This document shows positions 1 through 64,000 of a stretch of DNA of 64,000 nucleotides, piece by piece (position 1 is the stretch's first letter; every line of letters starts with the position of its first letter). The translations under genes were made by a program, and so were the position numbers. This DNA is from Defluviitaleaceae bacterium (GTDB lineage Bacteria > Bacillota > Clostridia > Lachnospirales > WQUN01). The DNA lies in contig WRLD01000011.1 of NCBI GenBank assembly GCA_009777845.1, forward strand, positions 1-64,000, written 5' to 3'. The notes below the pieces were generated by a model that was given only the letters and a program-made list of their open reading frames with translations, made no database searches and was not told where the DNA came from.

Positions 1-41
1 TTTATGCAACGATTTTTTATTTTTTGCACTTCGACACGCTC

Positions 42-124
42 GCGCATGGGCGACCGCTTCACCAAAAAAGCACAACATCTTCCTACGGACCAGAAGGTCG
101 TGGGTTCAAATCCTGCTGCGCACA
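42..124 (+). pseudogene. Degenerate tRNA-Arg(ACG)-like sequence
   Basis: The T-arm is perfect in form: stem GTGGG/CCTGC at 100-116 around a 7-base loop. The 3' acceptor strand TGCGCAC (117-123) is followed by a discriminator A and no CCA. The seven bases CTACGGA would form an anticodon loop with ACG. The anticodon stem has two mismatches (TCTTC against CCAGA), the D-arm lacks the conserved GG, and only GCGCA at 42-46 can pair with the 3' acceptor strand. I read this as a decayed tRNA-Arg, or as a tRNA 3' half left as the scar of an integrated element. A functional but odd tRNA is less likely. Confidence 0.5.
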
Positions 125-130
125 GTGCTT

Positions 131-160
131 AAAAAAGCCCTTAATTGCTGGGCTTTTTTT
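131..160 (+). terminator. Rho-independent terminator after the tRNA-like sequence
   Basis: Stem AAAAAAGCCC/GGGCTTTTTT with a 9-base loop and a T-run, directly behind the tRNA-like 3' end. It fits a tRNA transcription unit and supports a once-functional tRNA here. Confidence 0.7.
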
Positions 161-265
161 GTGTTCGGGGGTTGTTGCGGCTTCGGGGTGAGATTTCCGC
201 TAGGTGTCAGACGGAGGACGGCGGCGAGGTTGCTTTTTTGTCTAGGTACTATACTTCCTCAAACC

Positions 266-313
266 AAAAACGGCACTGCCCTTGCGGTCTTTGCCGCAAT
301 CACAGTACCGTTT
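266..313 (-). terminator. Intrinsic terminator of the small minus-strand ORF
   Basis: Read on the minus strand, ACGGTACTG pairs with CAGTGCCGT (one G-U), an inner TGCGG/CCGCA hairpin sits in the loop, and a T-run follows. It lies about 30 bases past the stop of the 50-aa ORF at 342-494, which supports that ORF being a real gene. Confidence 0.75.
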
Positions 314-341
314 CCGACTTGAAACTTAAACAACCACGGCC

Positions 342-494
342 TTACATACCCGGCACAGCTTCTCCTGTTTCGTCAGTGCAATCCTCAAATTCGGTAGCGT
401 CATAGTTGCTTGCCGCTTGGGCTTTCTTTTGGCTGGTGCATTGGCTTGCATCGTGATTATTGCTTTGGTTGTGACAATTACTTGCTCTGCACAT
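342..494 (-). CDS. Small 50-aa cysteine-containing protein, possibly DUF1540-like
   Basis: A 50-residue ORF preceded by a near-perfect ribosome site (TAGGAGGTAAC, 6-7 bases before ATG) and followed by a strong terminator, so it is very likely translated. It starts MCRASNCHNQS and has four cysteines, the first two in a C-x4-C arrangement and the last in a FEDC motif near residue 37. It is rich in Asn, Ser, Gln and acidic residues, with no signal peptide or membrane segment. The cysteine layout recalls DUF1540, a family of small Clostridial Cys proteins of unknown role, but spacing and flanking residues are not a clean match. Function unknown. It stands alone next to a dead type I toxin gene. 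Confidence 0.6.
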   Translation of the reverse strand: MCRASNCHNQSNNHDASQCTSQKKAQAASNYDATEFEDCTDETGEAVPGM

Positions 495-705
495 CGTAGT
501 TACCTCCTAATTTATGAAGCTGTTCCTATAGCCACTCAATGCCGCTTTGGCGGTCGAGAAACCCCACCAATCCAGCCCTTCGGGCTACGGACAGCTTCTT
601 CAGCTTCTTTCCTCTCTAATTTCCCCATTTTCCCAAAAATTATACAAGCCATCTTGAACTGCCCCCTAGGACGGCTATTTTTTGCGTTTATCGCGTTGCT
701 CTTCG

Positions 706-786
706 CTACGACATCTGCTGTTTTAGTAATATTAGATATAACCCCGCCAGTTGCATCAGCACTGATAATCATTCGTATACGCTCAT
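706..786 (-). pseudogene. Broken holin-like type I toxin gene (copy 1)
   Basis: Reads MSVYE, then a TGA stop, then LSVLMQLAGLYLILLKQQMS and a second stop. It is a clear relative of the intact 48-aa ORF at 59898-60044 (MSVYEWLSLLIQLA...). The intact copy has Trp where this one has TGA, and other genes here use TGG for Trp, so this is a nonsense mutation and not recoding. The original ribosome site (GAAAGGAGTGGG, near 890-905) is cut off from the ATG by a 96-bp palindromic insertion at 791-886. The upstream promoter-like sequence (TATACT near 930-940) is still recognisable. The antisense-RNA half seen beside the other copy is not recognisable here. Confidence 0.7.
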
Positions 787-790
787 ATAA

Positions 791-886
791 TCAATTCCAC
801 TATTTACTTAGGCTGTCCAAGGCAAAAAACCGGCGGCTTTAAGCCGTTTTTTGCCGCAGGAGAGCCTTAGTAAATAGCGGAATTGA
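791..886. repeat. 96-bp near-perfect palindromic insertion (MITE-like)
   Basis: Outer arms TCAATTCC(A)CTATTTACT pair with AGTAAATAG(C)GGAATTGA. AGGCT/AGCCT follows, then an inner GGCAAAAAAC/GTTTTTTGCC stem. Comparison with the homologous sequence at 60030-60060, which runs straight from the start codon region to the ribosome site, shows it as an insertion. No coding capacity. I saw no second copy in the window. Confidence 0.75.
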
Positions 887-1023
887 CACCCACTCCTTTC
901 GGAGTGAACTAGCCGTCACGGCTACTTGCATAGTATAGCATAAAACTACAAAAAAATGGGAATTGACTTAAAATGTGATTGTCTTAAAATCACGGCTATT
1001 TGATTTTAGGGACAATATGATAA

Positions 1024-1064
1024 TTTATTGTAGGGGGGGGGGCTTGCTCCTCCACTACAATAAA
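1024..1064. repeat. Short inverted repeat around a G-run
   Basis: TTTATTGTAG at 1024-1033 and CTACAATAAA at 1055-1064 enclose a G10 run. The outer TGTAGGGG...CTACA form recalls the ends of the REP-A elements, but the body is missing. The rest of 887-1146 shows only the remains of the toxin promoter region and nothing else I can name. Confidence 0.4.
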
Positions 1065-1144
1065 CCTTGCAAGTTTTGTAAACGGGTAATTGTTTCCTAA
1101 AGCCGCCGTGAGTAAAAAATTTAATCAGTAGCATTTACATCAAA

Positions 1145-1199
1145 AAATGTTATAATATAAGAAGCTGTTACCCTAATTCCCATTATGGTATCAGCTTCT
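1145..1199 (+). promoter_or_regulatory. Extended -10 promoter and leader hairpin of proS
   Basis: TGTTATAAT (-10 at 1151-1156 with an extended TGn) is followed at once by a 40-nt stem-loop, AGAAGCTGTTACC...GGTATCAGCTTCT (1160-1199). The same arrangement, with almost the same hairpin, stands before the ORF leading into mnmG (15311-15361). No T-box consensus and no T-run follow the hairpin, so it looks like a 5' stabilising or regulatory stem, not a terminator. Confidence 0.55.
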
Positions 1200-1256
1200 T
1201 GCTATTTTACACTAAAAAACAACAAATCTAACCAAAACCCAAAAGGAGCAACCATA

Positions 1257-2723
1257 ATGGACAAGCAAACAAACCAAACCAACCAACCAAACCAACAAAC
1301 AAAACGAGTAGAATCCATCGCCGACATGAACCAAGACTTCGCCCAATGGTACACGGACGTGGTACGCAAGGCGGAGCTTGCCGAATACGCCGAAACAGGG
1401 GGCTGTATCATTTACAAGCCCTACGGCTACGCTATTTGGGAGCTTATACAAAAGAGCCTGGACACGCGCCTAAAGGAAACAGGCCACGAAAATGTCTACA
1501 TGCCCATGCTTATTCCCGAGCATTTGTTGCAAATGGAAGCCGACCATATAGAGGGCTTCGCGCCGGAGGTGGCGTGGGTAACGTACGGCGGCGCGGAAAA
1601 ATTGCAGGAGCGGTTTTGTGTGCGGCCTACGTCCGAGGTGCTGTTTTGTTCGCATTATGCCAAGGCGGTGGAGTCGTACCGCGATTTGCCAAAATTATAC
1701 AATCAGTGGTGTTCCGTTATGCGCTGGGAAAAAACCACGCGGCCGTTTCTTCGCGGGCGCGAGTTTCTATGGCAAGAGGGGCATACCGCCCACGCCACTG
1801 CCGAGGAGTCGCTCGCCGAGGCGTTAAGTATACTAGATGTATACTGCGAATTGTCCGAAAATGTTTTAGCCATGCCCTGTATCAAGGGTCAAAAAACCGA
1901 GCGCGAAAAATTCGCGGGGGCGTTAAACACCTACACCTTCGAGAGCCTAATGCACGACGGAAAAGCCCTACAATCAGGCACAACGCACGATTTCGGCGAC
2001 AAATTCGCGCGGGCGTTTGACATTCAGTATCTCGACAAAAACAACAAACAGCAATATGTACACCAGGCCTCCTGGGGCGTAAGCACACGCCTAATCGGCG
2101 CAATTATCATGGTGCATGGCGACAACAACGGCCTTGTGCTTCCGCCCGCCGTCGCGCCAATCCAAGTAATCGTCGTTCCCATAGCCGACCACAAAGAGGG
2201 CGTAAAGGAAAAAGCCGAGGAACTGCGCGCCCGTCTAGCCAAAATTTGCCGTTGCAAAATAGACCTTTCCGACAAAAAAGCAGGCTGGAAATTTGCGGAA
2301 TACGAAATGAAAGGCGTTCCCATTCGCCTAGAAATCGGACCGAAAGACATCGAACAAAATCAGTGCGTGCTTGCGCGGCGCGACACAGGCGAAAAAATCA
2401 CCGCGCCGCTAGACAACCTAGAGCAAGCCATACAGGAAACACTGCAATCCATACACAAGAATTTATATGAAAAAGCCGCGGCTCGCCTGGAAAGCTCCAC
2501 CCATACCGCCCACAGCGTAGACGAATTGAAAACCATACTAGACAGCAAATCGGGCTTTGTAAAAGCTATGTGGTGCGGCGCGGAGGCGTGCGAGCTGGAA
2601 GTAAAGGAACAAGCAACCGCCACGAGCAGATGTATACCCTTTGTGCAGGAGAAGGTTGGGGATTGTTGTTTTGTTTGTGGGAAGGCGGCGGGGAAAATGG
2701 TGGTTTGGGGAAGGGCTTATTAG
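1257..2723 (+). CDS. proS: Prolyl-tRNA synthetase, archaeal/eukaryotic-type (short form)
   Basis: Class II synthetase charging tRNA-Pro with proline in the cytoplasm; 488 aa, usual for the short ProS form without the editing insertion. After a 16-residue Asn/Gln/Thr tail come [11 protein letters not shown], the RPTSEVLF substrate loop (about 120), the motif 2 region [15 protein letters not shown] (about 160) and the anticodon-binding domain ([20 protein letters not shown], about 340). The Cys-rich C-terminal domain has Cys pairs in [10 protein letters not shown] and [10 protein letters not shown] and ends in Tyr, as is usual for this type. I prefer ATG 1257 over an upstream in-frame ATG at 1185 because AAGGAG lies 8 bases before it and the upstream ATG lies inside the leader hairpin. 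Stands alone with its own promoter. Confidence 0.95.
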
Positions 2724-2805
2724 GGGAATGGGCGTAGTGATTAGCCGAATGTGCGTACCGATTAACCGCATGTGCGTACTGATTAACCACAATTGCAAGG
2801 TGTAT

Positions 2806-3454
2806 GTAGGGGGCGGATTTATCCGTCCCGAGGTATGCACGCTCGTCAATTCAAGGACGGATAACGTCCAGTAACGCAGAACGCGGTAATCTCGGGACGG
2901 ATAAATCCGTCCCCTACAAAAACGTGCGGATTTTGGCGGTCGTGATTTTGCCGTTCGTGCGGTTGTCATTCATGCGTTTGCCGTTCATGCGTTTGTCGTG
3001 GCGGTCAAGTGTAGGGGGCGGATTTATCCGCCCCGAGGTATGCACGCTCGTCAATTCGAGGACGGATAACGTCCAGTAACGCAGAACGCGGTAATCTCGG
3101 GACGGATAAATCCGTCCCCTACAAAAAACCGCCACCACTCCCAAGTCTTAACCTACTGGCGTATGTAGGGGGCGGGTTTACCCGCCCCGAGGTACACACG
3201 CTCGTCAATTCGGGACGGATAACGTCCCTTAACGCAGAGCGAGGTAACCTCGGGACGGATAAATCCGTCCCCTACAAAACCGCCACCAAGCCTAAATCTT
3301 AACCTACATACGCTCGTCAATTCGAGGACGGATAACGTCCAGTAACGCAGAGCACGGCAATCTCGGTACGGATAAATCCGTCCCCTACAAAAAACCGCCA
3401 CCAATCCCAAATCTTAACCTACTGGCATTTGTAGGGGGCGGGTTTACCCGCCCC
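2806..3454. repeat. REP-A cluster: five copies of a 111-bp palindromic repeat
   Basis: Copies at 2806-2917, 3011-3122, 3165-3275, about 3308-3388 (left end missing) and 3431-3454 (left end only). A full element starts GTAGGGG(A/G)CGGATTTATCC and ends CGGATAAATCCGTCCCCTAC. Each end is itself a palindrome, and the two ends are inverted copies of each other around a conserved non-coding core. This fills the 758-bp gap between proS and the abiH-like gene; nothing coding is visible in it. Confidence 0.9.
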
Positions 3455-3482
3455 GACCCCCGCACGTTTTGACAGTTATTGC

Positions 3483-4613
3483 TTATAATTTAGGTAAAAA
3501 CTTAATCTGCACTCTGCCCTCTAGTAGTAGCTTATGCAGCAAGTTTTTACCTTTGTCTTTGTTGTCCAAAGTAGCGCCGTAGCCTGTTATCAGCTTATAG
3601 ACCCTATCTACCGCAGAGCGTTGCTCGCTTTTTCTGTTTTTTATATCGAGAACAGTAAAATAAAACTGCAATATCACCTGCTTATTGTTTGAATAATAAT
3701 TTAGAGTGTCGTAATCATCGCCGTAAAGGTTGTAATTGTCAAAAATACTTTGAAAATAAGAATAGTCCGCCTCGCCTAAAGAATGTCCGTAAAATTTAAT
3801 TTTGGTAATATTTGTAGGCAACGCGCTGTTAGGGCTTTTAAGTAGCATTTTCCTATGTGTTTTTGTAAATATTCTGGCTTCGGGCGGCAGTTCGTTTTCG
3901 TTTGTTGCATCTATTCCGAATATGATGTTGTTATCGCTTAAAGTGCCGTGGACATTTGTGGTACTTTTAAACGAATCTTTCAATTCTTGACTTGCAGAAC
4001 TTAAATATGCGGGGCCAAAAGGGTTTGTGTAATTAAAGTTTATAACACTAAAATCCTCCCCACCAACAATTAGCTTTATTAGCTTGAAAACATTCGATAT
4101 ATAGTGTGGGTTGTTTTCAAATTGTTCAGATAGATAGTCTACAAAGAAACTCTCAAAATCTATTAGCCTGTCGAGAAACCAGTACAAATAGTTATGATGT
4201 TTGCGAAAAGATTCGTCACCGTTCAGTCTGACATGTCGTGCAATGCGGCGAGATTCATTGCTATTAACGCGGGGTTTGCGTCCATTTTCAAGATGGTAAA
4301 AGGCATCCCCCCTCCATGCTTCCACCAGCGAACCATAATGGGATTGGTCTTCGTAATAGATTCGTCTTCCGACTAATAACGTATTTTTCAGGATATTTTC
4401 AATATCAATCCACCCGTCAACCCCAGTTGATTTATTCAAAAAATTATCCAAAAAATGGGTCGCCCAAACATTGTTATATACCCGCTTGTCATTTTCGGTA
4501 TTCTTTGGTCTTAGCCACTTAAAAAAATCCTTGTACTCTGATTTTAACCCACACTGCAAATCAAACCCATTCCCAATAATTAACAATACACTCTCATTAC
4601 CATTTGAACTCAT
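3483..4613 (-). CDS. AbiH-family abortive-infection protein
   Basis: 376 aa. The N-terminus LLIIGNGFDLQCGLKSEYKD and the C-terminal FYGHSLGEADYSYFQSIFDN are the two hallmark blocks of the AbiH family (PF14253), known from lactococcal phage-exclusion plasmids; the biochemical mechanism is not established. The middle (DFSVINFNYTNPF, about 190) also fits the family. Start ATG 4613 is chosen because AGAAAGGAT precedes it at good spacing; the longer reading from 4667 adds an unconserved tail. Single gene between a repeat cluster and a separate minus-strand pair. Lower G+C than its neighbours, in line with horizontal transfer. No partner gene adjacent. Family assignment is firm; the phage target is unknown. 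Confidence 0.85.
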   Translation of the reverse strand: MSSNGNESVLLIIGNGFDLQCGLKSEYKDFFKWLRPKNTENDKRVYNNVWATHFLDNFLNKSTGVDGWIDIENILKNTLLVGRRIYYEDQSHYGSLVEAWRGDAFYHLENGRKPRVNSNESRRIARHVRLNGDESFRKHHNYLYWFLDRLIDFESFFVDYLSEQFENNPHYISNVFKLIKLIVGGEDFSVINFNYTNPFGPAYLSSASQELKDSFKSTTNVHGTLSDNNIIFGIDATNENELPPEARIFTKTHRKMLLKSPNSALPTNITKIKFYGHSLGEADYSYFQSIFDNYNLYGDDYDTLNYYSNNKQVILQFYFTVLDIKNRKSEQRSAVDRVYKLITGYGATLDNKDKGKNLLHKLLLEGRVQIKFLPKL

Positions 4614-4694
4614 TAAACCAATCCTTTCTGCGATAAATCCACGACAAATGCCAAACCTACCGTACATACCCGCAACCCCACCCCAACCCTCACC

Positions 4695-5411
4695 CTACCG
4701 CACTCTCAACCCCACCCCAACCCCCTCCGCGACCTCCCGACACCTCTCCACCTGCTCCCTCGACAAAACCTCACCAACCACAGAAAACACCACCCGAGTA
4801 TACTCTTTCGCATCACGGGCAAAGGCCAGCATTTCCTCATATGGGCATTGCTGGCGAGCTGCGCCGCCCACCCTCGGGCGGGTAACGCGCATATACTCGT
4901 CGGCGTTGTCGGCGTTTAGGCTTACCGATACGCAGTCTACCGCACGCAGGCTTTCCATACAAAAATCAGGCGCGACCAACCGCACCAAGCCATTTGTATT
5001 TATTCTTATGGGAATCGGCGAGGACAACCGCTCCACACCGTTTGCGTTCGTTCCCATGGGAATGGACGTGACGGACTTAAAATACCGCGCCAGCTCGATT
5101 ACATCATTAGCACGCATCATAGGCTCGCCATACCCGCAAAAAACAATCTCGCCAATTTGCCGCAAATCGCCCCTCGCCTCAAACGCCGCCTTGATTTCTG
5201 CCACGGTTGGCTCTCGCTCTAGCCATAGGCTTTCGTTTGGGTTCATGCCGTCCGCGAGCTTTCGTATACAAAAAATACAGTCGCAGGGGCAACTATTTGT
5301 TATATTTACATAAAGAACTGCCCGCCCAACGCCTTGCGTTTTACGCAAAACATCAAGCGAACAGTCGGAAAAAGAGGGCGAAGCCCCATCAAGTCTGTAG
5401 AAAATTGTCAT
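4695..5411 (-). CDS. Radical SAM protein, TatD-linked type
   Basis: 238 aa. The 4Fe-4S motif C-x3-C-x2-C is seen in NSCPCDCIFC (about 40-48), followed by GYGEPMM (the glycine-rich SAM contact) and RINTNG. It fits the short radical SAM family often found beside TatD deoxyribonucleases; the reaction is unknown and no tatD is adjacent here. A 48-bp imperfect tandem duplication (about 4977-5072) adds 16 residues, so IPMGTNANGVERL and IPIRINTNGLVRL stand back to back inside the barrel. The start overlaps the stop of the upstream SH3 gene as ATGA with no good ribosome site of its own, which suggests translational coupling. Whether the enlarged loop leaves it active cannot be judged from sequence. 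Confidence 0.8.
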   Translation of the reverse strand: MTIFYRLDGASPSFSDCSLDVLRKTQGVGRAVLYVNITNSCPCDCIFCIRKLADGMNPNESLWLEREPTVAEIKAAFEARGDLRQIGEIVFCGYGEPMMRANDVIELARYFKSVTSIPMGTNANGVERLSSPIPIRINTNGLVRLVAPDFCMESLRAVDCVSVSLNADNADEYMRVTRPRVGGAARQQCPYEEMLAFARDAKEYTRVVFSVVGEVLSREQVERCREVAEGVGVGLRVR

Positions 5412-6256
5412 ACTGTCGCGCTCACACCCGCCACGCTATTAAACGCCTCCATAACGGCATTTTGGTGGTCACGCACATGTGACGGCGCGGAGGTATGCGT
5501 TGACGAGCCTAGGAAATGTAAGCAAACATGACCGTTCATGTTGTTGTGGCGGGTAGAACCTGCGTGCGGCATACCGTTTAGGGAGGCGGCGATTGTTCTG
5601 CCATTTATTACCACAAATACTGGGCGCGGTGTCCATGTCCACGCGCCGCCAAACGCCTGCTTCATGGTGGCAGTGTCCTCGGCGGTAAGCGGCTCGACAT
5701 CGGCGTGGTTGCCGTTCGAGAATGATGCCATTTGCCAAGAAATACCTGTACGCGCGTCTATTATTGTGGCGCTCGTGCCGATTGTCATCACCTTGCGCGC
5801 CTCGCTCCAATCGAGCAGCTCCACCTCGCCCAGCTCGCCGAACGCAACAACCACCGCTGCGGGAATTTCCCGCAAAAACTCCGCAAACATGTAACCGCTT
5901 GTCCCATTGTAAACGACCTCGTACCACTCGCCGCAACGGAAATCCACGACCTCTACCCTCGCGCCAAGCGCGGCAATGGTAAGGCTTGTACTACTTGTGG
6001 TAGGCTCGGCGCGTAGGTGCAAGCGCGAGGTGGTGATAAAAAACGCCGGCGTTTCGGGCGTTTCGCTGTCTGCCGCGGCGGCTTCCGCTTCGGCGGCGGT
6101 TTCCGCTTCTGCGGCGGCTTCCGCTTCTGCGGCTGTATGGGAAAGAACCCCCGCATATGCCGTAATGGTCTGGGAAATGTCCGCCGCATGTACCGTAGCA
6201 GGCAGTACGGAAAACGCAAAAGCTAAGCCCAAGCTAGCCAATAAGTATTTTTTCAT
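5408..6256 (-). CDS. Secreted SH3-domain protein with conserved Clostridial C-terminal domain
   Basis: 282 aa. Signal peptide MKKYLLASLGLAFAFSVLPA...HA, an Ala/Glu repeat linker (about 42-65), a bacterial SH3 domain (about 72-130, with LHLRAEPTTSS and GWY-like WYEVVYNGTSGYM), then a C-terminal domain with WQMASFSNGNHADVEPLT, WTWTPRPVFVVINGR and NNMNGHVCLHFLGSSTH. The last block, with closely spaced His and Cys, recurs in Clostridial SH3 proteins. It suggests a peptidoglycan-modifying enzyme, but I cannot name the reaction. Ribosome site AGAGGGGT precedes ATG. Upstream gene of a two-gene operon with the radical SAM gene. Likely acts at the cell wall. Confidence 0.75.
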   Translation of the reverse strand: MKKYLLASLGLAFAFSVLPATVHAADISQTITAYAGVLSHTAAEAEAAAEAETAAEAEAAAADSETPETPAFFITTSRLHLRAEPTTSSTSLTIAALGARVEVVDFRCGEWYEVVYNGTSGYMFAEFLREIPAAVVVAFGELGEVELLDWSEARKVMTIGTSATIIDARTGISWQMASFSNGNHADVEPLTAEDTATMKQAFGGAWTWTPRPVFVVINGRTIAASLNGMPHAGSTRHNNMNGHVCLHFLGSSTHTSAPSHVRDHQNAVMEAFNSVAGVSATV

Positions 6257-6288
6257 TTCTAAGTACCCCTCTTTTTTTGAAAATTATT

Positions 6289-6707
6289 CGGATTTAGCGG
6301 ATTTAGTGTATTTAGCGGCTTCACGCAGATTTACGCGAATTTTTCCACGAGCCAATCCGCGTAAATCCGCCAAATCCGTGTTTAATTTACATGTTTCGGC
6401 TTCGTACGCTTGTCGTGGCTTTCGTAGGGGACGGATTTATCCGTCCCGAGATTACCTAGCTCTGCGTTAAAGGACGTTACCGCCCCGAATTGACAAGCGT
6501 GCCTACCTCGGGACGGATAAATCCGTCCCCTACAGTAACCGTCACGACAAACGCACAGACGGCAAAACACACGAACGGCAAAATTTGCAGGTTTTCGTAG
6601 GGGACGGATTTATCCGTCCCGAGATTACCTAGCCCTGCGTGAATGGACGTTACCCACCCCGAATTGACAAGCGTGCATACCTCGGGACGGATAAATCCGT
6701 CCCCTAC
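6289..6707. repeat. REP-B tract followed by two REP-A copies
   Basis: 6289-6380 is a REP-B tract: runs of about 9-bp degenerate units such as CGGATTTAG, then the inverted form (AATCCGCGTAAATCCGCC) around CCACGAGCCAATCCGCG. REP-A copies follow at 6424-6533 and 6597-6707. Only an AT-rich stretch to about 6900 remains before the next gene. Confidence 0.85.
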
Positions 6708-6919
6708 AGTAACCGTCACCAATCCCAAGCCCAAATCTGCCGATATTCAACATTCCGCTTAACATATCCAGCCCAAATCTTAATACTTTTGTAACATCTT
6801 GTCAATATAAATTAACCTTTTTAATAAAATGTTAAAAAATAGTGGCGTAAAAAAAGAATATGTGTTAGAATGGCTTGGTATGTACACGTAAAGTCAACCT
6901 ATGGGATAAGGAGGGTATG

Positions 6920-7618
6920 ATGGATAGCGTTAAAAAAGATAATGATGAAATAAAACAACTGCGTATATTGACAAAGAGCAAAATTAACACCAGCTATAAC
7001 AAACTATTAAAGGATAGAGGTTTTAAGCGATATAAAAGCAACCAATATATCAATGTTACAGAACAGCATATTATTCAGATTGTAATGTTTGAGTTCCTTT
7101 CATGTGGGTTTACTTGTGCAGTTGCTATGCAACCATTGTATATTCAAGACCATACTGAATTTACTTGCTTGCATTTAAATTTTGGTGACAGGATTACTAG
7201 GTTTAAAACCGTACAAAAAGAAGCGTGGGAATACCATGAACACGAGGAGGGAATCCGTATTATTAGGGAACTTCTTAACAAGAACGTATTCCCTTGGTTT
7301 GAGGAGTATGGCACACCAAAGGGAATAGTCGAATTTATTTCAAGTGGCGGAATGAAGAAATATGGGCTGTTCGATTTCAATAAATTTTTTGAATACCAAT
7401 ATCTTGGATTTAGCTTGCTATATACTAATCAAGCAGAAAGAGGAATAGGGTATTTAGAGCGAATGATAGATGAAATACGCAACGATTCCGTCACCTCTAT
7501 GAGAGATTATAAATTTCACATAGTAGACCTAATTAGTCGAATTAAAAAAAGTCCTAATAATACAATTAACGCTCTAAATGATATTATAATAAGGAACAGG
7601 CTTTCTTTAAATCTTTAA
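6920..7618 (+). CDS. DUF4304-like cytoplasmic protein
   Basis: 232 aa, soluble, no signal peptide or membrane segment. The N-terminal half (NTSYNKLLKDRGFKRYKSNQ... to ...CLHLNFGDRI) has the pattern of DUF4304: an 'L-x-x-x-G-F-K-+-x-x' opening followed by a strand-rich domain with aromatic residues. The C-terminal half is helical with no motif I know. Two ATGs lie in tandem (6917 and 6920). AAGGAGG is only 3 bases before the first and 5-6 before the second, so I take MDSVKK. AT-rich compared with the G+C-rich flanks, which suggests acquisition. Function unknown. Stands alone before a regulator gene. Confidence 0.65.
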   Translation: MDSVKKDNDEIKQLRILTKSKINTSYNKLLKDRGFKRYKSNQYINVTEQHIIQIVMFEFLSCGFTCAVAMQPLYIQDHTEFTCLHLNFGDRITRFKTVQKEAWEYHEHEEGIRIIRELLNKNVFPWFEEYGTPKGIVEFISSGGMKKYGLFDFNKFFEYQYLGFSLLYTNQAERGIGYLERMIDEIRNDSVTSMRDYKFHIVDLISRIKKSPNNTINALNDIIIRNRLSLNL

Positions 7619-7643
7619 ACAATCAGACTCAAGGAGCAAAAAA

Positions 7644-8645
7644 ATGTCAGCTCTTTCCAAGGAAATGCTAAAAACTTCCATTGACGGTTTAAAGAAAATA
7701 ACGCATAAAGACATCACAGTGCGCGACCGCGAGGGCAATATCCTGGCGACAACCCTAACGACAGCCCAACCGCCAAACGCCACCACCCTAGAAACGCCCG
7801 ACTTCACGCTTATCGTGCATGACGACGATTGCAAAGCCCTACGCTTTGGCGAGCTTGCGGTTTTTCACCTGCAAACGCTGAGCGCGGCGCGCGGACAGCA
7901 CCACGACATCGGCCATTTTCTGAAAGACCTATTGCTGGGCGTTCTTTCCGACGGCGACATTTCCCACGGCGCGAAAAAATTCCGCATACAAAAGGAAGCG
8001 CGGCGCGTCGTCTACCTTATCGAAGCCGCCGCAAGCTGCAACGCGGCGGAAATCCTACGCGAGCTTTTCCCCGACCGCAAAAAGGACTTAATCGCACGCA
8101 TGGACGATACGAGCATTGTTCTCATAAGGGAAATAAAGGAAGCCAAGGAAACAAATGGCAATGAAGAGCAAACCGCGCGCAGCATAGTGGACACGCTAGG
8201 AAGCGAGGCAATGAGCCGCGTATACACCGCCATAGGCAAGGCGTTTTTGTCGCTGGAGCAAGCCGCCGACAGCTACCGCTCGGCGCGGATTGCACAGGAA
8301 GCAGGCAAGCTATTCGAGAGCGAAAAGCAAATAATAAGCTACCAAAATCTGGGAATAGCCCGCCTCATTTACGAAATGCCGCCCCCGCTTTGCCGTCTTT
8401 TTATAGACGAAGTGTTCAAAATCGAAAGCCTAGACGAAAGCCTATTTGCCACCATTACCAAATTCTTTGAGAACGACCTAAACATCACGGAAACCGCACG
8501 AGCATTGTTTGTCCATAGGAATACTCTGATTTACAGACTGGACAAAATACAACAGCTTACCGGGCTGGATTTGCGGAGGTTTGGGGACGCGATTACTTTT
8601 AAGATTGGGTTGATGGTGGAAAGCCGTCTACGGAAGGAGTTTTAA
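7644..8645 (+). CDS. CdaR/PucR-type helix-turn-helix regulator
   Basis: 333 aa. The C-terminal about 65 residues (LFATITKFFENDLNITETARALFVHRNTLIYRLDKIQ) are the PucR/CdaR HTH_30 DNA-binding domain, with the typical N-T-L-x-Y-R-L-x-+-I core. The region before it (about 130-260) fits the GGDEF-like middle domain of such regulators; the N-terminal about 110 residues would be the sensing part. Ligand unknown. Ribosome site AAGGAG is 8 bases before ATG. It lies only 2 bp upstream of ftsE and the ftsE ribosome site lies in its last codons, so it is probably co-transcribed with ftsEX. This places it as a candidate regulator of the cell-wall hydrolase unit, though adjacency is the only evidence. Confidence 0.8.
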   Translation: MSALSKEMLKTSIDGLKKITHKDITVRDREGNILATTLTTAQPPNATTLETPDFTLIVHDDDCKALRFGELAVFHLQTLSAARGQHHDIGHFLKDLLLGVLSDGDISHGAKKFRIQKEARRVVYLIEAAASCNAAEILRELFPDRKKDLIARMDDTSIVLIREIKEAKETNGNEEQTARSIVDTLGSEAMSRVYTAIGKAFLSLEQAADSYRSARIAQEAGKLFESEKQIISYQNLGIARLIYEMPPPLCRLFIDEVFKIESLDESLFATITKFFENDLNITETARALFVHRNTLIYRLDKIQQLTGLDLRRFGDAITFKIGLMVESRLRKEF

Positions 8646-8647
8646 AA

Positions 8648-9328
8648 TTGATAGAATTTTCTAAAGTAAGCAAAATCTACGAAAACGGCGCGCGCGGTCT
8701 GTGCGACATGGACTTGTTTATCGACAAGGGCGAGTTTGTTTTTATTGTTGGCACGAGCGGCTCGGGCAAGTCTAGCCTTGTGCGCCTGTTGCTTAAAGAA
8801 ATCGAGCCGTCGGGCGGCGAAATTTACGTGGACGGGCAGGACATCACCGCCATCAAGCGTAGGCATTTGCCGTATTATCGGCGGAAAATGGGCGTTGTGT
8901 TCCAAGACTTTCGCCTGCTAAAGGACAAGACGGTCTTTGAGAATGTGGCGTATGCTATGCAAATAGTGGAGGCCTCAAACCTGGAAATTCGGCGCGCCGT
9001 GCCGCAGGTTTTGGCGTTGGTTGGCTTGCAAAAAAAGGCGAAGGCGTACCCGAACCAGCTTTCGGGCGGCGAGCAGCAGCGTACCGCACTTGCGCGCGCT
9101 ATAGTCAACCGTCCGCCGCTTCTGATTGCGGACGAGCCTACGGGAAACCTTGACCCCGACACCGCATGGGAAATTATGACACTTTTGGAAGATATAAACG
9201 ACAGAGGGACAACCGTGGTAGTCGCCACGCACGCGCATGACATTGTGGACGATATGCAAAAGCGCGTGGTCGCGTTGCGTAACGGCGAGCTAGTAAATGA
9301 TATAGGAGTGCCAGAAGATGAAGCCTAG
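8648..9328 (+). CDS. ftsE: Cell-division ABC ATPase FtsE
   Basis: 226 aa ATPase of the FtsEX complex, which couples ATP use at the membrane to activation of peptidoglycan hydrolases. Walker A is GTSGSGKSS (about 36-44), the Q-loop is VFQDFRLL, the signature LSGGEQQR, Walker [14 protein letters not shown], and the H-loop His is in [10 protein letters not shown]. The QDFRLL stretch and the length are typical of FtsE. The start is TTG at 8648; AAGGAG at 8634-8639 and the conserved IEFSKVSK opening fix it. Overlaps ftsX by 11 bp. Confidence 0.95.
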
Positions 9329-10214
9329 GACAATAAAATATTACATTAAAGAGGGATTCCGCTCGGTAATCCACAACCGATTTATGTCAATCGCCAGTAT
9401 TTTTGCGGTTGCTTCCAGTATTCTCATTGTTTCCATTTTTTATATAATCGGCGCGAATATCGAGCATTTTATGAAACAATTAGAATCACAAATGGCTATG
9501 GCTGTTCGTATCAATAGAAATATTTCCGCCGCCGAAAGAGCAGAGCTGGAACGGCAGCTGCTACTGCTGCCGAACGTAGCAAGGGTCACGTTCCAGTCGC
9601 GCGAGGAAGCACTAGAGGGCATGGTAAGCACCATAGGCGAAATCGCGGTAGAGGGCTTGGGCGGCGTAAACAATCCGCTTAGGGACGCGTTTTTTATCGA
9701 GCTTACTAATCTTTCGCACCATGACGAGGTTCTGCGAGCCATAGAAAACCTAGAGCCGTACGGCGCGGAGCAGGTGGACAGCCACGCCAAAATCGCTAGC
9801 GCGCTTTCCTCGTTTTCGCAGATTACGCAGATTATATCCGCCGCGCTTATGCTTATTTTGTCCACGATTGCGATTATAATTATTACAAACACCATAAGAA
9901 TTACCGTAAACGCGCGAAAAACGGAAATAAATATTATGAAATACGTGGGCGCGACAGACTGGTTTATTCGGTGGCCGTTCGTAATCGAGGGCATGATTAT
10001 TGGGCTTTTGGGCGGGCTAGGCCCCGCGCTTATAAGTATGCTTAGCTATGGGCGCGTGGTCGAGTTTATCCAGTCTATTCCACAGCTTTCCTGGTTGGAA
10101 TTTATGCCGCCAGAGCAAATTATGGCGTATGTTTTCCCGCTTTCGTTGCTTTTGGGCGTGGCGATTGGGTTGCTTGGGTCGATTACTTCGGTTAAGAAGC
10201 ATTTGAAAGTGTGA
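9318..10214 (+). CDS. ftsX: Cell-division membrane protein FtsX
   Basis: 298 aa, the usual size. N-terminal cytoplasmic stretch, first membrane helix at about 22-47 ([21 protein letters not shown]), an extracellular domain of about 120 residues, then three membrane helices at about 170-195, 220-245 and 265-290, the FtsX/MacB-type permease topology. With FtsE it forms a transmembrane switch that works outside the cell on a coiled-coil hydrolase; the next gene encodes exactly that type of partner. Ribosome site AGGAGTG lies within ftsE, 8 bases before ATG. Three-gene operon with tight spacing. Confidence 0.95.
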
Positions 10215-10230
10215 TTAAGGGTGTGTGTTA

Positions 10231-11484
10231 ATGAGAATTAAATCATGGCTCGCAATTTTTGGGGTACTCATTGTTACCCTTTCCTTTGTATACAACGGAA
10301 CGGCAAGCACGCTAGACCAGCTGCGTGAGGCGGAAGGCCGCAACCAGGCGGCAAAAACGCGCGTAAGCGAACAGCAGAACATTCTCGCGGGAACACAGCT
10401 TGCCATATCGGAAATGATGCTAGAAATGCAGGAGCTAGACCAGCAAATTATTGACATAATGGAAACAATCGAGGACATCGAGGGGCATTTGGTTGAAATT
10501 ACCAGCAGGATAGAATCGACTAGCCAAGACCTGGCTTTGGCACAATCGGAACGCGAAAATCAGCTGAACTTGCTTAGTACGCGCGTGCGTGTAATGCACG
10601 AGCAGGGCAATGTCGGGCTGTTTGCGGTACTTTTCCAGGCGGAGGATATTACCGACTTTTTCACTCGCTGGGAATACATACGCACACTGGCGGAGTTCGA
10701 CCAAAAGCTGCTTACAGAATTGGAAGAAACCGAGGCGCGTGTTTCCGCAAATGTGACTACACTCGACCGCTCGTACACGATGATTGTAGACCTACGCACA
10801 GAATACGAGGAATCCAAGGTTGAATTGGAAGAAACGATTGCGGAAAAGGTAGTTTATTTGACACAGCTAGAGGAGGATTCCGCAAAATACGCAGAATATT
10901 TGGAAATACTTGAAGAAGAAGCAAACGCAATCAATATAGAGTTTGGCATAGCGCAACGGCGGCACCGCGAGCATTTGGCAGAGCAGGAGCGTATTCGCCG
11001 CGAGGAGGAGGACCGCCGCCGCGCCGAGGCCGCCGCCGCCGCCGCCGCCGCACGCGCGCAGGAGCTTTCCACGCTTAACAGCTTTTCGACCTTTGCGTGG
11101 CCGTTGGCAGTAAAAGGCACAATCACGAGCCAATTCGGCAACCGCCCCGACCCGTTCACAGGCAGAATGGCAAACCACGAGGGCATAGACATTGCCGCGC
11201 CCGCAGGCACACAAATTTACGCCGCCGAGGCAGGCATTGTCCGTCTGGCGGTATATGGGCCAGGGTACGGCAACTATATCATTATCGACCATGCCGACAA
11301 CTACAGCACGCTATACGCCCACAACTCACGCAACCGCGTATCGCAGGGCGACAGGGTAACGCGCGGCCAGCATATCGGCGATGTCGGCACGACTGGGCGT
11401 TCTACTGGCAATCACTTGCATTTTGAGGTTCGGCGGGGTGGTGTCTTGCAGAATCCTATGGGGTTCTTTGGTGGGGGGGCATAG
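10231..11484 (+). CDS. Coiled-coil M23 peptidoglycan hydrolase (EnvC/PcsB-like FtsEX partner)
   Basis: 417 aa. Signal peptide (MRIKSWLAIFGVLIVTLSF...), a long coiled coil (about 27-270, Gln/Glu/Leu-rich, ending in an RREEEDRRRAE-Ala8 stretch), then an LytM/M23 domain (about 295-410). Zinc ligands are visible in NHEGIDIAAPAG (His and Asp) and HLHFEVRRGG (second His of HxH). The layout matches FtsX-gated hydrolases or activators of the EnvC/PcsB group. All key zinc residues are present, so it may be an active endopeptidase. I take ATG 10231 over GTG 10225, because AAGGGTG is 8 bases before the ATG and too close to the GTG. Likely secreted and acting at the septum or sidewall. Confidence 0.9.
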   Translation: MRIKSWLAIFGVLIVTLSFVYNGTASTLDQLREAEGRNQAAKTRVSEQQNILAGTQLAISEMMLEMQELDQQIIDIMETIEDIEGHLVEITSRIESTSQDLALAQSERENQLNLLSTRVRVMHEQGNVGLFAVLFQAEDITDFFTRWEYIRTLAEFDQKLLTELEETEARVSANVTTLDRSYTMIVDLRTEYEESKVELEETIAEKVVYLTQLEEDSAKYAEYLEILEEEANAINIEFGIAQRRHREHLAEQERIRREEEDRRRAEAAAAAAAARAQELSTLNSFSTFAWPLAVKGTITSQFGNRPDPFTGRMANHEGIDIAAPAGTQIYAAEAGIVRLAVYGPGYGNYIIIDHADNYSTLYAHNSRNRVSQGDRVTRGQHIGDVGTTGRSTGNHLHFEVRRGGVLQNPMGFFGGGA

Positions 11485-11501
11485 GGGGCATAGCCCCTTT
11501 T
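11485..11501 (+). terminator. Short terminator after the ftsEX operon
   Basis: GGGGC-ATA-GCCCC followed by TTTT directly behind the stop codon. The stem is only 5 bp, so termination may be partial. Confidence 0.45.
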
Positions 11502-11567
11502 CACCGTCATTCTTGTGGTGGGAATATCGTCACGAGCCTTTACTGTGTGGATAGTGTTTAAGGGCAT

Positions 11568-11610
11568 TGAACGCGGATTTACGCGGATTTACGCGGATTT
11601 CGCGGATTCT
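11568..11610. repeat. REP-B tract
   Basis: Three or four direct units of GCGGATTTAC type in a row. Same family as 6289-6380 and the other REP-B tracts, here without the inverted arm. Confidence 0.7.
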
Positions 11611-11629
11611 ATTTGCGTAAAAAGAAAAT

Positions 11630-11658
11630 TTGAATTTTTAGGAAAACTATGTTAGAAT
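11630..11658 (+). promoter_or_regulatory. Near-consensus sigma-A promoter of the candidate structured RNA
   Basis: TTGAAT (11630-11635), a 17-base spacer with an extended TGt, and TAGAAT (11653-11658). No ribosome site or sense ORF of 60 or more codons follows for 600 bases, so the transcript is expected to be non-coding. Confidence 0.65.
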
Positions 11659-11664
11659 ATATTA

Positions 11665-12175
11665 GCAATAAAATAGCGTAGCGACCGAGCGGTGTTTGCA
11701 CCACCACTCGGCGAGTGTAGGGATTTCTACGCATCACCTAACACACACAGGCTTTCGCCCGCCACTACGTAGGCATAGTTTAGCATTGTTTTACCACTAT
11801 TACAAGATTCTGCCTTTGGCGTTTTTGGAATAGTGCGGTGCTATTTGTGTTATTTACGTTACAGCCCACGGCAAGGCGTGTTTGATTTCCTTTCGACTTC
11901 CAAGGTGTGTAGGTGGTGGCAATGCTTTTGCCGTCCTTGCACACCTTTTTGTATCACCAAAGTACCACGCCCAAGCACAGGAGTACCCCCTAGCGGAAAT
12001 AAATGACCGCTAGGGGGTGTGCGAGGGCGACTATAGAAAGTCAATCGAAGATTGACTTTCTGCAATATGCTTTGCATATTGCTACCCACCTCCCTCCGCG
12101 TTGCTTCGGTCGGTATGTGGGCGTTCGTGCAACTTAAAATTTGCAAGCGCGCTTGCAAATTTAAGTTGACTCACT
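11665..12175 (+). ncRNA. Candidate large structured non-coding RNA, about 0.35-0.5 kb
   Basis: Helices seen by eye: GCGTAG/CTACGC (11676-81/11727-32) enclosing CCGAG...CTCGG; TAACACA/TGTGTTA (11739-45/11846-52) enclosing AGCA...ACC...CACTATT against AATAGTG...GGT...TGCT; GGCGTG/CACGCC around an AAGGTGTG/CACACCTT hairpin with an inner GGCAA/TTGCC; ACCCCCTAGCGG/CCGCTAGGGGGT (12 bp, 11985-12019); GAAAGTCAATC/GATTGACTTTC (12036-12060); GCAATATGC/GCATATTGC; CCCAC/GTGGG; and a long CTTAA(A)ATTTGCAAGC palindrome (12132-12165). It has its own promoter and the plus strand carries no plausible CDS. It is not tmRNA, RNase P, SRP or 6S RNA by their conserved cores. The 3' end is not clear; the last hairpins may be separate elements. 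Confidence 0.5.
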
Positions 12176-12262
12176 ATAGCTCCAAATCATAAATCTAATA
12201 ATACCGTAAATCCACGCACGAAAAATCGCCAAAGGCGATTAAAAAAAAGAGGAGGGAACACA

Positions 12263-13627
12263 ATGAGTAAACTTAGGAGCAAAACCACAAGAAACAGCAC
12301 AAGGAAAAGTGCAAAGAAGCGCACAACAAAACGCACAACAAAACGCACAGCAAAAAGCACAACAACAAGCCGAACAAAACGCAAAACAAAGCTAACAACA
12401 AAGCTAATCAACTTTATCAAGGCGGACAAGGTGACAACTTGCTTAATTGCGGTGGTCTTGTTCTTGTTTATAGCCCCCTATGTCTTTCCTGCCGACACGG
12501 AAGGCGACATGGCAGTCGCAGTAGTAACACTAGAAGAACGTGTCGAATACGCACTAGACCGTTACCACGAAACTATTGAAGCCGAAAGCGGAGCAGGTAT
12601 TAGCCCGAGCAATTGGTGGGCCAAACCACAAATCCGCAAGGATTTACATGATTCGATAGAAGCGGCGCAGGCGTTGCTGGACAGATATTACAATCCGCCA
12701 ACGCATAACCTCACCATAGGTCGAATAGCGGGCATTACGAGCAATGGCACAGTCACTGTAAACGGCTCTGTTCTTGCCCCTAATGTGCCTATGGCTATTG
12801 AAGCAGGAGCGAGTGTACAGATTATCGCCGCGCCAAATAGCGGACATCGCTTCGTGAGGTGGACTGTCGTCAGCGGCGGTCTTGAAATTCCGTCGCCTAC
12901 AATTTCCAACAGAACCTTTGTCATGCCCGACAATGACGTGGAAATAACGGCGGAATTTGCAGTGCAAACATACTATGTCACTGTATCCACCTCGGGTACA
13001 GGGTACGGCACAGCTACAGCAAACCCAACAAGCGCAACAGCAGGGACAACCATATCACTTAACGCTTCCCCAAACGCCACCACACGCTTTGTAAGGTGGG
13101 AAGTGCTAAACGGCAACGTAACTATCAGCAACCCCACAGGGCGAATTACTAGCTTTGTTATGCCGAGTAGAGATGTAATGGTTAGGGCTGTATTTGAGCA
13201 TGTACAACAGCGGAAAACAGGCTCTAGGGTAGTCAATTTTACAGGCTCAATGGGAATGAACCTTGCGGCGAGGGCTACAGGCTGGTCGAATATATTGTCG
13301 TTTAACGTAACCAACGTACGTTCAGATGCAAAGGTTACAAGTATTTCTGTAGACCCGGGGCGTTCAACATCTGCAAATCCTCCTGCGGGTACTATTGTGC
13401 CAGACTTCCTACGTGTAACGAGCTCGTCACTGCCCGATAGACAATTAGATATGGAATGGCGTGGCGTGGTAAACACCATATTAAACAATTCGTCCTTTTT
13501 CACAGGCGGAGATGTAAATGCCCTATGGACAGTTAGGTGGTATGGGACAAATACGTCATCCCTCAACTCGGGTACTAGGAGCTTTAACAATGTAAGCCTT
13601 ACAATCAATTATGAATACTTTGAGTAG
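12263..13627 (+). CDS. Basic-tailed single-pass surface protein with InlB-type repeat domains
   Basis: 454 aa. The first about 50 residues are Lys/Arg/Thr-rich repeats (KKRTTKRTTKRTAKSTTT), a histone-H1-like cytoplasmic tail. One membrane helix follows at about 58-75 (TTCLIAVVLFLFIAPYVF). Outside are a short helical domain, two Flg_new_2/InlB B-repeat-like modules (about 148-232 and 235-312; each has T-x-x-S/A-x-N-A, RFVRW and a closing FVMP-x-x-D-V-x-x-x-A-x-F), and a C-terminal beta-rich domain of about 140 residues with no family I know. Ribosome site GAGGAGGG. Probably a surface adhesin or structural protein with a nucleic-acid- or wall-binding tail; role unknown. Between it and the candidate RNA are about 85 bases with a short hairpin. 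Confidence 0.65.
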   Translation: MSKLRSKTTRNSTRKSAKKRTTKRTTKRTAKSTTTSRTKRKTKLTTKLINFIKADKVTTCLIAVVLFLFIAPYVFPADTEGDMAVAVVTLEERVEYALDRYHETIEAESGAGISPSNWWAKPQIRKDLHDSIEAAQALLDRYYNPPTHNLTIGRIAGITSNGTVTVNGSVLAPNVPMAIEAGASVQIIAAPNSGHRFVRWTVVSGGLEIPSPTISNRTFVMPDNDVEITAEFAVQTYYVTVSTSGTGYGTATANPTSATAGTTISLNASPNATTRFVRWEVLNGNVTISNPTGRITSFVMPSRDVMVRAVFEHVQQRKTGSRVVNFTGSMGMNLAARATGWSNILSFNVTNVRSDAKVTSISVDPGRSTSANPPAGTIVPDFLRVTSSSLPDRQLDMEWRGVVNTILNNSSFFTGGDVNALWTVRWYGTNTSSLNSGTRSFNNVSLTINYEYFE

Positions 13628-13707
13628 GCTACATTTAGGTTAATAAAAGGCAACGCCATGCCGATAAACAATATAAGTAGAAAATTTCCCTAGACGGAGT
13701 GATTTTT

Positions 13708-14472
13708 ATGGTTGTAAATAAGACAGCAATGTCTGTTGACTTGAGCCAATTTGTTAATCGTACACGGTATAACGTAAAATTGCCTAGCTTTATGCTATCG
13801 AAAAGCGAACCCCTAATGAGCGACGAGGAGTATAAAGAAAAGGCTATAGAAATGGCAAGGCAACATGCACGAGAGGGACGGACTTACAGCCATGATAGGG
13901 ACAGTGATTTTAATGTTTTACGCAATAGCTATACGTCCGTTGTTTCGCCAGACCGTCAAGGGATAATAAACAAGGCTATGCCTAAGGTTATGAGCGATTT
14001 AAAGAAGAAAGCGGCAGAATCCGACATGTTTCAAAGGTTTATGGAGATTCTCTTTAAACTTGAAACAAACCGTACCCCACATATGGGGGCGGAGCAAGTC
14101 TTGGAAATGCCGCACATGCCCGAAAGCATGGGGCAAGCGCTCCATATAGCAGAATTTAAAGATGAGTTTGGCAACAGAATTGCAACACTCGCAACAGACG
14201 GGTGGGCAATGATTCCAACTGATGCCGAAATCGCAAGAGGTAAGGAGTTACAGATAATATATAATGATGCGTGGCGTGCCGCAAAATCCGAGTATGCGTT
14301 GGAACGAAGCCTTGAAGCCGATTCTAGCGGTGGTTTAAGTTGGCTAATGCCAAATAAGCCCATGCCTAACATCACAAAAACGGACATATCCACCATACAG
14401 CCACAGCAAGGGCAGACCACTAAAACCGTAGCCAACCTCTACGAAGCAAACCTGCACGAAGCAAAGCAATAA
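13708..14472 (+). CDS. Unknown 254-aa protein, tandem copy A
   Basis: Cytoplasmic-looking protein with no signal peptide. It opens MVVNKTAMSVDLSQFVNRTRYNVKLP, then a helical charged region (SDEEYKEKAIEMARQHAREGR), a NRTPHMGAEQVLEMPHMPESMGQAL stretch, a short beta segment (EFGNRIATLATDGWAMIPTDAE), a C-terminal helix and a Gln/Thr-rich tail. I do not recognise the family. ATG 13708 is used because GGAG lies 8 bases before it; the GTG 9 bases earlier overlaps the ribosome site. The neighbouring copy B is an 808-bp tandem duplicate. Conserved positions between the two (whole N-terminal 50 residues, the PDRQGIINKAMPKVM block, the tail) mark what is under constraint. Confidence 0.6.
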   Translation: MVVNKTAMSVDLSQFVNRTRYNVKLPSFMLSKSEPLMSDEEYKEKAIEMARQHAREGRTYSHDRDSDFNVLRNSYTSVVSPDRQGIINKAMPKVMSDLKKKAAESDMFQRFMEILFKLETNRTPHMGAEQVLEMPHMPESMGQALHIAEFKDEFGNRIATLATDGWAMIPTDAEIARGKELQIIYNDAWRAAKSEYALERSLEADSSGGLSWLMPNKPMPNITKTDISTIQPQQGQTTKTVANLYEANLHEAKQ

Positions 14473-14515
14473 AGCACAAGATAAGCAGAGGATTTCCCTA
14501 GACGGAGTGATTTTT

Positions 14516-15280
14516 ATGGTCGTAAATAAGGCTGGAATGTCTGTTGACTTGAGCCAATTTGTTAATCGTACACGCTATAACGTAAAATTGCCTAGCTTTA
14601 TGCTATCGAAAAGCGAACCCCTAATGAGCGACGAGGAGTATAAAGAAAAGGCTATAGAAATGGCAAGGCAACATGCACGCGAGGGACGGATTTACAGCCC
14701 AGATATAGACAGTGACTTTAACACACTACGCAGTAGTTATATATCTGTTGCCTCGCCAGACCGTCAAGGGATAATAAACAAGGCTATGCCTAAGGTTATG
14801 AGCGATTTAAAAAAGAAAGCGGAAGAATCCGACATGTTTCAAAGGTTTATGGAGATTCTCTTTAAACTTGAAACAAACCGTACCCCACATATGGGGGCGG
14901 AGCAAGTCTTGGAAATGCCGCACACGCCCGAAAATATGGGGCAGGCACTCCATATAGCAGACTTTAAAGACGGTCAAGGTAATGTTATTGCACAACTAAC
15001 AACAAATGGGTGGATAGCGTTCCCGACTGATGCCGAAACCGCAAGAAGAAAAGAGTTACAGGCAATATATAATGATGCGTGGCGTGCCGCAAAATCCGAG
15101 TATGCGTTGGAGCGAAGCCTTGAAGCCGATTTTAGCGGTGGTTTAAGTTGGCTAATGCCAAATAAGCCCATGCCTAACATCACAAAAACGGACATATCTG
15201 CTATACAGCCACAGCAAGGGCAATCTACTAAAACCATAGCCAACCTTTACGAAGCAAATCTGCACGAAGCAAATCAATAA
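14516..15280 (+). CDS. Unknown 254-aa protein, tandem copy B
   Basis: Same length as copy A and about 85-90% identical by eye, including the 5' leader with the same ribosome site. Differences cluster in the middle: NTLRSSYISVASP for NVLRNSYTSVVSP, and DGQGNVIAQLTTNGWIAFPTDAETARRKEL for the matching part of copy A. All other blocks are kept and the frame is intact, so both copies seem to be expressed proteins. Role unknown. Confidence 0.6.
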   Translation: MVVNKAGMSVDLSQFVNRTRYNVKLPSFMLSKSEPLMSDEEYKEKAIEMARQHAREGRIYSPDIDSDFNTLRSSYISVASPDRQGIINKAMPKVMSDLKKKAEESDMFQRFMEILFKLETNRTPHMGAEQVLEMPHTPENMGQALHIADFKDGQGNVIAQLTTNGWIAFPTDAETARRKELQAIYNDAWRAAKSEYALERSLEADFSGGLSWLMPNKPMPNITKTDISAIQPQQGQSTKTIANLYEANLHEANQ

Positions 15281-15307
15281 CTAGGGGGCTGTAATTCCCC
15301 CAAAAAA

Positions 15308-15361
15308 TATGCTATAATACAAGAAGCTGTTACCATAGTTGCTACTATGGTAACAGCTTCT
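15308..15361 (+). promoter_or_regulatory. Extended -10 promoter and leader hairpin before the mnmG unit
   Basis: TGCTATAAT (-10 at 15313-15318) followed by the 40-nt stem-loop AGAAGCTGTTACCATAGT...ACTATGGTAACAGCTTCT (15322-15361). The stem is fully paired over 18 bp. Same promoter-hairpin arrangement as before proS. Confidence 0.6.
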
Positions 15362-15381
15362 CTTAGAAAGAGGGTGTTTTT

Positions 15382-15567
15382 ATGCGTAATGTAGAGCAAG
15401 CTATCCGTGAAATCAACGGAACAATGACTATTGAAAATATGCCGTTGACCGATGGCGATAAAAAACGTCTGCGCGATGTGTTAAGCGGACGTGTAAGCAT
15501 TGATATAGTTATTAAACAACTCACGGATAAGCATAGGAATCCGATACACCCCACAGCCAAGCTATGA
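15382..15567 (+). CDS. Small VbhA-like antitoxin-type protein, orphan
   Basis: 61 aa. The pattern NGTMTIENMPLTDGDKKRLRDVLSGRVSIDIVIKQL resembles the VbhA antitoxin domain, which inhibits Fic-type AMP-transferase toxins: a short helix with the (S/T)xxxE-like segment, then L-x-x-x-L-x-G-x-x-S-x-x-x-x-I. The inhibitory Ser/Glu motif is not clean and no Fic protein is present nearby, so the role is uncertain. Ribosome site AGAGGGTG. Its stop overlaps the mnmG start (ATGA), so it acts as the translational leader of mnmG. Confidence 0.55.
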   Translation: MRNVEQAIREINGTMTIENMPLTDGDKKRLRDVLSGRVSIDIVIKQLTDKHRNPIHPTAKL

Positions 15568-17474
15568 GTAAAATGAAGTCAATAATAATAATCGGCGGCG
15601 GACATGCAGGCTGTGAGGCCGCGCTTGCCGCCGCGAGAATAGGCGCGAGGGTCACGCTTTTTGCTCTTAGCTTGGATTCTATTGGGCTAATGCCGTGCAA
15701 TCCTTGTATCGGCGGCAGTGCCAAGGGACACCTAGTACGCGAAATAGACGCGCTAGGCGGCGAAATGGGCAAGGCGATAGATGCGACATTTATACAGAGC
15801 AAGATGCTAAACACCGCCAAAGGCCCTGCGGTGTATTCGTTGCGGGCGCAGGCGGACAAGAGGCTGTACATGGCGTATATGAAGCAGGTCTTGGAAAACG
15901 AGCCAAATATTTCCATTCGCGAGGGCGAGGTCGTTGACATAATAACTCAAGCGGCTTTGCCGCTTTCTGCCGATTGCTCGGTTGATGCTTTACGCCCAAC
16001 GCAAAAATCGCCCCGAAGCCTTAACAGCCCCCTTTCTCAAGAAAGGGTAACCGCCGTAGCGTTAGAAAACGGCGAAATAATCCCTTGTGACGCGGCGATT
16101 GTCTGCACTGGCACGTATCTAAAGTCGCGTTGCTTGTACGGCGAAACGGTTACGCACACAGGCCCAGGCGGTCTGCGTAATTCGCAGGGGCTAAGCGAAA
16201 GCCTGCAAAGGCTCGGCTTTGAATTGTTACGCTTCAAGACAGGCACGCCTGCGAGGATTCATAGGCGAAGCGTGGATTTTTCCAAAATGGCGGAGCAAAA
16301 GGGCGACAAAAAAATTGTGCCGTTTTCGTTTGAATCGGGCGATTTGAGCCGCGAGCAGGTGTCCTGCCATTTGACGTACACCACGCCAGAAACGCACGAA
16401 ATAATACAACGCTCCATACACCGTTCCGCCATGTACAGCGGCCTTATTCAGGCGACTGGCACGCGCTATTGCCCGTCCATCGAGGACAAAATCGTACGCT
16501 TTGCCGACAAGGAACGCCACCCAGTTTTTATCGAGCCAGAGGGGCTTTCCACCCAGGAAATGTACGTGCAGGGCATGAGCAGCGCGTTGCCTGCGGACGT
16601 GCAGCGCGAGGTGTACCGCTCTGTGCCTGGCTTGGAAAGCTGCGAAATAATGCGTAACGCCTACGCCATAGAATACGACTGCATAAACGCCACACAGCTT
16701 ACCCTAAGCCTAGAAGCGAAGCACATCGGCGGACTTTTTTTCGCAGGGCAAATTTGCGGTTCGTCGGGCTACGAGGAAGCGGCGGCGCAGGGGCTAGTTG
16801 CTGGCATTTCCGCCGCAGGGGCAAGACTGGAAATCGGCCGCGCCGATGCGTATATCGGCGTATTGGTAGACGACCTTGTCACAAAGGGAACGCGCGAGCC
16901 GTACCGCATGATGACCTCGCGTGCCGAGTACCGACTGCTTCTCAGGCAGGACAACGCCGACCTGAGGCTTACGCCCAAGGGCTACGCCGTGGGGCTTATT
17001 TCACAGGAACGCCACGCGCGGTTTTTGCAAAAAGCCGCTGCAATAGAGCAGGGAATAGCGCGTTGCCAAAAAACGAGCATAGCCCCCGAGGCCGCAAACC
17101 CCATTCTCGCCGCCAAAAACAGCCCTCCAATCAGCACAGGCATGAAGCTCGCCGACTTGATTAAACGCCCCGAAATGGACTATTATGATTTTTGTGACGG
17201 CTCGGGCTTGGGCGATGCCGTTTGCGAGCAGGTGAATATTCAAATTAAGTACGAGGGTTATATCGCCATTCAGCTTGCACAAGCCGAGGTCTTTCGCAAA
17301 ATGGAAAACAAGCCGCTACCCACGGACATTGACTACGAGAGCATTACAGGCCTGCGGCTAGAAGCGCGCCAGAAGCTGTCGGCGTTGCGGCCTGTTAGCT
17401 TTGGGCAGGCATCGCGGATTACTGGCGTTTCGCCTGCGGATATTAGTGTGTTGATGGTGGCTTGCCGCGAGTAA
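15564..17474 (+). CDS. mnmG: tRNA uridine-5-carboxymethylaminomethyl modification enzyme MnmG
   Basis: 636 aa FAD enzyme that, with MnmE, adds the carboxymethylaminomethyl group to wobble U34 of certain tRNAs. FAD-binding IIGGGHAGCEAA at about 9-20, the conserved PCNPCIGGSAKGH (44-56), VCTGTYL, GGLFFAGQICGSSGYEEAAAQG (about 390) and the C-terminal helical MnmE/tRNA-binding domain are all present. Unusual: residues about 129-160 (15948-16043) form an in-frame, low-similarity insertion where MnmG normally has a short loop. Its DNA contains an AAGCGGC/GCCGCTT hairpin and a CCCTTTCT/AGAAAGGG hairpin, so it looks like an inserted palindromic repeat. Poor ribosome site; translated by coupling to the 61-aa ORF. 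mnmE is not in the window. Confidence 0.95.
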   Translation: MSKMKSIIIIGGGHAGCEAALAAARIGARVTLFALSLDSIGLMPCNPCIGGSAKGHLVREIDALGGEMGKAIDATFIQSKMLNTAKGPAVYSLRAQADKRLYMAYMKQVLENEPNISIREGEVVDIITQAALPLSADCSVDALRPTQKSPRSLNSPLSQERVTAVALENGEIIPCDAAIVCTGTYLKSRCLYGETVTHTGPGGLRNSQGLSESLQRLGFELLRFKTGTPARIHRRSVDFSKMAEQKGDKKIVPFSFESGDLSREQVSCHLTYTTPETHEIIQRSIHRSAMYSGLIQATGTRYCPSIEDKIVRFADKERHPVFIEPEGLSTQEMYVQGMSSALPADVQREVYRSVPGLESCEIMRNAYAIEYDCINATQLTLSLEAKHIGGLFFAGQICGSSGYEEAAAQGLVAGISAAGARLEIGRADAYIGVLVDDLVTKGTREPYRMMTSRAEYRLLLRQDNADLRLTPKGYAVGLISQERHARFLQKAAAIEQGIARCQKTSIAPEAANPILAAKNSPPISTGMKLADLIKRPEMDYYDFCDGSGLGDAVCEQVNIQIKYEGYIAIQLAQAEVFRKMENKPLPTDIDYESITGLRLEARQKLSALRPVSFGQASRITGVSPADISVLMVACRE

Positions 17475-17480
17475 CACTTC

Positions 17481-17517
17481 CCCCTCTACCTTTATATAAT
17501 ATGTAGGCAGGGGTTTT
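17481..17517 (+). terminator. Probable terminator after mnmG
   Basis: CCCC(T)CTAC pairs with GTAG(GCA)GGGG around an AT loop, then TTTT. Imperfect but well placed. Confidence 0.5.
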
Positions 17518-17554
17518 CTCCCATTTACATATTTTGTATTTAGGAGGGGCTTTT

Positions 17555-17917
17555 TTGTTTGAAAAAATCGCTATAAAAACCCGCAATGATAGCTTTTGTT
17601 TTAGGTCGGAGCAATTGGTTGTTTCGCGCTTTCTTAGCGCGGTAATAAAAAACCCAGACGAGGCGTGGGCGTTTGTGAGCAAGGTATATTCGCCTCGCCT
17701 AGATTTAGACGAGTTGAGCTTGCTTTTGGGAAATTGCACAAAAATAAAGGTAAGCAAGGCATTTTATTTAAATATGCCGAAAAACTGCCTGACCCGCTCG
17801 ATTTATGTAGAAAACGCCGAAATAAACGTAAAACGCATGTTGCATTTGCGTATAATAAAGGATAGCGGAGCATGGAAGGTATACGGAGTGGAGCAAGAGG
17901 AATGTTCAAAAATATAA
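17555..17917 (+). CDS. Unknown 120-aa protein upstream of rsmG
   Basis: TTG start at 17555 is set by AGGAGGGG five bases upstream. Soluble mixed alpha/beta protein (FEKIAIKTRNDSFCFRSEQLVVSRFLSAVIKN... KDSGAWKVYGVEQEE), no motif I know. The end has a WKVYGVE strand like those of NTF2-like domains. It overlaps the likely rsmG start by 16 bp, so the two are translationally coupled. An alternative is that the longer reading from TTG 17534 is used, but this would place the ribosome site inside the gene. Function unknown. Confidence 0.6.
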   Translation: MFEKIAIKTRNDSFCFRSEQLVVSRFLSAVIKNPDEAWAFVSKVYSPRLDLDELSLLLGNCTKIKVSKAFYLNMPKNCLTRSIYVENAEINVKRMLHLRIIKDSGAWKVYGVEQEECSKI

Positions 17918-18528
17918 TAAATTCGTGGGCGAGCGCGAATGGGCTTGTAATTTCGCAGGCACAGTACGACATGCTGGAAGCGTACAAAAACCGCGTTCTT
18001 GAAGTAAACAAGCACATGAACCTAACCGCCATTACATCGGACGAGGATTTTGCCGTAAAGCATATAATTGATTCGCTTACGCTGTTGCCCTTCGTCCCCG
18101 ACGGCGCGCGCTGTATCGACATCGGCACAGGCGCGGGCTTCCCAGGTGTCGTGCTTCGCATTATGAAGGACATCAGACTCACGCTTCTTGATTCCCTGCG
18201 AAAGCGCATTGTTTTCCTGCGAGAAGCCACGGACATGCTTGGCTTAACTGACATAGACTGTGTCCATTCTCGCGCCGAGCAACACAAAAATACGTATCAA
18301 ATAGCTACTGCGCGCGCGGTCGCTTCGCTGGACAAGCTCGTTGGCTACGCGTTGCCGCTCTTGGAAAAGGACGGCGTGTTTTTGGCAATGAAAGGGCGTG
18401 ACGTTGGGGCTGAAATAGAAATGGCTGAGGGGGCGTTGCGGAAGTATGGCGGTGTGGTGGGGAGCGTGGAGAGGGTGGGGATTGCGGAGGGGGTGGAGCG
18501 GTCAGTTGTGGTTGTTAGGAGGATATAG
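17902..18528 (+). CDS. rsmG: 16S rRNA m7G527 methyltransferase RsmG
   Basis: 208 aa from ATG 17902 (MFKNIINSWASANG), a little short of the usual 215-240. It makes N7-methylguanosine at 16S position 527. SAM-binding motif I is CIDIGTGAGFPGVVL (about 67-81). The family block NKHMNLTAITSDEDFAVKHIIDSL precedes it, and ATARAVASLDKLVGYALPLL and FLAMKGRD follow. ATG 17872 is also in frame, but the family start and the GGAG/AGAGG sequence favour 17902. The 3' end (18406-18518) is repeated beyond the restriction-modification cassette at 20530-20642. This copy keeps the whole reading frame. Confidence 0.9.
   Translation: MFKNIINSWASANGLVISQAQYDMLEAYKNRVLEVNKHMNLTAITSDEDFAVKHIIDSLTLLPFVPDGARCIDIGTGAGFPGVVLRIMKDIRLTLLDSLRKRIVFLREATDMLGLTDIDCVHSRAEQHKNTYQIATARAVASLDKLVGYALPLLEKDGVFLAMKGRDVGAEIEMAEGALRKYGGVVGSVERVGIAEGVERSVVVVRRI
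18406..18518 (+). repeat. Left direct repeat (rsmG 3' end) flanking the R-M cassette
   Basis: 113 bp, about 90-95% identical by eye to 20530-20642. It is the natural 3' end of rsmG. The pair brackets the methylase and nuclease genes (18607-20537), as expected for insertion with a long target duplication. Confidence 0.85.
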
Positions 18529-18606
18529 CCTGCTTTTTGACTTGCGGGCAGAATGATAAATATGGTACTATGCCCTTACAGCAAAGAAAAAGAAAGTGGG
18601 TACAGC

Positions 18607-19578
18607 ATGAAAATTGTAAGTTTATTTGCAGGGGCGGGCGGCTTAGATTTAGGCTTTGAAAAAGCGGGGTTTGAGGTTATTTATGCCAACGAATACGATT
18701 CTAGCATTTGGGAAACGTATGAAAAGAACCATACAGGCTTTTTGGACAAGCGTGATATAAGAAAAATATCCGCCGATGATGTTCCCGATTGTGACGGCAT
18801 AATCGGCGGGCCGCCTTGTCAGTCGTGGTCGGAAGCGGGGGCGTTAAAGGGCATAGAGGATTCGAGGGGAAAGCTGTTCTACGACTACATACGCATACTC
18901 CGTGCCAAGAAGCCCAAGTTTTTCCTAGCTGAAAATGTTGTCGGTATGCTCCACAAAAGGCACGAAAATGCCGTTAATAATATAAAACAGCTACTTATTG
19001 ACTGCGGGTATGATTTGTTGGTTACGCTTGTAAACGTGTCAAATTATGGTATTCCGCAGGATAGAAAGCGTGTTTTTTATATCGGGTTTCGGAAGGATAT
19101 AGCCGTAGATTTTTCATTGCCTGTTGAGCTTGGCACGAAAAAGACACTAAAAGAAGCTATATATGACTTAAAAGATAGCCCCGTCCCTGCATTGCCAAAA
19201 AACAAGACTAATCCCGAGATAAAAATATCAAACCACGAGTATTATACAGGCGGATTTTCGACCATTTTTATGAGTAGAAACAGGGTACGGCAATGGGGGG
19301 AGTGCGGGTTTACTGTACAGGCAAGCGGTAGGCAGGCACAGCTCCACCCGCAAGCCCCCATAATGCCGAATGTCGGCAGGAATAGCCATATTTTTGTTGA
19401 GGGGAAGGAGCATTTGTACCGCAGAATGACGGTTAGGGAGTGTGCAAGACTGCAAACCTTTCCTGACAATTTTGAGTTTATTTATACGAATGTCGATGAC
19501 GGCTATAAAATGGTTGGTAATGCTGTGCCTGTAGAGTTTGCTTACCAAATGGCGATGGCGATAATGGGGGCGTTTTAA
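18607..19578 (+). CDS. GGCC-specific cytosine-5 DNA methyltransferase, M.HaeIII-like
   Basis: 323 aa. The ten C5-methylase blocks run in order: [11 protein letters not shown] (I), [12 protein letters not shown] with catalytic Cys (IV), AENVVGM (VI), [13 protein letters not shown] (VIII), the target-recognition region [42 protein letters not shown] (IX) and GNAVPVEF (X). From memory of M.HaeIII the target-recognition part is nearly the same ([22 protein letters not shown]), so the target is almost surely GGCC with methylation of the inner C. I use ATG 18607 just before the conserved [12 protein letters not shown] opening. The 1-bp stop/start overlap (TAATG) couples it to the nuclease gene. Confidence 0.93.
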
Positions 19579-20537
19579 TGAGTAGGCTTAGTAACGACCA
19601 AGGACGCGCCTATGAAATGGCTTATTTGCTTTCGTTTACAGCGGTTTTAAAATTGCGGGGCTGTTCCTTTTATGTCGTGGAAAACAGCAGTTTTTCCGCG
19701 GTAAAAAGAGCGTGGGACACCATGCCAGAGAATGTGCAAGCAACCTATATTGCAAGCGCGACCTCCGCAATTAACACATTGATTGAATTAGAGCCGATTA
19801 TTGTTGAGGATAAATCGGACAAGCTGGAATTGCTTTTACAGCCCGACAATAAAGGCAAGGCGGGCGATGTCCGAGATATTTTAATTGTCCGTAGCGGTAT
19901 AAAATGGGAAATTGGACTCAGTGTAAAGCACAATCATTTTGCGGTAAAGCACAGCAGACTGGCAAAAACGCTTGATTTTGGCGAAAAATGGTTTGGTGTA
20001 AAATGCTCGCCGCAGTATTGGGCAGACATAAAGCCGATTTTTGATTATTTGCAAGTTGAAAAGGAAAAAGGCTCAAAATGGAGCGATTTACCGTCAAAGG
20101 AGCAAGACGTTTATATCCCTCTACTGCAAGCCTTTATGAAAGAGCTACGCCTAAGCAACAAAAACACCGATAATGAAGTGCCGCAAAAAATGGTGGAGTA
20201 TCTTCTCGGACGGTTTGATTTTTATAAGGTTATTGGGGTAAGCAATAAGCGCGTAACCAAAATACAGACGTTTAACCTGCGCGGCACGCTTAACCAAAGC
20301 GGGAAGAAGTCAAAGCCTGTTCATATCATACCTGTCGCTAACCTCCCGACACGTATTGTTGACATTTGTTTTAAGCCCGACAGCACAAACACAGTTGAAT
20401 TATACCTAGACGGCGGCTGGCAATTTAGCTTTCGTATTCATAATGCAAGTACCAAAGTAGAAACAAGCCTTAAATTTGATGTGCAAATAGTGGGCGTACC
20501 ATTAAATGTTGTATATATTGAGTGTAAATGGGGCTGA
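19578..20537 (+). CDS. HaeIII-family type II restriction endonuclease
   Basis: 319 aa. It opens SRLSNDQGRAYEMAYLLSF, like R.HaeIII family members (RE_HaeIII). The probable catalytic core is in GDVRDILIVRSGIKWEIGLSVKHNHFAVKHSRLA (about 95-130), with D...E-x-K-type residues. The C-terminal half carries FNLRGTLNQ and an IECKWG end. Being paired directly behind an M.HaeIII-like methylase makes GGCC cleavage the expected activity. Cytoplasmic. Its end runs straight into the second copy of the rsmG 3' end. Intact length and frame suggest an active system. Confidence 0.87.
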   Translation: MSRLSNDQGRAYEMAYLLSFTAVLKLRGCSFYVVENSSFSAVKRAWDTMPENVQATYIASATSAINTLIELEPIIVEDKSDKLELLLQPDNKGKAGDVRDILIVRSGIKWEIGLSVKHNHFAVKHSRLAKTLDFGEKWFGVKCSPQYWADIKPIFDYLQVEKEKGSKWSDLPSKEQDVYIPLLQAFMKELRLSNKNTDNEVPQKMVEYLLGRFDFYKVIGVSNKRVTKIQTFNLRGTLNQSGKKSKPVHIIPVANLPTRIVDICFKPDSTNTVELYLDGGWQFSFRIHNASTKVETSLKFDVQIVGVPLNVVYIECKWG

Positions 20538-20642
20538 AATAGAAATGGCTAAACCTGCGTTGCGGAAGTATGGCGGTGTGGTGGAGAGCGTGGAGAGGGT
20601 GGGGATTGCGGAGGGGGTGGAGCGGTCAGTTGTGGTTGTTAG
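20530..20642 (+). repeat. Right direct repeat (second copy of rsmG 3' end)
   Basis: Partner of 18406-18518. It begins inside the last codons of the nuclease gene and ends within the coding end of the minus-strand ToxN-like gene, whose last five or six codons lie on the opposite strand of this duplicate. It is not expressed as part of an intact rsmG. Confidence 0.85.
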
Positions 20643-21126
20643 TAAAAGGTAGGCTTGTCAATTCCTCAATCATAAGATTTTGCAGTCGGTCTATATCGGT
20701 AAATGTAATTTTTCGTCCGCGTGAATGAATTTGCCTAATCTGTTTAATATTTGTAGTGATAGCTTGCTGTATGGAATATTTCACTGGCAGAGGGTTTCCG
20801 TTTTTGGTATGTACGTGGTCTAAATAATAGGGCGTAACAGGAAACATATTTTGGAGCAAAAAAGCGGCGGGTACATCGCCATATTCGCCCAAAACGATTG
20901 TAAGGCAACGTCCGTATTTTTTAACCTGCTTGTCATGGATAGCCTTATATTTTCTATACCTCGTACTCATGGGAATCAGCCATAGCAGGGCAGTAGAATC
21001 GTCACGCAAGGCATAATAGGTGGGGCGATAACTGCCGCCCTCTTTATTTTGCATGAGATTAGTGTCCATTGCCTTTGTAAAGTATTCGTCTTTGATGTGG
21101 TATACATACCCTATTTGGTAATCCAT
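20626..21126 (-). CDS. ToxN/AbiQ/CptN-family type III toxin endoribonuclease
   Basis: 166 aa. MDYQIGYVYHIKDEYFTKAM, NKEGGSYRPTYYALRDDSTALLWLIPMSTR, KYGRCLTIVLGEYGDVPAAFLLQNMFPVTPYYLDHVHTKNG and a late FTDIDRL are the ordered blocks of the ToxN/AbiQ family. These toxins cut RNA and their own antitoxin transcript and are held inactive by a repeated RNA. ATG 21126 follows AAGGAAG; the longer reading from 21162 runs back into the terminator hairpin. Upstream lie the hairpin terminator, the repeat RNA and a consensus promoter, in the standard type III order. The last few codons come from the duplicated rsmG end. Known members work in phage abortive infection. Confidence 0.9.
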   Translation of the reverse strand: MDYQIGYVYHIKDEYFTKAMDTNLMQNKEGGSYRPTYYALRDDSTALLWLIPMSTRYRKYKAIHDKQVKKYGRCLTIVLGEYGDVPAAFLLQNMFPVTPYYLDHVHTKNGNPLPVKYSIQQAITTNIKQIRQIHSRGRKITFTDIDRLQNLMIEELTSLPFTNNHN

Positions 21127-21148
21127 GTTATGCTTCTTCCTTTTAAAA

Positions 21149-21176
21149 CGCCTCCATCTCATGTAAGATGGAGGCG
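21149..21176 (-). terminator. Leaky terminator between antitoxin RNA and toxin gene
   Basis: CGCCTCCATCT/AGATGGAGGCG with a short loop, followed by GTTTT on the minus strand. In type III loci this hairpin limits read-through into the toxin gene. Confidence 0.85.
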
Positions 21177-21298
21177 AAAATTTTCGAGCCAGACATTTAT
21201 TAGACGCTTCTGGTAAGCGAGCAATATTTTCGTGCCATTCATTTATAAGCCGCCAATGGTGGGCGAGCGGAATTTTCCTCGGGCAAAATGCCCTCTGT
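21177..21298 (-). ncRNA. Type III antitoxin repeat RNA (ToxI/CptI-like)
   Basis: Two 46-nt tandem units (21223-21268 and 21177-21222), each GCTCGC..ACC...TAAATG...GGC(A/T)CGAAAAT.TT, plus a partial third upstream (to about 21290). Units of 46 nt in about 2.5 copies fit the CptI group better than ToxI (36 nt, 5.5 copies). Each unit would be cut out by the toxin and bound as a pseudoknot. The toxin gene follows behind the terminator. Confidence 0.85.
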
Positions 21299-21302
21299 TA
21301 GT

Positions 21303-21331
21303 ATGATACGTATTCAAGCCGATTATGTCAA
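21303..21331 (-). promoter_or_regulatory. Consensus promoter of the type III TA locus
   Basis: TTGACA (21326-21331) - 17 bases - TATCAT (21303-21308) on the minus strand, just upstream of the repeats. Confidence 0.8.
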
Positions 21332-21353
21332 TAAGAAAATTATAAAAAATTAT

Positions 21354-21398
21354 AAAAAATCCGAACCACTCGCCAAGGAATTTTGGCTAATGATTCGG
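21354..21398 (-). terminator. Terminator of tRNA-Leu
   Basis: CCGAATCATT.GCC pairs with GGC.AGTGGTTCGG (two G-U pairs) and a T6 run follows on the minus strand. It lies 15 bases past the tRNA 3' end. Confidence 0.8.
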
Positions 21399-21412
21399 AG
21401 CAAAACCGTTTA

Positions 21413-21494
21413 TGCGGCTGAAGGGACTTGAACCCCCACGCCCGTAGGACAATAGAACCTAAATCTATCGCGTCTGCCATTCCGCCACAGCCGC
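21413..21494 (-). tRNA. tRNA-Leu (anticodon TAG)
   Basis: 82-nt tRNA: acceptor GCGGCTG/CAGCCGC, anticodon stem ATAGA/TCTAT around TTTAGGT (anticodon TAG, reading CUA/CUN), a long class II variable arm (TGTCCTACGGGCGT), T-arm GGGGG-TTCAAGT-CCCTT and discriminator A. No encoded CCA. The type III toxin locus sits right behind its terminator, so the tRNA marks the edge of the defence island. Confidence 0.95.
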
Positions 21495-21598
21495 CTAAAC
21501 CTGTTGACTTTAACTGCGTTTAGCGTTTAAAATCAACACAAGAGGTATTGTATCACAACGTATTATCATTTTCAAGAGCAAATTTTAACAAATTTTAT

Positions 21599-21703
21599 TC
21601 AAGCGTTCCTGTAATGCTTGAACGCGCAAAGCGCGTTCCCCGAAGGAAGCGTAAGCGGGCTTCGCCCGCTGGAGCGGCAGGGTCGTAGGGACAGCGTCCC
21701 TAC
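21599..21703 (+). promoter_or_regulatory. Run of four short hairpins in the metF leader
   Basis: TTCAAGC/GCTTGAA, GAACGCGC/GCGCGTTC (21620-21638), AGCGGGC/GCCCGCT (21654-21670) and GTAGGGACAGCGTCCCTAC (21685-21703), one behind the other before the metF ribosome site. No SAM-I/S-box core is visible. The hairpins may be inserted palindromes or a structured leader of unknown kind. Confidence 0.4.
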
Positions 21704-21721
21704 TGAAAAAAGGAGAAAACC

Positions 21722-22582
21722 ATGAAAATAACAGACATTTTAAACCAACGCGAAATCACCGTTTCGCTAGAACTTTTTCCGCCCAAGGCGGGCGCGGGCT
21801 TTGAAAATATAAAGAGGGTGGTAAGGGATTGCGCCGCGCTTTCGCCGTCCTTTATGAGCGTGACCTTTGGCGCAGGCGGCGGCGGTTCGCAAAATACGCT
21901 GGAGGTGGTAAAGGAAGTACAGCACAGCTACGGCATTCCTGCGTTGGCGCATTTGGTGGCGGTTTCGCTCGGGCGTGACGATATTGCAAGCCTTTTGGGC
22001 GACTTAAAAAGCACGGGAATCAACAATATCATGGCTCTGCGCGGCGATTTGCCGCCTGGCGTTACCCAAAACACTGGCTATTATCGGTATGCGAGCGACT
22101 TAATCGCCGAAATCCACAGGCACGGCGATTTTTGCGTGGGCGGCGGCTGTCACCCCGAGTGCCACCCTGAGGCGGCTACGCTTAACCAGGATATGGAAAA
22201 TTTGAAAATAAAAATAGATGCTGGCTGCCAGTTTTTGACAACGCAGATGTTTTTTGACAATAATATCTTGTACAATTTTATGTACCGCTTGCTTAAAAAA
22301 GGCATAGATGTGCCGATTGTGGCAGGGGTCATGCCTGTGACGAACGCGAAGCAAATCGAGCGGATTTTTACGCTCGCAGGCGCGACTGTGCCGCCGCGGT
22401 TTAAGGCAATCGTAGACCGCTTTTGTGACAAGCCTGCCGCCATGAGCCAGGCAGGAATCGCCTACGCCACCGAGCAAATAATCGACCTAATCGCCAACGG
22501 TGTAAATAATATCCATATTTACACCATGAACAAGCCCGAAATAGCGGAAAAAATAATGAGCAATTTATCGGAGATATTGTAA
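21722..22582 (+). CDS. metF: 5,10-methylenetetrahydrofolate reductase
   Basis: 286 aa TIM-barrel flavoenzyme reducing methylene-THF to methyl-THF for methionine synthesis. VSLELFPPKAG (with catalytic Glu), MSVTFGAGGG, ALRGDLPP and FLTTQMFFDN are conserved blocks in order, then PIVAGVMPV. Typical bacterial length. AAAAAGGAG is 7 bases before ATG. The stop and the metH start overlap as TAATG, so metF-metH form a coupled operon that makes and uses methyl-THF. No SAM riboswitch was recognised upstream, unlike many Firmicutes met operons. Confidence 0.93.
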   Translation: MKITDILNQREITVSLELFPPKAGAGFENIKRVVRDCAALSPSFMSVTFGAGGGGSQNTLEVVKEVQHSYGIPALAHLVAVSLGRDDIASLLGDLKSTGINNIMALRGDLPPGVTQNTGYYRYASDLIAEIHRHGDFCVGGGCHPECHPEAATLNQDMENLKIKIDAGCQFLTTQMFFDNNILYNFMYRLLKKGIDVPIVAGVMPVTNAKQIERIFTLAGATVPPRFKAIVDRFCDKPAAMSQAGIAYATEQIIDLIANGVNNIHIYTMNKPEIAEKIMSNLSEIL

Positions 22583-24930
22583 TGGGAAAAATTACCTTTT
22601 TTGACGGGGGAATGGGTACGCTCCTGCAATCGCAGGGCTTGGACGTTTTGCCCGAAATATGGAATATCGAGAACGCGCAAGCTATTTTTGATATTCATAG
22701 CGCGTATGCGGCGGTGGGCTGTGACGTAATCAAGACGAACACCTTCGGCGCGAACCGCCTAAAGCTCGCGGATTCTCAGTATACGCCAGCGGAGTTGATA
22801 ACCGCAGGGATTGCTTTGGCAAGAAAAGCGGCGGCTTCGGCGCTTGGAACTTCGGCGGCGGATTCGCAAGCAAAAATCGCCCTTTCCATAGGCTCGCTAG
22901 GCAAGCTGCTAAAGCCCGTGGGTGAGCTAGACTTCGAGGAAGCCGTAGACATTTTCGGCGAAATGGTACGAGCAGGCACGAACGCGGATTTGATTCTCAT
23001 AGAAACGATGAGCGACACGTACGAAATAAAGGCGGCAATGCTCGCGGCAAAGGAAAACAGCGATTTGCCCATATGGGTCACGTTTTCGCCCGACGAAAAC
23101 GGGCGGCTTCTCACGGGCGCGGACATCTTGACCGCCGCCACGCTTGTGCAGTCGCTAGGCGCAAGCGCGGTGGGCTTGAACTGCGGCTTTGGGCCTGCAC
23201 AAATGAAGGGCTTGTTGGCGGAGTTGTGCGGCTACGCGCAGATTCCCGTTATTTTTAACCCTAACGGCGGTATGCCGAAAATAATCGACGGACAGACGGT
23301 TTTTGACCTTTCGCCGCAGGAATACGCCGCCCAAATGCAGGACGTTTTGGCGTACGGCGTAAGCATTTTGGGCGGTTGTTGCGGCACAACGCCGGCGCAT
23401 ATCGGCGAGTTGATAAGCCGCGTACGCGGAACGAGCCGCGCCGAACGGCGTAACGCCCCAAAAACGCGAGTTTCTTCCTATTCTCAAACCGTCACTTTGG
23501 GCGAGGATTTAGTAATCATAGGCGAACGCATAAACCCCACGGGCAAGCCGAAATACAAGAAGGCGCTGCGCGACAACGACATGGGCTTTGTTTGCGGCGA
23601 AGCGTTGGCGCAGGTAGCCCAAGGCGCGAGGTTGCTTGACGTGAACGTGGGTATGCCCGACATAGACGAGCCGCAAATGCTTGTCGCGGCGGTGTCGGCG
23701 GTGCAGGGCATAACCTCCGCGCCGCTGGTAATCGACACGTCCGACATAGCCGCCGCCGCCGCCGCCTTGCGTATTTACAACGGCAAGCCGCTGTTAAATT
23801 CTGTAAATGGGAAAAAGGAATCGCTGGACAGCGTTTTGCCGCTGGCGAAAAAGTACGGCGCGGCGGTAATCGCGCTTGCTTTGGACGATGACGGAATACC
23901 CGAAACATGCGAGGGGCGAGTGCTAATCGCCGAGAAAATTATCGCCGCCGCCGCCGAATACGGCATACCCAAGAGCGACATAGTGGTGGACGCTTTGACC
24001 ATGACCCTTAGCACCAATCCCAAAAACGCGCAAATAACGCTAAACGCGGTAGAAGCATTGGAAAAACTAGATGTGCGTACTGTTTTGGGCGTTTCCAATA
24101 TTTCGTTCGGCTTGCCCGCGCGCGAGAACTTGAACAAGGGATTTCTCGCGCTTGCCGCGGACAGAGGGCTTTCGGCGGCGATTGCAAACCCTGCGGCAAT
24201 GATGGACACCGTCTACATTCACAAAATACTTTCGGGCAATGACGAAAATTGCGCGGAATATGTAAGCCGCTTCGCCGATTCTCAGGCACAGGACGTGCAG
24301 AAGCCGCAGAGCATTACCCTTTATGACGCTGTAATTAGCGGCTTGGAAGCCCAAGCCACGGCGGAAACGCTGGCTTTGCTTGCCGCTACCGAGCCTATGG
24401 AAATAATTAACTCGCACTTGATTCCTGCGTTGGACAACGCAGGGCAGACCTTTGCGGCAAGGACGACATTTTTACCGCAGCTGTTAAAAAGCGCGGCGGC
24501 GGCTACCGCTTCATTTGACGTAATACGCGAGCATATGGCGAAAAAGGGGCAAAACGCCGCAAAACGCGGCAAAATCGTGTTGGCTACCGTAAAGGGCGAC
24601 ATACACGACATAGGCAAGAACATCGTCAAGACCCTGTTGGAGAACTATAATTTTGAGGTGTTTGACCTTGGTAAAAATGTCGAGCCAGAGGTAATCGTGC
24701 AGGCTGTATTGCGTGAAAATGCTGCGTTGGTAGGGCTTAGCGCGTTGATGACGACTACTGTGGCGAGCATGGAGGAAACGATTGTGCAGCTGAGGGCGGC
24801 CGTTCCTAGCTGTAAAATAATGGTAGGCGGTGCGGTGCTTACCGAGGCTCACGCAAGGAAAATCGGCGCGGATTTTTATTCCGCTGATGCTATGGGGGCG
24901 GTGAGGTATGCGGAGGGGGTTTTGGGTTGA
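22582..24930 (+). CDS. metH: Cobalamin-dependent methionine synthase, short form
   Basis: 782 aa. Homocysteine-binding barrel (about 1-285; zinc Cys in GLNCGFG and GGCCGTTPAHI), pterin-binding barrel (about 305-560; IIGERINPTGKPKYKKAL, LLDVNVG), a helical cap (about 585-660; MEIINSHLIPALDNAG) and the B12 Rossmann domain (about 665-782; KGDIHDIGKNIV with the His that ligates cobalt, GLSALMTTTV, VGGAVLT). The C-terminal SAM-activation domain of E. coli MetH is absent, as in many Clostridia, where a separate protein does reactivation; none is adjacent. Coupled to metF. Probably cytoplasmic and B12-dependent. Confidence 0.93.
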   Translation: MGKITFFDGGMGTLLQSQGLDVLPEIWNIENAQAIFDIHSAYAAVGCDVIKTNTFGANRLKLADSQYTPAELITAGIALARKAAASALGTSAADSQAKIALSIGSLGKLLKPVGELDFEEAVDIFGEMVRAGTNADLILIETMSDTYEIKAAMLAAKENSDLPIWVTFSPDENGRLLTGADILTAATLVQSLGASAVGLNCGFGPAQMKGLLAELCGYAQIPVIFNPNGGMPKIIDGQTVFDLSPQEYAAQMQDVLAYGVSILGGCCGTTPAHIGELISRVRGTSRAERRNAPKTRVSSYSQTVTLGEDLVIIGERINPTGKPKYKKALRDNDMGFVCGEALAQVAQGARLLDVNVGMPDIDEPQMLVAAVSAVQGITSAPLVIDTSDIAAAAAALRIYNGKPLLNSVNGKKESLDSVLPLAKKYGAAVIALALDDDGIPETCEGRVLIAEKIIAAAAEYGIPKSDIVVDALTMTLSTNPKNAQITLNAVEALEKLDVRTVLGVSNISFGLPARENLNKGFLALAADRGLSAAIANPAAMMDTVYIHKILSGNDENCAEYVSRFADSQAQDVQKPQSITLYDAVISGLEAQATAETLALLAATEPMEIINSHLIPALDNAGQTFAARTTFLPQLLKSAAAATASFDVIREHMAKKGQNAAKRGKIVLATVKGDIHDIGKNIVKTLLENYNFEVFDLGKNVEPEVIVQAVLRENAALVGLSALMTTTVASMEETIVQLRAAVPSCKIMVGGAVLTEAHARKIGADFYSADAMGAVRYAEGVLG

Positions 24931-24934
24931 GATT

Positions 24935-25045
24935 AAGGGCATGGAACGCGGATTTACGCAGATTCCGCGGATTCTTTCGGGCTTAGCGGATTTTCCCACG
25001 AGCCAATCCGCGTAATCCGTGAAAATCCGTTAAATCCGTGTTATA
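24935..25045. repeat. REP-B tract (complete, both arms)
   Basis: Begins AAGGGCATGGAACGCGGATT, continues in units ...GCAGATTCCGCGGATT..., has the central CCACGAGCCAATCCGCG and the inverse arm (AATCCGTGAAAATCCGTTAA). The two arms could pair over much of their length. Confidence 0.8.
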
Positions 25046-25069
25046 ACACACTTTTTTACGTCCGTACTT

Positions 25070-25214
25070 CTGCACTGCCTCGCTCCCTCTGTGCCTCTGT
25101 GCCTCTGTGTGAAAAAATCTTTTAACTAAAGAATGGGGCTATACGCTTTACCTACGCTCATTATTTGTCAAAAAGATTTTCACACAGAGGCACAGAGGGA
25201 ACGAGGCACAGCAG
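25070..25214. repeat. Long inverted repeat of GAGGCACAGAGG type
   Basis: Left arm 25070-25123 (CTGCACTGCCTCGCTCCCTC...AAAAAATCTTTT) and right arm 25170-25214 (AAAAAGATTTTCACACAGAG...GGCACAGCAG) are near-perfect inverted copies. The left arm has one extra TGCCTCTG unit. The loop is about 46 bases. No coding sense; looks like a non-autonomous mobile palindrome. Confidence 0.85.
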
Positions 25215-25220
25215 ACAATA

Positions 25221-25290
25221 GAACACGGATTTTTTAAAGGCATGGAACGCGGATTTTCGCGGATTCCGCGGATTGGCTCGTGCAAATCGG
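25221..25290. repeat. REP-B tract
   Basis: ACACGGATT... AAAGGCATGGAACGCGGATT, then CGCGGATTCCGCGGATTGGC and TCGTGCAAATC. One arm only. Confidence 0.7.
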
Positions 25291-25322
25291 CATAAGCCGT
25301 TATAAAATAATGAGGGGTAGGT

Positions 25323-26450
25323 ATGAATATGAAAAGATATTTAATTGGTGGTGCGGTAGTAATAGTGGCTTTAGTGGCGGGCTATCTTGTGTGGACGGCT
25401 CTAAATAATGGGGGTGATATTGCTCCCGAATGGATACCTGTGGAGCAGGTCTTAGATGTCGAGGGTCGTTCCGATATATCGGTCAATAACAATGGCACGA
25501 GTGGGGAAGATATTACTTCCACTCCCGATACCGATACCGATACCGATACCGATACCAACACCGACACCGATACCGCTCCCGATTACATTACCATTAGGGG
25601 AAGGCGGTACAGCACGGATTTAACTACGCTCCGATTAGAAGGACTGAAATTAACCGATGACGAAATCGAACCCTTGAAATATATGGTTAATTTGACGGAG
25701 CTGTGGCTAGGCTACAACCAAATCAGCGATATAACTCCGTTAGCTAATTTGACGAGCTTGACGGAACTGCGGCTATCCAACAATCAAATCAGCGATATAA
25801 CTCCGTTAGCTAATTTGACGAGCTTGACGAGTTTGTCGCTACACTACAATCAAATCAGCGATATAACGCCGTTAGCTAATTTGACGAGCTTGACGAGTTT
25901 GTCACTAGACAACAACCAAATCAGCGATATAACTCCATTAGCTAATTTAACGGGCTTGACGGATTTGGGGCTAAACTACAATCAAATTAGCGATATAACG
26001 CCGTTAGCTAATTTAACGAGCTTGACAATATTGTATATAGACGACAACCAAATCAGAGATATAACGCTGTTAGCTAATTTGACGAGCTTGACGAATTTGG
26101 GGCTAGACGGCAACCAAATTAGCGATATAACTCCGTTAGCTAATTTGACGAGCTTGACGACGTTGAGGCTAGGCGAAAACCAAATCAGTGATATAACTCC
26201 GTTAGCTAGCTTAACGAGCTTGACGTGGCTGGGGCTAGGTATCAATCAAATTAGCGATATAGCTCCATTAGCTAATTTAACGAGCTTGGGGGGGCTGAAT
26301 CTAAGCGTCAACCAAATCGGCGATATAGCTACATTAGCTAATTTAACGGAATTGGAGTGGTTGGGGATATACAGCAACCCTATTACCGACTGGACACCTG
26401 TGGAGCATGTCTTAGAGGTTAATACCGACTTAACGAGCTTGGAGAGGTGA
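25323..26450 (+). CDS. Internalin-type leucine-rich repeat protein, membrane-anchored
   Basis: 375 aa. N-terminal membrane helix (YLIGGAVVIVALVAGYLVWTAL, about 6-27), a Thr/Asp linker built on a 6-bp repeat (DTDTDTDTDTNTDTDT, about 68-84), then about eleven 22-residue LRRs of the L-x-x-L-x-L-x-x-NQISDITPLANLTS type and a shorter end (NPITDWTPVEHVLEVNTD). The linker-LRR layout is that of surface recognition proteins. DNA repeats of 66 bp are highly similar, so copy number can change by recombination. The frame stops at TGA just after LTSLER, where a further LRR unit can be read after restoring one base, so this is a truncated version of a longer protein. GAGGGG lies 5 bases before ATG 25323. 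Confidence 0.8.
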   Translation: MNMKRYLIGGAVVIVALVAGYLVWTALNNGGDIAPEWIPVEQVLDVEGRSDISVNNNGTSGEDITSTPDTDTDTDTDTNTDTDTAPDYITIRGRRYSTDLTTLRLEGLKLTDDEIEPLKYMVNLTELWLGYNQISDITPLANLTSLTELRLSNNQISDITPLANLTSLTSLSLHYNQISDITPLANLTSLTSLSLDNNQISDITPLANLTGLTDLGLNYNQISDITPLANLTSLTILYIDDNQIRDITLLANLTSLTNLGLDGNQISDITPLANLTSLTTLRLGENQISDITPLASLTSLTWLGLGINQISDIAPLANLTSLGGLNLSVNQIGDIATLANLTELEWLGIYSNPITDWTPVEHVLEVNTDLTSLER

Positions 26451-26498
26451 ATCTACGCGATAACCAAATCGGCGATATAGCTACATTAGCTAATCCTC
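26451..26498 (+). pseudogene. Out-of-frame LRR remnant after the LRR gene
   Basis: After the stop, AATCTACGCGATAACCAAAT and the bases that follow encode NLRDNQIGDIATLAN in a shifted frame, a normal LRR unit. Compared with the preceding unit, one base (C of CTG) is missing at GAGAGG-TGAAT, so a single-base deletion created the stop. Confidence 0.7.
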
Positions 26499-26787
26499 AC
26501 CGTATAAGCCGTTTTAATTCCTCGTAAAAATTCTCTCGTGTACCAGCCAACACAACAACAATATACTGCCCATTATCCTCATAAATACGGTATGCCAATT
26601 CGTAATTCACTCCAGAATATTTTACATCATAGCCGTAAATGCCACGCAAATTGCCGACCTTTTGCGTTCCGATATAAGGCTCGGCTCTAATTTTGTCAAT
26701 GGCTTCCTTAAACGCCGCCAATAATTTCCTGTCCTTGATTTTCTTCAAATATCGTTCCGTAGGCTTGGAATAGCGAACCTCGTACAT
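26497..26787 (-). CDS. RelE/ParE-family toxin
   Basis: 96 aa. YEVRYSKPTERYLKKIKDRKLLAAFKEAI...GTQKVGNLRGIYGYDVKYSGVNYELAYRIYEDNGQYIVVVLAGTRENFYEELKR is the compact RelE/ParE fold: basic helical hairpin, then strands with a Y-x-L-A-Y-R core and G-x-R/F-x-x-F-Y end. Known members cut mRNA on the ribosome or inhibit gyrase; which applies is not clear. Ribosome site GGGGAGGAA lies in the end of the antitoxin gene, 3 bp upstream, so the pair is co-translated. Its 3' end abuts the LRR remnant of the opposite strand. Confidence 0.85.
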   Translation of the reverse strand: MYEVRYSKPTERYLKKIKDRKLLAAFKEAIDKIRAEPYIGTQKVGNLRGIYGYDVKYSGVNYELAYRIYEDNGQYIVVVLAGTRENFYEELKRLIR

Positions 26788-26790
26788 TGT

Positions 26791-27156
26791 CTATTCCTCC
26801 CCAAAAATGTCCTTTGTCGTAGCCCATTTGCGTTTACCTGCGGCGATTTCGTCAGCTTCCTCGACCAAAAGACCGATTGCTTTTTTAATGTCCGCGCGTT
26901 GCTCCGCAAATTTTTCAAGCAATTGGTCGCCGTTATATCCCTGCGAAACCAAGTCCCTTAATATTTCCATTGTAAAGCTGTCGTCAAGGCTGGGGTATGA
27001 AAGCGGACGAAGCACAACCGCATCATTTGTAAGAAAACATTCAACCTCTTTTCCGAAGCTGAGCTTTTCGTAGAACCGTAAAGGAATAGTGACCTGTCGT
27101 TTGCCTGTTACGTTAATAATTTTGCGTTCCGCAGTCGCACTGATTGTGTTGTTCAT
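26791..27156 (-). CDS. AbrB/SpoVT-type antitoxin
   Basis: 121 aa. The N-terminal AERKIINVTGKRQVTIPLRFYEKLSFGKEVECFLTNDAVVLRPL (about 9-52) is the swapped-hairpin AbrB/MazE DNA-binding domain. The helical acidic C-terminus (LLVEEADEIAAGKRKWATTKDIFGEE) would wrap the toxin. First gene of the pair, with AAAGGCGG before ATG. A 24-bp palindrome at 27188-27211 overlaps the likely -35, a fitting operator for self-repression. Confidence 0.85.
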   Translation of the reverse strand: MNNTISATAERKIINVTGKRQVTIPLRFYEKLSFGKEVECFLTNDAVVLRPLSYPSLDDSFTMEILRDLVSQGYNGDQLLEKFAEQRADIKKAIGLLVEEADEIAAGKRKWATTKDIFGEE

Positions 27157-27187
27157 GGTATTACCGCCTTTCTTGAATAGACCTTAG

Positions 27188-27211
27188 GGCGTGTTGTTAA
27201 GTCAACACGCC
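27188..27211 (-). promoter_or_regulatory. Operator palindrome of the AbrB/RelE pair
   Basis: GGCGTGTTG-ACTTAA-CAACACGCC, perfect over the 9-bp arms. It contains TTGACT, which is 18 bases from TCTATT on the minus strand, so binding would block the promoter. Confidence 0.65.
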
Positions 27212-27261
27212 GATATATTCCTAACAAGTATAATATCAAGGAAGCTAGGAAAGAGCAACCC

Positions 27262-30090
27262 CTACAAAACCCCCCGCAAAAACCGCCCAGTATACGACCC
27301 TTCACAAGCCGCCACCCCCTCGGGCGTACCGCACACAACCACCTGCCCGCCCGCATTACCGCCCTCAGGCCCTAAATCAATGATATAATCCGCCGTTTTA
27401 ATAACGTCTAAATTATGCTCTATTACCACGACTGTGTTGCCCCAGTCCGTCAGCTTTTGCAGTATGCCTATTAGCTTGTGGACATCGGCGGCGTGTAGGC
27501 CTGTGGTAGGCTCGTCCAGTACATACATGGTCTTGCCTGTGGAACGGCGCGAAAGCTCGGTAGCCAGCTTTACGCGCTGCGCTTCGCCGCCAGACAGCGT
27601 GGTGGACGATTGCCCTAGCTTGATGTACGAAAGCCCCACATCGCAGAGCGTTTGCAGCTTGTCGCGTATTCGCGGCAGATTGCCGAAAAACTCCAGCGCG
27701 GTTTCAATTGTCATGTCCAAAACGTCAGAAATCGACTTCATTTTGTATTTTACTTCCAGTGTTTCGCGGTTGTAACGCTTGCCGCCGCACACCTCGCACG
27801 GCACGTAAACATCGGGCAAAAAGTGCATTTCTATTTTAATTATTCCGTCGCCTGCACATGCCTCACACCGACCGCCCTTTACGTTAAAGCTAAAACGCCC
27901 CTTTTGGTAGCCGCGTATTTTTGCTTCGGGCGTTTGGGAAAAAACATCTCGCACAAGGTCAAAAAGCCCTGTGTATGTGGCAGGGTTGGAGCGCGGCGTA
28001 CGCCCGATGGGGCTTTGGTCTATGTTAATGATTTTGTCCAAATGCTCCAGCCCAATGATGTCCTTGTGCCTTCCAGGCTTGATTCTGGCGCGGTTTAGGT
28101 CACGCGCAAGCCGCTTGTACAATATTTCGTTCACAAGCGACGATTTGCCCGAGCCGCTTACGCCCGTCACGCACGTAAAAACGCCTACGGGAATTTCTAT
28201 GTCTATTTCACGCAAATTATTTTCTGTCGCGCCGATTATTTTTAGCGTTCTTTCGCTCGCGGCGCGGCGTTCCGCAGGCGTTTCTATTCTCAGCTCGCCG
28301 CTTAAATATTTGCCAGTGATGCTTCTTTCACAGCCGACAATGTCCTTTACGTCGCCTGCGAAAACAATCTCGCCGCCGTGTACGCCCGCGCCAGGCCCGA
28401 TGTCCACGATGTAATCGCAGGAAAGCATGGTGTCGCTGTCGTGTTCCACGACAATCAGCGTGTTGCCTATGTTGGTGAGCCGCCGCAGGGTTTTGAGCAG
28501 GCGTTCGTTGTCGCGCTGGTGCAAGCCGATACTAGGCTCGTCCAAAATATAAACAACGCCCACAAGCCCCGAGCCGATTTGTGTCGCAAGCCTAATGCGC
28601 TGCGCCTCGCCGCCCGAAAGCGTACCTGCCGAGCGTGAAAGCGTCAGATAGTCCAAGCCCACGTCTATTAAAAAGCCTGTTCTCGCGCGTATTTCCTTTA
28701 AAATAGGCTTGGCAATCATGCTTTGGGTTTGACTTAGCGAGATTTCGCCGAAAAATTCTCGCACATGCGAAATGGTCATTTCCGTAACGGCGGAAATAGA
28801 CCTACCGCCGATTGTCACCGCCAAAACCTCTGGCTTTAGGCGTTTTCCCTTACATGTAGGGCAAGAAATGCTTGTCATAAAGCCCTCGTAATCGCTGCGG
28901 GAGGAATAAGACGAGGTTTCGTTGTATCGCCGCCACAAATTATTTGCGATGCCCTCGTATTTGTGCGTGTAGGTACGCTGCTGTCCGTCCTGTCCGCGAT
29001 AGGTGACAACGCAATTTATGGGCGTTGTGTCGCCGTTTATGAGAATATTGCGTAGATTTTCGGGCAAGTCTTGGTACGGCGTATCTAGGCTAAAATTGTA
29101 TTTTTCTGCCAGTGATTCAAATAGGGAATGTCCCCACGAATTTTCAGTTTTTACGGAGTTCCAACCAGGTACGGCAAACGCGCCTTGATTGATACTCAAC
29201 GCAGGGTTAGGCACAATCAGCTCTGGGTCAAAAATCAGCTTAACGCCAAGCCCTGCGCAATCGGGGCAAGCCCCCGACGGATTATTAAACGAGAACATTC
29301 TCGGCTCTAGCTCTGGCAGACTTATTCCGCAGTCCGCGCATGAAAAATTCTGGCTGTATAGGCTGTCCTCGTTCTCGCCGTGGTTAATCACAAGCAGTCC
29401 GCCAGTTAATGCCATGGCAGACTCTATAGATTCCGACAGTCTTTTCTGTATGCCCTCGCGTACCACAAGGCGGTCAATTACTATTTCTATGGTGTGCTTC
29501 TTTTTTTTGTCCAGCGTAATTTCTTCCGCTAGTTCCAGTATTTCGCCGTCTATTCTCGCGCGTACGTAGCCGTTTTTCCGCGCGTCCTCCAGTAGCTTTG
29601 TATGCTCGCCTTTTCTGGCGCGTACCACCAGCGCAAGCACTTGCAGGCGCGTTTTTTCTGGCAATAGCAAAATCTGGTCTACAATTTGGTCTACGGTTTG
29701 CTTTTCCACTACCTTGCCGCATACAGGGCAATGCGGAATACCCACGCGCGCATACAGCAGCCGCAAATAGTCATAAATTTCCGTCACCGTACCCACTGTA
29801 GAACGCGGATTTTGGCTCGTGGTCTTTTGGTCAATAGAAATAGCGGGGCTAAGCCCCTCGATAAAGTCAACGTCAGGCTTTTCCATTTGCCCCAAAAACT
29901 GCCGCGCATACGCCGACAGTGACTCCACATAACGCCGCTGTCCCTCGGCATAAATCGTGTCAAACGCAAGCGACGTTTTGCCCGAGCCGCTAAGCCCCGT
30001 AAACACAACGAGCTTATCACGCGGAATTTCTAGGTCAATGTTTTTTAGGTTGTTGCCCCTCGCGCCTTTTATTTTTATGAATTTGTCCAT
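27262..30090 (-). CDS. uvrA: Excinuclease ABC subunit A
   Basis: 942 aa, the normal size. Damage-recognition ATPase of nucleotide excision repair. First Walker [15 protein letters not shown] (about 32), Zn finger 1 with C-x2-C in HCPVCGK and [12 protein letters not shown] / CPDCAGLG, first signature [12 protein letters not shown] (about 485), second Walker [12 protein letters not shown] (about 637), zinc finger 2 CEACAGDG...CEVCGGKRY, second signature [12 protein letters not shown] and Walker [20 protein letters not shown] stands 7 bases before ATG. uvrB and uvrC are not in the window. Monocistronic, between two unrelated TA pairs. Confidence 0.97.
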
Positions 30091-30153
30091 TTTAGGTGTC
30101 CTTTTTTTTGGTTTGTGGTAAGATATAGTTATTAAGATTTTCGGAGGTAGAAT

Positions 30154-30405
30154 ATGCTGGTTACGTCTACGGAGTTTAAAACCAACTTGGGCAGATACTT
30201 GGATATGCTAGACAATGAAATTATAACCATTACTCGTAACGGTCGCAAGGTCGCAAGGCTAATAAAAGCAGAGGACGATTCGCTTTCCGACATTCGCTCG
30301 CTCTTTGGTATTTTAGCAAATACCGAATGTTCGCAAATGACTGACCCCGAAATTAAAGAGATTATCCGCGAGGAGAGGGGAAAGCGATATGACACTGCTA
30401 ATTGA
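30154..30405 (+). CDS. Phd/YefM-type antitoxin
   Basis: 83 aa. [42 protein letters not shown] is the standard Phd/YefM DNA-binding N-terminus (S-x-x-F-K-x-x-x-G-x-Y-L...ITR-x-G-+-x-V-A-x-L). The rest is an extended helix for toxin binding. Ribosome site GGAGGT, 8 bases. Overlaps the PIN toxin by 17 bp. Confidence 0.9.
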
Positions 30406-30796
30406 TACCAACGTAATCCTTGACTATGTTTTAAAGCGAGAGCCGCTTGCACAATTTGCTTACGAGTGCTTGGAAAGATTTATATACAACAAAGATAAAT
30501 ACAGTCTATGGCTAACCGCCAGTACAATCACGGATATTTATTACATTACTAGACGTAGCCTAAATAACGATATGGCAAGAAGCGTGATAGAAAAGCTAGT
30601 TAATGGCTTTAATATCGCCGCTGTAGATAAAAATGATTTGCTGTCTGCCCTAGCGTACAACATCAGCGACTATGAGGACGCACTGCAAGCCCAGTGTGCC
30701 GTCCGTATTTATGCGGATTATATACTTACAAACAACACAAGCGATTTTATCAATTCGCCAATAAAAGCTATAACACCAAAGGAATTTTTAGCGTAA
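30389..30796 (+). CDS. PIN-domain toxin (VapC-like RNase)
   Basis: 135 aa. [17 protein letters not shown] (first catalytic Asp), TASTITDIYYITRRSL (Glu position replaced by Asp in this subgroup), NISDYEDALQAQCAVRIYADYILTNNTSDF (third and fourth acidic residues) and ITPKEFL at the end are PIN motifs. Metal-dependent RNase toxin controlled by the Phd-like protein encoded just upstream, with which it overlaps. A strong terminator follows. Confidence 0.9.
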   Translation: MTLLIDTNVILDYVLKREPLAQFAYECLERFIYNKDKYSLWLTASTITDIYYITRRSLNNDMARSVIEKLVNGFNIAAVDKNDLLSALAYNISDYEDALQAQCAVRIYADYILTNNTSDFINSPIKAITPKEFLA

Positions 30797-30805
30797 ACAA
30801 CTATA

Positions 30806-30850
30806 ACAATCAACTGCCATAAAACAAAGTTTTATGGCAGTTGATTGTTT
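30806..30850 (+). terminator. Terminator between the PIN toxin and csrA (convergent)
   Basis: AACAATCAACTGCCATAAAAC and its perfect inverse around AAAG, followed by TTTTTG on the plus strand. It probably also stops csrA transcription from the other side. Confidence 0.9.
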
Positions 30851-30857
30851 TTGAACC

Positions 30858-31076
30858 TTATCTTTTCATAACCTCTTGCACCTTCGACTTTAGGCTCTGT
30901 GTGGCTTCCTTATTCTCGTTCTGTATTTGTTCAAAGACTTCTTTCCTGTGTACGGTTATGTTTTTCGGCGCGAGAATACCTATGCGTACTTGTTCGCCGC
31001 TAGTGCTTAGTACGACAATTTCTATATTGTCGCCTATTATGATAGATTCGCCCTTCTTGCGTGTAAGCGCCAGCAT
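30858..31076 (-). CDS. csrA: Carbon storage regulator CsrA
   Basis: 72 aa. [48 protein letters not shown] has all CsrA landmarks (L-T-R-K, G-E-S-I-x-I-G, GxAP). RNA-binding dimer that blocks flagellin translation in Firmicutes until bound by FliW. Last gene of the flagellar cluster; its ATG overlaps the fliW stop (TAATG). The C-terminal 12 residues are variable, as usual. Confidence 0.95.
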
Positions 31077-31543
31077 TAGCTTTCTTCCGCCTTTTTTTTC
31101 TTGGCTTTTTCCAGTTCCTCAAAAATCATAAACCGTATGGAATAATCGTCATTGTTACAAATTACCTGTTTGCCTATGCCTGTGCTTGGGTTTATGACTA
31201 CTGGCGCACGCAGGTTTACGCGCATATGCCGCACATAGTCGGGAATAACCACGATATTGTACACAAGAAGCGGCGTATCGGTAATTTCGCCAAGCTCGTA
31301 AAGCTGTTCCTCCTCGACATTTGGGTCATAATCGGGCAGAATTTTATACACGTCCATTAGCGTAAACGCGACATCGCCATCGTCCAAGGATTGTAGCCAA
31401 AAGAACATATCCTCGTTTTCGCTTTCGGACATAAGCAAATAATGCCTGCTATCGGGAAAGCCTGGTATTCCCTCGGGAAAGGTAAGAACGCGCTCTTGCT
31501 CGTACTTGATTTCCCCAAAATTTTTGGTTTCAAAGGTTTTCAC
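31076..31543 (-). CDS. fliW: Flagellar assembly factor FliW
   Basis: 155 aa. [30 protein letters not shown] is the FliW N-terminal signature, followed by [28 protein letters not shown] and the C-terminal [18 protein letters not shown] block. It binds flagellin and CsrA and thus senses free flagellin. GTG start at 31543, preceded by AGGAGC. Coupled to csrA. The two together imply flagellin control in this organism, although no flagellin gene is in the window. Confidence 0.95.
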
Positions 31544-31561
31544 TTGTACAGCTCCTATCTA

Positions 31562-31872
31562 TAAACTTATCGCAAGAAATTAGCCAGTGACATTTGTAGA
31601 ATATTGGCGTTTGCACATTTTTTGTAGGGGACGGATTTATCCGTCCCGAGGTTACCTCGCTCTGCGTTGGTCGGCGTGCGGTGTTGTCTAAGAAAACCGC
31701 TTAGACAAGACCTTACTGCCTGCTTAATGGACGTTACCCGCCCCGAATTGACGAGCGTGCATACCTCGGGCGGGGCAAGCCCGCCCCTACGAGCAGCCGT
31801 CTTGACCTGTTGCCATTGTAAACCTATCTCAGAAAATTAGCCAGTGACATTTGTAGAATATTGGCGTTTGCA
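31562..31872. repeat. REP-A copy with a nested hairpin, inside a duplicated flgL 3' end
   Basis: 31562-31615 repeats 31820-31872 (the last codons of flgL, over 85% identical by eye). Between them lies REP-A 31624-31790, made 167 bp long by an inner insertion with a TGTCTAAG/CTTAGACA hairpin (near 31682-31705). The 3' REP-A end is a G+C variant (GGGCGGGGCAAGCCCGCCCC) in which both sides of the stem changed. Confidence 0.85.
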
Positions 31873-33623
31873 TGGAGCGAGCCTGTAAAGAGTGCCATTG
31901 CCGAGTTTCTTTCGATTTCCGCAATCACAATATTTATGTCCTCGTTATTGCTCAAAAGCCGTCTGTAGGAAATTTCGTCGTCCTCTAGGCGGTTTTGTAC
32001 AAGCTCCATGCGTACCATTCTCGCGCCTAGCGCGGTTTGTTCCTTTGTGGAGTTATCAAAATGCTTGTCGATTAGGTATAGCATATTGTTTAGCTGTTGG
32101 AATAAGGCATCGCGGATAAGTGCTTCCTCGTCAGCCATTTGTTTTGCGACCGCATCTTCAACGGCTTTTGGCTCATCTCCTTGATTGGTATGATAAGCCC
32201 TCAATTCTTCCTCGTCAGTAGTCCGCAACGAAGTCGCAAAATCAAAAAACCGCCTAAAGTCCGCAAACATTTTGTCTGTAAGAACATTCTTTGCCAGAGA
32301 GTTTATGGTTATGCGTGTATGCGCCGCAAACTCGTATTGTATTTCCTGGTTATTCATGTCAAACGAGGCGTTAAGCTCGATTTTGTCTAGCGGCAGGGCT
32401 ATGCCGTCGCCGCCGATTGCGCGCACTAGCTCCACGCCCTGCACATTTGTATTTTGCATGATATGCACGCCGCCGCTCACTAGGTTGGCGCGGTCGCGTT
32501 CCACTGGGTAGGTGACAGACACATTTGTGTTGGTGTTAAAAAACGCTGTGGGAATTTCCACCGTATTGCCGATAATTCGCGAGCCAGGGGGCAGAGCCGC
32601 GCGCAAATCGCCGTTTATGGCTGCCGCGCCTGTATACGGCGGATATTCTAGGGTAAACACGGTCATATCGCCCACCGCATTGCCTGCCAAGCGCGAGAAG
32701 CTCTGCGTTACATTATAAATCATTTGCGTGCCAGTGGGAATATGCGAGGTATCGTTGACATCGCGTACCGTTATTTCGCGCCCTGTGAAATACACCATGG
32801 GGTTGATGTCGCCCTTGTTGAAGCCTGTTTTTTGGTAGGTTACGCTTACGCCCTCCTTGGGAAAATTGGTGGCGGTGTCGGAGTGCATAACAAGCTCGCC
32901 TGTTTCCTGTATAAAATGAAGCACTGGCATACCTGTCGTTCCTGCGGCGGGCGGCGTATATGCCTCGGCGTGGGCGTTGCTAATGCTTACCACCTCGAAG
33001 CCAGGGACTACTGGGTCGCCGCCAAGCCCAGTGTAAGAGAGCTTTAACACGCTTATACTATTCTGAACAGGGGACAAAAGCCCAGTTTTGCTGTCTGTCA
33101 ATAATTGGAACGCAGATTCCCGAGAAATATCCTCTACGCCAAAATTCTGCGTAATGACAAAGCTGCGGTTATTGTCCGCAATAAAAACTGGCGGCTCGTC
33201 TGTACGGAAGCCCGAAAAAATATAATCGCCGCTAAAGGAGTTGTTCATTTCCCCAGATAACGCCTCGTACAATTTTTTGATTTGCTCTATGGTGGTTAGC
33301 GTTTCGGGCGTGTCGTACGTGCCGTTTGCGATTTGCACCACAAGCGTACGCATGTCCTTGAGTAGCGTGCTGTTGATATTATGGAAGGTCGATTCCGTAA
33401 CATTCATCCAAGACATGCCCTGCTTGACATTTTGCTGATACTGCTCGTTTTCGTGTACGCTAGTGCGGAACAGCATGGAGCGGCTCGCGATAATAGGGTT
33501 GTCGGACGGCCGCTGTATTCTTTTGCCCGAATTAACTTGATTTTCCACCTTAAATAGCCTGCGCATGTTGCGGTTGATGTGCATTAGGGTGGTGTTGGTA
33601 ATCATTGAGGTTACTAGGCGCAT
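31824..33623 (-). CDS. flgL: Flagellar hook-filament junction protein FlgL, copy 2 (599 aa)
   Basis: The N-terminus MRLVTSMITNTTLMHINRNMRRLFKVENQVNSGKRIQRPSDNP (coiled-coil D0/D1 with the S/G-K-R-I-x-x-P-S-D motif) and the C-terminus (RMVRMELVQNRLEDDEISYRRLLSNNEDINIVIAEIERNS) are FlgL/HAP3. GDYIFSGFRTDEPPV is also conserved. At 599 aa it is about twice the usual size; the extra is an inserted surface domain (about 180-430) with VSVTYQKTGFNKGDINPMVYFTGREI. Exported by the flagellar type III apparatus; joins hook to filament. AGGAGG stands 8 bases before ATG, 12 bp behind flgL copy 1. Confidence 0.9.
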   Translation of the reverse strand: MRLVTSMITNTTLMHINRNMRRLFKVENQVNSGKRIQRPSDNPIIASRSMLFRTSVHENEQYQQNVKQGMSWMNVTESTFHNINSTLLKDMRTLVVQIANGTYDTPETLTTIEQIKKLYEALSGEMNNSFSGDYIFSGFRTDEPPVFIADNNRSFVITQNFGVEDISRESAFQLLTDSKTGLLSPVQNSISVLKLSYTGLGGDPVVPGFEVVSISNAHAEAYTPPAAGTTGMPVLHFIQETGELVMHSDTATNFPKEGVSVTYQKTGFNKGDINPMVYFTGREITVRDVNDTSHIPTGTQMIYNVTQSFSRLAGNAVGDMTVFTLEYPPYTGAAAINGDLRAALPPGSRIIGNTVEIPTAFFNTNTNVSVTYPVERDRANLVSGGVHIMQNTNVQGVELVRAIGGDGIALPLDKIELNASFDMNNQEIQYEFAAHTRITINSLAKNVLTDKMFADFRRFFDFATSLRTTDEEELRAYHTNQGDEPKAVEDAVAKQMADEEALIRDALFQQLNNMLYLIDKHFDNSTKEQTALGARMVRMELVQNRLEDDEISYRRLLSNNEDINIVIAEIERNSAMALFTGSLHANANILQMSLANFLR

Positions 33624-33635
33624 GGTTGCGGCCTC

Positions 33636-35093
33636 CTATCTATTTATAAAATCCGAAAGCGCGAGCTGTGAGGTTCTTGCGATTGCGTTTAGTGCCTTGT
33701 TAAAGGCAATTTCGCTGTCCTCCTTACGGCGGATAGCGTTGGTTAGGTCGGCATCCTCGTTTTTGGAGAGCAGCTCGGTGTATGCTATTTCGTCCTCCTC
33801 TAGGCGAAACCAGACTGTTTCTAGCCGCGACATACGGCTGCCTAGGCTTGTATGCTCGCGTTGTGCAACAGAAGCGTGTTCCATTATGGATTTAAGCATG
33901 TTGTTTACTCGGTCGTGCATTATGGATTTAAACATTGCTTGTTCGTCCGAGAGAAATTCGGCTAGCGTTCCTCCCCTTGCAAGTACATCTTCCTCTACCT
34001 TATTCGGGTCGGAAGCAATAAGCGTATTAGCAAAGTCGAACAAACGCCGCAGGTCTGCGTACAAATTGGCGGTAAGAATATCACGCGCATGGGAATTTGT
34101 GGTAATATGCGAGCTTGGCGAAATTTCCATTTGGATATTTTGCCCTGCTGTGTCGTAGTGATGTGCCTCGCCGTCCGTTATTTCCGTGGAAGCGAAATAA
34201 ACAATCGGGTTAAGCTCGCCTGTCTTGAAATTGTTCTTTTCGTAGGTCACGTCAATGCCGCCGCTGTCGCGAATAAGGTCGCTTATTGCATCGCTTATTA
34301 CTAGCTCGCCAGTGTCGTGTACATGGTGAATCACTGGCAGGCCGCCGATATAGTCCGTGGGGCTGTAGGCGTTTTCCATTGTGGAATCCACCGTTATTAT
34401 ATGGAACGCCGTGCCGTCCGCTAGGGTTATTCCCACTGGCGGCGCGGTAGCTATTCCCGAGGAATCAAAGTCAAAATCAACATTTGTGTACGGTAGCTTT
34501 AGAATATTAGCGTCCACGGGCTTGGGAAGCTCCGTAAGCGACGGGCGGTAGAATGCCTGTGTCCGCTCTATGTCACTAGCCTTAAAGCTCTGCTGTATGA
34601 TAAAGCTACGCTCGGCGGGCTGGTCGGTTCGCAAAACGGCTGGCTCGTTGGTATGGTAGCCAGAAAAAACGTACCTTCCCAAATAGGTCTGATTCATATC
34701 AACGCTGTACATCTGTTCAAAATACTGCTCTAGCTCCGCCACAATCGCCCGAACGTCCGCAAGCTCGCGAGTGCCGTCCGCCGCCTGGAGAAGCCGCGTA
34801 TATATTTCGCTCATGGGGCTTGGCTTTGCGGAATCGCCTGTCAATATGCTGTTGAGTGCCGCCTCGGAAACCTCCATCCACGACATGGACTGCTCCGCAT
34901 TGCGGATAAACTGCTCCGCCTCCGACAAAATAGTACGATACCGCAACGCACGAGAAGCGATTAGCGGGTCGTCAGAGGGTCGCTGGGTTTTTTTGCCTGT
35001 TTCTATTTGTGTAACCAGGTTGTTTAAGTGCCGCGCATTGCGTACGATATTGTTCATCGCACCGCCGTAAATCATGGAATTAGTTATACGCAT
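33636..35093 (-). CDS. flgL: Flagellar hook-filament junction protein FlgL, copy 1 (485 aa)
   Basis: Opens MRITNSMIYGGAMNNIVRNARHLNNLVTQIETGKKTQRPSDDPLIASRA, ends in the D1/D0 coiled coil (SRLETVWFRLEEDEIAYTELLSKNEDADLTNAI). YLGRYVFSGYHTNEPAV and VTYEKNNFKTGELNPIVYFASTEI show it shares the inserted domain type with copy 2, in a shorter form. Paralogous to the next gene with low identity in the middle, so the duplication is old. The two could form mixed junctions or be used at different times. Ribosome site AAAGGAGCGG-like sequence before ATG. Confidence 0.9.
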   Translation of the reverse strand: MRITNSMIYGGAMNNIVRNARHLNNLVTQIETGKKTQRPSDDPLIASRALRYRTILSEAEQFIRNAEQSMSWMEVSEAALNSILTGDSAKPSPMSEIYTRLLQAADGTRELADVRAIVAELEQYFEQMYSVDMNQTYLGRYVFSGYHTNEPAVLRTDQPAERSFIIQQSFKASDIERTQAFYRPSLTELPKPVDANILKLPYTNVDFDFDSSGIATAPPVGITLADGTAFHIITVDSTMENAYSPTDYIGGLPVIHHVHDTGELVISDAISDLIRDSGGIDVTYEKNNFKTGELNPIVYFASTEITDGEAHHYDTAGQNIQMEISPSSHITTNSHARDILTANLYADLRRLFDFANTLIASDPNKVEEDVLARGGTLAEFLSDEQAMFKSIMHDRVNNMLKSIMEHASVAQREHTSLGSRMSRLETVWFRLEEDEIAYTELLSKNEDADLTNAIRRKEDSEIAFNKALNAIARTSQLALSDFINR

Positions 35094-35107
35094 TTTATAC
35101 CGCTCCT

Positions 35108-37951
35108 TTACATATTCCCCAATCGATTTATCAAAGTATCATACACCGTATCCAAAACATTCAACAGCTTAGATGCGGCTATGAACATATTTTGGAATCT
35201 TACGAGGTTTAGCATTTCCTCCTCGGTGTCTACGCCCATTACGGAAAGCCTGTGGTTGTGGGTTTGCATTACCATTTCCTCGTAGCTTTCCTCGAACAGC
35301 TGTGCTTGCTGGTTGTCTACGCCTAGGTGGTTGCTTGTGGCGATAACAAAGTCTATCAGCTTGCCCTCGCGGAAAAGGCTTACATCGTTGCCTACCTCTA
35401 TAAAGCCCTTGATTACATCGTCTGCCGATATGCCGAGGTTGTGACTGCTGGAGGTCGCGACTAGCGAGGGGTCTTTTAGCAGGTCGGGGTTTACGATAAA
35501 GTTGATGGCGTTCAAGCGGCTGTAATCTAGCGTAAACATGGGCAGTCCATTTTTGTCACGCGCTACTATGGACACGCCGTCGCCGTCTACTGGCGGGTTC
35601 GGGTCTTGTACGGTAATCAGGTTGCCGTCTGCATCGCGCGCAGGGTTGCCGTCCGCGTCTGCGATAATCCACATGCGAAGGCTCATAAATGGGTCGTCAT
35701 GCAACAAGGTGGCGGGGTTGCCATGCTCATCATTAAATGTGAAGAATAGCGTGCTTTTGTTTTCGCCGTTTGCATCATAGCCGAAAATATGCCCCACTGC
35801 GGTGTTTTTTTCCGCGGTGTGAATATCGTAGCCGTCAGTATTACGCCCCTCATTTATGGCGCGCGCAAAGGTGCGTACCAAATGGTTCAACTGGTTCATA
35901 TAAAAGGGAATACCCTTAAAGGTGGTTGTTTCGCCGTGGTTTACGCTAATTCCCTCGCTTAAATTTGTGTCGGCAGAGGCGGAAATAATAGCGATATTTG
36001 ACGACAGCCCAGGGCCTACTCCGCCTATGGCGGTTTGCAACGCGGTTACTAGGGCGGTGAGTGTGGCTTCGTCTGCGTAAACATTGCCCTCGGGCGGTAG
36101 GTCTATATCGTCCTGCAAGGCGTACATTTCCTCTAGCTGACGTTCCAAATCTGTAAGGAACGCGCGGTATTCCTCCACATTGCCAGGTATTCTGTTTGTA
36201 CCGTCCACAAGCTCGTCTATTCTTTCCTGTACCAAATCTCTAATGCCCTCTGTGTTTTGAATTAGCCAGCTTATCTGTGTTTCTATGCGGTTGCCGAAGC
36301 CGATAATATCGTCAATATCTCTTACCGCGTTGTTTAAATTGGTTAGCGCGGTATCGGCGGCGGTAATTCGCGCTTCAAGCGTGTCAACATCGCCGTGGGT
36401 TGCCGCTATTTCGTCCAAACTTGTGAGAGCTACTCGCAGTCCTGCTGTGATGTTGTTTAAATTTCCCATGCGTTGGGTAATTGTTTCCAGAACGTCTTTG
36501 TCCTCCAACGGGCCGCCTGCCTCGCCAAAGGTAAGCAGCTGTGCAAGCAGTCCGCTAAGCTCTGTTTCAAACGCGGTCAAATCTGCGACAGTAGCCACGT
36601 CTGAGAGCGTTTCCATATGGTCGCGTAGCTCGTCTAGCAAGGTCTGTAGCAAGGGGTGGTCGTCCATGTCGTCGCCCACCGCCGCGGTGACGGCGTTTCT
36701 TATGGTGGTTATGCCTGTGCTTATGATGATATTATTGCGTAGCGAAGCCAAGGAAGCGTTCAAATTGGCACGCTCGCTTCTTGTATTGGTAAGATTAGTA
36801 AGGTACGCACGAGCTTCCCTAGAATTTGCCGCGCCGCCAAGAGCCAAAAGGCTCTCGTCACGCAGCGTAATCGCCGCACCCAAGCCGCCCGCCATTGCGT
36901 TAAACTGCACAACAAGGCTGTCTAGGAAGTTCGCGCTTCTAGTAAGCGAATCTAGCTGGTCTTGTACAAGCAACATTCCCGAAACCTGGTTTGGCACGGA
37001 AATTTGACCGCCGTTGCCGTCACGAACGTCCACAATGCCGCGTAGCTGTCCGCCCAGGGTCGCGCTATGGATATTAAACCGCGAGCCAGTCATGGTAAAA
37101 AATACCTCGTAAAGCCCATATGCGTCCATTTCGTTACGTTTTGCCCCTGCGCGCGTGTCGGCGGGGTCCTCCCGCGCCACAAGCTCCAGCGAGTTTAGCC
37201 TTGTATGGTCGATAAAGTCGTTGCCGTTTATTCTAATCGCAAGCCTTGTGTCGTACGGTATGCCAGGGCGGCTAAAGTCGCGCTCGATTACCTCGATATT
37301 CACAAGCGCGGAAAGGCGGTCAATAAGCAACGCGCGCTGGTCACGCAGGTCGTTTGCGTGGTCGCCGTTGCGTTCAAATATATGAATTTGCTCGTTTAAG
37401 TCGGCAATTTGTCTGCCGAGGTCGTTCATGTTTACTATTACGTCCGCAAATTCGCGATTGAGGTCTTGCTGCTGCTTTTGCAACGCGAGCGCATTTTGGC
37501 GTACCTGCTCCGTGAGCGTTTCGCCTATGGTCGTCACGTTTGTGCGGTAGGTAGACTCGTGCGCTTGATAGGTTAGCGTTTGCAGCGAGGAAAAGAACGT
37601 ATTGAAGCTATTCTGTGTGCCAAGCCCAGACGTTTCGTTGAAAACGGTTTCAACAAAGCTCAAATTCTGCGATATGGCCGAGAATCTGCCCTGTATCGCC
37701 GACTGCGACCAGAATTTTTTGTCCAGAAAGCGGTCGCGGATTTGTATAATAGACGTAATCTGCGAGCCTGTGCCGTACATGCCCTTTCTGTCGCCCACAG
37801 TAAGCGGCCGCCCCGCTTGCATTTGTGCGACTTGTCGGGAATAGCCCGGTATTTCTGAGTTTGATAGATTGTGCGAAATTACGTTTAGGTTTCCTCGGGC
37901 GGTGTTTAGCCCCGAGGCCGCTACGTGTAGTCCAAAGAATGCTGTACGCAT
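35108..37951 (-). CDS. flgK: Flagellar hook-associated protein FlgK, copy 1 (947 aa)
   Basis: N-terminal FFGLHVAASGLNTARGNLNVISHNLSNSEIPGYSRQ and the C-terminal LFEESYEEMVMQTHNHRLSVMGVDTEEEMLNLVRFQNMFIAASKLLNVLDTVYDTLIN are the paired D0/D1 ends of FlgK/HAP1. Length is far above the common 450-650. The extra middle (about 330-640) is mostly helical with repeated heptads (LNNITAGLRVALTSLDEIAA, DTLEARITAADTALTNLNNAV), seemingly a coiled-coil surface domain. First hook-filament junction ring. AGGAGGACACC precedes ATG. Second FlgK gene 4.4 kb upstream. Confidence 0.93.
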   Translation of the reverse strand: MRTAFFGLHVAASGLNTARGNLNVISHNLSNSEIPGYSRQVAQMQAGRPLTVGDRKGMYGTGSQITSIIQIRDRFLDKKFWSQSAIQGRFSAISQNLSFVETVFNETSGLGTQNSFNTFFSSLQTLTYQAHESTYRTNVTTIGETLTEQVRQNALALQKQQQDLNREFADVIVNMNDLGRQIADLNEQIHIFERNGDHANDLRDQRALLIDRLSALVNIEVIERDFSRPGIPYDTRLAIRINGNDFIDHTRLNSLELVAREDPADTRAGAKRNEMDAYGLYEVFFTMTGSRFNIHSATLGGQLRGIVDVRDGNGGQISVPNQVSGMLLVQDQLDSLTRSANFLDSLVVQFNAMAGGLGAAITLRDESLLALGGAANSREARAYLTNLTNTRSERANLNASLASLRNNIIISTGITTIRNAVTAAVGDDMDDHPLLQTLLDELRDHMETLSDVATVADLTAFETELSGLLAQLLTFGEAGGPLEDKDVLETITQRMGNLNNITAGLRVALTSLDEIAATHGDVDTLEARITAADTALTNLNNAVRDIDDIIGFGNRIETQISWLIQNTEGIRDLVQERIDELVDGTNRIPGNVEEYRAFLTDLERQLEEMYALQDDIDLPPEGNVYADEATLTALVTALQTAIGGVGPGLSSNIAIISASADTNLSEGISVNHGETTTFKGIPFYMNQLNHLVRTFARAINEGRNTDGYDIHTAEKNTAVGHIFGYDANGENKSTLFFTFNDEHGNPATLLHDDPFMSLRMWIIADADGNPARDADGNLITVQDPNPPVDGDGVSIVARDKNGLPMFTLDYSRLNAINFIVNPDLLKDPSLVATSSSHNLGISADDVIKGFIEVGNDVSLFREGKLIDFVIATSNHLGVDNQQAQLFEESYEEMVMQTHNHRLSVMGVDTEEEMLNLVRFQNMFIAASKLLNVLDTVYDTLINRLGNM

Positions 37952-37989
37952 GGTGTCCTCCTTGATTCATTTGAAATTACAATGCTTTA

Positions 37990-38919
37990 CTAGAATAAGT
38001 TATCTGTGAAATTTTTCCACTTTTCCTCGCTGTTTTTGGCTTTGCTTGATGTGGGGTGTTTTATTCTGCGAATAACGCGAATATTAACAAAAAGTATCAA
38101 TACCGCTTGTATCATGGCAGGTATAATAACATACACATTAAGCAACGTAGGCTCGGGAAAATAGCTGTGTAGCATATCAAACATGGCTTTGTGTGTGTCG
38201 GGTATAGGCACATATGAGGCTTCGTTTGGGTATTCCAGTCTGTCGGGTCTATAGATTGGAATACCCAAATGCAACTTGGCATAAATCGAATCCTCGCCAG
38301 AATAAAAGCGAATAAAGTGCGTAAAGTTGATACTAATTTTCTCATACTTAGGCTCAAGCTGAATACTCTCTATCTCATATGTGTGCAAATGATTACTAGC
38401 TGCCCCGCTCACTTCTTCTACTTCGGATATATCCTTGTCAAATCGTGCCAAAAAGTGTTCTACAGATGTAATGCCCTCTATGACAATAAGCACGTATATC
38501 CCCGTATTGCTTCGGGAACGGCGTATGAAATGCTCCACATAAAGCCTTTCATGTGGGGCTACCCTAAATTGAATCGCTTCCTCTATTTCTTGAATATGTC
38601 GCTCGTCTTTGAAGTATGGTATTTCTATAGATGACTTAGGCTCAATGAATGTCGCATAAATACCCATACCTAAATAGACAAACATAAAAAGAGCAAAAAG
38701 GCAAGCGACAATCTCCAAAGCCCTTATTCTTTTCCCCCCAAGAAGAATAACAACAGCGGAAACTGAACCCAATACCCAAAAAGCAAAGGCAAGCATAACA
38801 GGGTCATAGCTCCCACTAACATCAACGAGGGCTAAACAGAATAACACAAATGTCGCAAGCAACAAAAAGCAGAAAAACGCTTTTGTGAATATTTCCATAA
38901 CCATGGCTATTTTCCTCAT
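37990..38919 (-). CDS. Membrane protein of unknown function, coupled to the VWA/TSP3 protein
   Basis: 309 aa. Three N-terminal membrane helices (about 10-32, 42-60, 66-90), an outer or inner soluble domain of about 170 residues, and a C-terminal helix ([22 protein letters not shown], about 260-285) followed by a basic tail. No family recognised. Its ATG overlaps the stop of the large secreted protein gene (ATGA), so the two products are made together. By analogy with toxin-immunity pairs it could be a protective or export partner, but it could equally be an anchor for the secreted protein. Lower G+C than flgK. Confidence 0.6.
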
Positions 38920-41900
38920 GGCAGTATTAAGGTAGGCTTATCTTCTGAGTTGAACCTTTCCCCTCTGTGCCAGAGGATTTCTATATCGTGAACATAGCCG
39001 TCAATGCGGTATTCCTTGGCTCGTCCGTGTAGGTGAAGCTGTGCCATGTCTTTATCTTCAACAAATCCGCCACGAGCCTTATCTTCTACCCAGTCATACT
39101 GGTCGTCCACGTAGTAGCTAATAGTGGCGAGGAAATCATCTCCATTCCTGCGTACAGTGGCTACTATAGCTGCTGTAGAGTTGCCGAGAAAATAATGCCA
39201 GTTACTGTCAGTAGCGGAGAGGAATGAACGCCACTTGATACCCAATAGAATAATGTCATCTTCCCTTTTCCCAGTTCCTGATGATACCTCTCCCGATGCC
39301 CACAAACGGTTAGAATTAGTTGCAAACCCTTGGTCTTTAGTCGCAATAATGGTAGGCGCACCGTCCATAGCCATTTGCTCTGCGGCGTTTAGAAAAATAT
39401 CCATATTTCTATGAAAATGTGCCATTCCATTTTGCGAATCAAGCAATCCTCTAATCGAAACAACCAGAGTTTCCCCTGTATTTGACAAGAAGTGAGCCAG
39501 TCCCTTTGACGTGTTTTGCAAGGCAATATCCGCACCAGCTATATTTACCATCGTCAAAAATTCAATTGCTTTAAGCTGTGAAATAGGCAATGAATCCGCC
39601 CCGCCTAGCTTTATACTGCCGTGGCTTTGTTTGCTTTTTCCTTCTGCTTCGTCTACCTCACTATTAGGCGGTCTATACATGGGGTCGTCAACAATCATAA
39701 AACGGCTGTCATGCGGCTCTAGCGGTCTTGGGTCTAGGTTGTCGGGTATGCCGTCACCGTCAGAATCAGTCATAGTAGGATTAGAGCGAGCGACAATAAA
39801 CGGACGTTCCTCGCCGTCTATTGTCATGTACTGTATCTCTATTTCCTCGCCGTCAAGCAAGCCGTCACCGTCTGTATCGGGGTTTAAATAGTCTAACAAC
39901 TCACGCCCCTGCAATTCTCGACCTACGCTTAAAAGTATATCACCATTAGCAATCATTTGTTCTATAATGTCGGGCAAGCCGTCGCCGTCTGTGTCCTCGT
40001 CTGTTATGACTGTCCTTTGTGACAACGCTTCGATAATAACATCAAGCCCATCTTCATTTAGATTAACCATTGCACCACCGCTTATTTCGGCGATTTCCCT
40101 CATGCGGTCTGGTGCTACAGCGGGGTAAAAGTTTGGCAAAACGGTATGGACGATTATACCGCTTCCTCGTCCTTGCATTTCGGATATGGCGTAGGCGTAA
40201 TAATCGGGATTGCCAGGCATATAATGCCCGCTTGTCAGAAGCAGTACGGCGCGTTGATTTTCTTGATTAGCGGAACGCAGGTCTGTAAGTGCCGCAAAAA
40301 GCCCATTGTACGAACACGCACCGCCCGAGCCAAGATTACGTCTTGTTAAATTTTCAATATATTCAATAGCGTTAGCCCTTTGGGGGTTATCGTCACGAAA
40401 ACGCTCATTAAATGTCACGCTAGAGTTTGTGCCAAGTAAAGCAACCGCCACTCTGTCATTTTCTTCCAAGCTAGTGACAACCTCTAGGGCGAATTGCCGC
40501 ATTTCCTCAAATTCGTCATTATTTACAAACATAGTAGCGTCCTCTATCATCACGACTAAATCTACACCGCCAACACGTCCCATTACAGGCGGTCGAGAAA
40601 GAAACGCCTCGTCCCTTGCTTTTCTGTCAAGCACCATATACATTTCCTTAACATGCCATAAAAAAGGGTCATTTATGCCTTGGTGAATTTCAGCATAAAG
40701 TCGATAATCTTCTGTTTCTGTTGATTGCCCCTGTATTGTTTTAGCGGTCACATCTACTAATTGCCCCAGTTCTTTATCCCAAAAGAATATAGCAGGGTCA
40801 AAATCTGGATTATCAAACAGCGTAGGGTCTAGGTCAAACGCCAGTGTCGCCTGTTCAAAGTCTGCGGTTATGCTTACCTCAAACGCCCCACCAGTATACC
40901 CAGGCATATCCGCCCCAAACAAATAATTGTCCTCGGGTACTCGGCTAATCGACACCTTACCCATTTCACTTGCAGGCAGGTCAATAGAAATGCTCGGCAC
41001 AGCCTTGTCAGTCGGCTGTATATCGGGGGCTTCCACCACGGTATTAAACAGTCGATTGCCGTCCAAAATGCCGTCACCCAAAGTGTCGGGGTTCAAAGGG
41101 TCTGTACCGAATACGTGGATTTCCTCGTAGTCGGTCAAGCCGTCGCCGTCCGTGTCGGGGTTGAGTGGGTCTGTACCGTAAATGTGTACTTCCTCGTAGT
41201 CAGTCAAGCCGTCGCCGTCCGTGTCTTGGCTATTCGGGTTCGTGCCTAGTATAAATTCCTCGTAATTCGTCAGTCCGTCACCGTCAGAATCTCGCGTGCC
41301 GTCACTTGTTCCGTCACTTATTCCATCACCTACTGAATCCCACAGCAGGGGGTCTGTAAACGAAACAAACACCTCATAGCCGTCGGGCAAGCCGTCGCCG
41401 TCCGTGTCGGGATTTTCGGGGTCTGTGCCGATAAGTTCTTCGTGCCAATCGTATAATCCGTCATTATCTGTGTCGAGAGTGTCCTTATAAACAAAATTTG
41501 CGGTAATATCCGTTGCATTTTCGGGTACATGAAAAATGTTAGTCGGCATAAGCGTATCATGCTCAAAGTAACCGCCGTTAGACGTTTCCCAGCCCACAAA
41601 AAAGTAACCGTCCTCTGCTGTCGCTTCTAGTCTAATTTCGGAATGAGCAAAAAAGCACTCGTCCTCACGATTGATACTTCCGCCCTCGCTAGATTTAAAG
41701 GTTAAATGCTGTCTACCTTGCAAGCACTCTAGGCAATACCCTGTTAGCCACTTCATGTATGCGGTAATGTCCGCACTGTCCACAACGCCGTCAGCGTTTA
41801 TATCTGCGATACGTTTATCGAGTATTACAAAGCCTGCGTGTCCTGCGACTGCACGAGCTAGAAAAACCACCTCGGCAGAGGACACAGTTCCCATACCGCC

Positions 41901-42278
41901 CGAAGAAAGCGCGCCAAGGCGTAGCCATAGGGGCGTTAGCTCCACGTCCTCGGTAAAGCTCTCGTTCTCGAAGTCTACTTTGTTTTTGCCGTCTATGCTC
42001 CAACCGTCAAAAATCCAGCCCGAGCGGTATAATATGGGGGGTATCATTATTGCAGGTGTTCCGTCTAGCAGGATTTCCTGTATAAGACTGCCACCGCCTG
42101 TGTGTTTGCTCCCTCCGATAAGGAATGTTAGGGTGATTGTGTCGGGGGGTTCGGTTGGGTCGTCCGTGCTTGTAGCTAAGACTGATTGCGTGGTGAGCAG
42201 TAGCAACAACAACAACGACAAAATAAATAAAACAGAAACTACTTTTTTAAATCCCTTAACCTTTTCAAGTTTAACCAT
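38916..42278 (-). CDS. Secreted dockerin/TSP3/VWA multidomain protein in the flagellar cluster
   Basis: 1120 aa. Signal peptide ([23 protein letters not shown]), InlB/Flg_new-like module (about 48-118), dockerin-like module (about 121-180; second repeat [20 protein letters not shown] intact, first decayed), a second InlB-type module (about 190-262), calcium-binding thrombospondin type 3 repeats (about 268-420; D-x-D-x-D-G-x-x-D), a beta domain, a VWA-like domain (about 570-755), TSP3 again (about 765-870) and a C-terminal domain of about 250 residues ([31 protein letters not shown]...[18 protein letters not shown]...). The VWA MIDAS is altered: DATMF instead of DxSxS. The C-terminal domain looks like those on polymorphic toxins, a weak impression only. 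AGGAGGGCG before ATG. Confidence 0.75.
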
Positions 42279-42307
42279 AACGCCCTCCTATCACCCATTA
42301 TTTTCCG

Positions 42308-44401
42308 CTACATACCCACTCGACCAGTACCATTGATAATACGGTCTATCATAGAATCAATTACATTAAACGCGCGCGAGGCGGCTTGAAACGCAAACTG
42401 GAAGCGCAGCATTGCGTTCATTTCCTCGTCCATGGAAACGCCCTTTACTGCCATACGCATATTTTGCGCTTGCTCTACTTGAATTGTTTGGGATTTGACA
42501 TTGGTTTTGGCGGAAGAAATTTCTGTGGCAATCAGCCCCGAAAAGCGGATATATGCGTCCTGTATGCTGTATTCGCGGCCTGCGATGTTTACGGAATAAA
42601 AGCTGTTTGTTTGCCGCCATATTTCCTGTAGCTCGATTAGCAGTCGGGTATCGCTCTCCGCGCCAGACAGCGAAAGCGCGAGGTTGTTATGGCCGCCCTC
42701 CGTGAGAAACGCAGGGTTAATGCGAAGATTAGCGGTGGTGAAAATAGTGGCGGCGTTGTTTGGGTTTTCGTGGTCGGAAATCGGCCATGTGTACGTGCCT
42801 AGTGCGATGTCCAAGTCGCGGACAAATAGCGGTATGCCCTCGTTCGGCGGCGTGTTGTTGTCCAAGGGGCGCAGAGGCACGCGGGTAAGCTCGCCCGTTA
42901 TGGGGTCGATTACCTCGGTATAAAAGACATAATCGCCGTTCGCGTCACGCAGATTGCCTGTAAGCGCGTCGTTTATCATGGTTACTACGCTGTTTACGAT
43001 TCTGTCGAAATTCATTTGAATTTGCGGCAGCATTGCGTTGTTAATCGACCACATATGCGCCCTGTGGTTGTGCGATTGTGCGAAAAAGTCGCGTTCTATT
43101 TCCAGTGACAAGCGGTCTAGCTCGTCAACGTCCCCTGTAGCCGCGACCAAGCGCGCAATAAAATGATTTGCGTCCCATTCAGAATGTTGCAACGCTTCTA
43201 GTAGGTCGTTGCGTAGCTGGTCTGCGGTAATGGGTACGTCTGTTACTAAGCCCGTTACTGGGTCTGTTACGCTTTCATAGAACGGCCCGCCCGCTGTTTC
43301 CAAGGCTTCCAACGCCGCCAAGAGATTGTCATAGAAAGTGCCAGTATCGGCTATGCCTAGCTGTGTAAACGCGATTGTTACACGCCCTGCAAGCTCCTCT
43401 ATTCTGTCTGGCTCCATAGGCGGCGAAACGGCTTCGCTTAGGTGACTGGCGGTAATCGTTCCCCTTGTTTGCAATAGGGCAAGCAGCTTGCCGCGGTCGT
43501 TGCCCATAGACGAATCTACTGGGTTCATATAATTTAAGTAAGATGTAAACTCGTCGGGCGGCGTACTCGCGGACAGAATTTCCGTATGGGTGGTAAAAAT
43601 TGGCTCTACAAGCGCAGTGTCGCTTGTAATATAACGCAAGCCCATCATCGACTGCGTTACGCCAGTCAAAAGATGATGCCCCATCGAGGTGATATTCATG
43701 TCGCCGTTTGGGCCTTCTCGTACGTTTATGGGAATAAGCGTAGCGAGATGGTCTAGCAGGCGGTGGCGTTCGTCACGGTAGTCGTTCGCCTTTTCGCCGT
43801 CTAGCTCGTTGATGCGTATTTTGAGGTTAAGGTCGGCGATTTGTGCCACGGTCGCGTTTATTCCGTCACGGCCGTTGACTACATCGCGAATTTGCTCGTC
43901 TAGGTTCTTTTGATATTCAATAAGCCCCGCATAAACCTCTTGCGATTTATTTATAAATGTAGAAACATGCGACAGGAAAAACTGGCGCGTTACTATGCTT
44001 TCGGGGCTTGCGGTAAGCTCCTGCATGGAGTACCAAATATTGTTAATTACCGTTTGGAAATTGTACGCATCGTGAAGCTCGCCCAAAATAGACTCTATGG
44101 ACGCGCCCACTGCCACCTTTGTGGAATAAAAGGAAAGCTGACTGGCAGTATTGCGAAAATTGATGTCCAAAAATTCGTTGCGAATTTGGTGTACCTCGCT
44201 CCAGTACACGCCCATGCCGACCTGCCGCAGCTGGCCAGTAGCCGCCCTGCCCACATCGCGCGACATGGCGGTGGTCTGCACAATACGCTGGCGAGAATAG
44301 CCCGCTATTTCCGCATTGGAAATATTGTGTCCCGTTACATTTAAGTTCCGCTGCGCGACCTTCATGCCGCTTGCAGCTATTGATAGTCCTCCGAAAGGCA
44401 T
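42308..44401 (-). CDS. flgK: Flagellar hook-associated protein FlgK, copy 2 (697 aa)
   Basis: FGGLSIAASGMKVAQRNLNVTGHNISNAEIAGYSRQRIVQTTA and the C-terminal VEQAQNMRMAVKGVSMDEEMNAMLRFQFAFQAASRAFNVIDSMIDRIIN are clear FlgK ends. Middle part is shorter than in copy 1 and not similar to it. Sequence divergence between the copies is large, so this is an old duplication or two acquisitions. Both are intact. Separated from copy 1 by the secreted VWA protein and its membrane partner. Ribosome site is modest (AAGTAAGGGG). Confidence 0.92.
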   Translation of the reverse strand: MPFGGLSIAASGMKVAQRNLNVTGHNISNAEIAGYSRQRIVQTTAMSRDVGRAATGQLRQVGMGVYWSEVHQIRNEFLDINFRNTASQLSFYSTKVAVGASIESILGELHDAYNFQTVINNIWYSMQELTASPESIVTRQFFLSHVSTFINKSQEVYAGLIEYQKNLDEQIRDVVNGRDGINATVAQIADLNLKIRINELDGEKANDYRDERHRLLDHLATLIPINVREGPNGDMNITSMGHHLLTGVTQSMMGLRYITSDTALVEPIFTTHTEILSASTPPDEFTSYLNYMNPVDSSMGNDRGKLLALLQTRGTITASHLSEAVSPPMEPDRIEELAGRVTIAFTQLGIADTGTFYDNLLAALEALETAGGPFYESVTDPVTGLVTDVPITADQLRNDLLEALQHSEWDANHFIARLVAATGDVDELDRLSLEIERDFFAQSHNHRAHMWSINNAMLPQIQMNFDRIVNSVVTMINDALTGNLRDANGDYVFYTEVIDPITGELTRVPLRPLDNNTPPNEGIPLFVRDLDIALGTYTWPISDHENPNNAATIFTTANLRINPAFLTEGGHNNLALSLSGAESDTRLLIELQEIWRQTNSFYSVNIAGREYSIQDAYIRFSGLIATEISSAKTNVKSQTIQVEQAQNMRMAVKGVSMDEEMNAMLRFQFAFQAASRAFNVIDSMIDRIINGTGRVGM

Positions 44402-44440
44402 ATGCCATACCCCTTACTTTTTTAAGTGGTTTTTTATATC

Positions 44441-44902
44441 TTAACTCTCTATCAATTTGTTAAATCGTTTTTTTACTCTTAACGAAATAATAAGCGTTAT
44501 TGCCGCAATCGGCAAGTGATAAATAACGGCAACGGTAATTATAGCGAGCATAGCCATACCTGCAATGGTTACGCCCATATCCCCTCTTGCGAGAAACGGC
44601 AAAAAGCAGTCAATTACAAACGCAATAAATGCGGGAGCTAAAAGCACAGCAGGCAAAAGAATGTGGCTAAAGGGCAATGCGAATAACGAGAGCGCGTTTG
44701 TTTTATAAAATGAAACGTGATAAGGAAGATGTGCGAGAAGTATCGTAAAATAGCCTAGTGCCATGAGCAAGTAGAAATTAACGCCCGAAAGGAACATAAC
44801 GGCAACCAAGGAAAATATTATAAAACATGCACACTCTATTAACAACAACACAAACGCACAATAAAACGATTGCTTAATAAATTCCGTAATGTCGATTTTC
44901 AT
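44441..44902 (-). CDS. Small four-helix membrane protein
   Basis: 153 aa, nearly all hydrophobic: helices at about 13-38, 42-62, 75-100 and 108-140, then a basic end RVKKRFNKLIES. No motif recognised. Lies at the end of the row of small genes behind the BACON protein and just upstream of flgK copy 2. GGCGGTGA before ATG. It may be an immunity, anchor or transport helper protein; nothing in the sequence decides. Confidence 0.55.
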   Translation of the reverse strand: MKIDITEFIKQSFYCAFVLLLIECACFIIFSLVAVMFLSGVNFYLLMALGYFTILLAHLPYHVSFYKTNALSLFALPFSHILLPAVLLAPAFIAFVIDCFLPFLARGDMGVTIAGMAMLAIITVAVIYHLPIAAITLIISLRVKKRFNKLIES

Positions 44903-44986
44903 ATGCTGTCACCGCCCGAGATGATATACCTAGCTTGCGTGCGTGGGATAATGGGCGTGGGATAATTCCGTAATAATATTCTTAGG

Positions 44987-45367
44987 CTATATCCTCATAT
45001 ACCCCCCTATCCTCACTTCGCATAGCATTAAATCCTCGTCAAAGTCCAACATAGCATATGTCGCAAACAGTTTGCGATAAATAAAATGTCCGTGTTTTAT
45101 GCGTACCCTCATTCTATACATGCCCACGCTATCTAGGGAGCGAGAAAATATTATTGCATTTTCTGGACTGGCATTTGTTGGACGTTGCCACTTTTTTTGG
45201 CTGTCAACGACCTCTAAAGCCTCATGCCAATCCGTACCTATGGGAATACGTTTCAGTATGTCGTTTTGTAGCTTCTCGTCTGACGTTAGCCACGGTTTAA
45301 GGAAAATGGATAACCCAATTAAGGCAACAGCCATAACAATCAAAACCGTTTTAAATTCCTTTTTCAT
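44987..45367 (-). CDS. Small membrane-anchored protein, paralog 3 (possible immunity protein)
   Basis: 126 aa: KKEFKTVLIVMAVALIGLSIFLKPWLTSDEK (one N-terminal helix), then an about 95-residue domain with ILKRIPIGTDWHEALEVVDSQKKWQRP...MRVRIKHGHFIYRKLFATYAMLDFDEDLMLCEVRI. Paralogous to 45531-45911 and 45908-46273. The I-P-I-G-T-x-x-x-E-A-L opening and the closing strand pattern recall the SmpA/BLIP-like fold. The C-terminus (GGYMRI) differs from the others (QRAWKI). ATG 45367 matches the paralog starts; ATG 45379 is possible. It follows an orphan copy of the BACON protein's C-terminus, so each effector end has its own small protein behind it. Confidence 0.65.
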   Translation of the reverse strand: MKKEFKTVLIVMAVALIGLSIFLKPWLTSDEKLQNDILKRIPIGTDWHEALEVVDSQKKWQRPTNASPENAIIFSRSLDSVGMYRMRVRIKHGHFIYRKLFATYAMLDFDEDLMLCEVRIGGYMRI

Positions 45368-45380
45368 ATCCGCACTCATA

Positions 45381-45509
45381 TCAGCGACCAAAATAAGAGG
45401 ATTCTATAATGGTGTTCCAACCTGGCAGGTCACCTATAGGCACGGAATAAATCCCATTGGCGTTTAATAAACCACGCGCAAATGAATTGCTGTTATAGCC
45501 CTGTACCAT
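45381..45509 (-). pseudogene. Orphan C-terminal fragment of a BACON-type effector
   Basis: 42 codons reading (M)VQGYNSNSFARGLLNANGIYSVPIGDLPGWNTIIESSYFGR, clearly the same as the last 42 residues of the 1214-aa protein (FTKGYNSNSYARALLNANGI... and IIEAHYFGR). It has no ribosome site of its own and no upstream body, so it is a remnant of a displaced or recombined effector 3' end. Sense remains open without stops. Confidence 0.8.
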
Positions 45510-45530
45510 AGAAGCATTTAACCACCTTTT

Positions 45531-45911
45531 TCATATTTTCCACGCTCGCTGTATCTTCACCTCACGCAACATTAAATCTTCGCCGAAACTCAATACAACA
45601 TACGTTTGAACGAAATACCGATAAATAAAATGTCCGTATTCTAATTTTACTCTCATTCGTGCCACACCAAGCTCGTCTTGGAAACTCTGAAATGGTGATG
45701 TCCTTACAACTCTACTTGGTGGAGCTGATAACCATAATTTTCTTTGACTGTCAATCTTGTCTAAAGCCTCATACCAATCCGTACCTATAGGAATAATTTT
45801 CAGTATGTCGTTCTGTATCTTATAGTTCGATATTAGCCACGGCTTTAAAAACAAGAATATACAAATCAAAACCGCAAGCATAATCAAAATCTTTTTATGC
45901 TCTTTTTTCAT
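45531..45911 (-). CDS. Small membrane-anchored protein, paralog 2 (possible immunity protein)
   Basis: 126 aa: KKEHKKILIMLAVLICIFLFLKPWLISNYK (membrane helix), then NDILKIIPIGTDWYEALDKIDSQRKLWLSAPPSRVVRTSPFQSF...MRVKLEYGHFIYRYFVQTYVVLSFGEDLMLREVKIQRAWKI. Very like paralog 1 in the soluble domain. Its ATG overlaps the stop of paralog 1 (ATGA). Probably an outward-facing, membrane-tethered domain. Function not known from sequence. Confidence 0.65.
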   Translation of the reverse strand: MKKEHKKILIMLAVLICIFLFLKPWLISNYKIQNDILKIIPIGTDWYEALDKIDSQRKLWLSAPPSRVVRTSPFQSFQDELGVARMRVKLEYGHFIYRYFVQTYVVLSFGEDLMLREVKIQRAWKI

Positions 45912-46273
45912 ATCTTCCACGCCTGCTGTAGCTCCAGTTCACGCAACATTAAACCCTCATCGAATCTCAAGTCAATATAAGTCTGAATGAAATGTCGATA
46001 AATAAAATGTCCGTATTCTATCTTTACTCTCATGGGTATTAAATCCTCCCCATCTTGAAAACTCCGAACCAGTGATGCTCTTGGATAGCCATCAGGTGGA
46101 GCCGATAACCACAATTTTCTGTGACTGCCAATCACATCTAAAGCCTCATACCAGTTCATGCCTATAGGAAACATTTCTGCTACATCGGGTTGCGTTAGCC
46201 ACGGTTTTAGGAAAAAGAGTACACCAACCAAGACCACAAGCACAATCAAGAGTTTTTTAAGCTCTTTATTCAT
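45908..46273 (-). CDS. Small membrane-anchored protein, paralog 1 (possible immunity protein)
   Basis: 121 aa: NKELKKLLIVLVVLVGVLFFLKPWLTQPDV, then AEMFPIGMNWYEALDVIGSHRKLWLSAPPDGYPRASLVRSFQDGEDL...MRVKIEYGHFIYRHFIQTYIDLRFDEGLMLRELELQQAWKI. Lies 14 bp behind the 1214-aa secreted protein with AGGGGGCTAGG as ribosome site. Position, small size, membrane tether and multiplication beside an effector with a duplicated C-terminus are the marks of immunity genes. Confidence 0.65.
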   Translation of the reverse strand: MNKELKKLLIVLVVLVGVLFFLKPWLTQPDVAEMFPIGMNWYEALDVIGSHRKLWLSAPPDGYPRASLVRSFQDGEDLIPMRVKIEYGHFIYRHFIQTYIDLRFDEGLMLRELELQQAWKI

Positions 46274-46287
46274 ATCCTAGCCCCCTA

Positions 46288-49200
46288 TCAACGTCCAAAA
46301 TAGTGGGCTTCTATAATGGTTTCCCAACCTGGCAAATAACCCGCCTCTCCAGGATAAATACCGTTTGCGTTTAATAAAGCACGCGCATATGAATTACTGT
46401 TGTAGCCCTTAGTAAAGACAAGCTCACCACCAACGTCACGCCAAAAATCCCTTCCAAGAAAATAATAGTCAAAAGACCTACTATAGTGTGCATTGAAGTG
46501 CTTAAATGAATCTAGCAATTCTTGATACTTACCTATTCCCGAATGAACCCATTGCATTACCCTTTTTCTGCTTAGGTCGCGGTCTGTATCGCTTATAATG
46601 CCGTGCAAGCATCCAAGATTTCCCTCAGACGAACCGCCAAGTGTTGCGTATCTTACGCCTCCCCAGCGAGTGCTTGTTATGCCCTTATCGCTCCAATTAA
46701 AAGTATCCATATCATTATAAAGCGGGTGTCCCGGTGCTATAAAAGTAATAACACTCGCATGTCCCCCCGGATTACCCGGTGCAAACGCTGCATGTACCCC
46801 CATAAAAATTATCTCTCCACCAGCCGCATTCACTATAGCAGGATAAACAACATCAGCATTAACGATTATTCCTCTGCCCTCTATATAATAAACACCGTCC
46901 ATGTCTGTATTAAAGGTAATTGTTTTTCCGTAAATGTGTGCCGTCGCCATGTACCCTTGTACGGTTTCTTGCACGCTACCGCCCTCTATCTCTACCGCGC
47001 TCCTAAGCAAAAATGGTTGCTTGTCTGCTTCATTCCACGAGAACGAGGGCTTGATTGTAAAGCCTGTGTCCGTTCTCTGTGTTACTGTTATAGTGCGTGT
47101 AATCCCCGCATAGGTAACGGTTACAGTGCCAACTCTCGAAAAGAGCGTTGAATTGCTCCTAGCACGTATTCTGAACGAGCCGTTTCCTGCGCGGTTTGCA
47201 GGGCTGAAATTATCTACAGAAAGCCAAGATGTAGCATTATTGCTTACATTGACATTCCATACGCCTTGACACGTTACATGGATAGTTGATTCGCTTGCTT
47301 CGTATATTACCTCCCACTCACTCCGACTCAACTCAAGCCCGCCAGCCCCTGCCTGCGTTACGTCAATAAAGCGGTCGGGCGTTCCGTTTGCTCGTACGGT
47401 TAGTCTTGCCGTCCGTGGTTGGCTAGATGTGTTCACGTCAGTAACAAGTCTGAAGCTGCCGTTGCCGTTACGGTTGGCAGGTTGGAAGCCGTCCGCGCTT
47501 AGCCATGAGGCACTGCTTTGTACGTTCCATGTGGTGCTAGAAGTCACTCTTATGGTCGCTTGGCTTGCTATGGCAGGCGATTCCGCCCTGTTTGCCGATA
47601 GTGTGAGGTGTGCCGTTCGTCCGTCCTGTACCACGTTTATGGTCTGTGCAGGCAAGCCCAGTACGCTAATGGTTATTGTCCCTGCTCGTTGCATGTTGCT
47701 TGTGTTTTCGGTATTGATAATATGGAAAGAGCCGCTCCCTGTGCGGTTTGTCGGGTTGAAATTGCCTACGGAAAGCCAAGAGGTGGCATTATTGCTTACG
47801 CTTACGCTCCACTGCCTGTTAGACATCACCTCTACAAGCCCAAAGCCCGAATCAGACGGCGCGTAGCCTATTATGCCCGACAACCAAAGCACTGGCTCGG
47901 CGGTTTGGGTCACTGTAAACGTGCGGCTGGTCGTACCTGCCGTAACCGTGACTACGCCTGTTCTTGTTGCGCTTCCTGGATTGAGAGCCACATTGACTAC
48001 AAACGAGCCGTTTCCGTTGCGATTTGTCGGCGTGACATTGCTTATGGTTAGCCACGGCACGTTACTTGTGGGCGTGTTCCACGTTCTATCCGAAATTACA
48101 TTTACTGTTGCCGCGGTTGGAAATGCCGTTGCTGTACCGCCAGTCCCCGACAATACAAGCCCGTTTCCTGCTTCCTGTGTCACGGTTATTACTCGTGAGG
48201 CCGCGCCCTGTGCGGAAGCCGTTATTGTTCCTGTTCGAGCGTTTCCTACATTCGCGGTAGCGGAAATCCTAAAAGAGCCGTTGTTTGTGCCGCTCGTGGG
48301 CGTTGCGGAAAGCCATGACGGCTGACTGCTCGTTATAGTCCACGCACGATTAGACGTAACCTCCATTAACGCGCTTGTGGAAGCATGGGCGGGCATGTTA
48401 TACGGCCCTGTTGGCGATATAAGGATTGGGCCTGGATTTTGTATAATTGTAATCGTTTGCGTGGGCGCGTTTGGCGCGGTAATTGTGATTATTCCTGTCC
48501 GCGAGGCACTTCCCAAATGTGTATCTACTAAAATAGTAAACCAGCCATTGCCTGTGCGGTTTGCGGGTTCGTAGTCTACCATGGTTAGCCATGGCGCGCT
48601 TGTGCTTACTGTCCATTGCCTATTAGAAAACACGATAAAGTCGGCAAGTCCGCTAGTTGGCGGTGATGCAAACGTACCGCCGTCACCAGGCACAATCAGA
48701 ACAGCCCCATGTGACTGGGTTACAAAGATTTCTGCTACCGTGTTTGTGCCTACGTTAATTCTTACTGTTCCTGTTCTGTCCGCGTTTCCTGTGTTTTCGG
48801 TAACATTAAGCACAAATGAATCGTTTGTGTGCGGGGCAACATGCACTATGTCGCTGATTGTAAGCCACGATGGTGCGGTACTAACCGCCGTCCACGGAAC
48901 GCCGAGCGGAACATCAAAGCGTATCGAGCTAGCGAGAGCCACAGGATTCCATGTATTGGCATTTTGCCCCGTTATAGCAGAGGAATCAAGGCTAATATCA
49001 AGCGTATGCGGAGGGTATTCGACAAAAGCCGCGTTTTCCTTGGTGTATTCTACCGCTTCGCCTGTAAAAATTTCGTGCCATTCAATTGCATTTTCACTGG
49101 CTTCAAATGATGTAGGCTCGTAATCCCATTCAATAAACTCCGCTAACGCCGTTTCAGAATCCCATTTGATAAAACCCTCGGACGAAAAGCCATCTAAATC

Positions 49201-49932
49201 AGAGGATTCATATCCGATAATGTACTCTATAGGCTCGTTAGCCGTTTCCTCACACCATTCAAGCGCGGTAGTCCACGGAAAATAATACTCCGCAAACGGC
49301 GAAAACTCGGCGATTAGGAAGATTGCTTCCTCGGGCATGGTGAAGTCGGGGGCGTAGGGGTCTAGCTCTATATCGCCCATTTCTATTTTCCATGTCGGGT
49401 CTTGGCTTAGGGTATCACAGCCAGTGCCGATATTGAGGCGTACGTTGCTTCCTGTGGGTATGCTTGGGATAGAGATTATGCCTGTGTGTATTTCGTATTC
49501 GGTGAGTATGTCGTCTATATATACCTCTAGCAGGGTGTAGTCTATATGCTTGCCTGTGTGCGCGTTAATGGGAATAATTGTTAAGCTGTTCGGCTTAGGG
49601 TCAAAGTCATTTTCCCAACCGCAAAGCCCGCGTAAAATCAGCCTAGTGTCTTTATCGTCCAATACGCCGTCCCTGTTTATGTCTGATGTGAGGGTGTTTA
49701 TTTCCACGTCCTGCCCTAAAAGGTATTGCGAGAGGATTACAACATCAAGACTGTTCACTACACCGTCAAGGTTTACATCACCTAAGCCGTAGCCGCGTAG
49801 CCCTGTTTGTACAATTTCGCTAGGGGCGGTGGGGGCGGAGGTTTCCTCGCAGAGGGTAAATACCGCACTAGAGAGTGACAAAATAAATGCAACTAGTGAA
49901 ACTAGGCATATTTTTTTAAATAAATGCTTCAT
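46288..49932 (-). CDS. Secreted dockerin-BACON repeat protein with an effector-like C-terminal domain
   Basis: 1214 aa. Signal peptide (MKHLFKKICLVSLVAFILSL...). Dockerin-like module (about 50-107) with two calcium loops DVNLDGVVNSLD and DINRDGVLDDKD. Glu-rich linker. Six to seven BACON-type Ig repeats (about 310-960; each ends PSWLS/APWLT...F-x-P-A-N-R-T-G-N-G-S-F...R-x-G-T-V/I-T-V), then a C-terminal region of about 250 residues that is unlike the rest. It has GGHASVITF (possible catalytic His), SEGNLGCLHGIISDTDRDLSR, FDYYFLGRDFW and the final GYNSNSYARALLNANGI. The His block followed by N-S-N-S-x-(A)-x-x-L-x-x-(A)-G-I resembles permuted papain-like (NlpC/P60, YiiX) hydrolases, but the usual Cys is not in place. 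Exported, surface-held or released; target unknown. Behind it come its paralogous small genes. Confidence 0.75.
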   Translation of the reverse strand: MKHLFKKICLVSLVAFILSLSSAVFTLCEETSAPTAPSEIVQTGLRGYGLGDVNLDGVVNSLDVVILSQYLLGQDVEINTLTSDINRDGVLDDKDTRLILRGLCGWENDFDPKPNSLTIIPINAHTGKHIDYTLLEVYIDDILTEYEIHTGIISIPSIPTGSNVRLNIGTGCDTLSQDPTWKIEMGDIELDPYAPDFTMPEEAIFLIAEFSPFAEYYFPWTTALEWCEETANEPIEYIIGYESSDLDGFSSEGFIKWDSETALAEFIEWDYEPTSFEASENAIEWHEIFTGEAVEYTKENAAFVEYPPHTLDISLDSSAITGQNANTWNPVALASSIRFDVPLGVPWTAVSTAPSWLTISDIVHVAPHTNDSFVLNVTENTGNADRTGTVRINVGTNTVAEIFVTQSHGAVLIVPGDGGTFASPPTSGLADFIVFSNRQWTVSTSAPWLTMVDYEPANRTGNGWFTILVDTHLGSASRTGIITITAPNAPTQTITIIQNPGPILISPTGPYNMPAHASTSALMEVTSNRAWTITSSQPSWLSATPTSGTNNGSFRISATANVGNARTGTITASAQGAASRVITVTQEAGNGLVLSGTGGTATAFPTAATVNVISDRTWNTPTSNVPWLTISNVTPTNRNGNGSFVVNVALNPGSATRTGVVTVTAGTTSRTFTVTQTAEPVLWLSGIIGYAPSDSGFGLVEVMSNRQWSVSVSNNATSWLSVGNFNPTNRTGSGSFHIINTENTSNMQRAGTITISVLGLPAQTINVVQDGRTAHLTLSANRAESPAIASQATIRVTSSTTWNVQSSASWLSADGFQPANRNGNGSFRLVTDVNTSSQPRTARLTVRANGTPDRFIDVTQAGAGGLELSRSEWEVIYEASESTIHVTCQGVWNVNVSNNATSWLSVDNFSPANRAGNGSFRIRARSNSTLFSRVGTVTVTYAGITRTITVTQRTDTGFTIKPSFSWNEADKQPFLLRSAVEIEGGSVQETVQGYMATAHIYGKTITFNTDMDGVYYIEGRGIIVNADVVYPAIVNAAGGEIIFMGVHAAFAPGNPGGHASVITFIAPGHPLYNDMDTFNWSDKGITSTRWGGVRYATLGGSSEGNLGCLHGIISDTDRDLSRKRVMQWVHSGIGKYQELLDSFKHFNAHYSRSFDYYFLGRDFWRDVGGELVFTKGYNSNSYARALLNANGIYPGEAGYLPGWETIIEAHYFGR

Positions 49933-49965
49933 TTTGTCCTCCCCGCGGGTATTTGTTATCTGTAT

Positions 49966-50472
49966 TCACCTTTTAGTATCAAACGTCCCAGCCCCATTCC
50001 CCTCACCGCCTATTGTCGGTCTACGAGGATACTCCGGCGGCTCGGGCGAAATCGTGGAACGCAACGCATTCAATGAATATTCAACAAATTCTATAGAGCT
50101 TTCTAAAAGCGACTTGTTTATGTCATTGATTTCCTTCAAACGCTCGACTGCGGCTCGCAGGCCTGCGCCTGCTTCGCGTAGCTTTTCCTGGTCGGCGGCG
50201 TTGGTTATAATGGCGATTAGGTCGGCGAGCGATATATCGTTGCTTTTGTGTGCCATAACGTCGGCTATGTCCTTAACCAAGGAAATACGCTGTTTTTCCA
50301 GTCTGTTATTTTGGGCGATTACCATGTTTTTTAGGCTTACTAGGTTTTGCAGCGCGTCTATGTCGTTTTTGATAATAGCGTCCTTTTCCTCCAACGAAAG
50401 CCCGTGAAGCTCGTTGTGGCGTTCGGTTTGCTCCTTCATTACGTCCACTAGCTGGTCCAACATTCCCGCCAT
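49966..50472 (-). CDS. flgN: Flagellar chaperone FlgN
   Basis: 168 aa, nearly all helical: LDQLVDVMKEQTERHNELHGLSLEEKDAIIKNDIDALQNLVSLKNMVIAQNNRLEKQRISLVKDIADVM is the FlgN pattern (K-x-x-x-I-x-x-x-D-x-x-x-L-x-x-L-x-x-x-x-x). Chaperone for FlgK and FlgL, whose genes are downstream in the same direction. The Pro-rich C-terminal tail is variable. It stands immediately before the BACON effector gene (33 bp), which ties that gene to the flagellar transcript. Confidence 0.88.
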   Translation of the reverse strand: MAGMLDQLVDVMKEQTERHNELHGLSLEEKDAIIKNDIDALQNLVSLKNMVIAQNNRLEKQRISLVKDIADVMAHKSNDISLADLIAIITNAADQEKLREAGAGLRAAVERLKEINDINKSLLESSIEFVEYSLNALRSTISPEPPEYPRRPTIGGEGNGAGTFDTKR

Positions 50473-50518
50473 AGTTTCATTCCCTCAATTCGTGTCTATA
50501 AGTAAATGGAAGTCAATA

Positions 50519-50562
50519 CAAAAACTCCCTCATGCCTAGTTCTTAGGCACGAAAGAGTTCCC
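50519..50562 (-). terminator. Terminator between flgM and flgN
   Basis: AACTC..TC.TGCCTA pairs with TAGGCA.GA..GAGTT, followed by TTTTTG on the minus strand. It implies partial uncoupling of flgM from the genes below. Confidence 0.65.
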
Positions 50563-50599
50563 ATATAACGTCCGTGTATTTTTATATTTCACGTTTTCC

Positions 50600-50875
50600 C
50601 TAGAATCTACTCAATATGCCCGCCGCGACATCATTGGAGGACACATGGTAAGTGCCAGAATCTAGCATTTCCTGTATACGACCTACAAGACTCTCACGAA
50701 TATCAGGCGCACTTAACGCCGCCTTGCGCGCTATTTGAAATTCTCCCGCTTGGGCCGATAAGGATACACTGTCAACCCGCTCCGAGCTGGTTTTTTCGCT
50801 TTTTTCGGTGCGTCCAACACTGCGGCTGGGCTGTATGGTGTATGCCTTGTAAACACTGGAAACTCTTATGTCCAT
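50600..50875 (-). CDS. flgM: Anti-sigma-28 factor FlgM
   Basis: 91 aa from ATG 50875 (MDIRVSSVYKAY), chosen since AAAGGAGGCC lies 7 bases before it; the reading from 50896 has no ribosome site. RVDSVSLSAQAGEFQIARKAALSAPDIRESLVGRIQEMLDSGTYHVSSNDVAAGIL is the FlgM sigma-binding C-terminal half. It holds the flagellar sigma factor until hook completion, then is exported. First flagellar gene of the late cluster here. Confidence 0.92.
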   Translation of the reverse strand: MDIRVSSVYKAYTIQPSRSVGRTEKSEKTSSERVDSVSLSAQAGEFQIARKAALSAPDIRESLVGRIQEMLDSGTYHVSSNDVAAGILSRF

Positions 50876-50994
50876 TTTAACGGCCTCCTTTATCATATTT
50901 CTTTTATTTACTGGGTTCGCTTCGTGACGTTGTGCGGCTTGTCACGAGCGGTCGCCGAGAGTGCAAGTGGCGCAGCCACTTTGCTACAAAGAAT

Positions 50995-51002
50995 ATATCG
51001 GC
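50995..51002 (-). promoter_or_regulatory. Possible sigma-28 -10 box before flgM
   Basis: GCCGATAT on the minus strand, one base off the consensus GCCGATAA, about 120 bases before the flgM start. The -35 (TAAA) is not well placed, so this is a suggestion only. Confidence 0.35.
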
Positions 51003-51018
51003 ATTTTTTATGATTTGC

Positions 51019-51666
51019 CTAAGTAGTTTTTACGGAAATTGTTAAAGTCATACATATAACCGAAGCCGCGCCCGCATTTTTCAGTACCCTTGTGCATTCG
51101 TTTAGGCTTGCCCCAGTGGTAAAAATATCGTCCGTGAGAATATAATTCCTGCCGCGCGGCTCTTGGCGCGGACTGATACAAAACGCGCCGCGTACATTCT
51201 CGGCACGGCGCGAAAAATGCACCTCCGACTGCGGCGTGGTGTCCCGCGTGCGGGACAAGACATTCGCTATGGGAATATTAAGCCGCGCCGCAAGGGGTAG
51301 GCTCATAACCTCGGCTTGGTTAAAGCCGCGCCTGCGTTTTTTGTTCCTGTGCATGGGTACTGGGACAAGCGCGTAATCGGAAATATTTTCCACTGGGTAG
51401 CCCTGCAAACGCTCCGCCCACAACAAGCCCAACGCCTGCGCGATTTGCTTTTTCGAGTTGAATTTCATGTCGAGTATAAGCTCGCGAATAAGCCCCTCGT
51501 ATGTAAAGGTAGCAATGCTCCGTTCCTTGGTAATGGGCGTAAAAAGCTCACGGCAAGCAGGGCAAAAGGGGCGTTGCCCATTTTTTTCATTCACAGGCAA
51601 AAGCACACGACAAGCCACACAAGCAGGCGGATAAAGCCAGTCTAATAAGCTACTCCGCCGTAACAT
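51019..51666 (-). CDS. comF: ComF family phosphoribosyltransferase-like protein
   Basis: 215 aa. N-terminal zinc finger CVACRVLLP...CPACRELF, then the PRTase fold with ALVPVPMHRNKKRRRGFNQAEVM (about 105) and the PRPP loop NYILTDDIFTTGASLNEC (about 175). ComF supports DNA uptake in naturally competent bacteria and is also widespread without competence. ATG 51666 (MLRRSSLLDWLYPP) has GGAG 7 bases upstream and lies within the end of recD2 (17-bp overlap). Often seen next to flgM in Firmicutes, as here. Confidence 0.9.
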   Translation of the reverse strand: MLRRSSLLDWLYPPACVACRVLLPVNEKNGQRPFCPACRELFTPITKERSIATFTYEGLIRELILDMKFNSKKQIAQALGLLWAERLQGYPVENISDYALVPVPMHRNKKRRRGFNQAEVMSLPLAARLNIPIANVLSRTRDTTPQSEVHFSRRAENVRGAFCISPRQEPRGRNYILTDDIFTTGASLNECTRVLKNAGAASVICMTLTISVKTT

Positions 51667-53869
51667 CGCCCATCTCCCCCAAACGGCGGGCAAGCGCAGT
51701 GTACCTATTTGTTACGCGGTTATTGTCTATCATGCGGTACATGGTTTCTGGAATGCCCACAAGCACGGCAAGCTCCCTCGCGCGGGTAACGGCGGTGTAC
51801 AGCAGGTTACGCGTAAGCAGCATGGGCGGCCCGCTAAACACAGGAATAATCACAACGCGGTACTCACTGCCCTGCGATTTGTGGACGGTGACAGCGTACG
51901 CCAGCTCCAGCTCGTCCAGCTGCGAAAAGCCGTAATTCACAAGGCGGTTATCGTCAAACAAGACAGATATACCGTACTCGTCATCTATTTTAGAAATAAT
52001 TCCCATGTCGCCGTTAAATACGCCCTCGCCGAAGTCTAGTCGCTGTCCGCGTTCGTTAAAAACCTCCCACGCCGCATCATAATTGTTTTTTATTTGCATT
52101 ACCTTGTCGCCCTCGCGGAAAACAACCGCGCCGTATTCGCGTTCGATTTTCCTCGGCGAAGGCGGGTTTAGCTGGGCTTGCAGGACATTGTTTAAATGCG
52201 AGATACCCAAGGTAGACTTACGCATGGGCGTAAGCACCTGTATGTCGTGCAACGAATTAAAATCCTTATAGGCGGGCAAGCGGTTGGAAATTAAATCCAG
52301 AATAGTATGCGTTATGTCCTCGGGGGTTTGGCGTTGTATAAAAAAGAAGTCCTTTTCCTTGTCGTTAAGCGCGGGGTAACTGCCGCTGTTGATTCTGTGG
52401 GCGTTTGTGATAATCGCGCTTTCCGCCGCTTGGCGGAAAATTTCCGTAAGCCGCGCCACAGGCAAGCGTTGCGAGTTAATCATATCCTTTAGTACATTTC
52501 CTGCGCCCACGGAGGGCAGCTGTTCCATATCGCCCACAAAAATAAGGCGCGTGCCGTCAGCTACCGCGTCGAGCAGATTTTTCATAAGCATAATGTCAAT
52601 CATGGAGGCCTCGTCCACGATTAGCACGTCTGTTTCTATGGGGTTTTCCTCGTTTCGGTTAAAGACCTGCCGTCTGGAATCCTGCGAAATAAAGGACACC
52701 TCTAAAAGGCGGTGGATTGTCTTGGCTTCGCGGCTTGTGGCTTCGGTCATTCGCTTGGCGGCGCGGCCTGTAGGCGCGGCGAGCGTTACCGTTAGCTCCT
52801 TGTTCTCTAATATTCCAATTATGGTATTTATTACCGTTGTTTTTCCTGTACCCGGCCCGCCTGTGAGGATTAGCACGCCCTTTGCTTGGGAAAGCTGAAC
52901 GGCTTCGAGCTGTCCCTGCGAGAGGGTTATTTCTGTGGTTATGTTTTTTTCGATTTTAGGCGCGGAAACGGAAGAATTTAACGAGATTAGCCGTCTGGCT
53001 ACCTTTATTTCCGCGTAATACATCGCGCTTGCGTATACTAGCGGCTCGTCCTCGCCCTCGATTTTTTCGCGGACGATATGCCGCTCCATTTGCATACGCG
53101 CTAGCTCGTTTTCCACCATTTCGGGCGAACAAAAAAGCAACGCCGCCGCTTGTCGAATTAACGCGCTTGAGGGCATGTAGGTATGGCCGTCGTTGGTAGC
53201 TTCCCACAAGCAAAAACGCACCCCTGCGGAAATTCGCTCGGGCGATTCCCGCGGAACGCCTAGCCTAAAGGCAATCGCATCCGCCGTTTTGAAGCCTATG
53301 CCGTCTATATCGTCCGCAAGGCGGTATGGGTTGTTTTTTACTATTTCTACGGATTCCTCCTTGTATCTCTTGTATATTTTCATAGCCGCGCCCGTGGTAA
53401 CGCCCTGCTCCTGCAAAAAAAGCATTACATGTCGCTGTGCGTACTGCGCGTGGAAGCTCTCCGACATCTGCAACGCCTTTTTTACGCTAATTCCGCGAAT
53501 AAGCGCGAGCTTTTGCGGCTCGTTTTCGATTATATCAAAGGTGTTTTCCTTAAATTTCGCTACAATTGTTTTGGCGGTTTTCGCGCCTATGCCCTTAATC
53601 ACGCCCGAGGCTAGATACTTTTCTATGCCTGCAAGGGTTGACGGCTTCACGCGCTCCGACTTTTCCACAGCAAACTGCCGTCCGTAGCGCGGATTGTCTA
53701 CATATGCGCCCTCTATCTTGATGTTTTCGCCCGCTAGTGGATTGGAAAAAAGTCCTGTGCAGATTATTTCTTGTGGGGGGGCTTTATTCTCTTGGGTACT
53801 CAAAGAAAAAACGGTGTAGCCGTTTTCTGGGTTGTGAAATATTATGTTTTCGATTATTCCTTCTAGCAT
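51650..53869 (-). CDS. recD2: ATP-dependent RecD-like (RecD2) 5'-3' DNA helicase
   Basis: 739 aa, the size of the RecD2 group that works without RecBC. N-terminal OB-like domain, HhH motifs (YLASGVIKGIGAKTAKTIV, NPYRLADDIDGIGFKTADAIA), Walker A LTGGPGTGKTTVINT (about 340), DEAD-like IVDEASMID, VGDMEQLPSVGAGNVL, motif V/VI AYAVTVHKSQGSEYRVV and LLYTAVTRAREL. All helicase motifs look intact. The upstream region has no clear ribosome site before ATG 53869; the conserved MLEGIIENIIFHNPENGYTVF opening supports this start. Confidence 0.95.
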   Translation of the reverse strand: MLEGIIENIIFHNPENGYTVFSLSTQENKAPPQEIICTGLFSNPLAGENIKIEGAYVDNPRYGRQFAVEKSERVKPSTLAGIEKYLASGVIKGIGAKTAKTIVAKFKENTFDIIENEPQKLALIRGISVKKALQMSESFHAQYAQRHVMLFLQEQGVTTGAAMKIYKRYKEESVEIVKNNPYRLADDIDGIGFKTADAIAFRLGVPRESPERISAGVRFCLWEATNDGHTYMPSSALIRQAAALLFCSPEMVENELARMQMERHIVREKIEGEDEPLVYASAMYYAEIKVARRLISLNSSVSAPKIEKNITTEITLSQGQLEAVQLSQAKGVLILTGGPGTGKTTVINTIIGILENKELTVTLAAPTGRAAKRMTEATSREAKTIHRLLEVSFISQDSRRQVFNRNEENPIETDVLIVDEASMIDIMLMKNLLDAVADGTRLIFVGDMEQLPSVGAGNVLKDMINSQRLPVARLTEIFRQAAESAIITNAHRINSGSYPALNDKEKDFFFIQRQTPEDITHTILDLISNRLPAYKDFNSLHDIQVLTPMRKSTLGISHLNNVLQAQLNPPSPRKIEREYGAVVFREGDKVMQIKNNYDAAWEVFNERGQRLDFGEGVFNGDMGIISKIDDEYGISVLFDDNRLVNYGFSQLDELELAYAVTVHKSQGSEYRVVIIPVFSGPPMLLTRNLLYTAVTRARELAVLVGIPETMYRMIDNNRVTNRYTALARRLGEMGDVTAE

Positions 53870-53897
53870 GGGGGTGGGTCGCTTTCTTTTTTGGGGT

Positions 53898-54170
53898 TTA
53901 CATATTTTGGTAAATATCTTTCCTGTGTCCGATATTGGTTATATTTATCGTTATAGTTGTGTCGCTTATTTTTGCAACCACCCTATAAACGCCGACCTTG
54001 TAACGCCAGTATCCCTTTAATTTGTGGCGTAAAGGCTTTCCGTAAGCCCATGGGTTGGTACACCCCTCTAAATGCTTGTTAATCCACGCAAGGAGTATTG
54101 TTACCTGGTGCTTATCTATGCTGTTTAAGTCTTTTCGGGCTTGCTTGCTAAAATCGACCGTGTACGTTAT
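53898..54170 (-). pseudogene. RelE-family toxin lacking a standard start codon
   Basis: About 90 codons, open and complete at the 3' end: ...TYTVDFSKQARKDLNSIDKHQVTILLAWINKHLEG...NPWAYGKPLRHKLKGYWRYKVGVYRVVAKI...ITNIGHRKDIYQNM, with the RelE core G-K-x-L...L-x-G-x-W-R-Y-+-V-G-x-Y-R and G-H-R-+-x-x-Y. In the place of ATG, directly overlapping the antitoxin stop, stands ATA (ATA ACG TAC). No ATG, GTG or TTG is in frame nearby. Either the toxin is silenced by a start-codon mutation, or it is made at low rate from ATA by coupling to the antitoxin gene. Confidence 0.75.
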
Positions 54171-54388
54171 TATTGAATGCCAAACTCGGCTTTGATTTCC
54201 GCTAGGGAGTATCTCGTCCCGTCGTCGTTTTCCTCAAATTCTTCGATTAGCTTTAGGTCGTATTCGTCCTCTAGTCTTTCAAAAAACACTTTTTTGATGG
54301 CTTCGGATAAGTTTAAGCCAGTAAATTTCGCAAAGCTCTCCATTGCCCCTCGTTCCTCGGGGGTAACGCTCAATGAAATATGTGTCAT
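54170..54388 (-). CDS. RelB/CopG-type antitoxin
   Basis: 72 aa from ATG 54388, with GGAGGTG 7 bases upstream; the reading from 54418 lacks a ribosome site. MTHISLSVTPEERGAMESFAKFTGLNLSEAIKKVFFERLEDEYDLKLIEE is a ribbon-helix-helix DNA-binding domain of the DUF6290/RelB type with an acidic C-terminal toxin-binding tail (FEENDDGTRYSLAEIKAEFGIQ). Intact, though its toxin has lost its start. Confidence 0.85.
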   Translation of the reverse strand: MTHISLSVTPEERGAMESFAKFTGLNLSEAIKKVFFERLEDEYDLKLIEEFEENDDGTRYSLAEIKAEFGIQ

Positions 54389-54481
54389 AAGAAACACCTC
54401 CGTACTGTATTGTAACACACGGCTTAATCTGTTGACAATAGACCTGTTTTACACGACAACCGCACGAATGTTTTACACGTC

Positions 54482-54950
54482 AAACGCACGAACGCAGGTT
54501 CTTTGTAGGGGGCGGATTTATCCGCCCCGAGATTACCTCGCTCTGCTTTAGTGGACGTTATCCGTCCCCGAATTGACGAACGTGCGTACCTCGGGACGGA
54601 TAAATCCGTCCCCTACAAAAAGGCTATTCGGATTTAACGGATTCTTGGTTGCAAGATTACACGACAAACGCACGAACGCAGGTTCTTTGTAGGGGGCGGA
54701 TTTATCCGCCCCGAGATTACCTCGCTCTGCTTTAGTGGACGTTATCCGTCCCCGAATTGATGGGCGTGCGTACCTCGGGACGGATAAATCCGTCCCCTAC
54801 ATTCCGTCACCTACAATTTGATTATACCGTAAATCGCCACAAAATCACATAGGCAGGTCACGACAAACACACCAAAATGTGTAAATCAAACACGGATTTA
54901 ACGGATTTTCGCGGATTTGGCGGATTGGCTCGTGGGAAAATCCACGTTCT
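54482..54950. repeat. Tandem pair of REP-A copies and a REP-B tract
   Basis: REP-A at 54506-54616 and 54689-54800. The pair arose by a 183-bp tandem duplication: the 24-bp leader ACGACAAACGCACGAACGCA precedes the second and a nearly identical one the first. REP-B 54891-54950 (CACGGATTTAACGGATTTTC ... GGCTCGTGGGAAAA). This covers the gap between the RelB gene and the M50 protease gene. Confidence 0.9.
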
Positions 54951-54961
54951 ATCATTTTTTA

Positions 54962-56119
54962 TCACGTTGAAGCCCTCGCCAACTCGTTGACTATCCCTAT
55001 CAGCTCTAGCTCGCCCTCGCAGATACTGCGGTAGGGAAAGGTTCGGCAGGTTTTATGAAAGGCTTCTAGTGCAATTTCTGCCTTGCTTGTGTCTAAAGAA
55101 ATAAGTTTTTCGTATGCGTACATGAGCCTGTGCTTAGATAAATGCGTTTTGCTCGCATTTATGTATTCTTTAAGCTCGGGGGTATAAAGGCGTTCTATTT
55201 CGTCTGTTCCTTTTGGGTAATTGGCTATTATTTCTAGGAACAATAATTCACAGCGAGTTTCATTTTTCAATAGCTCGACAAGCCCACCGCCCTTGTCCAA
55301 AATTTTTTCCGCCAGTGCCTTTGCACCAACAAAATCACGGCAATCAATCAACCGCCCTAGCCCCATAGTAGCGACATTGCCAAGGGTAGTAACGCTAAAA
55401 TCATAATCGTCGGGAAACTCAAACCATTTGGCAGGGAAGTCCTTAATCCGCTCACCCGAGGCTATTTTCGAGTTTATCGTCAATATTAGCCATAAAGCGC
55501 GGCGTGCCTCTTTGTTTTTCCTAAGCGAAACTGCATTGTGACCGTCTGTAGCCGGGCCGCCTATTTTTATTGGCAGCAAATTTATTATTCCGCCAAAAAT
55601 CAACCCGACACAGATAAGCGGAATAAAAACCACACCCGAAAAAGGAAAGATTTCTTTTAATTCAAGGAAAAATGCGGCAAAAATGGCACAAAAAATAAAA
55701 TTCATCAATCCTCCGCCGAGGTTATACAGCATAAAGGGGTACGTATTATTCCTAAACGGAGGCGGTGACATTAGGCATTGCCCACCCATGCCCGCCAAGG
55801 TGAATTTTTTTATTTTTAATTTGCCGTTTTCTTTTACTAGCATAATATTGGAAACGGAGAGTGAAACAAATTTATAGCCGTCAATCAGACCAAAAACCAA
55901 ATGACCTATTTCATGTATGAATACACTAATATAAAGAGCCATGTAAGCGGAAAGAACTAGAGCCAACCATGTAATTATTTTCATTCCCTCTACTCTTTCC
56001 GCAGGGACTGATATTCTGACACTAGCAAGGCTTAAATACGCAACAATGCCACCTAGTACCGCAGAGGCGATAAAAAGTAGTATGCGTTCCCATTTTATTT
56101 TGCCTTTTTTGGTTTCCAT
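54962..56119 (-). CDS. M50-family membrane metalloprotease
   Basis: 385 aa. First membrane helix at about 10-30, second at about 48-75 carrying the zinc motif HEIGH (about 69-73), further helices at about 130-150 and 165-190, then PIKIGGPATDGHNAV, the third-ligand motif (x-D-G-x-N) of site-2 type proteases. C-terminal about 190 residues are a helical TPR-like soluble domain. Such proteins cut membrane-spanning substrates or mature peptides; substrate unknown. GGGGCGG before ATG. Single gene with a hairpin in its leader (56156-56185). Confidence 0.82.
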   Translation of the reverse strand: METKKGKIKWERILLFIASAVLGGIVAYLSLASVRISVPAERVEGMKIITWLALVLSAYMALYISVFIHEIGHLVFGLIDGYKFVSLSVSNIMLVKENGKLKIKKFTLAGMGGQCLMSPPPFRNNTYPFMLYNLGGGLMNFIFCAIFAAFFLELKEIFPFSGVVFIPLICVGLIFGGIINLLPIKIGGPATDGHNAVSLRKNKEARRALWLILTINSKIASGERIKDFPAKWFEFPDDYDFSVTTLGNVATMGLGRLIDCRDFVGAKALAEKILDKGGGLVELLKNETRCELLFLEIIANYPKGTDEIERLYTPELKEYINASKTHLSKHRLMYAYEKLISLDTSKAEIALEAFHKTCRTFPYRSICEGELELIGIVNELARAST

Positions 56120-56155
56120 GGATTATCCGCCCCTGTAAATTTATAAGTAACGGAC

Positions 56156-56185
56156 AACGCCCCACACTCGAAAGCGTGGGGCGTT
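56156..56185 (-). promoter_or_regulatory. Leader hairpin of the M50 gene
   Basis: AACGCCCCAC(A/G)CT stem of 12 bp closed by a TCGAA-type loop, about 40 bases before the M50 start. Not followed by Ts in the sense direction of the gene, so not a clear terminator for it. Confidence 0.45.
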
Positions 56186-56296
56186 ACCCTAGGGAAAAAA
56201 ACAATAAAAAAAACACACGCCCCATTGTAAATACCTTTGTGGGAAATGTCAATAGTTTTTTTCGCACGGCTCACGACAAACGCATATAGGTTCTTT

Positions 56297-56585
56297 GTAG
56301 GGGACGGATTTATCCGTCCCGAGATTACCTCGCTCTGCTTTAATGGACGTTATCCGTCCCCGAATTGACGAACGTGCGTACCTCGGGACGGATAAATCCG
56401 TCCCCTACAATGGAATACAATTTTATCCATGTAAATTAAAGGTAGCGGAACGCGGATTTACACGGATTACGCGGATAAAAAAACGCGCCAGATAAAATCC
56501 GCGAAAATCCGTTAAATCCGTGTAAATCCGCGTTCCATGCTCTTAAAAAATCCGCGTTCCATGCCCTTAAAAAAACCCACGTTCC
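56297..56585. repeat. REP-A copy and long REP-B tract
   Basis: REP-A 56297-56408, with both ends full. REP-B 56446-56585: direct arm AACGCGGATTTACACGGATT, centre AAACGCGCCAG, inverse arm ending CGCGTTCCATGC, and the last unit given twice more. Nothing else between the M50 and SpoU genes. Confidence 0.88.
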
Positions 56586-56586
56586 A

Positions 56587-57312
56587 TTACCCCACCCCCT
56601 GCCGCACAGCCTCATACATAAGAATACTACCAGCCACGGAAACATTCAGCGACTCCGTATCGCAGGTCATAGGCAACCGCACGAGCATATCGGCGCGTTG
56701 TTCCGCTTCCTGCGAAATGCCGTGGGCTTCACTGCCGAGAAGCAGACAGAATCTTTGGCGTAGGTCTAGCTCATATGGCAGAACACCGCCGCGAGGGTGT
56801 GCGGCGTAAATGGGTATGTTGGCGGCTTTCAGCGTGTCAAAAATGCCGCTCGCGTTTTCCACAATCGGCAACCGCAGCGCCGCGCCTGCCGCCGCCCGAA
56901 TTACCTTTGGGCTAAAGGCGTTACAGCTACCGCGTGTGAATATTACGCCGCTTGCGCCTGCTGCCGCCGCCGTGCGTATTAGCGTGCCTGCGTTGCCGGG
57001 GTCGTTAATTCGTTCGCAAAGCAGGATAAAGCCGCGCGCGCCTAGAATATCGTCCAGCGTATACGGTATTTTTTCGCAAACAGCCAAAACGCCCTGCGGC
57101 GTAACAGTGTCCGCAAGGCTCTTAAATTTGTTGTCGCGGATTATTTCGTAGGGGGCTTTGTGGTTATAAAACGGCACACCCTGCGATATTCCGCGCGCTT
57201 CCGCAAAGCTCTGTGAGAAAAAATATCGCTGTACCTTATAATGTTCGGGAATTTCCGCGATTAGCTTCTCGCCTTCTAATATGAAAGTATTCTCCCCAAG
57301 CCCTTTAGCCAT
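56587..57312 (-). CDS. SpoU/TrmH-family RNA 2'-O-methyltransferase
   Basis: 241 aa. SPOUT motifs are plain: CERINDPGNAGTLIRTAAAAGASGVIF (1), FCLLLGSEAHGIS (2) and VRLPMTCDTESLNVSVAGSILMYEA (3), a SAM-binding knot. The N-terminal about 90 residues (ILEGEKLIAEI...FKSLADTVTPQGVLAV) are the L30e-like substrate domain, slightly short at the start. It methylates a ribose 2'-OH in rRNA, most likely 23S rRNA (RlmB/TsnR type); the exact site cannot be told. ATG overlaps the stop of the regulator gene (TAATG). Confidence 0.88.
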   Translation of the reverse strand: MAKGLGENTFILEGEKLIAEIPEHYKVQRYFFSQSFAEARGISQGVPFYNHKAPYEIIRDNKFKSLADTVTPQGVLAVCEKIPYTLDDILGARGFILLCERINDPGNAGTLIRTAAAAGASGVIFTRGSCNAFSPKVIRAAAGAALRLPIVENASGIFDTLKAANIPIYAAHPRGGVLPYELDLRQRFCLLLGSEAHGISQEAEQRADMLVRLPMTCDTESLNVSVAGSILMYEAVRQGVG

Positions 57313-58922
57313 TAGCCCTCACTCTTTTGCTGTGAACGCGCCCTAAACTCGGCGGGGGTTTCGCCCACGTATTTTTTGAAAATGGAGCGGAAATATTTCA
57401 CATCGTCAAAGCCCACCTGCACGGCGATAATGTCCTCCTCCGTGGCGGTGTCCGAAAGGTGCTTTTGCGCTTCCTGTACACGTACCCACATTACATAATC
57501 GAACAGCATGACCTTTTCGCGTTCCATAAAGACCTTGTTAAGCGTTTCGGGCGTTGTGCTTAGCTTTACGGCGATTTTTGCTATAGAAAACTGCTCAAAA
57601 TAATGCTCCTGTATGTGGCGTTTGGCGGCGAGGTGCAGACGTAGCGAGTCCTTGGTATGGAATTTTTGTACAAAGGAGCAAAAATCGCGCAGGGATTTGT
57701 CTAAAAAGGTGTAGCCATCGTCAAGCGTAGCCAACCGCAGAATATCGCCCGTGGGGAAGTATCTCGCCACCTCGCCCGCAAATGGCAGATTCTGTTCGCT
57801 GATATAGCGGCTTATTCTAAAGACAATGTTCATTACCGTTTTGGCAATCAAATTTTCGGGCAAGGGGCCCGCCTGCGCGAGCGCGTTAAACAGCTCCGAC
57901 AGCAAGCCCTTGCAGTATTCATAATCGCCCACCACAGCCGAATAAACAAGCCGACTTTCACGCGCGTGCGGATAGCGGAACGTGATATTGTTGTCGGGTT
58001 CGACAAATTCTATGGGAATAACGGCGTGGTAGCCCATTCTGTAGCGATAGCCGAACGCAGCCTCGGCTTCCCGCGCCGATATGGCTATTTCCGTAGGCGC
58101 GGCGTAGGTGCGCCCTATGCCAATAGTACAGCGCGTGCCTGTGCGTTCCAGTATGGCGTGCTTCATGCGGTCGCCGAGCAGTACCTTTTCCTCTACGGAA
58201 TAGTTGGCGTTTAGGATAATCGGGATTTCGTGGAAGCTCTGGATTAGCGATTTTGCGTTATGCTCGCGAAGCACGCCGCGTACTACAGACAAAATGCCTA
58301 TGCTTTTCATGTGCTTGTCCGCTTCCGACAAATCCGCCACAACGCGCTTGTAGTGGTCTATTCTCACTATAAGAACGGAAAAATCGGTAGTAAACGGTAT
58401 TTTGAAATACTCAAAGGCGTTGCGGATTTCTTCCTCGCGTGAAATATCGCCGTTGAGCAACGAACGCAAAAAAATCTCCTCGTACAAAAATAGCCGCTGG
58501 TGATAATCGCTTTCCATATTGCGGCTTGCGCGGCGGTTTTCCAGCACCTTTTTATGGTTATTTATAGCAAATTCCAAGCAACGGTTTAGGTCGGACGGTT
58601 TCACAGGCCTATACATAAAGTCCAGCACGCCAAAATCGCGCCCGCGCTTCATATAATCAGACTCGTTAAACGTGCCGTACATAAGAAATTTCAGGTCGGG
58701 CAGCTCATCGTTAATCGCCTTAAACCGCGAAAAATAAAGCCCGCCGAAAAACTTAATATCCGCCAAAATAATATCGGGCTTCATTTCCTTTACCGCTTTG
58801 AGCAAATCGCCGCCAATATCGCTAAAATGCCCCACCAACCGCACGTTCGGGAACGTGCTTCTGATGTGCGTGCGGAAGTTTTTTATATTGTCGGCATCGC
58901 CGTCTACTAGGAGGAGGTTCAT
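57312..58922 (-). CDS. AraC-type response regulator (YesN-like)
   Basis: 536 aa. Receiver domain (about 1-120) with acidic pocket VDGDADN and phospho-acceptor Asp in IILADIKFFGGLYF. The switch Lys of the usual K-P motif is replaced: DFMYRPVKPSD has Arg. A middle domain (about 160-400) of the YesN/GGDEF-like type follows, then two helix-turn-helix units at the C-terminus (HYFEQFSIAKIAVKLSTTPETLNKVF and IIAVQVGFDDVKYFRSIFKKYVGETPAEFR). Such regulators usually pair with a YesM kinase and control sugar transport; no kinase gene is adjacent. Coupled to the SpoU methylase. Confidence 0.88.
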   Translation of the reverse strand: MNLLLVDGDADNIKNFRTHIRSTFPNVRLVGHFSDIGGDLLKAVKEMKPDIILADIKFFGGLYFSRFKAINDELPDLKFLMYGTFNESDYMKRGRDFGVLDFMYRPVKPSDLNRCLEFAINNHKKVLENRRASRNMESDYHQRLFLYEEIFLRSLLNGDISREEEIRNAFEYFKIPFTTDFSVLIVRIDHYKRVVADLSEADKHMKSIGILSVVRGVLREHNAKSLIQSFHEIPIILNANYSVEEKVLLGDRMKHAILERTGTRCTIGIGRTYAAPTEIAISAREAEAAFGYRYRMGYHAVIPIEFVEPDNNITFRYPHARESRLVYSAVVGDYEYCKGLLSELFNALAQAGPLPENLIAKTVMNIVFRISRYISEQNLPFAGEVARYFPTGDILRLATLDDGYTFLDKSLRDFCSFVQKFHTKDSLRLHLAAKRHIQEHYFEQFSIAKIAVKLSTTPETLNKVFMEREKVMLFDYVMWVRVQEAQKHLSDTATEEDIIAVQVGFDDVKYFRSIFKKYVGETPAEFRARSQQKSEG

Positions 58923-58936
58923 GGTTTGGGTTCACC

Positions 58937-59392
58937 TCATGGGCTTAAAATCTTTTTAATAAGTGAATCGGATATATACATACCCGAATTTCTAAGATAA
59001 ATAATATCACGCTCTAGGTCATAAATCATGCCCTGTTTTTTTGCTCTCTGTAAAATTCCCAATGTGCCGATAACGTCAAGTCCAAGCAATCGCGCCTTGT
59101 TTCGCGCGGCTAAGTCGTCTAGCACGGCAAAATCCGCACTGTGTTCCACCGCTCCTATGATAACCTCAGCCTCGCCGATGTGTAGCGGGTGCAAAAGGGT
59201 GTTAATGGCATTGCGGTTTGTCACATCAAAGGGTTCATATGCCAATTCCGTTATATCAAGGTCGTTAATTTCACCAATCACAGCGCGAGGTATGAAAACA
59301 GAGCCGAAAAAATCGTTGAGTAGCTTCAGCCGACCGAGCTTTGCCAGTTGAATGAGTGGGCTTGCGTTGATTACTGCCTTTTTCGTCACCAT
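58937..59392 (-). CDS. DUF3368 PIN-like toxin
   Basis: 151 aa. KKAVINASPLIQLAKLGRLKLLNDFFGSVFIPRAVIGEI (N-x-S-P in place of D-T-N, the DUF3368 mark), LHIGEAEVIIGAVEHSADFAVLDDLAARNKARLLGLDVIGTLGILQRAKKQG and a late IRY-type end. PIN-like RNase fold toxin. It overlaps the UPF0175 gene upstream by 7 bp; this pairing is common in archaea, cyanobacteria and Firmicutes and is taken as a toxin-antitoxin module. Confidence 0.85.
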   Translation of the reverse strand: MVTKKAVINASPLIQLAKLGRLKLLNDFFGSVFIPRAVIGEINDLDITELAYEPFDVTNRNAINTLLHPLHIGEAEVIIGAVEHSADFAVLDDLAARNKARLLGLDVIGTLGILQRAKKQGMIYDLERDIIYLRNSGMYISDSLIKKILSP

Positions 59393-59658
59393 TCCGCGTT
59401 CACAAATTTCAAGTCGTCATCGTACATCTCGTCTGTGTATACAAGGGACGGTATTCCAAAAAATTTAAGCGTACCCATAAATTCGACCAATGTCTGACCA
59501 GCCAGCTCTGCCGCTCTGGCAAGGCTGACTTCCTTTGTTACAAACAAACCTATGGCTAAGAGAATCTGCATTTTGTCAGAGGTTGCACTCCCAAGGCGAG
59601 GCGTGGATTTTATCTGTGAAGCTAAATTGTTAGGGATAGAAACATCTACCATTTGCAT
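59386..59658 (-). CDS. UPF0175 family antitoxin-like protein
   Basis: 90 aa. VDVSIPNNLASQIKSTPRLGSATSDKMQILLAIGLFVTKEVSLARAAELAGQTLVEFMGTLKFFGIP is the UPF0175 pattern (a winged-helix-like S-L-x-x-A-A-E-L-A-G-x-x-x-x-x-F-x-x-x-L-x-x-x-G-I-P), then an acidic DEMYDDDLKFV tail. First gene of the pair; AAAGGA 9 bases before ATG. Confidence 0.85.
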   Translation of the reverse strand: MQMVDVSIPNNLASQIKSTPRLGSATSDKMQILLAIGLFVTKEVSLARAAELAGQTLVEFMGTLKFFGIPSLVYTDEMYDDDLKFVNAEW

Positions 59659-59769
59659 AACGCACGTCCTTTTTCTGCAAATACAGCTTTATAGTTGGTA
59701 TTATATCAGAACGAGGAACAATTATCAAACTCGTGTTGACAGGTGGATTTTTTAGGTGAAAATTCATGG

Positions 59770-59924
59770 TTGAAATTTTTTTATTATGGGGTATAATAAA
59801 AGCAAGCCACACGTTGGCGCGTGTGACTTGCTCGTTACTCAGTCGTTTCGGCTGGTTCACGGAATTGGTTAAATTTAAAACTTAACGCAAATAGCCGTTA
59901 CCTTTGCCTAGGACGGCTATTTTT
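59770..59924 (+). ncRNA. Antisense antitoxin RNA of a type I toxin locus
   Basis: Promoter TTGAAA (59770-59775), 16-base spacer, TATAAT (59792-59797). The transcript would begin near 59804 with a GCAAGCCACACG/CGTGTGACTTGC hairpin and end at AAATAGCCGT/ACGGCTATTTTT (59889-59924). No coding frame. It converges on the 48-aa toxin gene of the minus strand and overlaps its 3' end, as RatA does for TxpA and SR4 for BsrG. Confidence 0.7.
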
Positions 59925-60044
59925 GCGCTCTTTGCTTTGTTCGTCGCTGTAACAGGTGCATTTGTAACAACGGTAAGCTAGATATAACCCTGCCGGTTGT
60001 GTCGCTAGCTGTATCAGCAGAGATAACCATTCATATACGCTCAT
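59898..60044 (-). CDS. Small holin-like type I toxin (copy 2, intact)
   Basis: 48 aa: MSVYEWLSLLIQLATQPAGLYLAYRCYKCTC then a charged tail (YSDEQSKERKNSRPRQR). The MSxYE-x-L-x-L-(M/L)-I-x opening is that of small putative holin-like toxins (Hol_Tox group). Ribosome site AAAGGGGTGAG before ATG 60044; the longer frame from 60095 starts before it. A likely promoter TTGTTT-16-TATGCT lies at about 60091-60118 on the minus strand. The stop lies inside the shared hairpin where the antisense RNA ends. The tail is longer than in most members, so the frame may have changed at the end. Confidence 0.65.
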   Translation of the reverse strand: MSVYEWLSLLIQLATQPAGLYLAYRCYKCTCYSDEQSKERKNSRPRQR

Positions 60045-60157
60045 AGCCTCACCCCTTTCGGAGTGAACCAGCCATCCAGACTGCTTACATAGCATAACAT
60101 AAAATTACAAAAAAACAACATGACTTTGTTAAAAAAATAAATTATTCCCCCCCCCAC

Positions 60158-60197
60158 TTGACAACACTGCCCCTACTGTATATACTGTACATATACA
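60158..60197 (+). promoter_or_regulatory. Promoter with GntR/YtrA-type operator
   Basis: TTGACA (60158-60163), 17 bases, TATACT (60181-60186). An interrupted palindrome TGTATAT...ATATACA (60177-60197, 21 bp) covers the -10, so the encoded GntR protein would repress its own operon. Confidence 0.75.
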
Positions 60198-60222
60198 CCA
60201 ATAACTCAAAAAGGAGGTGCAT

Positions 60223-60600
60223 ATGCGCATCATAGTTTCAAACCGTTCGGGCGTACCCATTTACGAGCAAATAAAGGAACAAATAAAAACAGCAATATTT
60301 TCGGGCGAAATACACGAGGACGATTTGTTGCCCTCGGTGCGTCAGCTTGCCCGCGATTTGAAAATAAGCGTAATCACCACCACCCGCGCATACAGCGACC
60401 TAGAGCAAGAGGGCTTTGTGGTGAACGCCCCAGGCAGGGGCTGCTATGTGCTTCCTAGGAACAAGGAGCTGGCGCGGGAAAACGCCCTGCACAAAATAGA
60501 GGACGGTTTAAACGCGGCAATCGCCGCCGCAAGAGCAGAGGGCATAGAAAAGCAGGAAATAATTGAAAGAGTGAATTTGCTATGGGAGGTCGAAGCATGA
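60223..60600 (+). CDS. GntR-family regulator, YtrA type
   Basis: 125 aa. MRIIVSNRSGVPIYEQIKEQIKTAIFSGEIHEDDLLPSVRQLARDLKISVITTTRAYSDLEQEGFVVNAPGRGCYVL is the winged-helix domain of GntR; a short C-terminal helical dimer part (about 80-125) marks the YtrA subfamily, which lacks a big ligand domain. Such genes head ABC transporter operons answering to cell-wall stress or solutes. ATG 60223 has AAGGAGGTG in front; GTG 60217 lies inside the ribosome site. Stop overlaps the next start (ATGA). Confidence 0.92.
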   Translation: MRIIVSNRSGVPIYEQIKEQIKTAIFSGEIHEDDLLPSVRQLARDLKISVITTTRAYSDLEQEGFVVNAPGRGCYVLPRNKELARENALHKIEDGLNAAIAAARAEGIEKQEIIERVNLLWEVEA

Positions 60601-61442
60601 ACAATATAGAAATAAACGGATTATGTAAAAATTACCCGACATTCAAGCTAAACAACATCGGCTTTAACGTGCCTAAGGGCGCGATTATGGGCTTCGTGGG
60701 GCGTAACGGCGCAGGAAAAACGACCACGATTAAGCTAATTTTGAGTATAATACGCGCAGACTACGGCAGTATAAAAATTTTCGGGCAAAGCGCATCGCAG
60801 GCGTTGAACGAACACATAGGCGTTGTCATGGACGCGCCGCTGTACACGGACGACTGGACGGCAAGGGACGTGCAGGCCGCCGTCGCGCCGTTTTACCCAA
60901 AATGGGACAGGCGGCTTTTTGACGATTATATCGGGCGTTTTGGGCTGGATTACAAGAAAAAAGTCAAGGAGCTGTCGCGCGGCATGAAAATAAAGCTACA
61001 ACTGGCTGTCGCGCTTTCGCATAACGCGCAGCTGCTGATTCTTGACGAGCCTACAAGCGGACTAGACCCCGTGGCGCGCGACCAAATATGCGACCTGCTA
61101 CGCGAGTTTGTTATGGACGAGAATAAGAGCGTGCTGTTTTCTACGCATATTACGTCCGATTTGGAAAAAACGGCGGATTACATCACCTTTATACATGACG
61201 GGCAAATTATTTTCAGCGGCCAAAAGGACGAGCTAACCCAAGCGTATACACGAGTAATGGGCGGCCCGAACGAGCTAAGCCCAGAGCAAAAAAAGCTAGT
61301 AATCGGCTACAGTCAGCACAAAACAGGCTTTGACGGCATGGTCGAAACCGCGCTCGTTCACAAGCTGCCAAAAACTGTATTGACGGAAGCAACCGACCTA
61401 GAGGGCATTATCATTTATACAGGCAGGAGTGACAAAAAATGA
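60597..61442 (+). CDS. ABC transporter ATP-binding protein
   Basis: 281 aa from ATG 60597 (MNNIEINGLCKNYPTF) with GGGAGGTC upstream. Walker A GFVGRNGAGKTTTIKL (about 35-50), Q-loop IGVVMDAPLYTDDW (Gln replaced by Met-Asp, as in some of these), signature ELSRGMKIKLQLAVAL (LSRGM instead of LSGGQ, usual in this group), Walker B LLILDEPTSGLDP, H-loop STHITSDLEKTADY. The C-terminal extension of about 70 residues is usual for YtrB/drug-exporter subunits. Coupled to regulator and permease by ATGA overlaps. Substrate unknown; the operon layout suggests an efflux or stress-response exporter. Confidence 0.92.
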   Translation: MNNIEINGLCKNYPTFKLNNIGFNVPKGAIMGFVGRNGAGKTTTIKLILSIIRADYGSIKIFGQSASQALNEHIGVVMDAPLYTDDWTARDVQAAVAPFYPKWDRRLFDDYIGRFGLDYKKKVKELSRGMKIKLQLAVALSHNAQLLILDEPTSGLDPVARDQICDLLREFVMDENKSVLFSTHITSDLEKTADYITFIHDGQIIFSGQKDELTQAYTRVMGGPNELSPEQKKLVIGYSQHKTGFDGMVETALVHKLPKTVLTEATDLEGIIIYTGRSDKK

Positions 61443-62101
61443 GCAAATTAGCCAAATTTATCCGCCTAGACCTTATGACAATAAAGCCGTATTTTAAAAC
61501 GACAGGCATCTTTATTGTTGGGCTTTTGCTAGCGTTCACCTACATGGGAAGCGCGGGTGCGAGTGCTATATCGGGCGCAATCTTTGGGATTCTCGTTTCC
61601 ACCTATCCGTTTGTTATAAGCGAAAAAACCAACCTAGACGCGCTGTATGCCACGCTTTCGCTAGACCGCAAAACAGTGGTGCTAGGCAGATATTTATTCG
61701 TTTTGCTTGTAAATATCTGTATATTCGCTGTGGTTATTATAGGCGCGGCAATTTTTTCGCTTATAGACGGAGCGGAAGCCGCCAAGCTGTCGGACGGCTT
61801 GGCTGTGGTGGTTATATGGCTAGGGCTTGTCGTTGTTCAGACCATACAGCTTCCCATATATTTCAAATTCAGCTACACCAAAGCGAAGCTAATTGCGCTC
61901 CTTCCATTCTTTATATTCACTATAGGCTTTACGTTTTTCCCCATTGCGTTCCTAGAGGGCGACAGCACTGGCATAAATGTATGGGTTTTTAAACTAATAA
62001 ATAGCTCGGGGATTATTTCCGTGGGGGCGTTGGCGGTTGCGGTGGGGCTGTATGCTTCTTATCGGTTGTCGGTGGGGTTTTATTCCAAGAGGGAGTTTTA
62101 G
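61439..62101 (+). CDS. ABC-2 type membrane permease
   Basis: 220 aa with six membrane helices (about 22-40, 43-60, 92-112, 123-142, 155-175, 190-212), of the ABC2_membrane_5 kind. Conserved YATLSLDRKTVVLGRYLF (about 70-87) follows the second helix. It would form the channel for the ATPase encoded upstream. No solute-binding protein in the operon, so export is more likely than uptake. Confidence 0.85.
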   Translation: MSKLAKFIRLDLMTIKPYFKTTGIFIVGLLLAFTYMGSAGASAISGAIFGILVSTYPFVISEKTNLDALYATLSLDRKTVVLGRYLFVLLVNICIFAVVIIGAAIFSLIDGAEAAKLSDGLAVVVIWLGLVVVQTIQLPIYFKFSYTKAKLIALLPFFIFTIGFTFFPIAFLEGDSTGINVWVFKLINSSGIISVGALAVAVGLYASYRLSVGFYSKREF

Positions 62102-62112
62102 GGCAAAAGACA

Positions 62113-62481
62113 TCACTGGTGTTGTAATCTCATATTCTCAATCTTTGTTATTTCTTCATGCGGAGGCCATTCATCTTCATAACAATAACCCTCTAAGCAC
62201 TCTAAAAGCCCCTTTTCTATATATAAAATGTAATCGCTCCCATATTCTAGCCCCTCTAAATCTGCATAGACACCCCCTAATTTGAAACAGACATCATCAC
62301 CTACTGATAAGGATTTATCTCCTATCTCAAAATAGCTCCAAAACCCAACGCCAGTTAATGTTCTGGAGGTTCCTACAATATCCGCAAGCTGCTTTTTTAA
62401 TTGCCCGATGTGTAGGTTATCTAAATTAGCATCAAGTATGGCTTCTATTATCGTTTTATCAAACAAGCAAATAGGTGTCAT
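62113..62481 (-). CDS. Unknown 122-aa acidic protein
   Basis: Soluble, acidic, no signal peptide: MTPICLFDKTIIEAILDANLDNLHIGQLKKQLADIV...GFWSYFEIGDKSLSVGDDVCFKLGGVYADLEGLEYGSDYILYIEKGLLECLEGYCYEDEWPPHEEI. The second half (beta-rich, ending in a W-P-P motif) resembles small SUKH-like or immunity-type proteins in tone, but I cannot place it. GGAG is 7 bases before ATG. Stands alone and convergent with the ABC operon. Function unknown. Confidence 0.6.
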   Translation of the reverse strand: MTPICLFDKTIIEAILDANLDNLHIGQLKKQLADIVGTSRTLTGVGFWSYFEIGDKSLSVGDDVCFKLGGVYADLEGLEYGSDYILYIEKGLLECLEGYCYEDEWPPHEEITKIENMRLQHQ

Positions 62482-62540
62482 ATTAAGCTCCAGTCCTTAT
62501 TTTTATGGTAAGCGGCTTCCTGCGTTTGTCGTGGGTACTT

Positions 62541-63080
62541 GTAGGGGACGGATTTATCCGTCCCGAGATTACCTCGTTTTGCGTTAATGGACGTTACCCC
62601 ACCCGAATTGACGAGCGTGCGTACCTCGGGACGGATAAATCCGTCCCCTACAAAAACCCTGCAAATCCCCTTAATCGTGGTTTAATAAGTGATTTATGCA
62701 ACACGGATTTAACGGATTTTCGCGGATTACGCGGATTGGCTCGTGGGAAAACATATCGCCGTTAGTAGTTTACGCGGACAAAATCTGCGTAAATCCGCTA
62801 AATCCGCGAAAATCGCCTTTTGAAATCGAAGAAGCTACACGCTTTTGCCATTCCTGCGTTTATCATGGGTACTTGTAGGGGACGGATTTATCCGTCCCGA
62901 GATTGCCTCGTTCTGCGTTAATGGACGTTATTACCCTGCCCGAATTGACGAGCGTGCGTACCTCGGGACGGATAAATCCGTCCCCTACAAAACCCTGTAA
63001 ATTGTTGCATCAAATCAAATCGCCGTGGAAAAATCCGCGAAAATCCGCCAAATCCGCGTAAATCCGCGTTCCATGCCCTT
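62541..63080. repeat. Two REP-A copies alternating with two REP-B tracts
   Basis: REP-A 62541-62651 and 62875-62988; REP-B 62701-62816 (both arms; centre GGCTCGTGGGAAAA) and 63031-63080 (inverse arm only). No gene in the 612-bp gap between the unknown ORF and the histidine kinase gene. The alternation REP-A/REP-B is also seen at 6.3-6.7, 54.5-54.9 and 56.3-56.6 kb. Confidence 0.9.
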
Positions 63081-63093
63081 AAACCCCCACACC

Positions 63094-64000
63094 CTACCTC
63101 CTCTTATCCCGCACAAACCGATTAAGCACCTCGTCCAAGCTCCGCACATCTATAGGCTTAGACACAAAGCCGTCAAAGCCGCTTTCCTCGAACATTTTTT
63201 TCATGCCTGAAACAGCGTTAGCCGTAAGCGCGATAATAGGCAATCTATAGCCCTCTGCGCGTAGTATTTTTGTGGCTTCCATGCCGTCCATGCCTGGCAT
63301 CATGTGGTCCATAAAGATTATGTCGTATTCCGCGCCGTCACGGATTATGGCGATTGCCTCGTAGCCCCTTTCGGCGGTATCGACCCTCAGGCCGTACGGC
63401 CGCATTAGCCCCTTTGCGACAAACAAATTGGCATCTACATCGTCCACGACCAAAACACGCCCGTACGGCATGTATTCGCGTACTATTTCCGCGCGTTGCT
63501 TGCTGCTGTCGAACTTGAATTTTTCTAGCTTTTCCGCCACGTCCTTGCCTATTAGCTCGCTCTCGGCGAGCCTTTGCCGCAAATAAACGATAAAGGTCGA
63601 GCCTTTGCCAAGCTCGCTTTGGGCTTCGATTCTGCCGTCCATCATTTCCACTAGGCTTTTGGTAATGCTCATGCCAAGCCCTGCGCCCTCGGTCGTGCGG
63701 TTGGCTTCGCGGTTAAACATGGAATATTCGTCATAAATGGCGGCGAGCTGTTCCGCGCTCATGCCCTGCCCTGTGTCGCTTATAGTGAAAACGAGCATTA
63801 CGCCGTTTTCGTCCGTTTGGGAATCCACGCCAAAGGTCACGCTTCCTTTTTCGGTGTATTTAATGGCGTTGGACAGCATGTTGTTCAGAATTTGCTTTAT
63901 GCGAAGCTCGTCGCCGAACAAAAACGCAGGCAAATCCTCGGCTACCTTTACAATCAGCTCCAGCGGCTTATCGCCTATACGCATGGAATTTAGCATGGCG
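63094..64000 (-). CDS. Hybrid histidine kinase, C-terminal part (runs off the window)
   Basis: At least 301 codons; the frame is still open at the right edge, so the sensor and His-containing dimer domain lie outside. Visible: HATPase domain (about 1-160) with N box LNNMLSNAIKYTEKG, DTGQGM (G1) and GAGLGMSI (G2), then a receiver domain (about 180-300) with VVDDVDAN, phospho-acceptor Asp in IIFMDHMMPGMDG, ALTANA and FVSKPI with the conserved Lys. Tandem kinase-receiver proteins hand phosphate to an HPt protein or act as end points; the partner is not in the window. Confidence 0.93.
   Translation of the reverse strand, partial: AMLNSMRIGDKPLELIVKVAEDLPAFLFGDELRIKQILNNMLSNAIKYTEKGSVTFGVDSQTDENGVMLVFTISDTGQGMSAEQLAAIYDEYSMFNREANRTTEGAGLGMSITKSLVEMMDGRIEAQSELGKGSTFIVYLRQRLAESELIGKDVAEKLEKFKFDSSKQRAEIVREYMPYGRVLVVDDVDANLFVAKGLMRPYGLRVDTAERGYEAIAIIRDGAEYDIIFMDHMMPGMDGMEATKILRAEGYRLPIIALTANAVSGMKKMFEESGFDGFVSKPIDVRSLDEVLNRFVRDKRR

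Follow-up and report, generated by a model that had tools for sequence, protein, structure and literature searches.

What RNA, if any, follows the promoter-like motif near position 11630 of the window, the stretch of 64,000 nucleotides analysed here on contig C11 of a 2.98-Mb genome in 67 contigs? The earlier note had read the 0.5 kb behind this motif as one candidate large structured RNA with a promoter of its own. The promoter was confirmed, with a TG preceding its second hexamer, and downstream of the motif lies a gene presumed to be controlled:

11630-11658, plus strand: sense promoter, -35 TTGAAT (11630-11635), spacing of 17 nt, -10 TAGAAT (11653-11658), TG-extended
12263-13627, plus strand: presumed controlled gene, 454 aa, divergent InlB B-repeat surface-type protein

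The absence of a sense ORF was also confirmed, no plus-strand ORF of at least 60 aa being present between 11484 and 12263. A 99-aa ORF on the minus strand (11859-12158) overlaps the RNA and the repeats described below and looks like a mechanical by-product. Folding was strong over 11660-12180 (MFE -205 versus -152 ± 6.4 for shuffled sequences, z -8.35), and the core 11664-11957 by itself gave a z value of -4.21 against shuffles.

The idea of a single 0.5-kb RNA did not hold. In a search of the whole genome with the stretch, its first 300-350 bases recurred at C3 (94% identity, downstream gene included), C13 (80%), C25 (73%) and C23, while the piece at about 12086-12176 recurred alone at C8, C1 and C10 as a dispersed repeat. 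Because the search splits the stretch in this manner, the RNA proper is taken to begin near 11664 and to end with the U-tract at 11946-11950, and in alignments of the copies the unit common to unrelated copies stops at this U-tract, around 11950. The two helices proposed as closing large domains (TAACACA/TGTGTTA and GGCGTG/CACGCC) have an equivalent pairing in just 7 of 122 copies each; TAACACA really belongs to the H5/P3 pairings described below. A conserved structured RNA that is new and has a promoter of its own was correctly recognized, and the main helices assigned to it, together with the 3′ half, were not part of it. A large stand-alone RNA of the OLE, GOLLD, ROOL or raiA class was not supported either: the window matched none of the Rfam covariance models of these and other large RNAs, and the element is a leader of about 290 nt, placed before genes and ended by an intrinsic terminator.

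Several neighbouring elements were observed around the RNA. Short tandem units, TTTACGCGGA, occupy 11572-11605 directly upstream of the sense promoter. On the 3′ side, most copies carry a hairpin of different sequence at the position of the following element:

11985-12018, plus strand: second hairpin 3′ of the terminator

Positions 12036-12082 consist of simple inverted repeats, and the dispersed repeat at 12086-12176 (about 91 bp, two inverted repeats; 93% identity at C8 and C1, 85% at C10) is unrelated to the RNA family. The hairpin AATCGCCAAAGGCGATT at 12206-12260, just 5′ of the Shine-Dalgarno sequence, resembles some 30 genomic sites at 77-93% identity and is possibly another shared leader element. 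Two nearly identical ORFs of 257 aa lie in tandem at 13699-14472 and 14507-15280.

We then considered how widely the RNA occurs. The genome of the window contains at least nine copies, and BLASTN found others in 14 further genomes belonging to the same family, whose records carry the name Defluviitaleaceae. Thirty-four sequences of the 5′ domain were combined into a covariance model (R1), which matched 23 of the 38 genomes of this family, with 1 to about 60 copies per carrier genome (the highest number, up to 60 matches, in G018), and gave no match in the other genomes sampled from the order. An exact pattern occurs at 39 places in GTDB contigs, every one in records named Defluviitaleaceae, which the isolate names suggest to be termite-gut MAGs. 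Wider models (R2 and R3) also reached divergent members: 10 further families of the class contain them, as do one other of the order and four elsewhere in the phylum, so that the RNA family extends over about 16 families of one phylum; the weakest distant members have E-values near 1e-3. The Rfam scan proposed by the earlier note gave no match for the window, and release 15 matched none of the copies tried, divergent ones included. No similar plasmid or phage DNA was found for the RNA family, and the papers searched included none on a Defluviitaleaceae riboswitch or on DUF6809. In four genomes (G015, G018, G003 and G110) many copies are found no more than a few hundred bases from a contig end, the position at which recent near-identical duplicates that break the assembly would be expected. 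Single copies were seen close to a skipping-rope RNA (L250, 2547-2630), a Na+ riboswitch (L191, 1750-1809) and a CRISPR array (L273, 1855-2016).

The 5′ part of the leader folds into a closed domain:

11677-11769, no strand assigned: closed 5′ domain, P0 (11677-11683 with 11763-11769), enclosing P1, H5 and PG; region of sense-antisense overlap, with covariation and wobble asymmetry
11685-11711, no strand assigned: P1 hairpin with hypervariable apical loop; 10 of 10 pairs changed on both sides
11715-11744, no strand assigned: H5 hairpin, arm a (11715-11724), hypervariable loop (11725-11732), arm b (11733-11744); covariation
11748-11761, no strand assigned: PG hairpin of the CAGGC/GCCUG type, whose loop is not hypervariable; covariation

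The earlier note had also called for relatives and compensatory changes; both were found. In an alignment made from sequence only (plain MAFFT, A5), 17 of 37 pairs were changed on both sides as compared with 7.8 ± 1.4 in shuffles, and pairing was possible in 90.5% of the cells against at most 49% in slid controls. Model-fitted alignments agreed with A5 on the structure of the 5′ domain. PX, a helix closing the 5′ and 3′ ends, is strong in other families and was not supported in the family of the window. In L258, L262, L264 and other members from these other families, the 3′ strand of PX can pair instead with the Shine-Dalgarno sequence (CCCUCC/GGAGGG), which hints at an additional switch there, acting on translation.

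The same alignments bear on the view that the copies are dispersed repeats or mobile elements of DNA, with hairpins that merely reflect inverted repeats. The copies at contig ends, the recent near-identical duplicates and the unrelated downstream genes would all agree with it; nevertheless, the alignments show no constant ends, the compensatory changes in P0, P1, H5, PG and the terminator hairpin H3 across many families contradict it, and the wobble bias reported below is strand-specific. Moreover, the 91-bp element at 12086-12176 is precisely such a repeat and is separate from the RNA. We give this explanation hardly any credence.

The leader ends in a hairpin, H3, whose arms resemble those of H5:

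11902-11950, plus strand: H3 intrinsic terminator, hairpin 11902-11947 and U-tract 11946-11950
11732-11918, plus strand: P3, one antiterminator half, arm b region (11732-11746) with 11905-11918; coevolution
11715-11942, plus strand: P2, the other antiterminator half, arm a (11715-11724) with 11933-11942; coevolution

At least five T in seven nucleotides follow the hairpin in 91 of the 97 H3 detected. The 5′ and 3′ arms of H3 resemble arms a and b of H5, respectively; therefore, the four arms can exchange partners, arm a pairing with the 3′ arm of H3 (P2) and arm b with its 5′ arm (P3). Among 89 distinct copies, H5, H3, P2 and P3 each paired better within a copy than when arms were swapped between copies (0 of 1000 permutations), and swaps restricted to the genus also gave 0 of 1000 for each, while the control pairings a:c and b:d were no better within a copy than swapped. 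With 31 copies of other families, the values were 0 of 5000 for H5, H3 and P3 and 32 of 5000 for P2. Coordinated changes across all four arms were seen in G024, G018 and G015, the first of these having GAAGG for GUAGG. H5 with H3 and P2 with P3 are thus two coevolving yet mutually exclusive folds, an attenuator switch, and the leader contains the exclusive terminator and antiterminator that characterize a countertranscript-driven attenuator.

A same-strand ORF with a Shine-Dalgarno sequence begins within 500 nt of the terminator in 93 of 111 assessable copies (84%; median distance 93 nt), as compared with 59 of 118 on the divergent side. In the family of the window these genes have a variety of products: stalk/Cu-amine-oxidase-N, NPCBM, LRR, RCC1 and InlB-repeat proteins, flagellin, AbrB/MazE-like and XRE regulators, zinc ribbons and lipoproteins. 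In other families the genes encode DUF6809, Spo0E-like and SymE-like proteins and a response regulator with GGDEF, and the leader continues into a hairpin containing the Shine-Dalgarno sequence. N-terminal signal-like segments, scored by a crude heuristic, were enriched downstream (42/93 versus 87/316, p=0.002). These positions weigh against a stand-alone, trans-acting small RNA of about 290 nt, ended by its terminator and only incidentally followed by genes. Such an RNA would have the promoter and terminator observed, no fixed downstream gene, and copies lacking a convincing one (18 of 111); but the nearby same-strand gene in most copies and the extension of the leader into the Shine-Dalgarno hairpin speak against it, and a coevolving antiterminator pairing would have no obvious purpose in a terminated small RNA. 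We consider it very unlikely.

A long conserved block of the leader, AGUUUAGCAUUG..UUUCAAU, is weakly supported as a helix, and its opposite strand reads as a sigma-70 promoter with 17-nt spacing. The candidate helices P5 and P6 were rejected, since P5 pairs in only 69% and 47% of the cells in two alignments and a promoter is the better reading of the motif. On the minus strand we thus distinguish:

11777-11805, minus strand: antisense promoter, -35 TTGTAA (11805-11800), 17 nt, -10 TAAACT (11782-11777), TG-extended
11667-11676, minus strand: A-rich 5′ segment, whose opposite strand is the U-tract ending the predicted antisense RNA; adjoins P0′ in the antisense fold
11665-11771, minus strand: predicted antisense RNA (countertranscript) of about 105 nt, exactly complementary to the P0-closed domain and followed by the U-tract; probable ends

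The promoter motif of the RNA family is TTGAAA-17-TATAAT (mostly TTGNAA-17-TATAAT in other families), found at the same place, with a spacing of 17 in 116 of 123 copies of the family of the window and 44 of 45 others. At least 9 of 12 consensus positions were matched in 72% of 130 copies of this family and in all 45 copies from other families, frequencies that are not fully independent among model-found copies because the -10 and -35 elements lie within the 3′ part of the covariance models. Copies found by BLAST, and the different and better TATAAT sequence of other families, are less affected by this dependence. Controls at the same threshold gave 11-13% for shuffled sequences and 22% and 9% for the sense strand. 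The sense promoter is visible in aligned copies, often as TTTGCAC..TGnTAnAAT; by strict consensus (at least 9 of 12) it is only modestly above chance in the family of the window (37% versus 17% shuffled), and in other families it reaches 86% versus 20%.

Since the antisense transcript would start inside the 3′ strand of P0 and end in the complement of the A-rich segment (A fraction 0.58 over copies versus 0.31 upstream), it would mirror the P0 domain. The minus strand of the window folds as P0′ enclosing PG′, H5′ and P1′, followed by the U-tract, with an MFE of -49.3 (z -4.27), the same region of the plus strand being weaker (-35.5). The strongest test for a putative antisense RNA came from the non-Watson-Crick pairs that survive in the helices. 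An A-C mismatch on the sense strand is a G-U pair on the antisense strand. In P0 the ratio of A-C to G-U was 32:1 (A5), 91:8 (A7) and 59:0 (A9), while the ratio of G-U to A-C was 128:11 in the terminator H3 and 180:43 in P2; P3 showed no clear bias (44:34). From these opposite biases it follows that P0 is maintained as a helix of the antisense strand and H3 as a helix of the sense strand. Judged from the sequence, the leader thus harbours an antisense promoter, and the predicted antisense RNA covers the antiterminator arms.

An antisense RNA overlapping a 5′ UTR could also act as in type I toxin-antitoxin systems of the SymE/SymR kind, by blocking translation or triggering decay rather than by attenuation, and some members (L261, L284) do precede SymE-family genes. 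However, such genes are a minority and that of the window encodes an InlB-repeat protein, about 490 nt separate its start codon from the predicted antisense RNA upstream, and the conserved terminator/antiterminator pairs point to transcription. This alternative seems to us most improbable.

To compare the loops of P1 and H5, we took 21 disjoint pairs of near-identical copies, whose identity in the rest of the domain averaged 94%. Loop identity was 0.55 for H5 (p=2e-4) and 0.63 for P1 (p=1e-3), as compared with 0.88 for PG and 0.83 for the next 100 nt of flanking sequence; because short global alignments inflate such values, the H5 and P1 loops are close to random. Among 560 within-genome pairs, the H5 loop was shared by 3, both loops by 1 and the PG loop by 145; the sole pair with both loops alike (L058/L059) has its first 80 nt identical and lies at two contig ends. 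In the genome of the window, the leader and the InlB-repeat gene are duplicated (11630-13627 and C3:112548-114677); the leaders are 94% identical, and their H5 loops differ (TTCTACGC and TTACGCTC). No cis partner for the hypervariable loops was found (one of 56 tests gave p 0.002, which was not repeated in another set), a result that fits with antisense action and equally with absence of constraint. The YUNR motif was not consistently enriched in the loops.

These loops also bear on a riboswitch, in which the four-way 5′ junction would bind a small molecule or ion, the ligand would select H5/H3 (off) or P2/P3 (on), and the minus-strand promoter would be coincidental. Coevolving exclusive folds in a leader that precedes surface proteins, flagellin and small regulators are what such a device would show. 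Against this, both apical loops are randomized, the junction lacks an invariant unpaired core, the unpaired block with the strongest conservation is the antisense promoter, P0 evolves as a helix of the antisense strand, and the gene content is heterogeneous; neither the window nor the divergent copies matched a known riboswitch class in Rfam. A riboswitch is in our opinion unlikely. Binding of c-di-GMP, an idea derived from the gene content, is disfavoured, as carriers of genus g16 (G024, G033 and G035) lack a match to GGDEF proteins. In the family of the window, c-di-GMP-I riboswitches occurred only in three genomes devoid of the new RNA and in none of the 23 carriers, the numbers being small.

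Sequence comparison has established the elements, the two coevolving exclusive folds, an antisense promoter, a wobble bias that differs by strand and loops that are hypervariable; together these argue for a chromosomal, multi-copy, self-insulated, countertranscript-driven transcription attenuator, and we hold this to be the probable function of the family. Transcription of both RNAs, the direction of control and recognition between loops are what we infer, as follows. The sense promoter would produce the leader of about 290 nt up to H3, before the gene. In the leader by itself, the 5′ domain would pair its arms a and b with both arms of H3 (P2 and P3), no terminator would form, and RNA polymerase would read into the gene. 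The opposite-strand promoter inside the leader would yield the antisense RNA of about 105 nt, complementary to the P0-closed domain, which would recognize the leader during its synthesis by way of the P1 and H5 loops. Its pairing with the 5′ domain would occupy arms a and b, so that H3 would form and transcription would stop. With loops randomized between copies, each antisense RNA may act on its own leader alone, and unique loops would block cross-talk among copies as do plasmid incompatibility determinants. More tentatively, and somewhat short of probable, some bacteria may carry dozens of orthogonal antisense switches on one RNA scaffold, with recognition loops actively diversified by a diversifying mechanism or by strong selection against cross-talk, so that each surface protein or regulator gene would have a private on/off RNA address.

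Plasmid copy control is the best-known setting of countertranscript-driven attenuation. If the proposed attenuator is real, bacteria would use this principle as a general, self-insulating regulatory scaffold on the chromosome, in about 16 families and with up to about 60 copies per genome. The unique loops lead to testable predictions (loop swaps), the RNA family would offer natural sets of orthogonal RNA switches, and strand-specific wobble bias could reveal antisense RNAs using genomes alone.

Among known systems, the Termite-flg and Termite-leu motifs (PMC2864571) are likewise RNA motifs of the termite gut, and their models matched none of the copies tried. Riboswitch and T-box attenuators share a leader with terminator versus antiterminator, whereas the new RNA has hypervariable loops, an antisense promoter and no Rfam match. 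As in SymR/symE, a type I system, the antisense RNA is opposite to the 5′ UTR, and a few members precede SymE-family genes; unlike in that system, the overlap is a long way 5′ of the start codon, most targets are genes other than SymE, and an attenuator is present. The closest parallels are pT181 and pIP501, in which transcription attenuation is driven by countertranscripts (PMC5703833), although no Rfam model of plasmid countertranscript RNAs matched the copies tried. In pIP501, the antisense RNAIII induces a terminator-like structure in the repR leader (PMC5703833); that system is a plasmid one, whereas the new RNA is not on a plasmid and not homologous by sequence. The pT181 RNAI/repC leader is likewise known, partly from PMC5703833, to combine an opposite-strand antisense RNA with antiterminator and terminator folds that exclude each other, but it serves one plasmid rep gene per replicon, while the new RNA is chromosomal and precedes many unrelated genes in dozens of copies.
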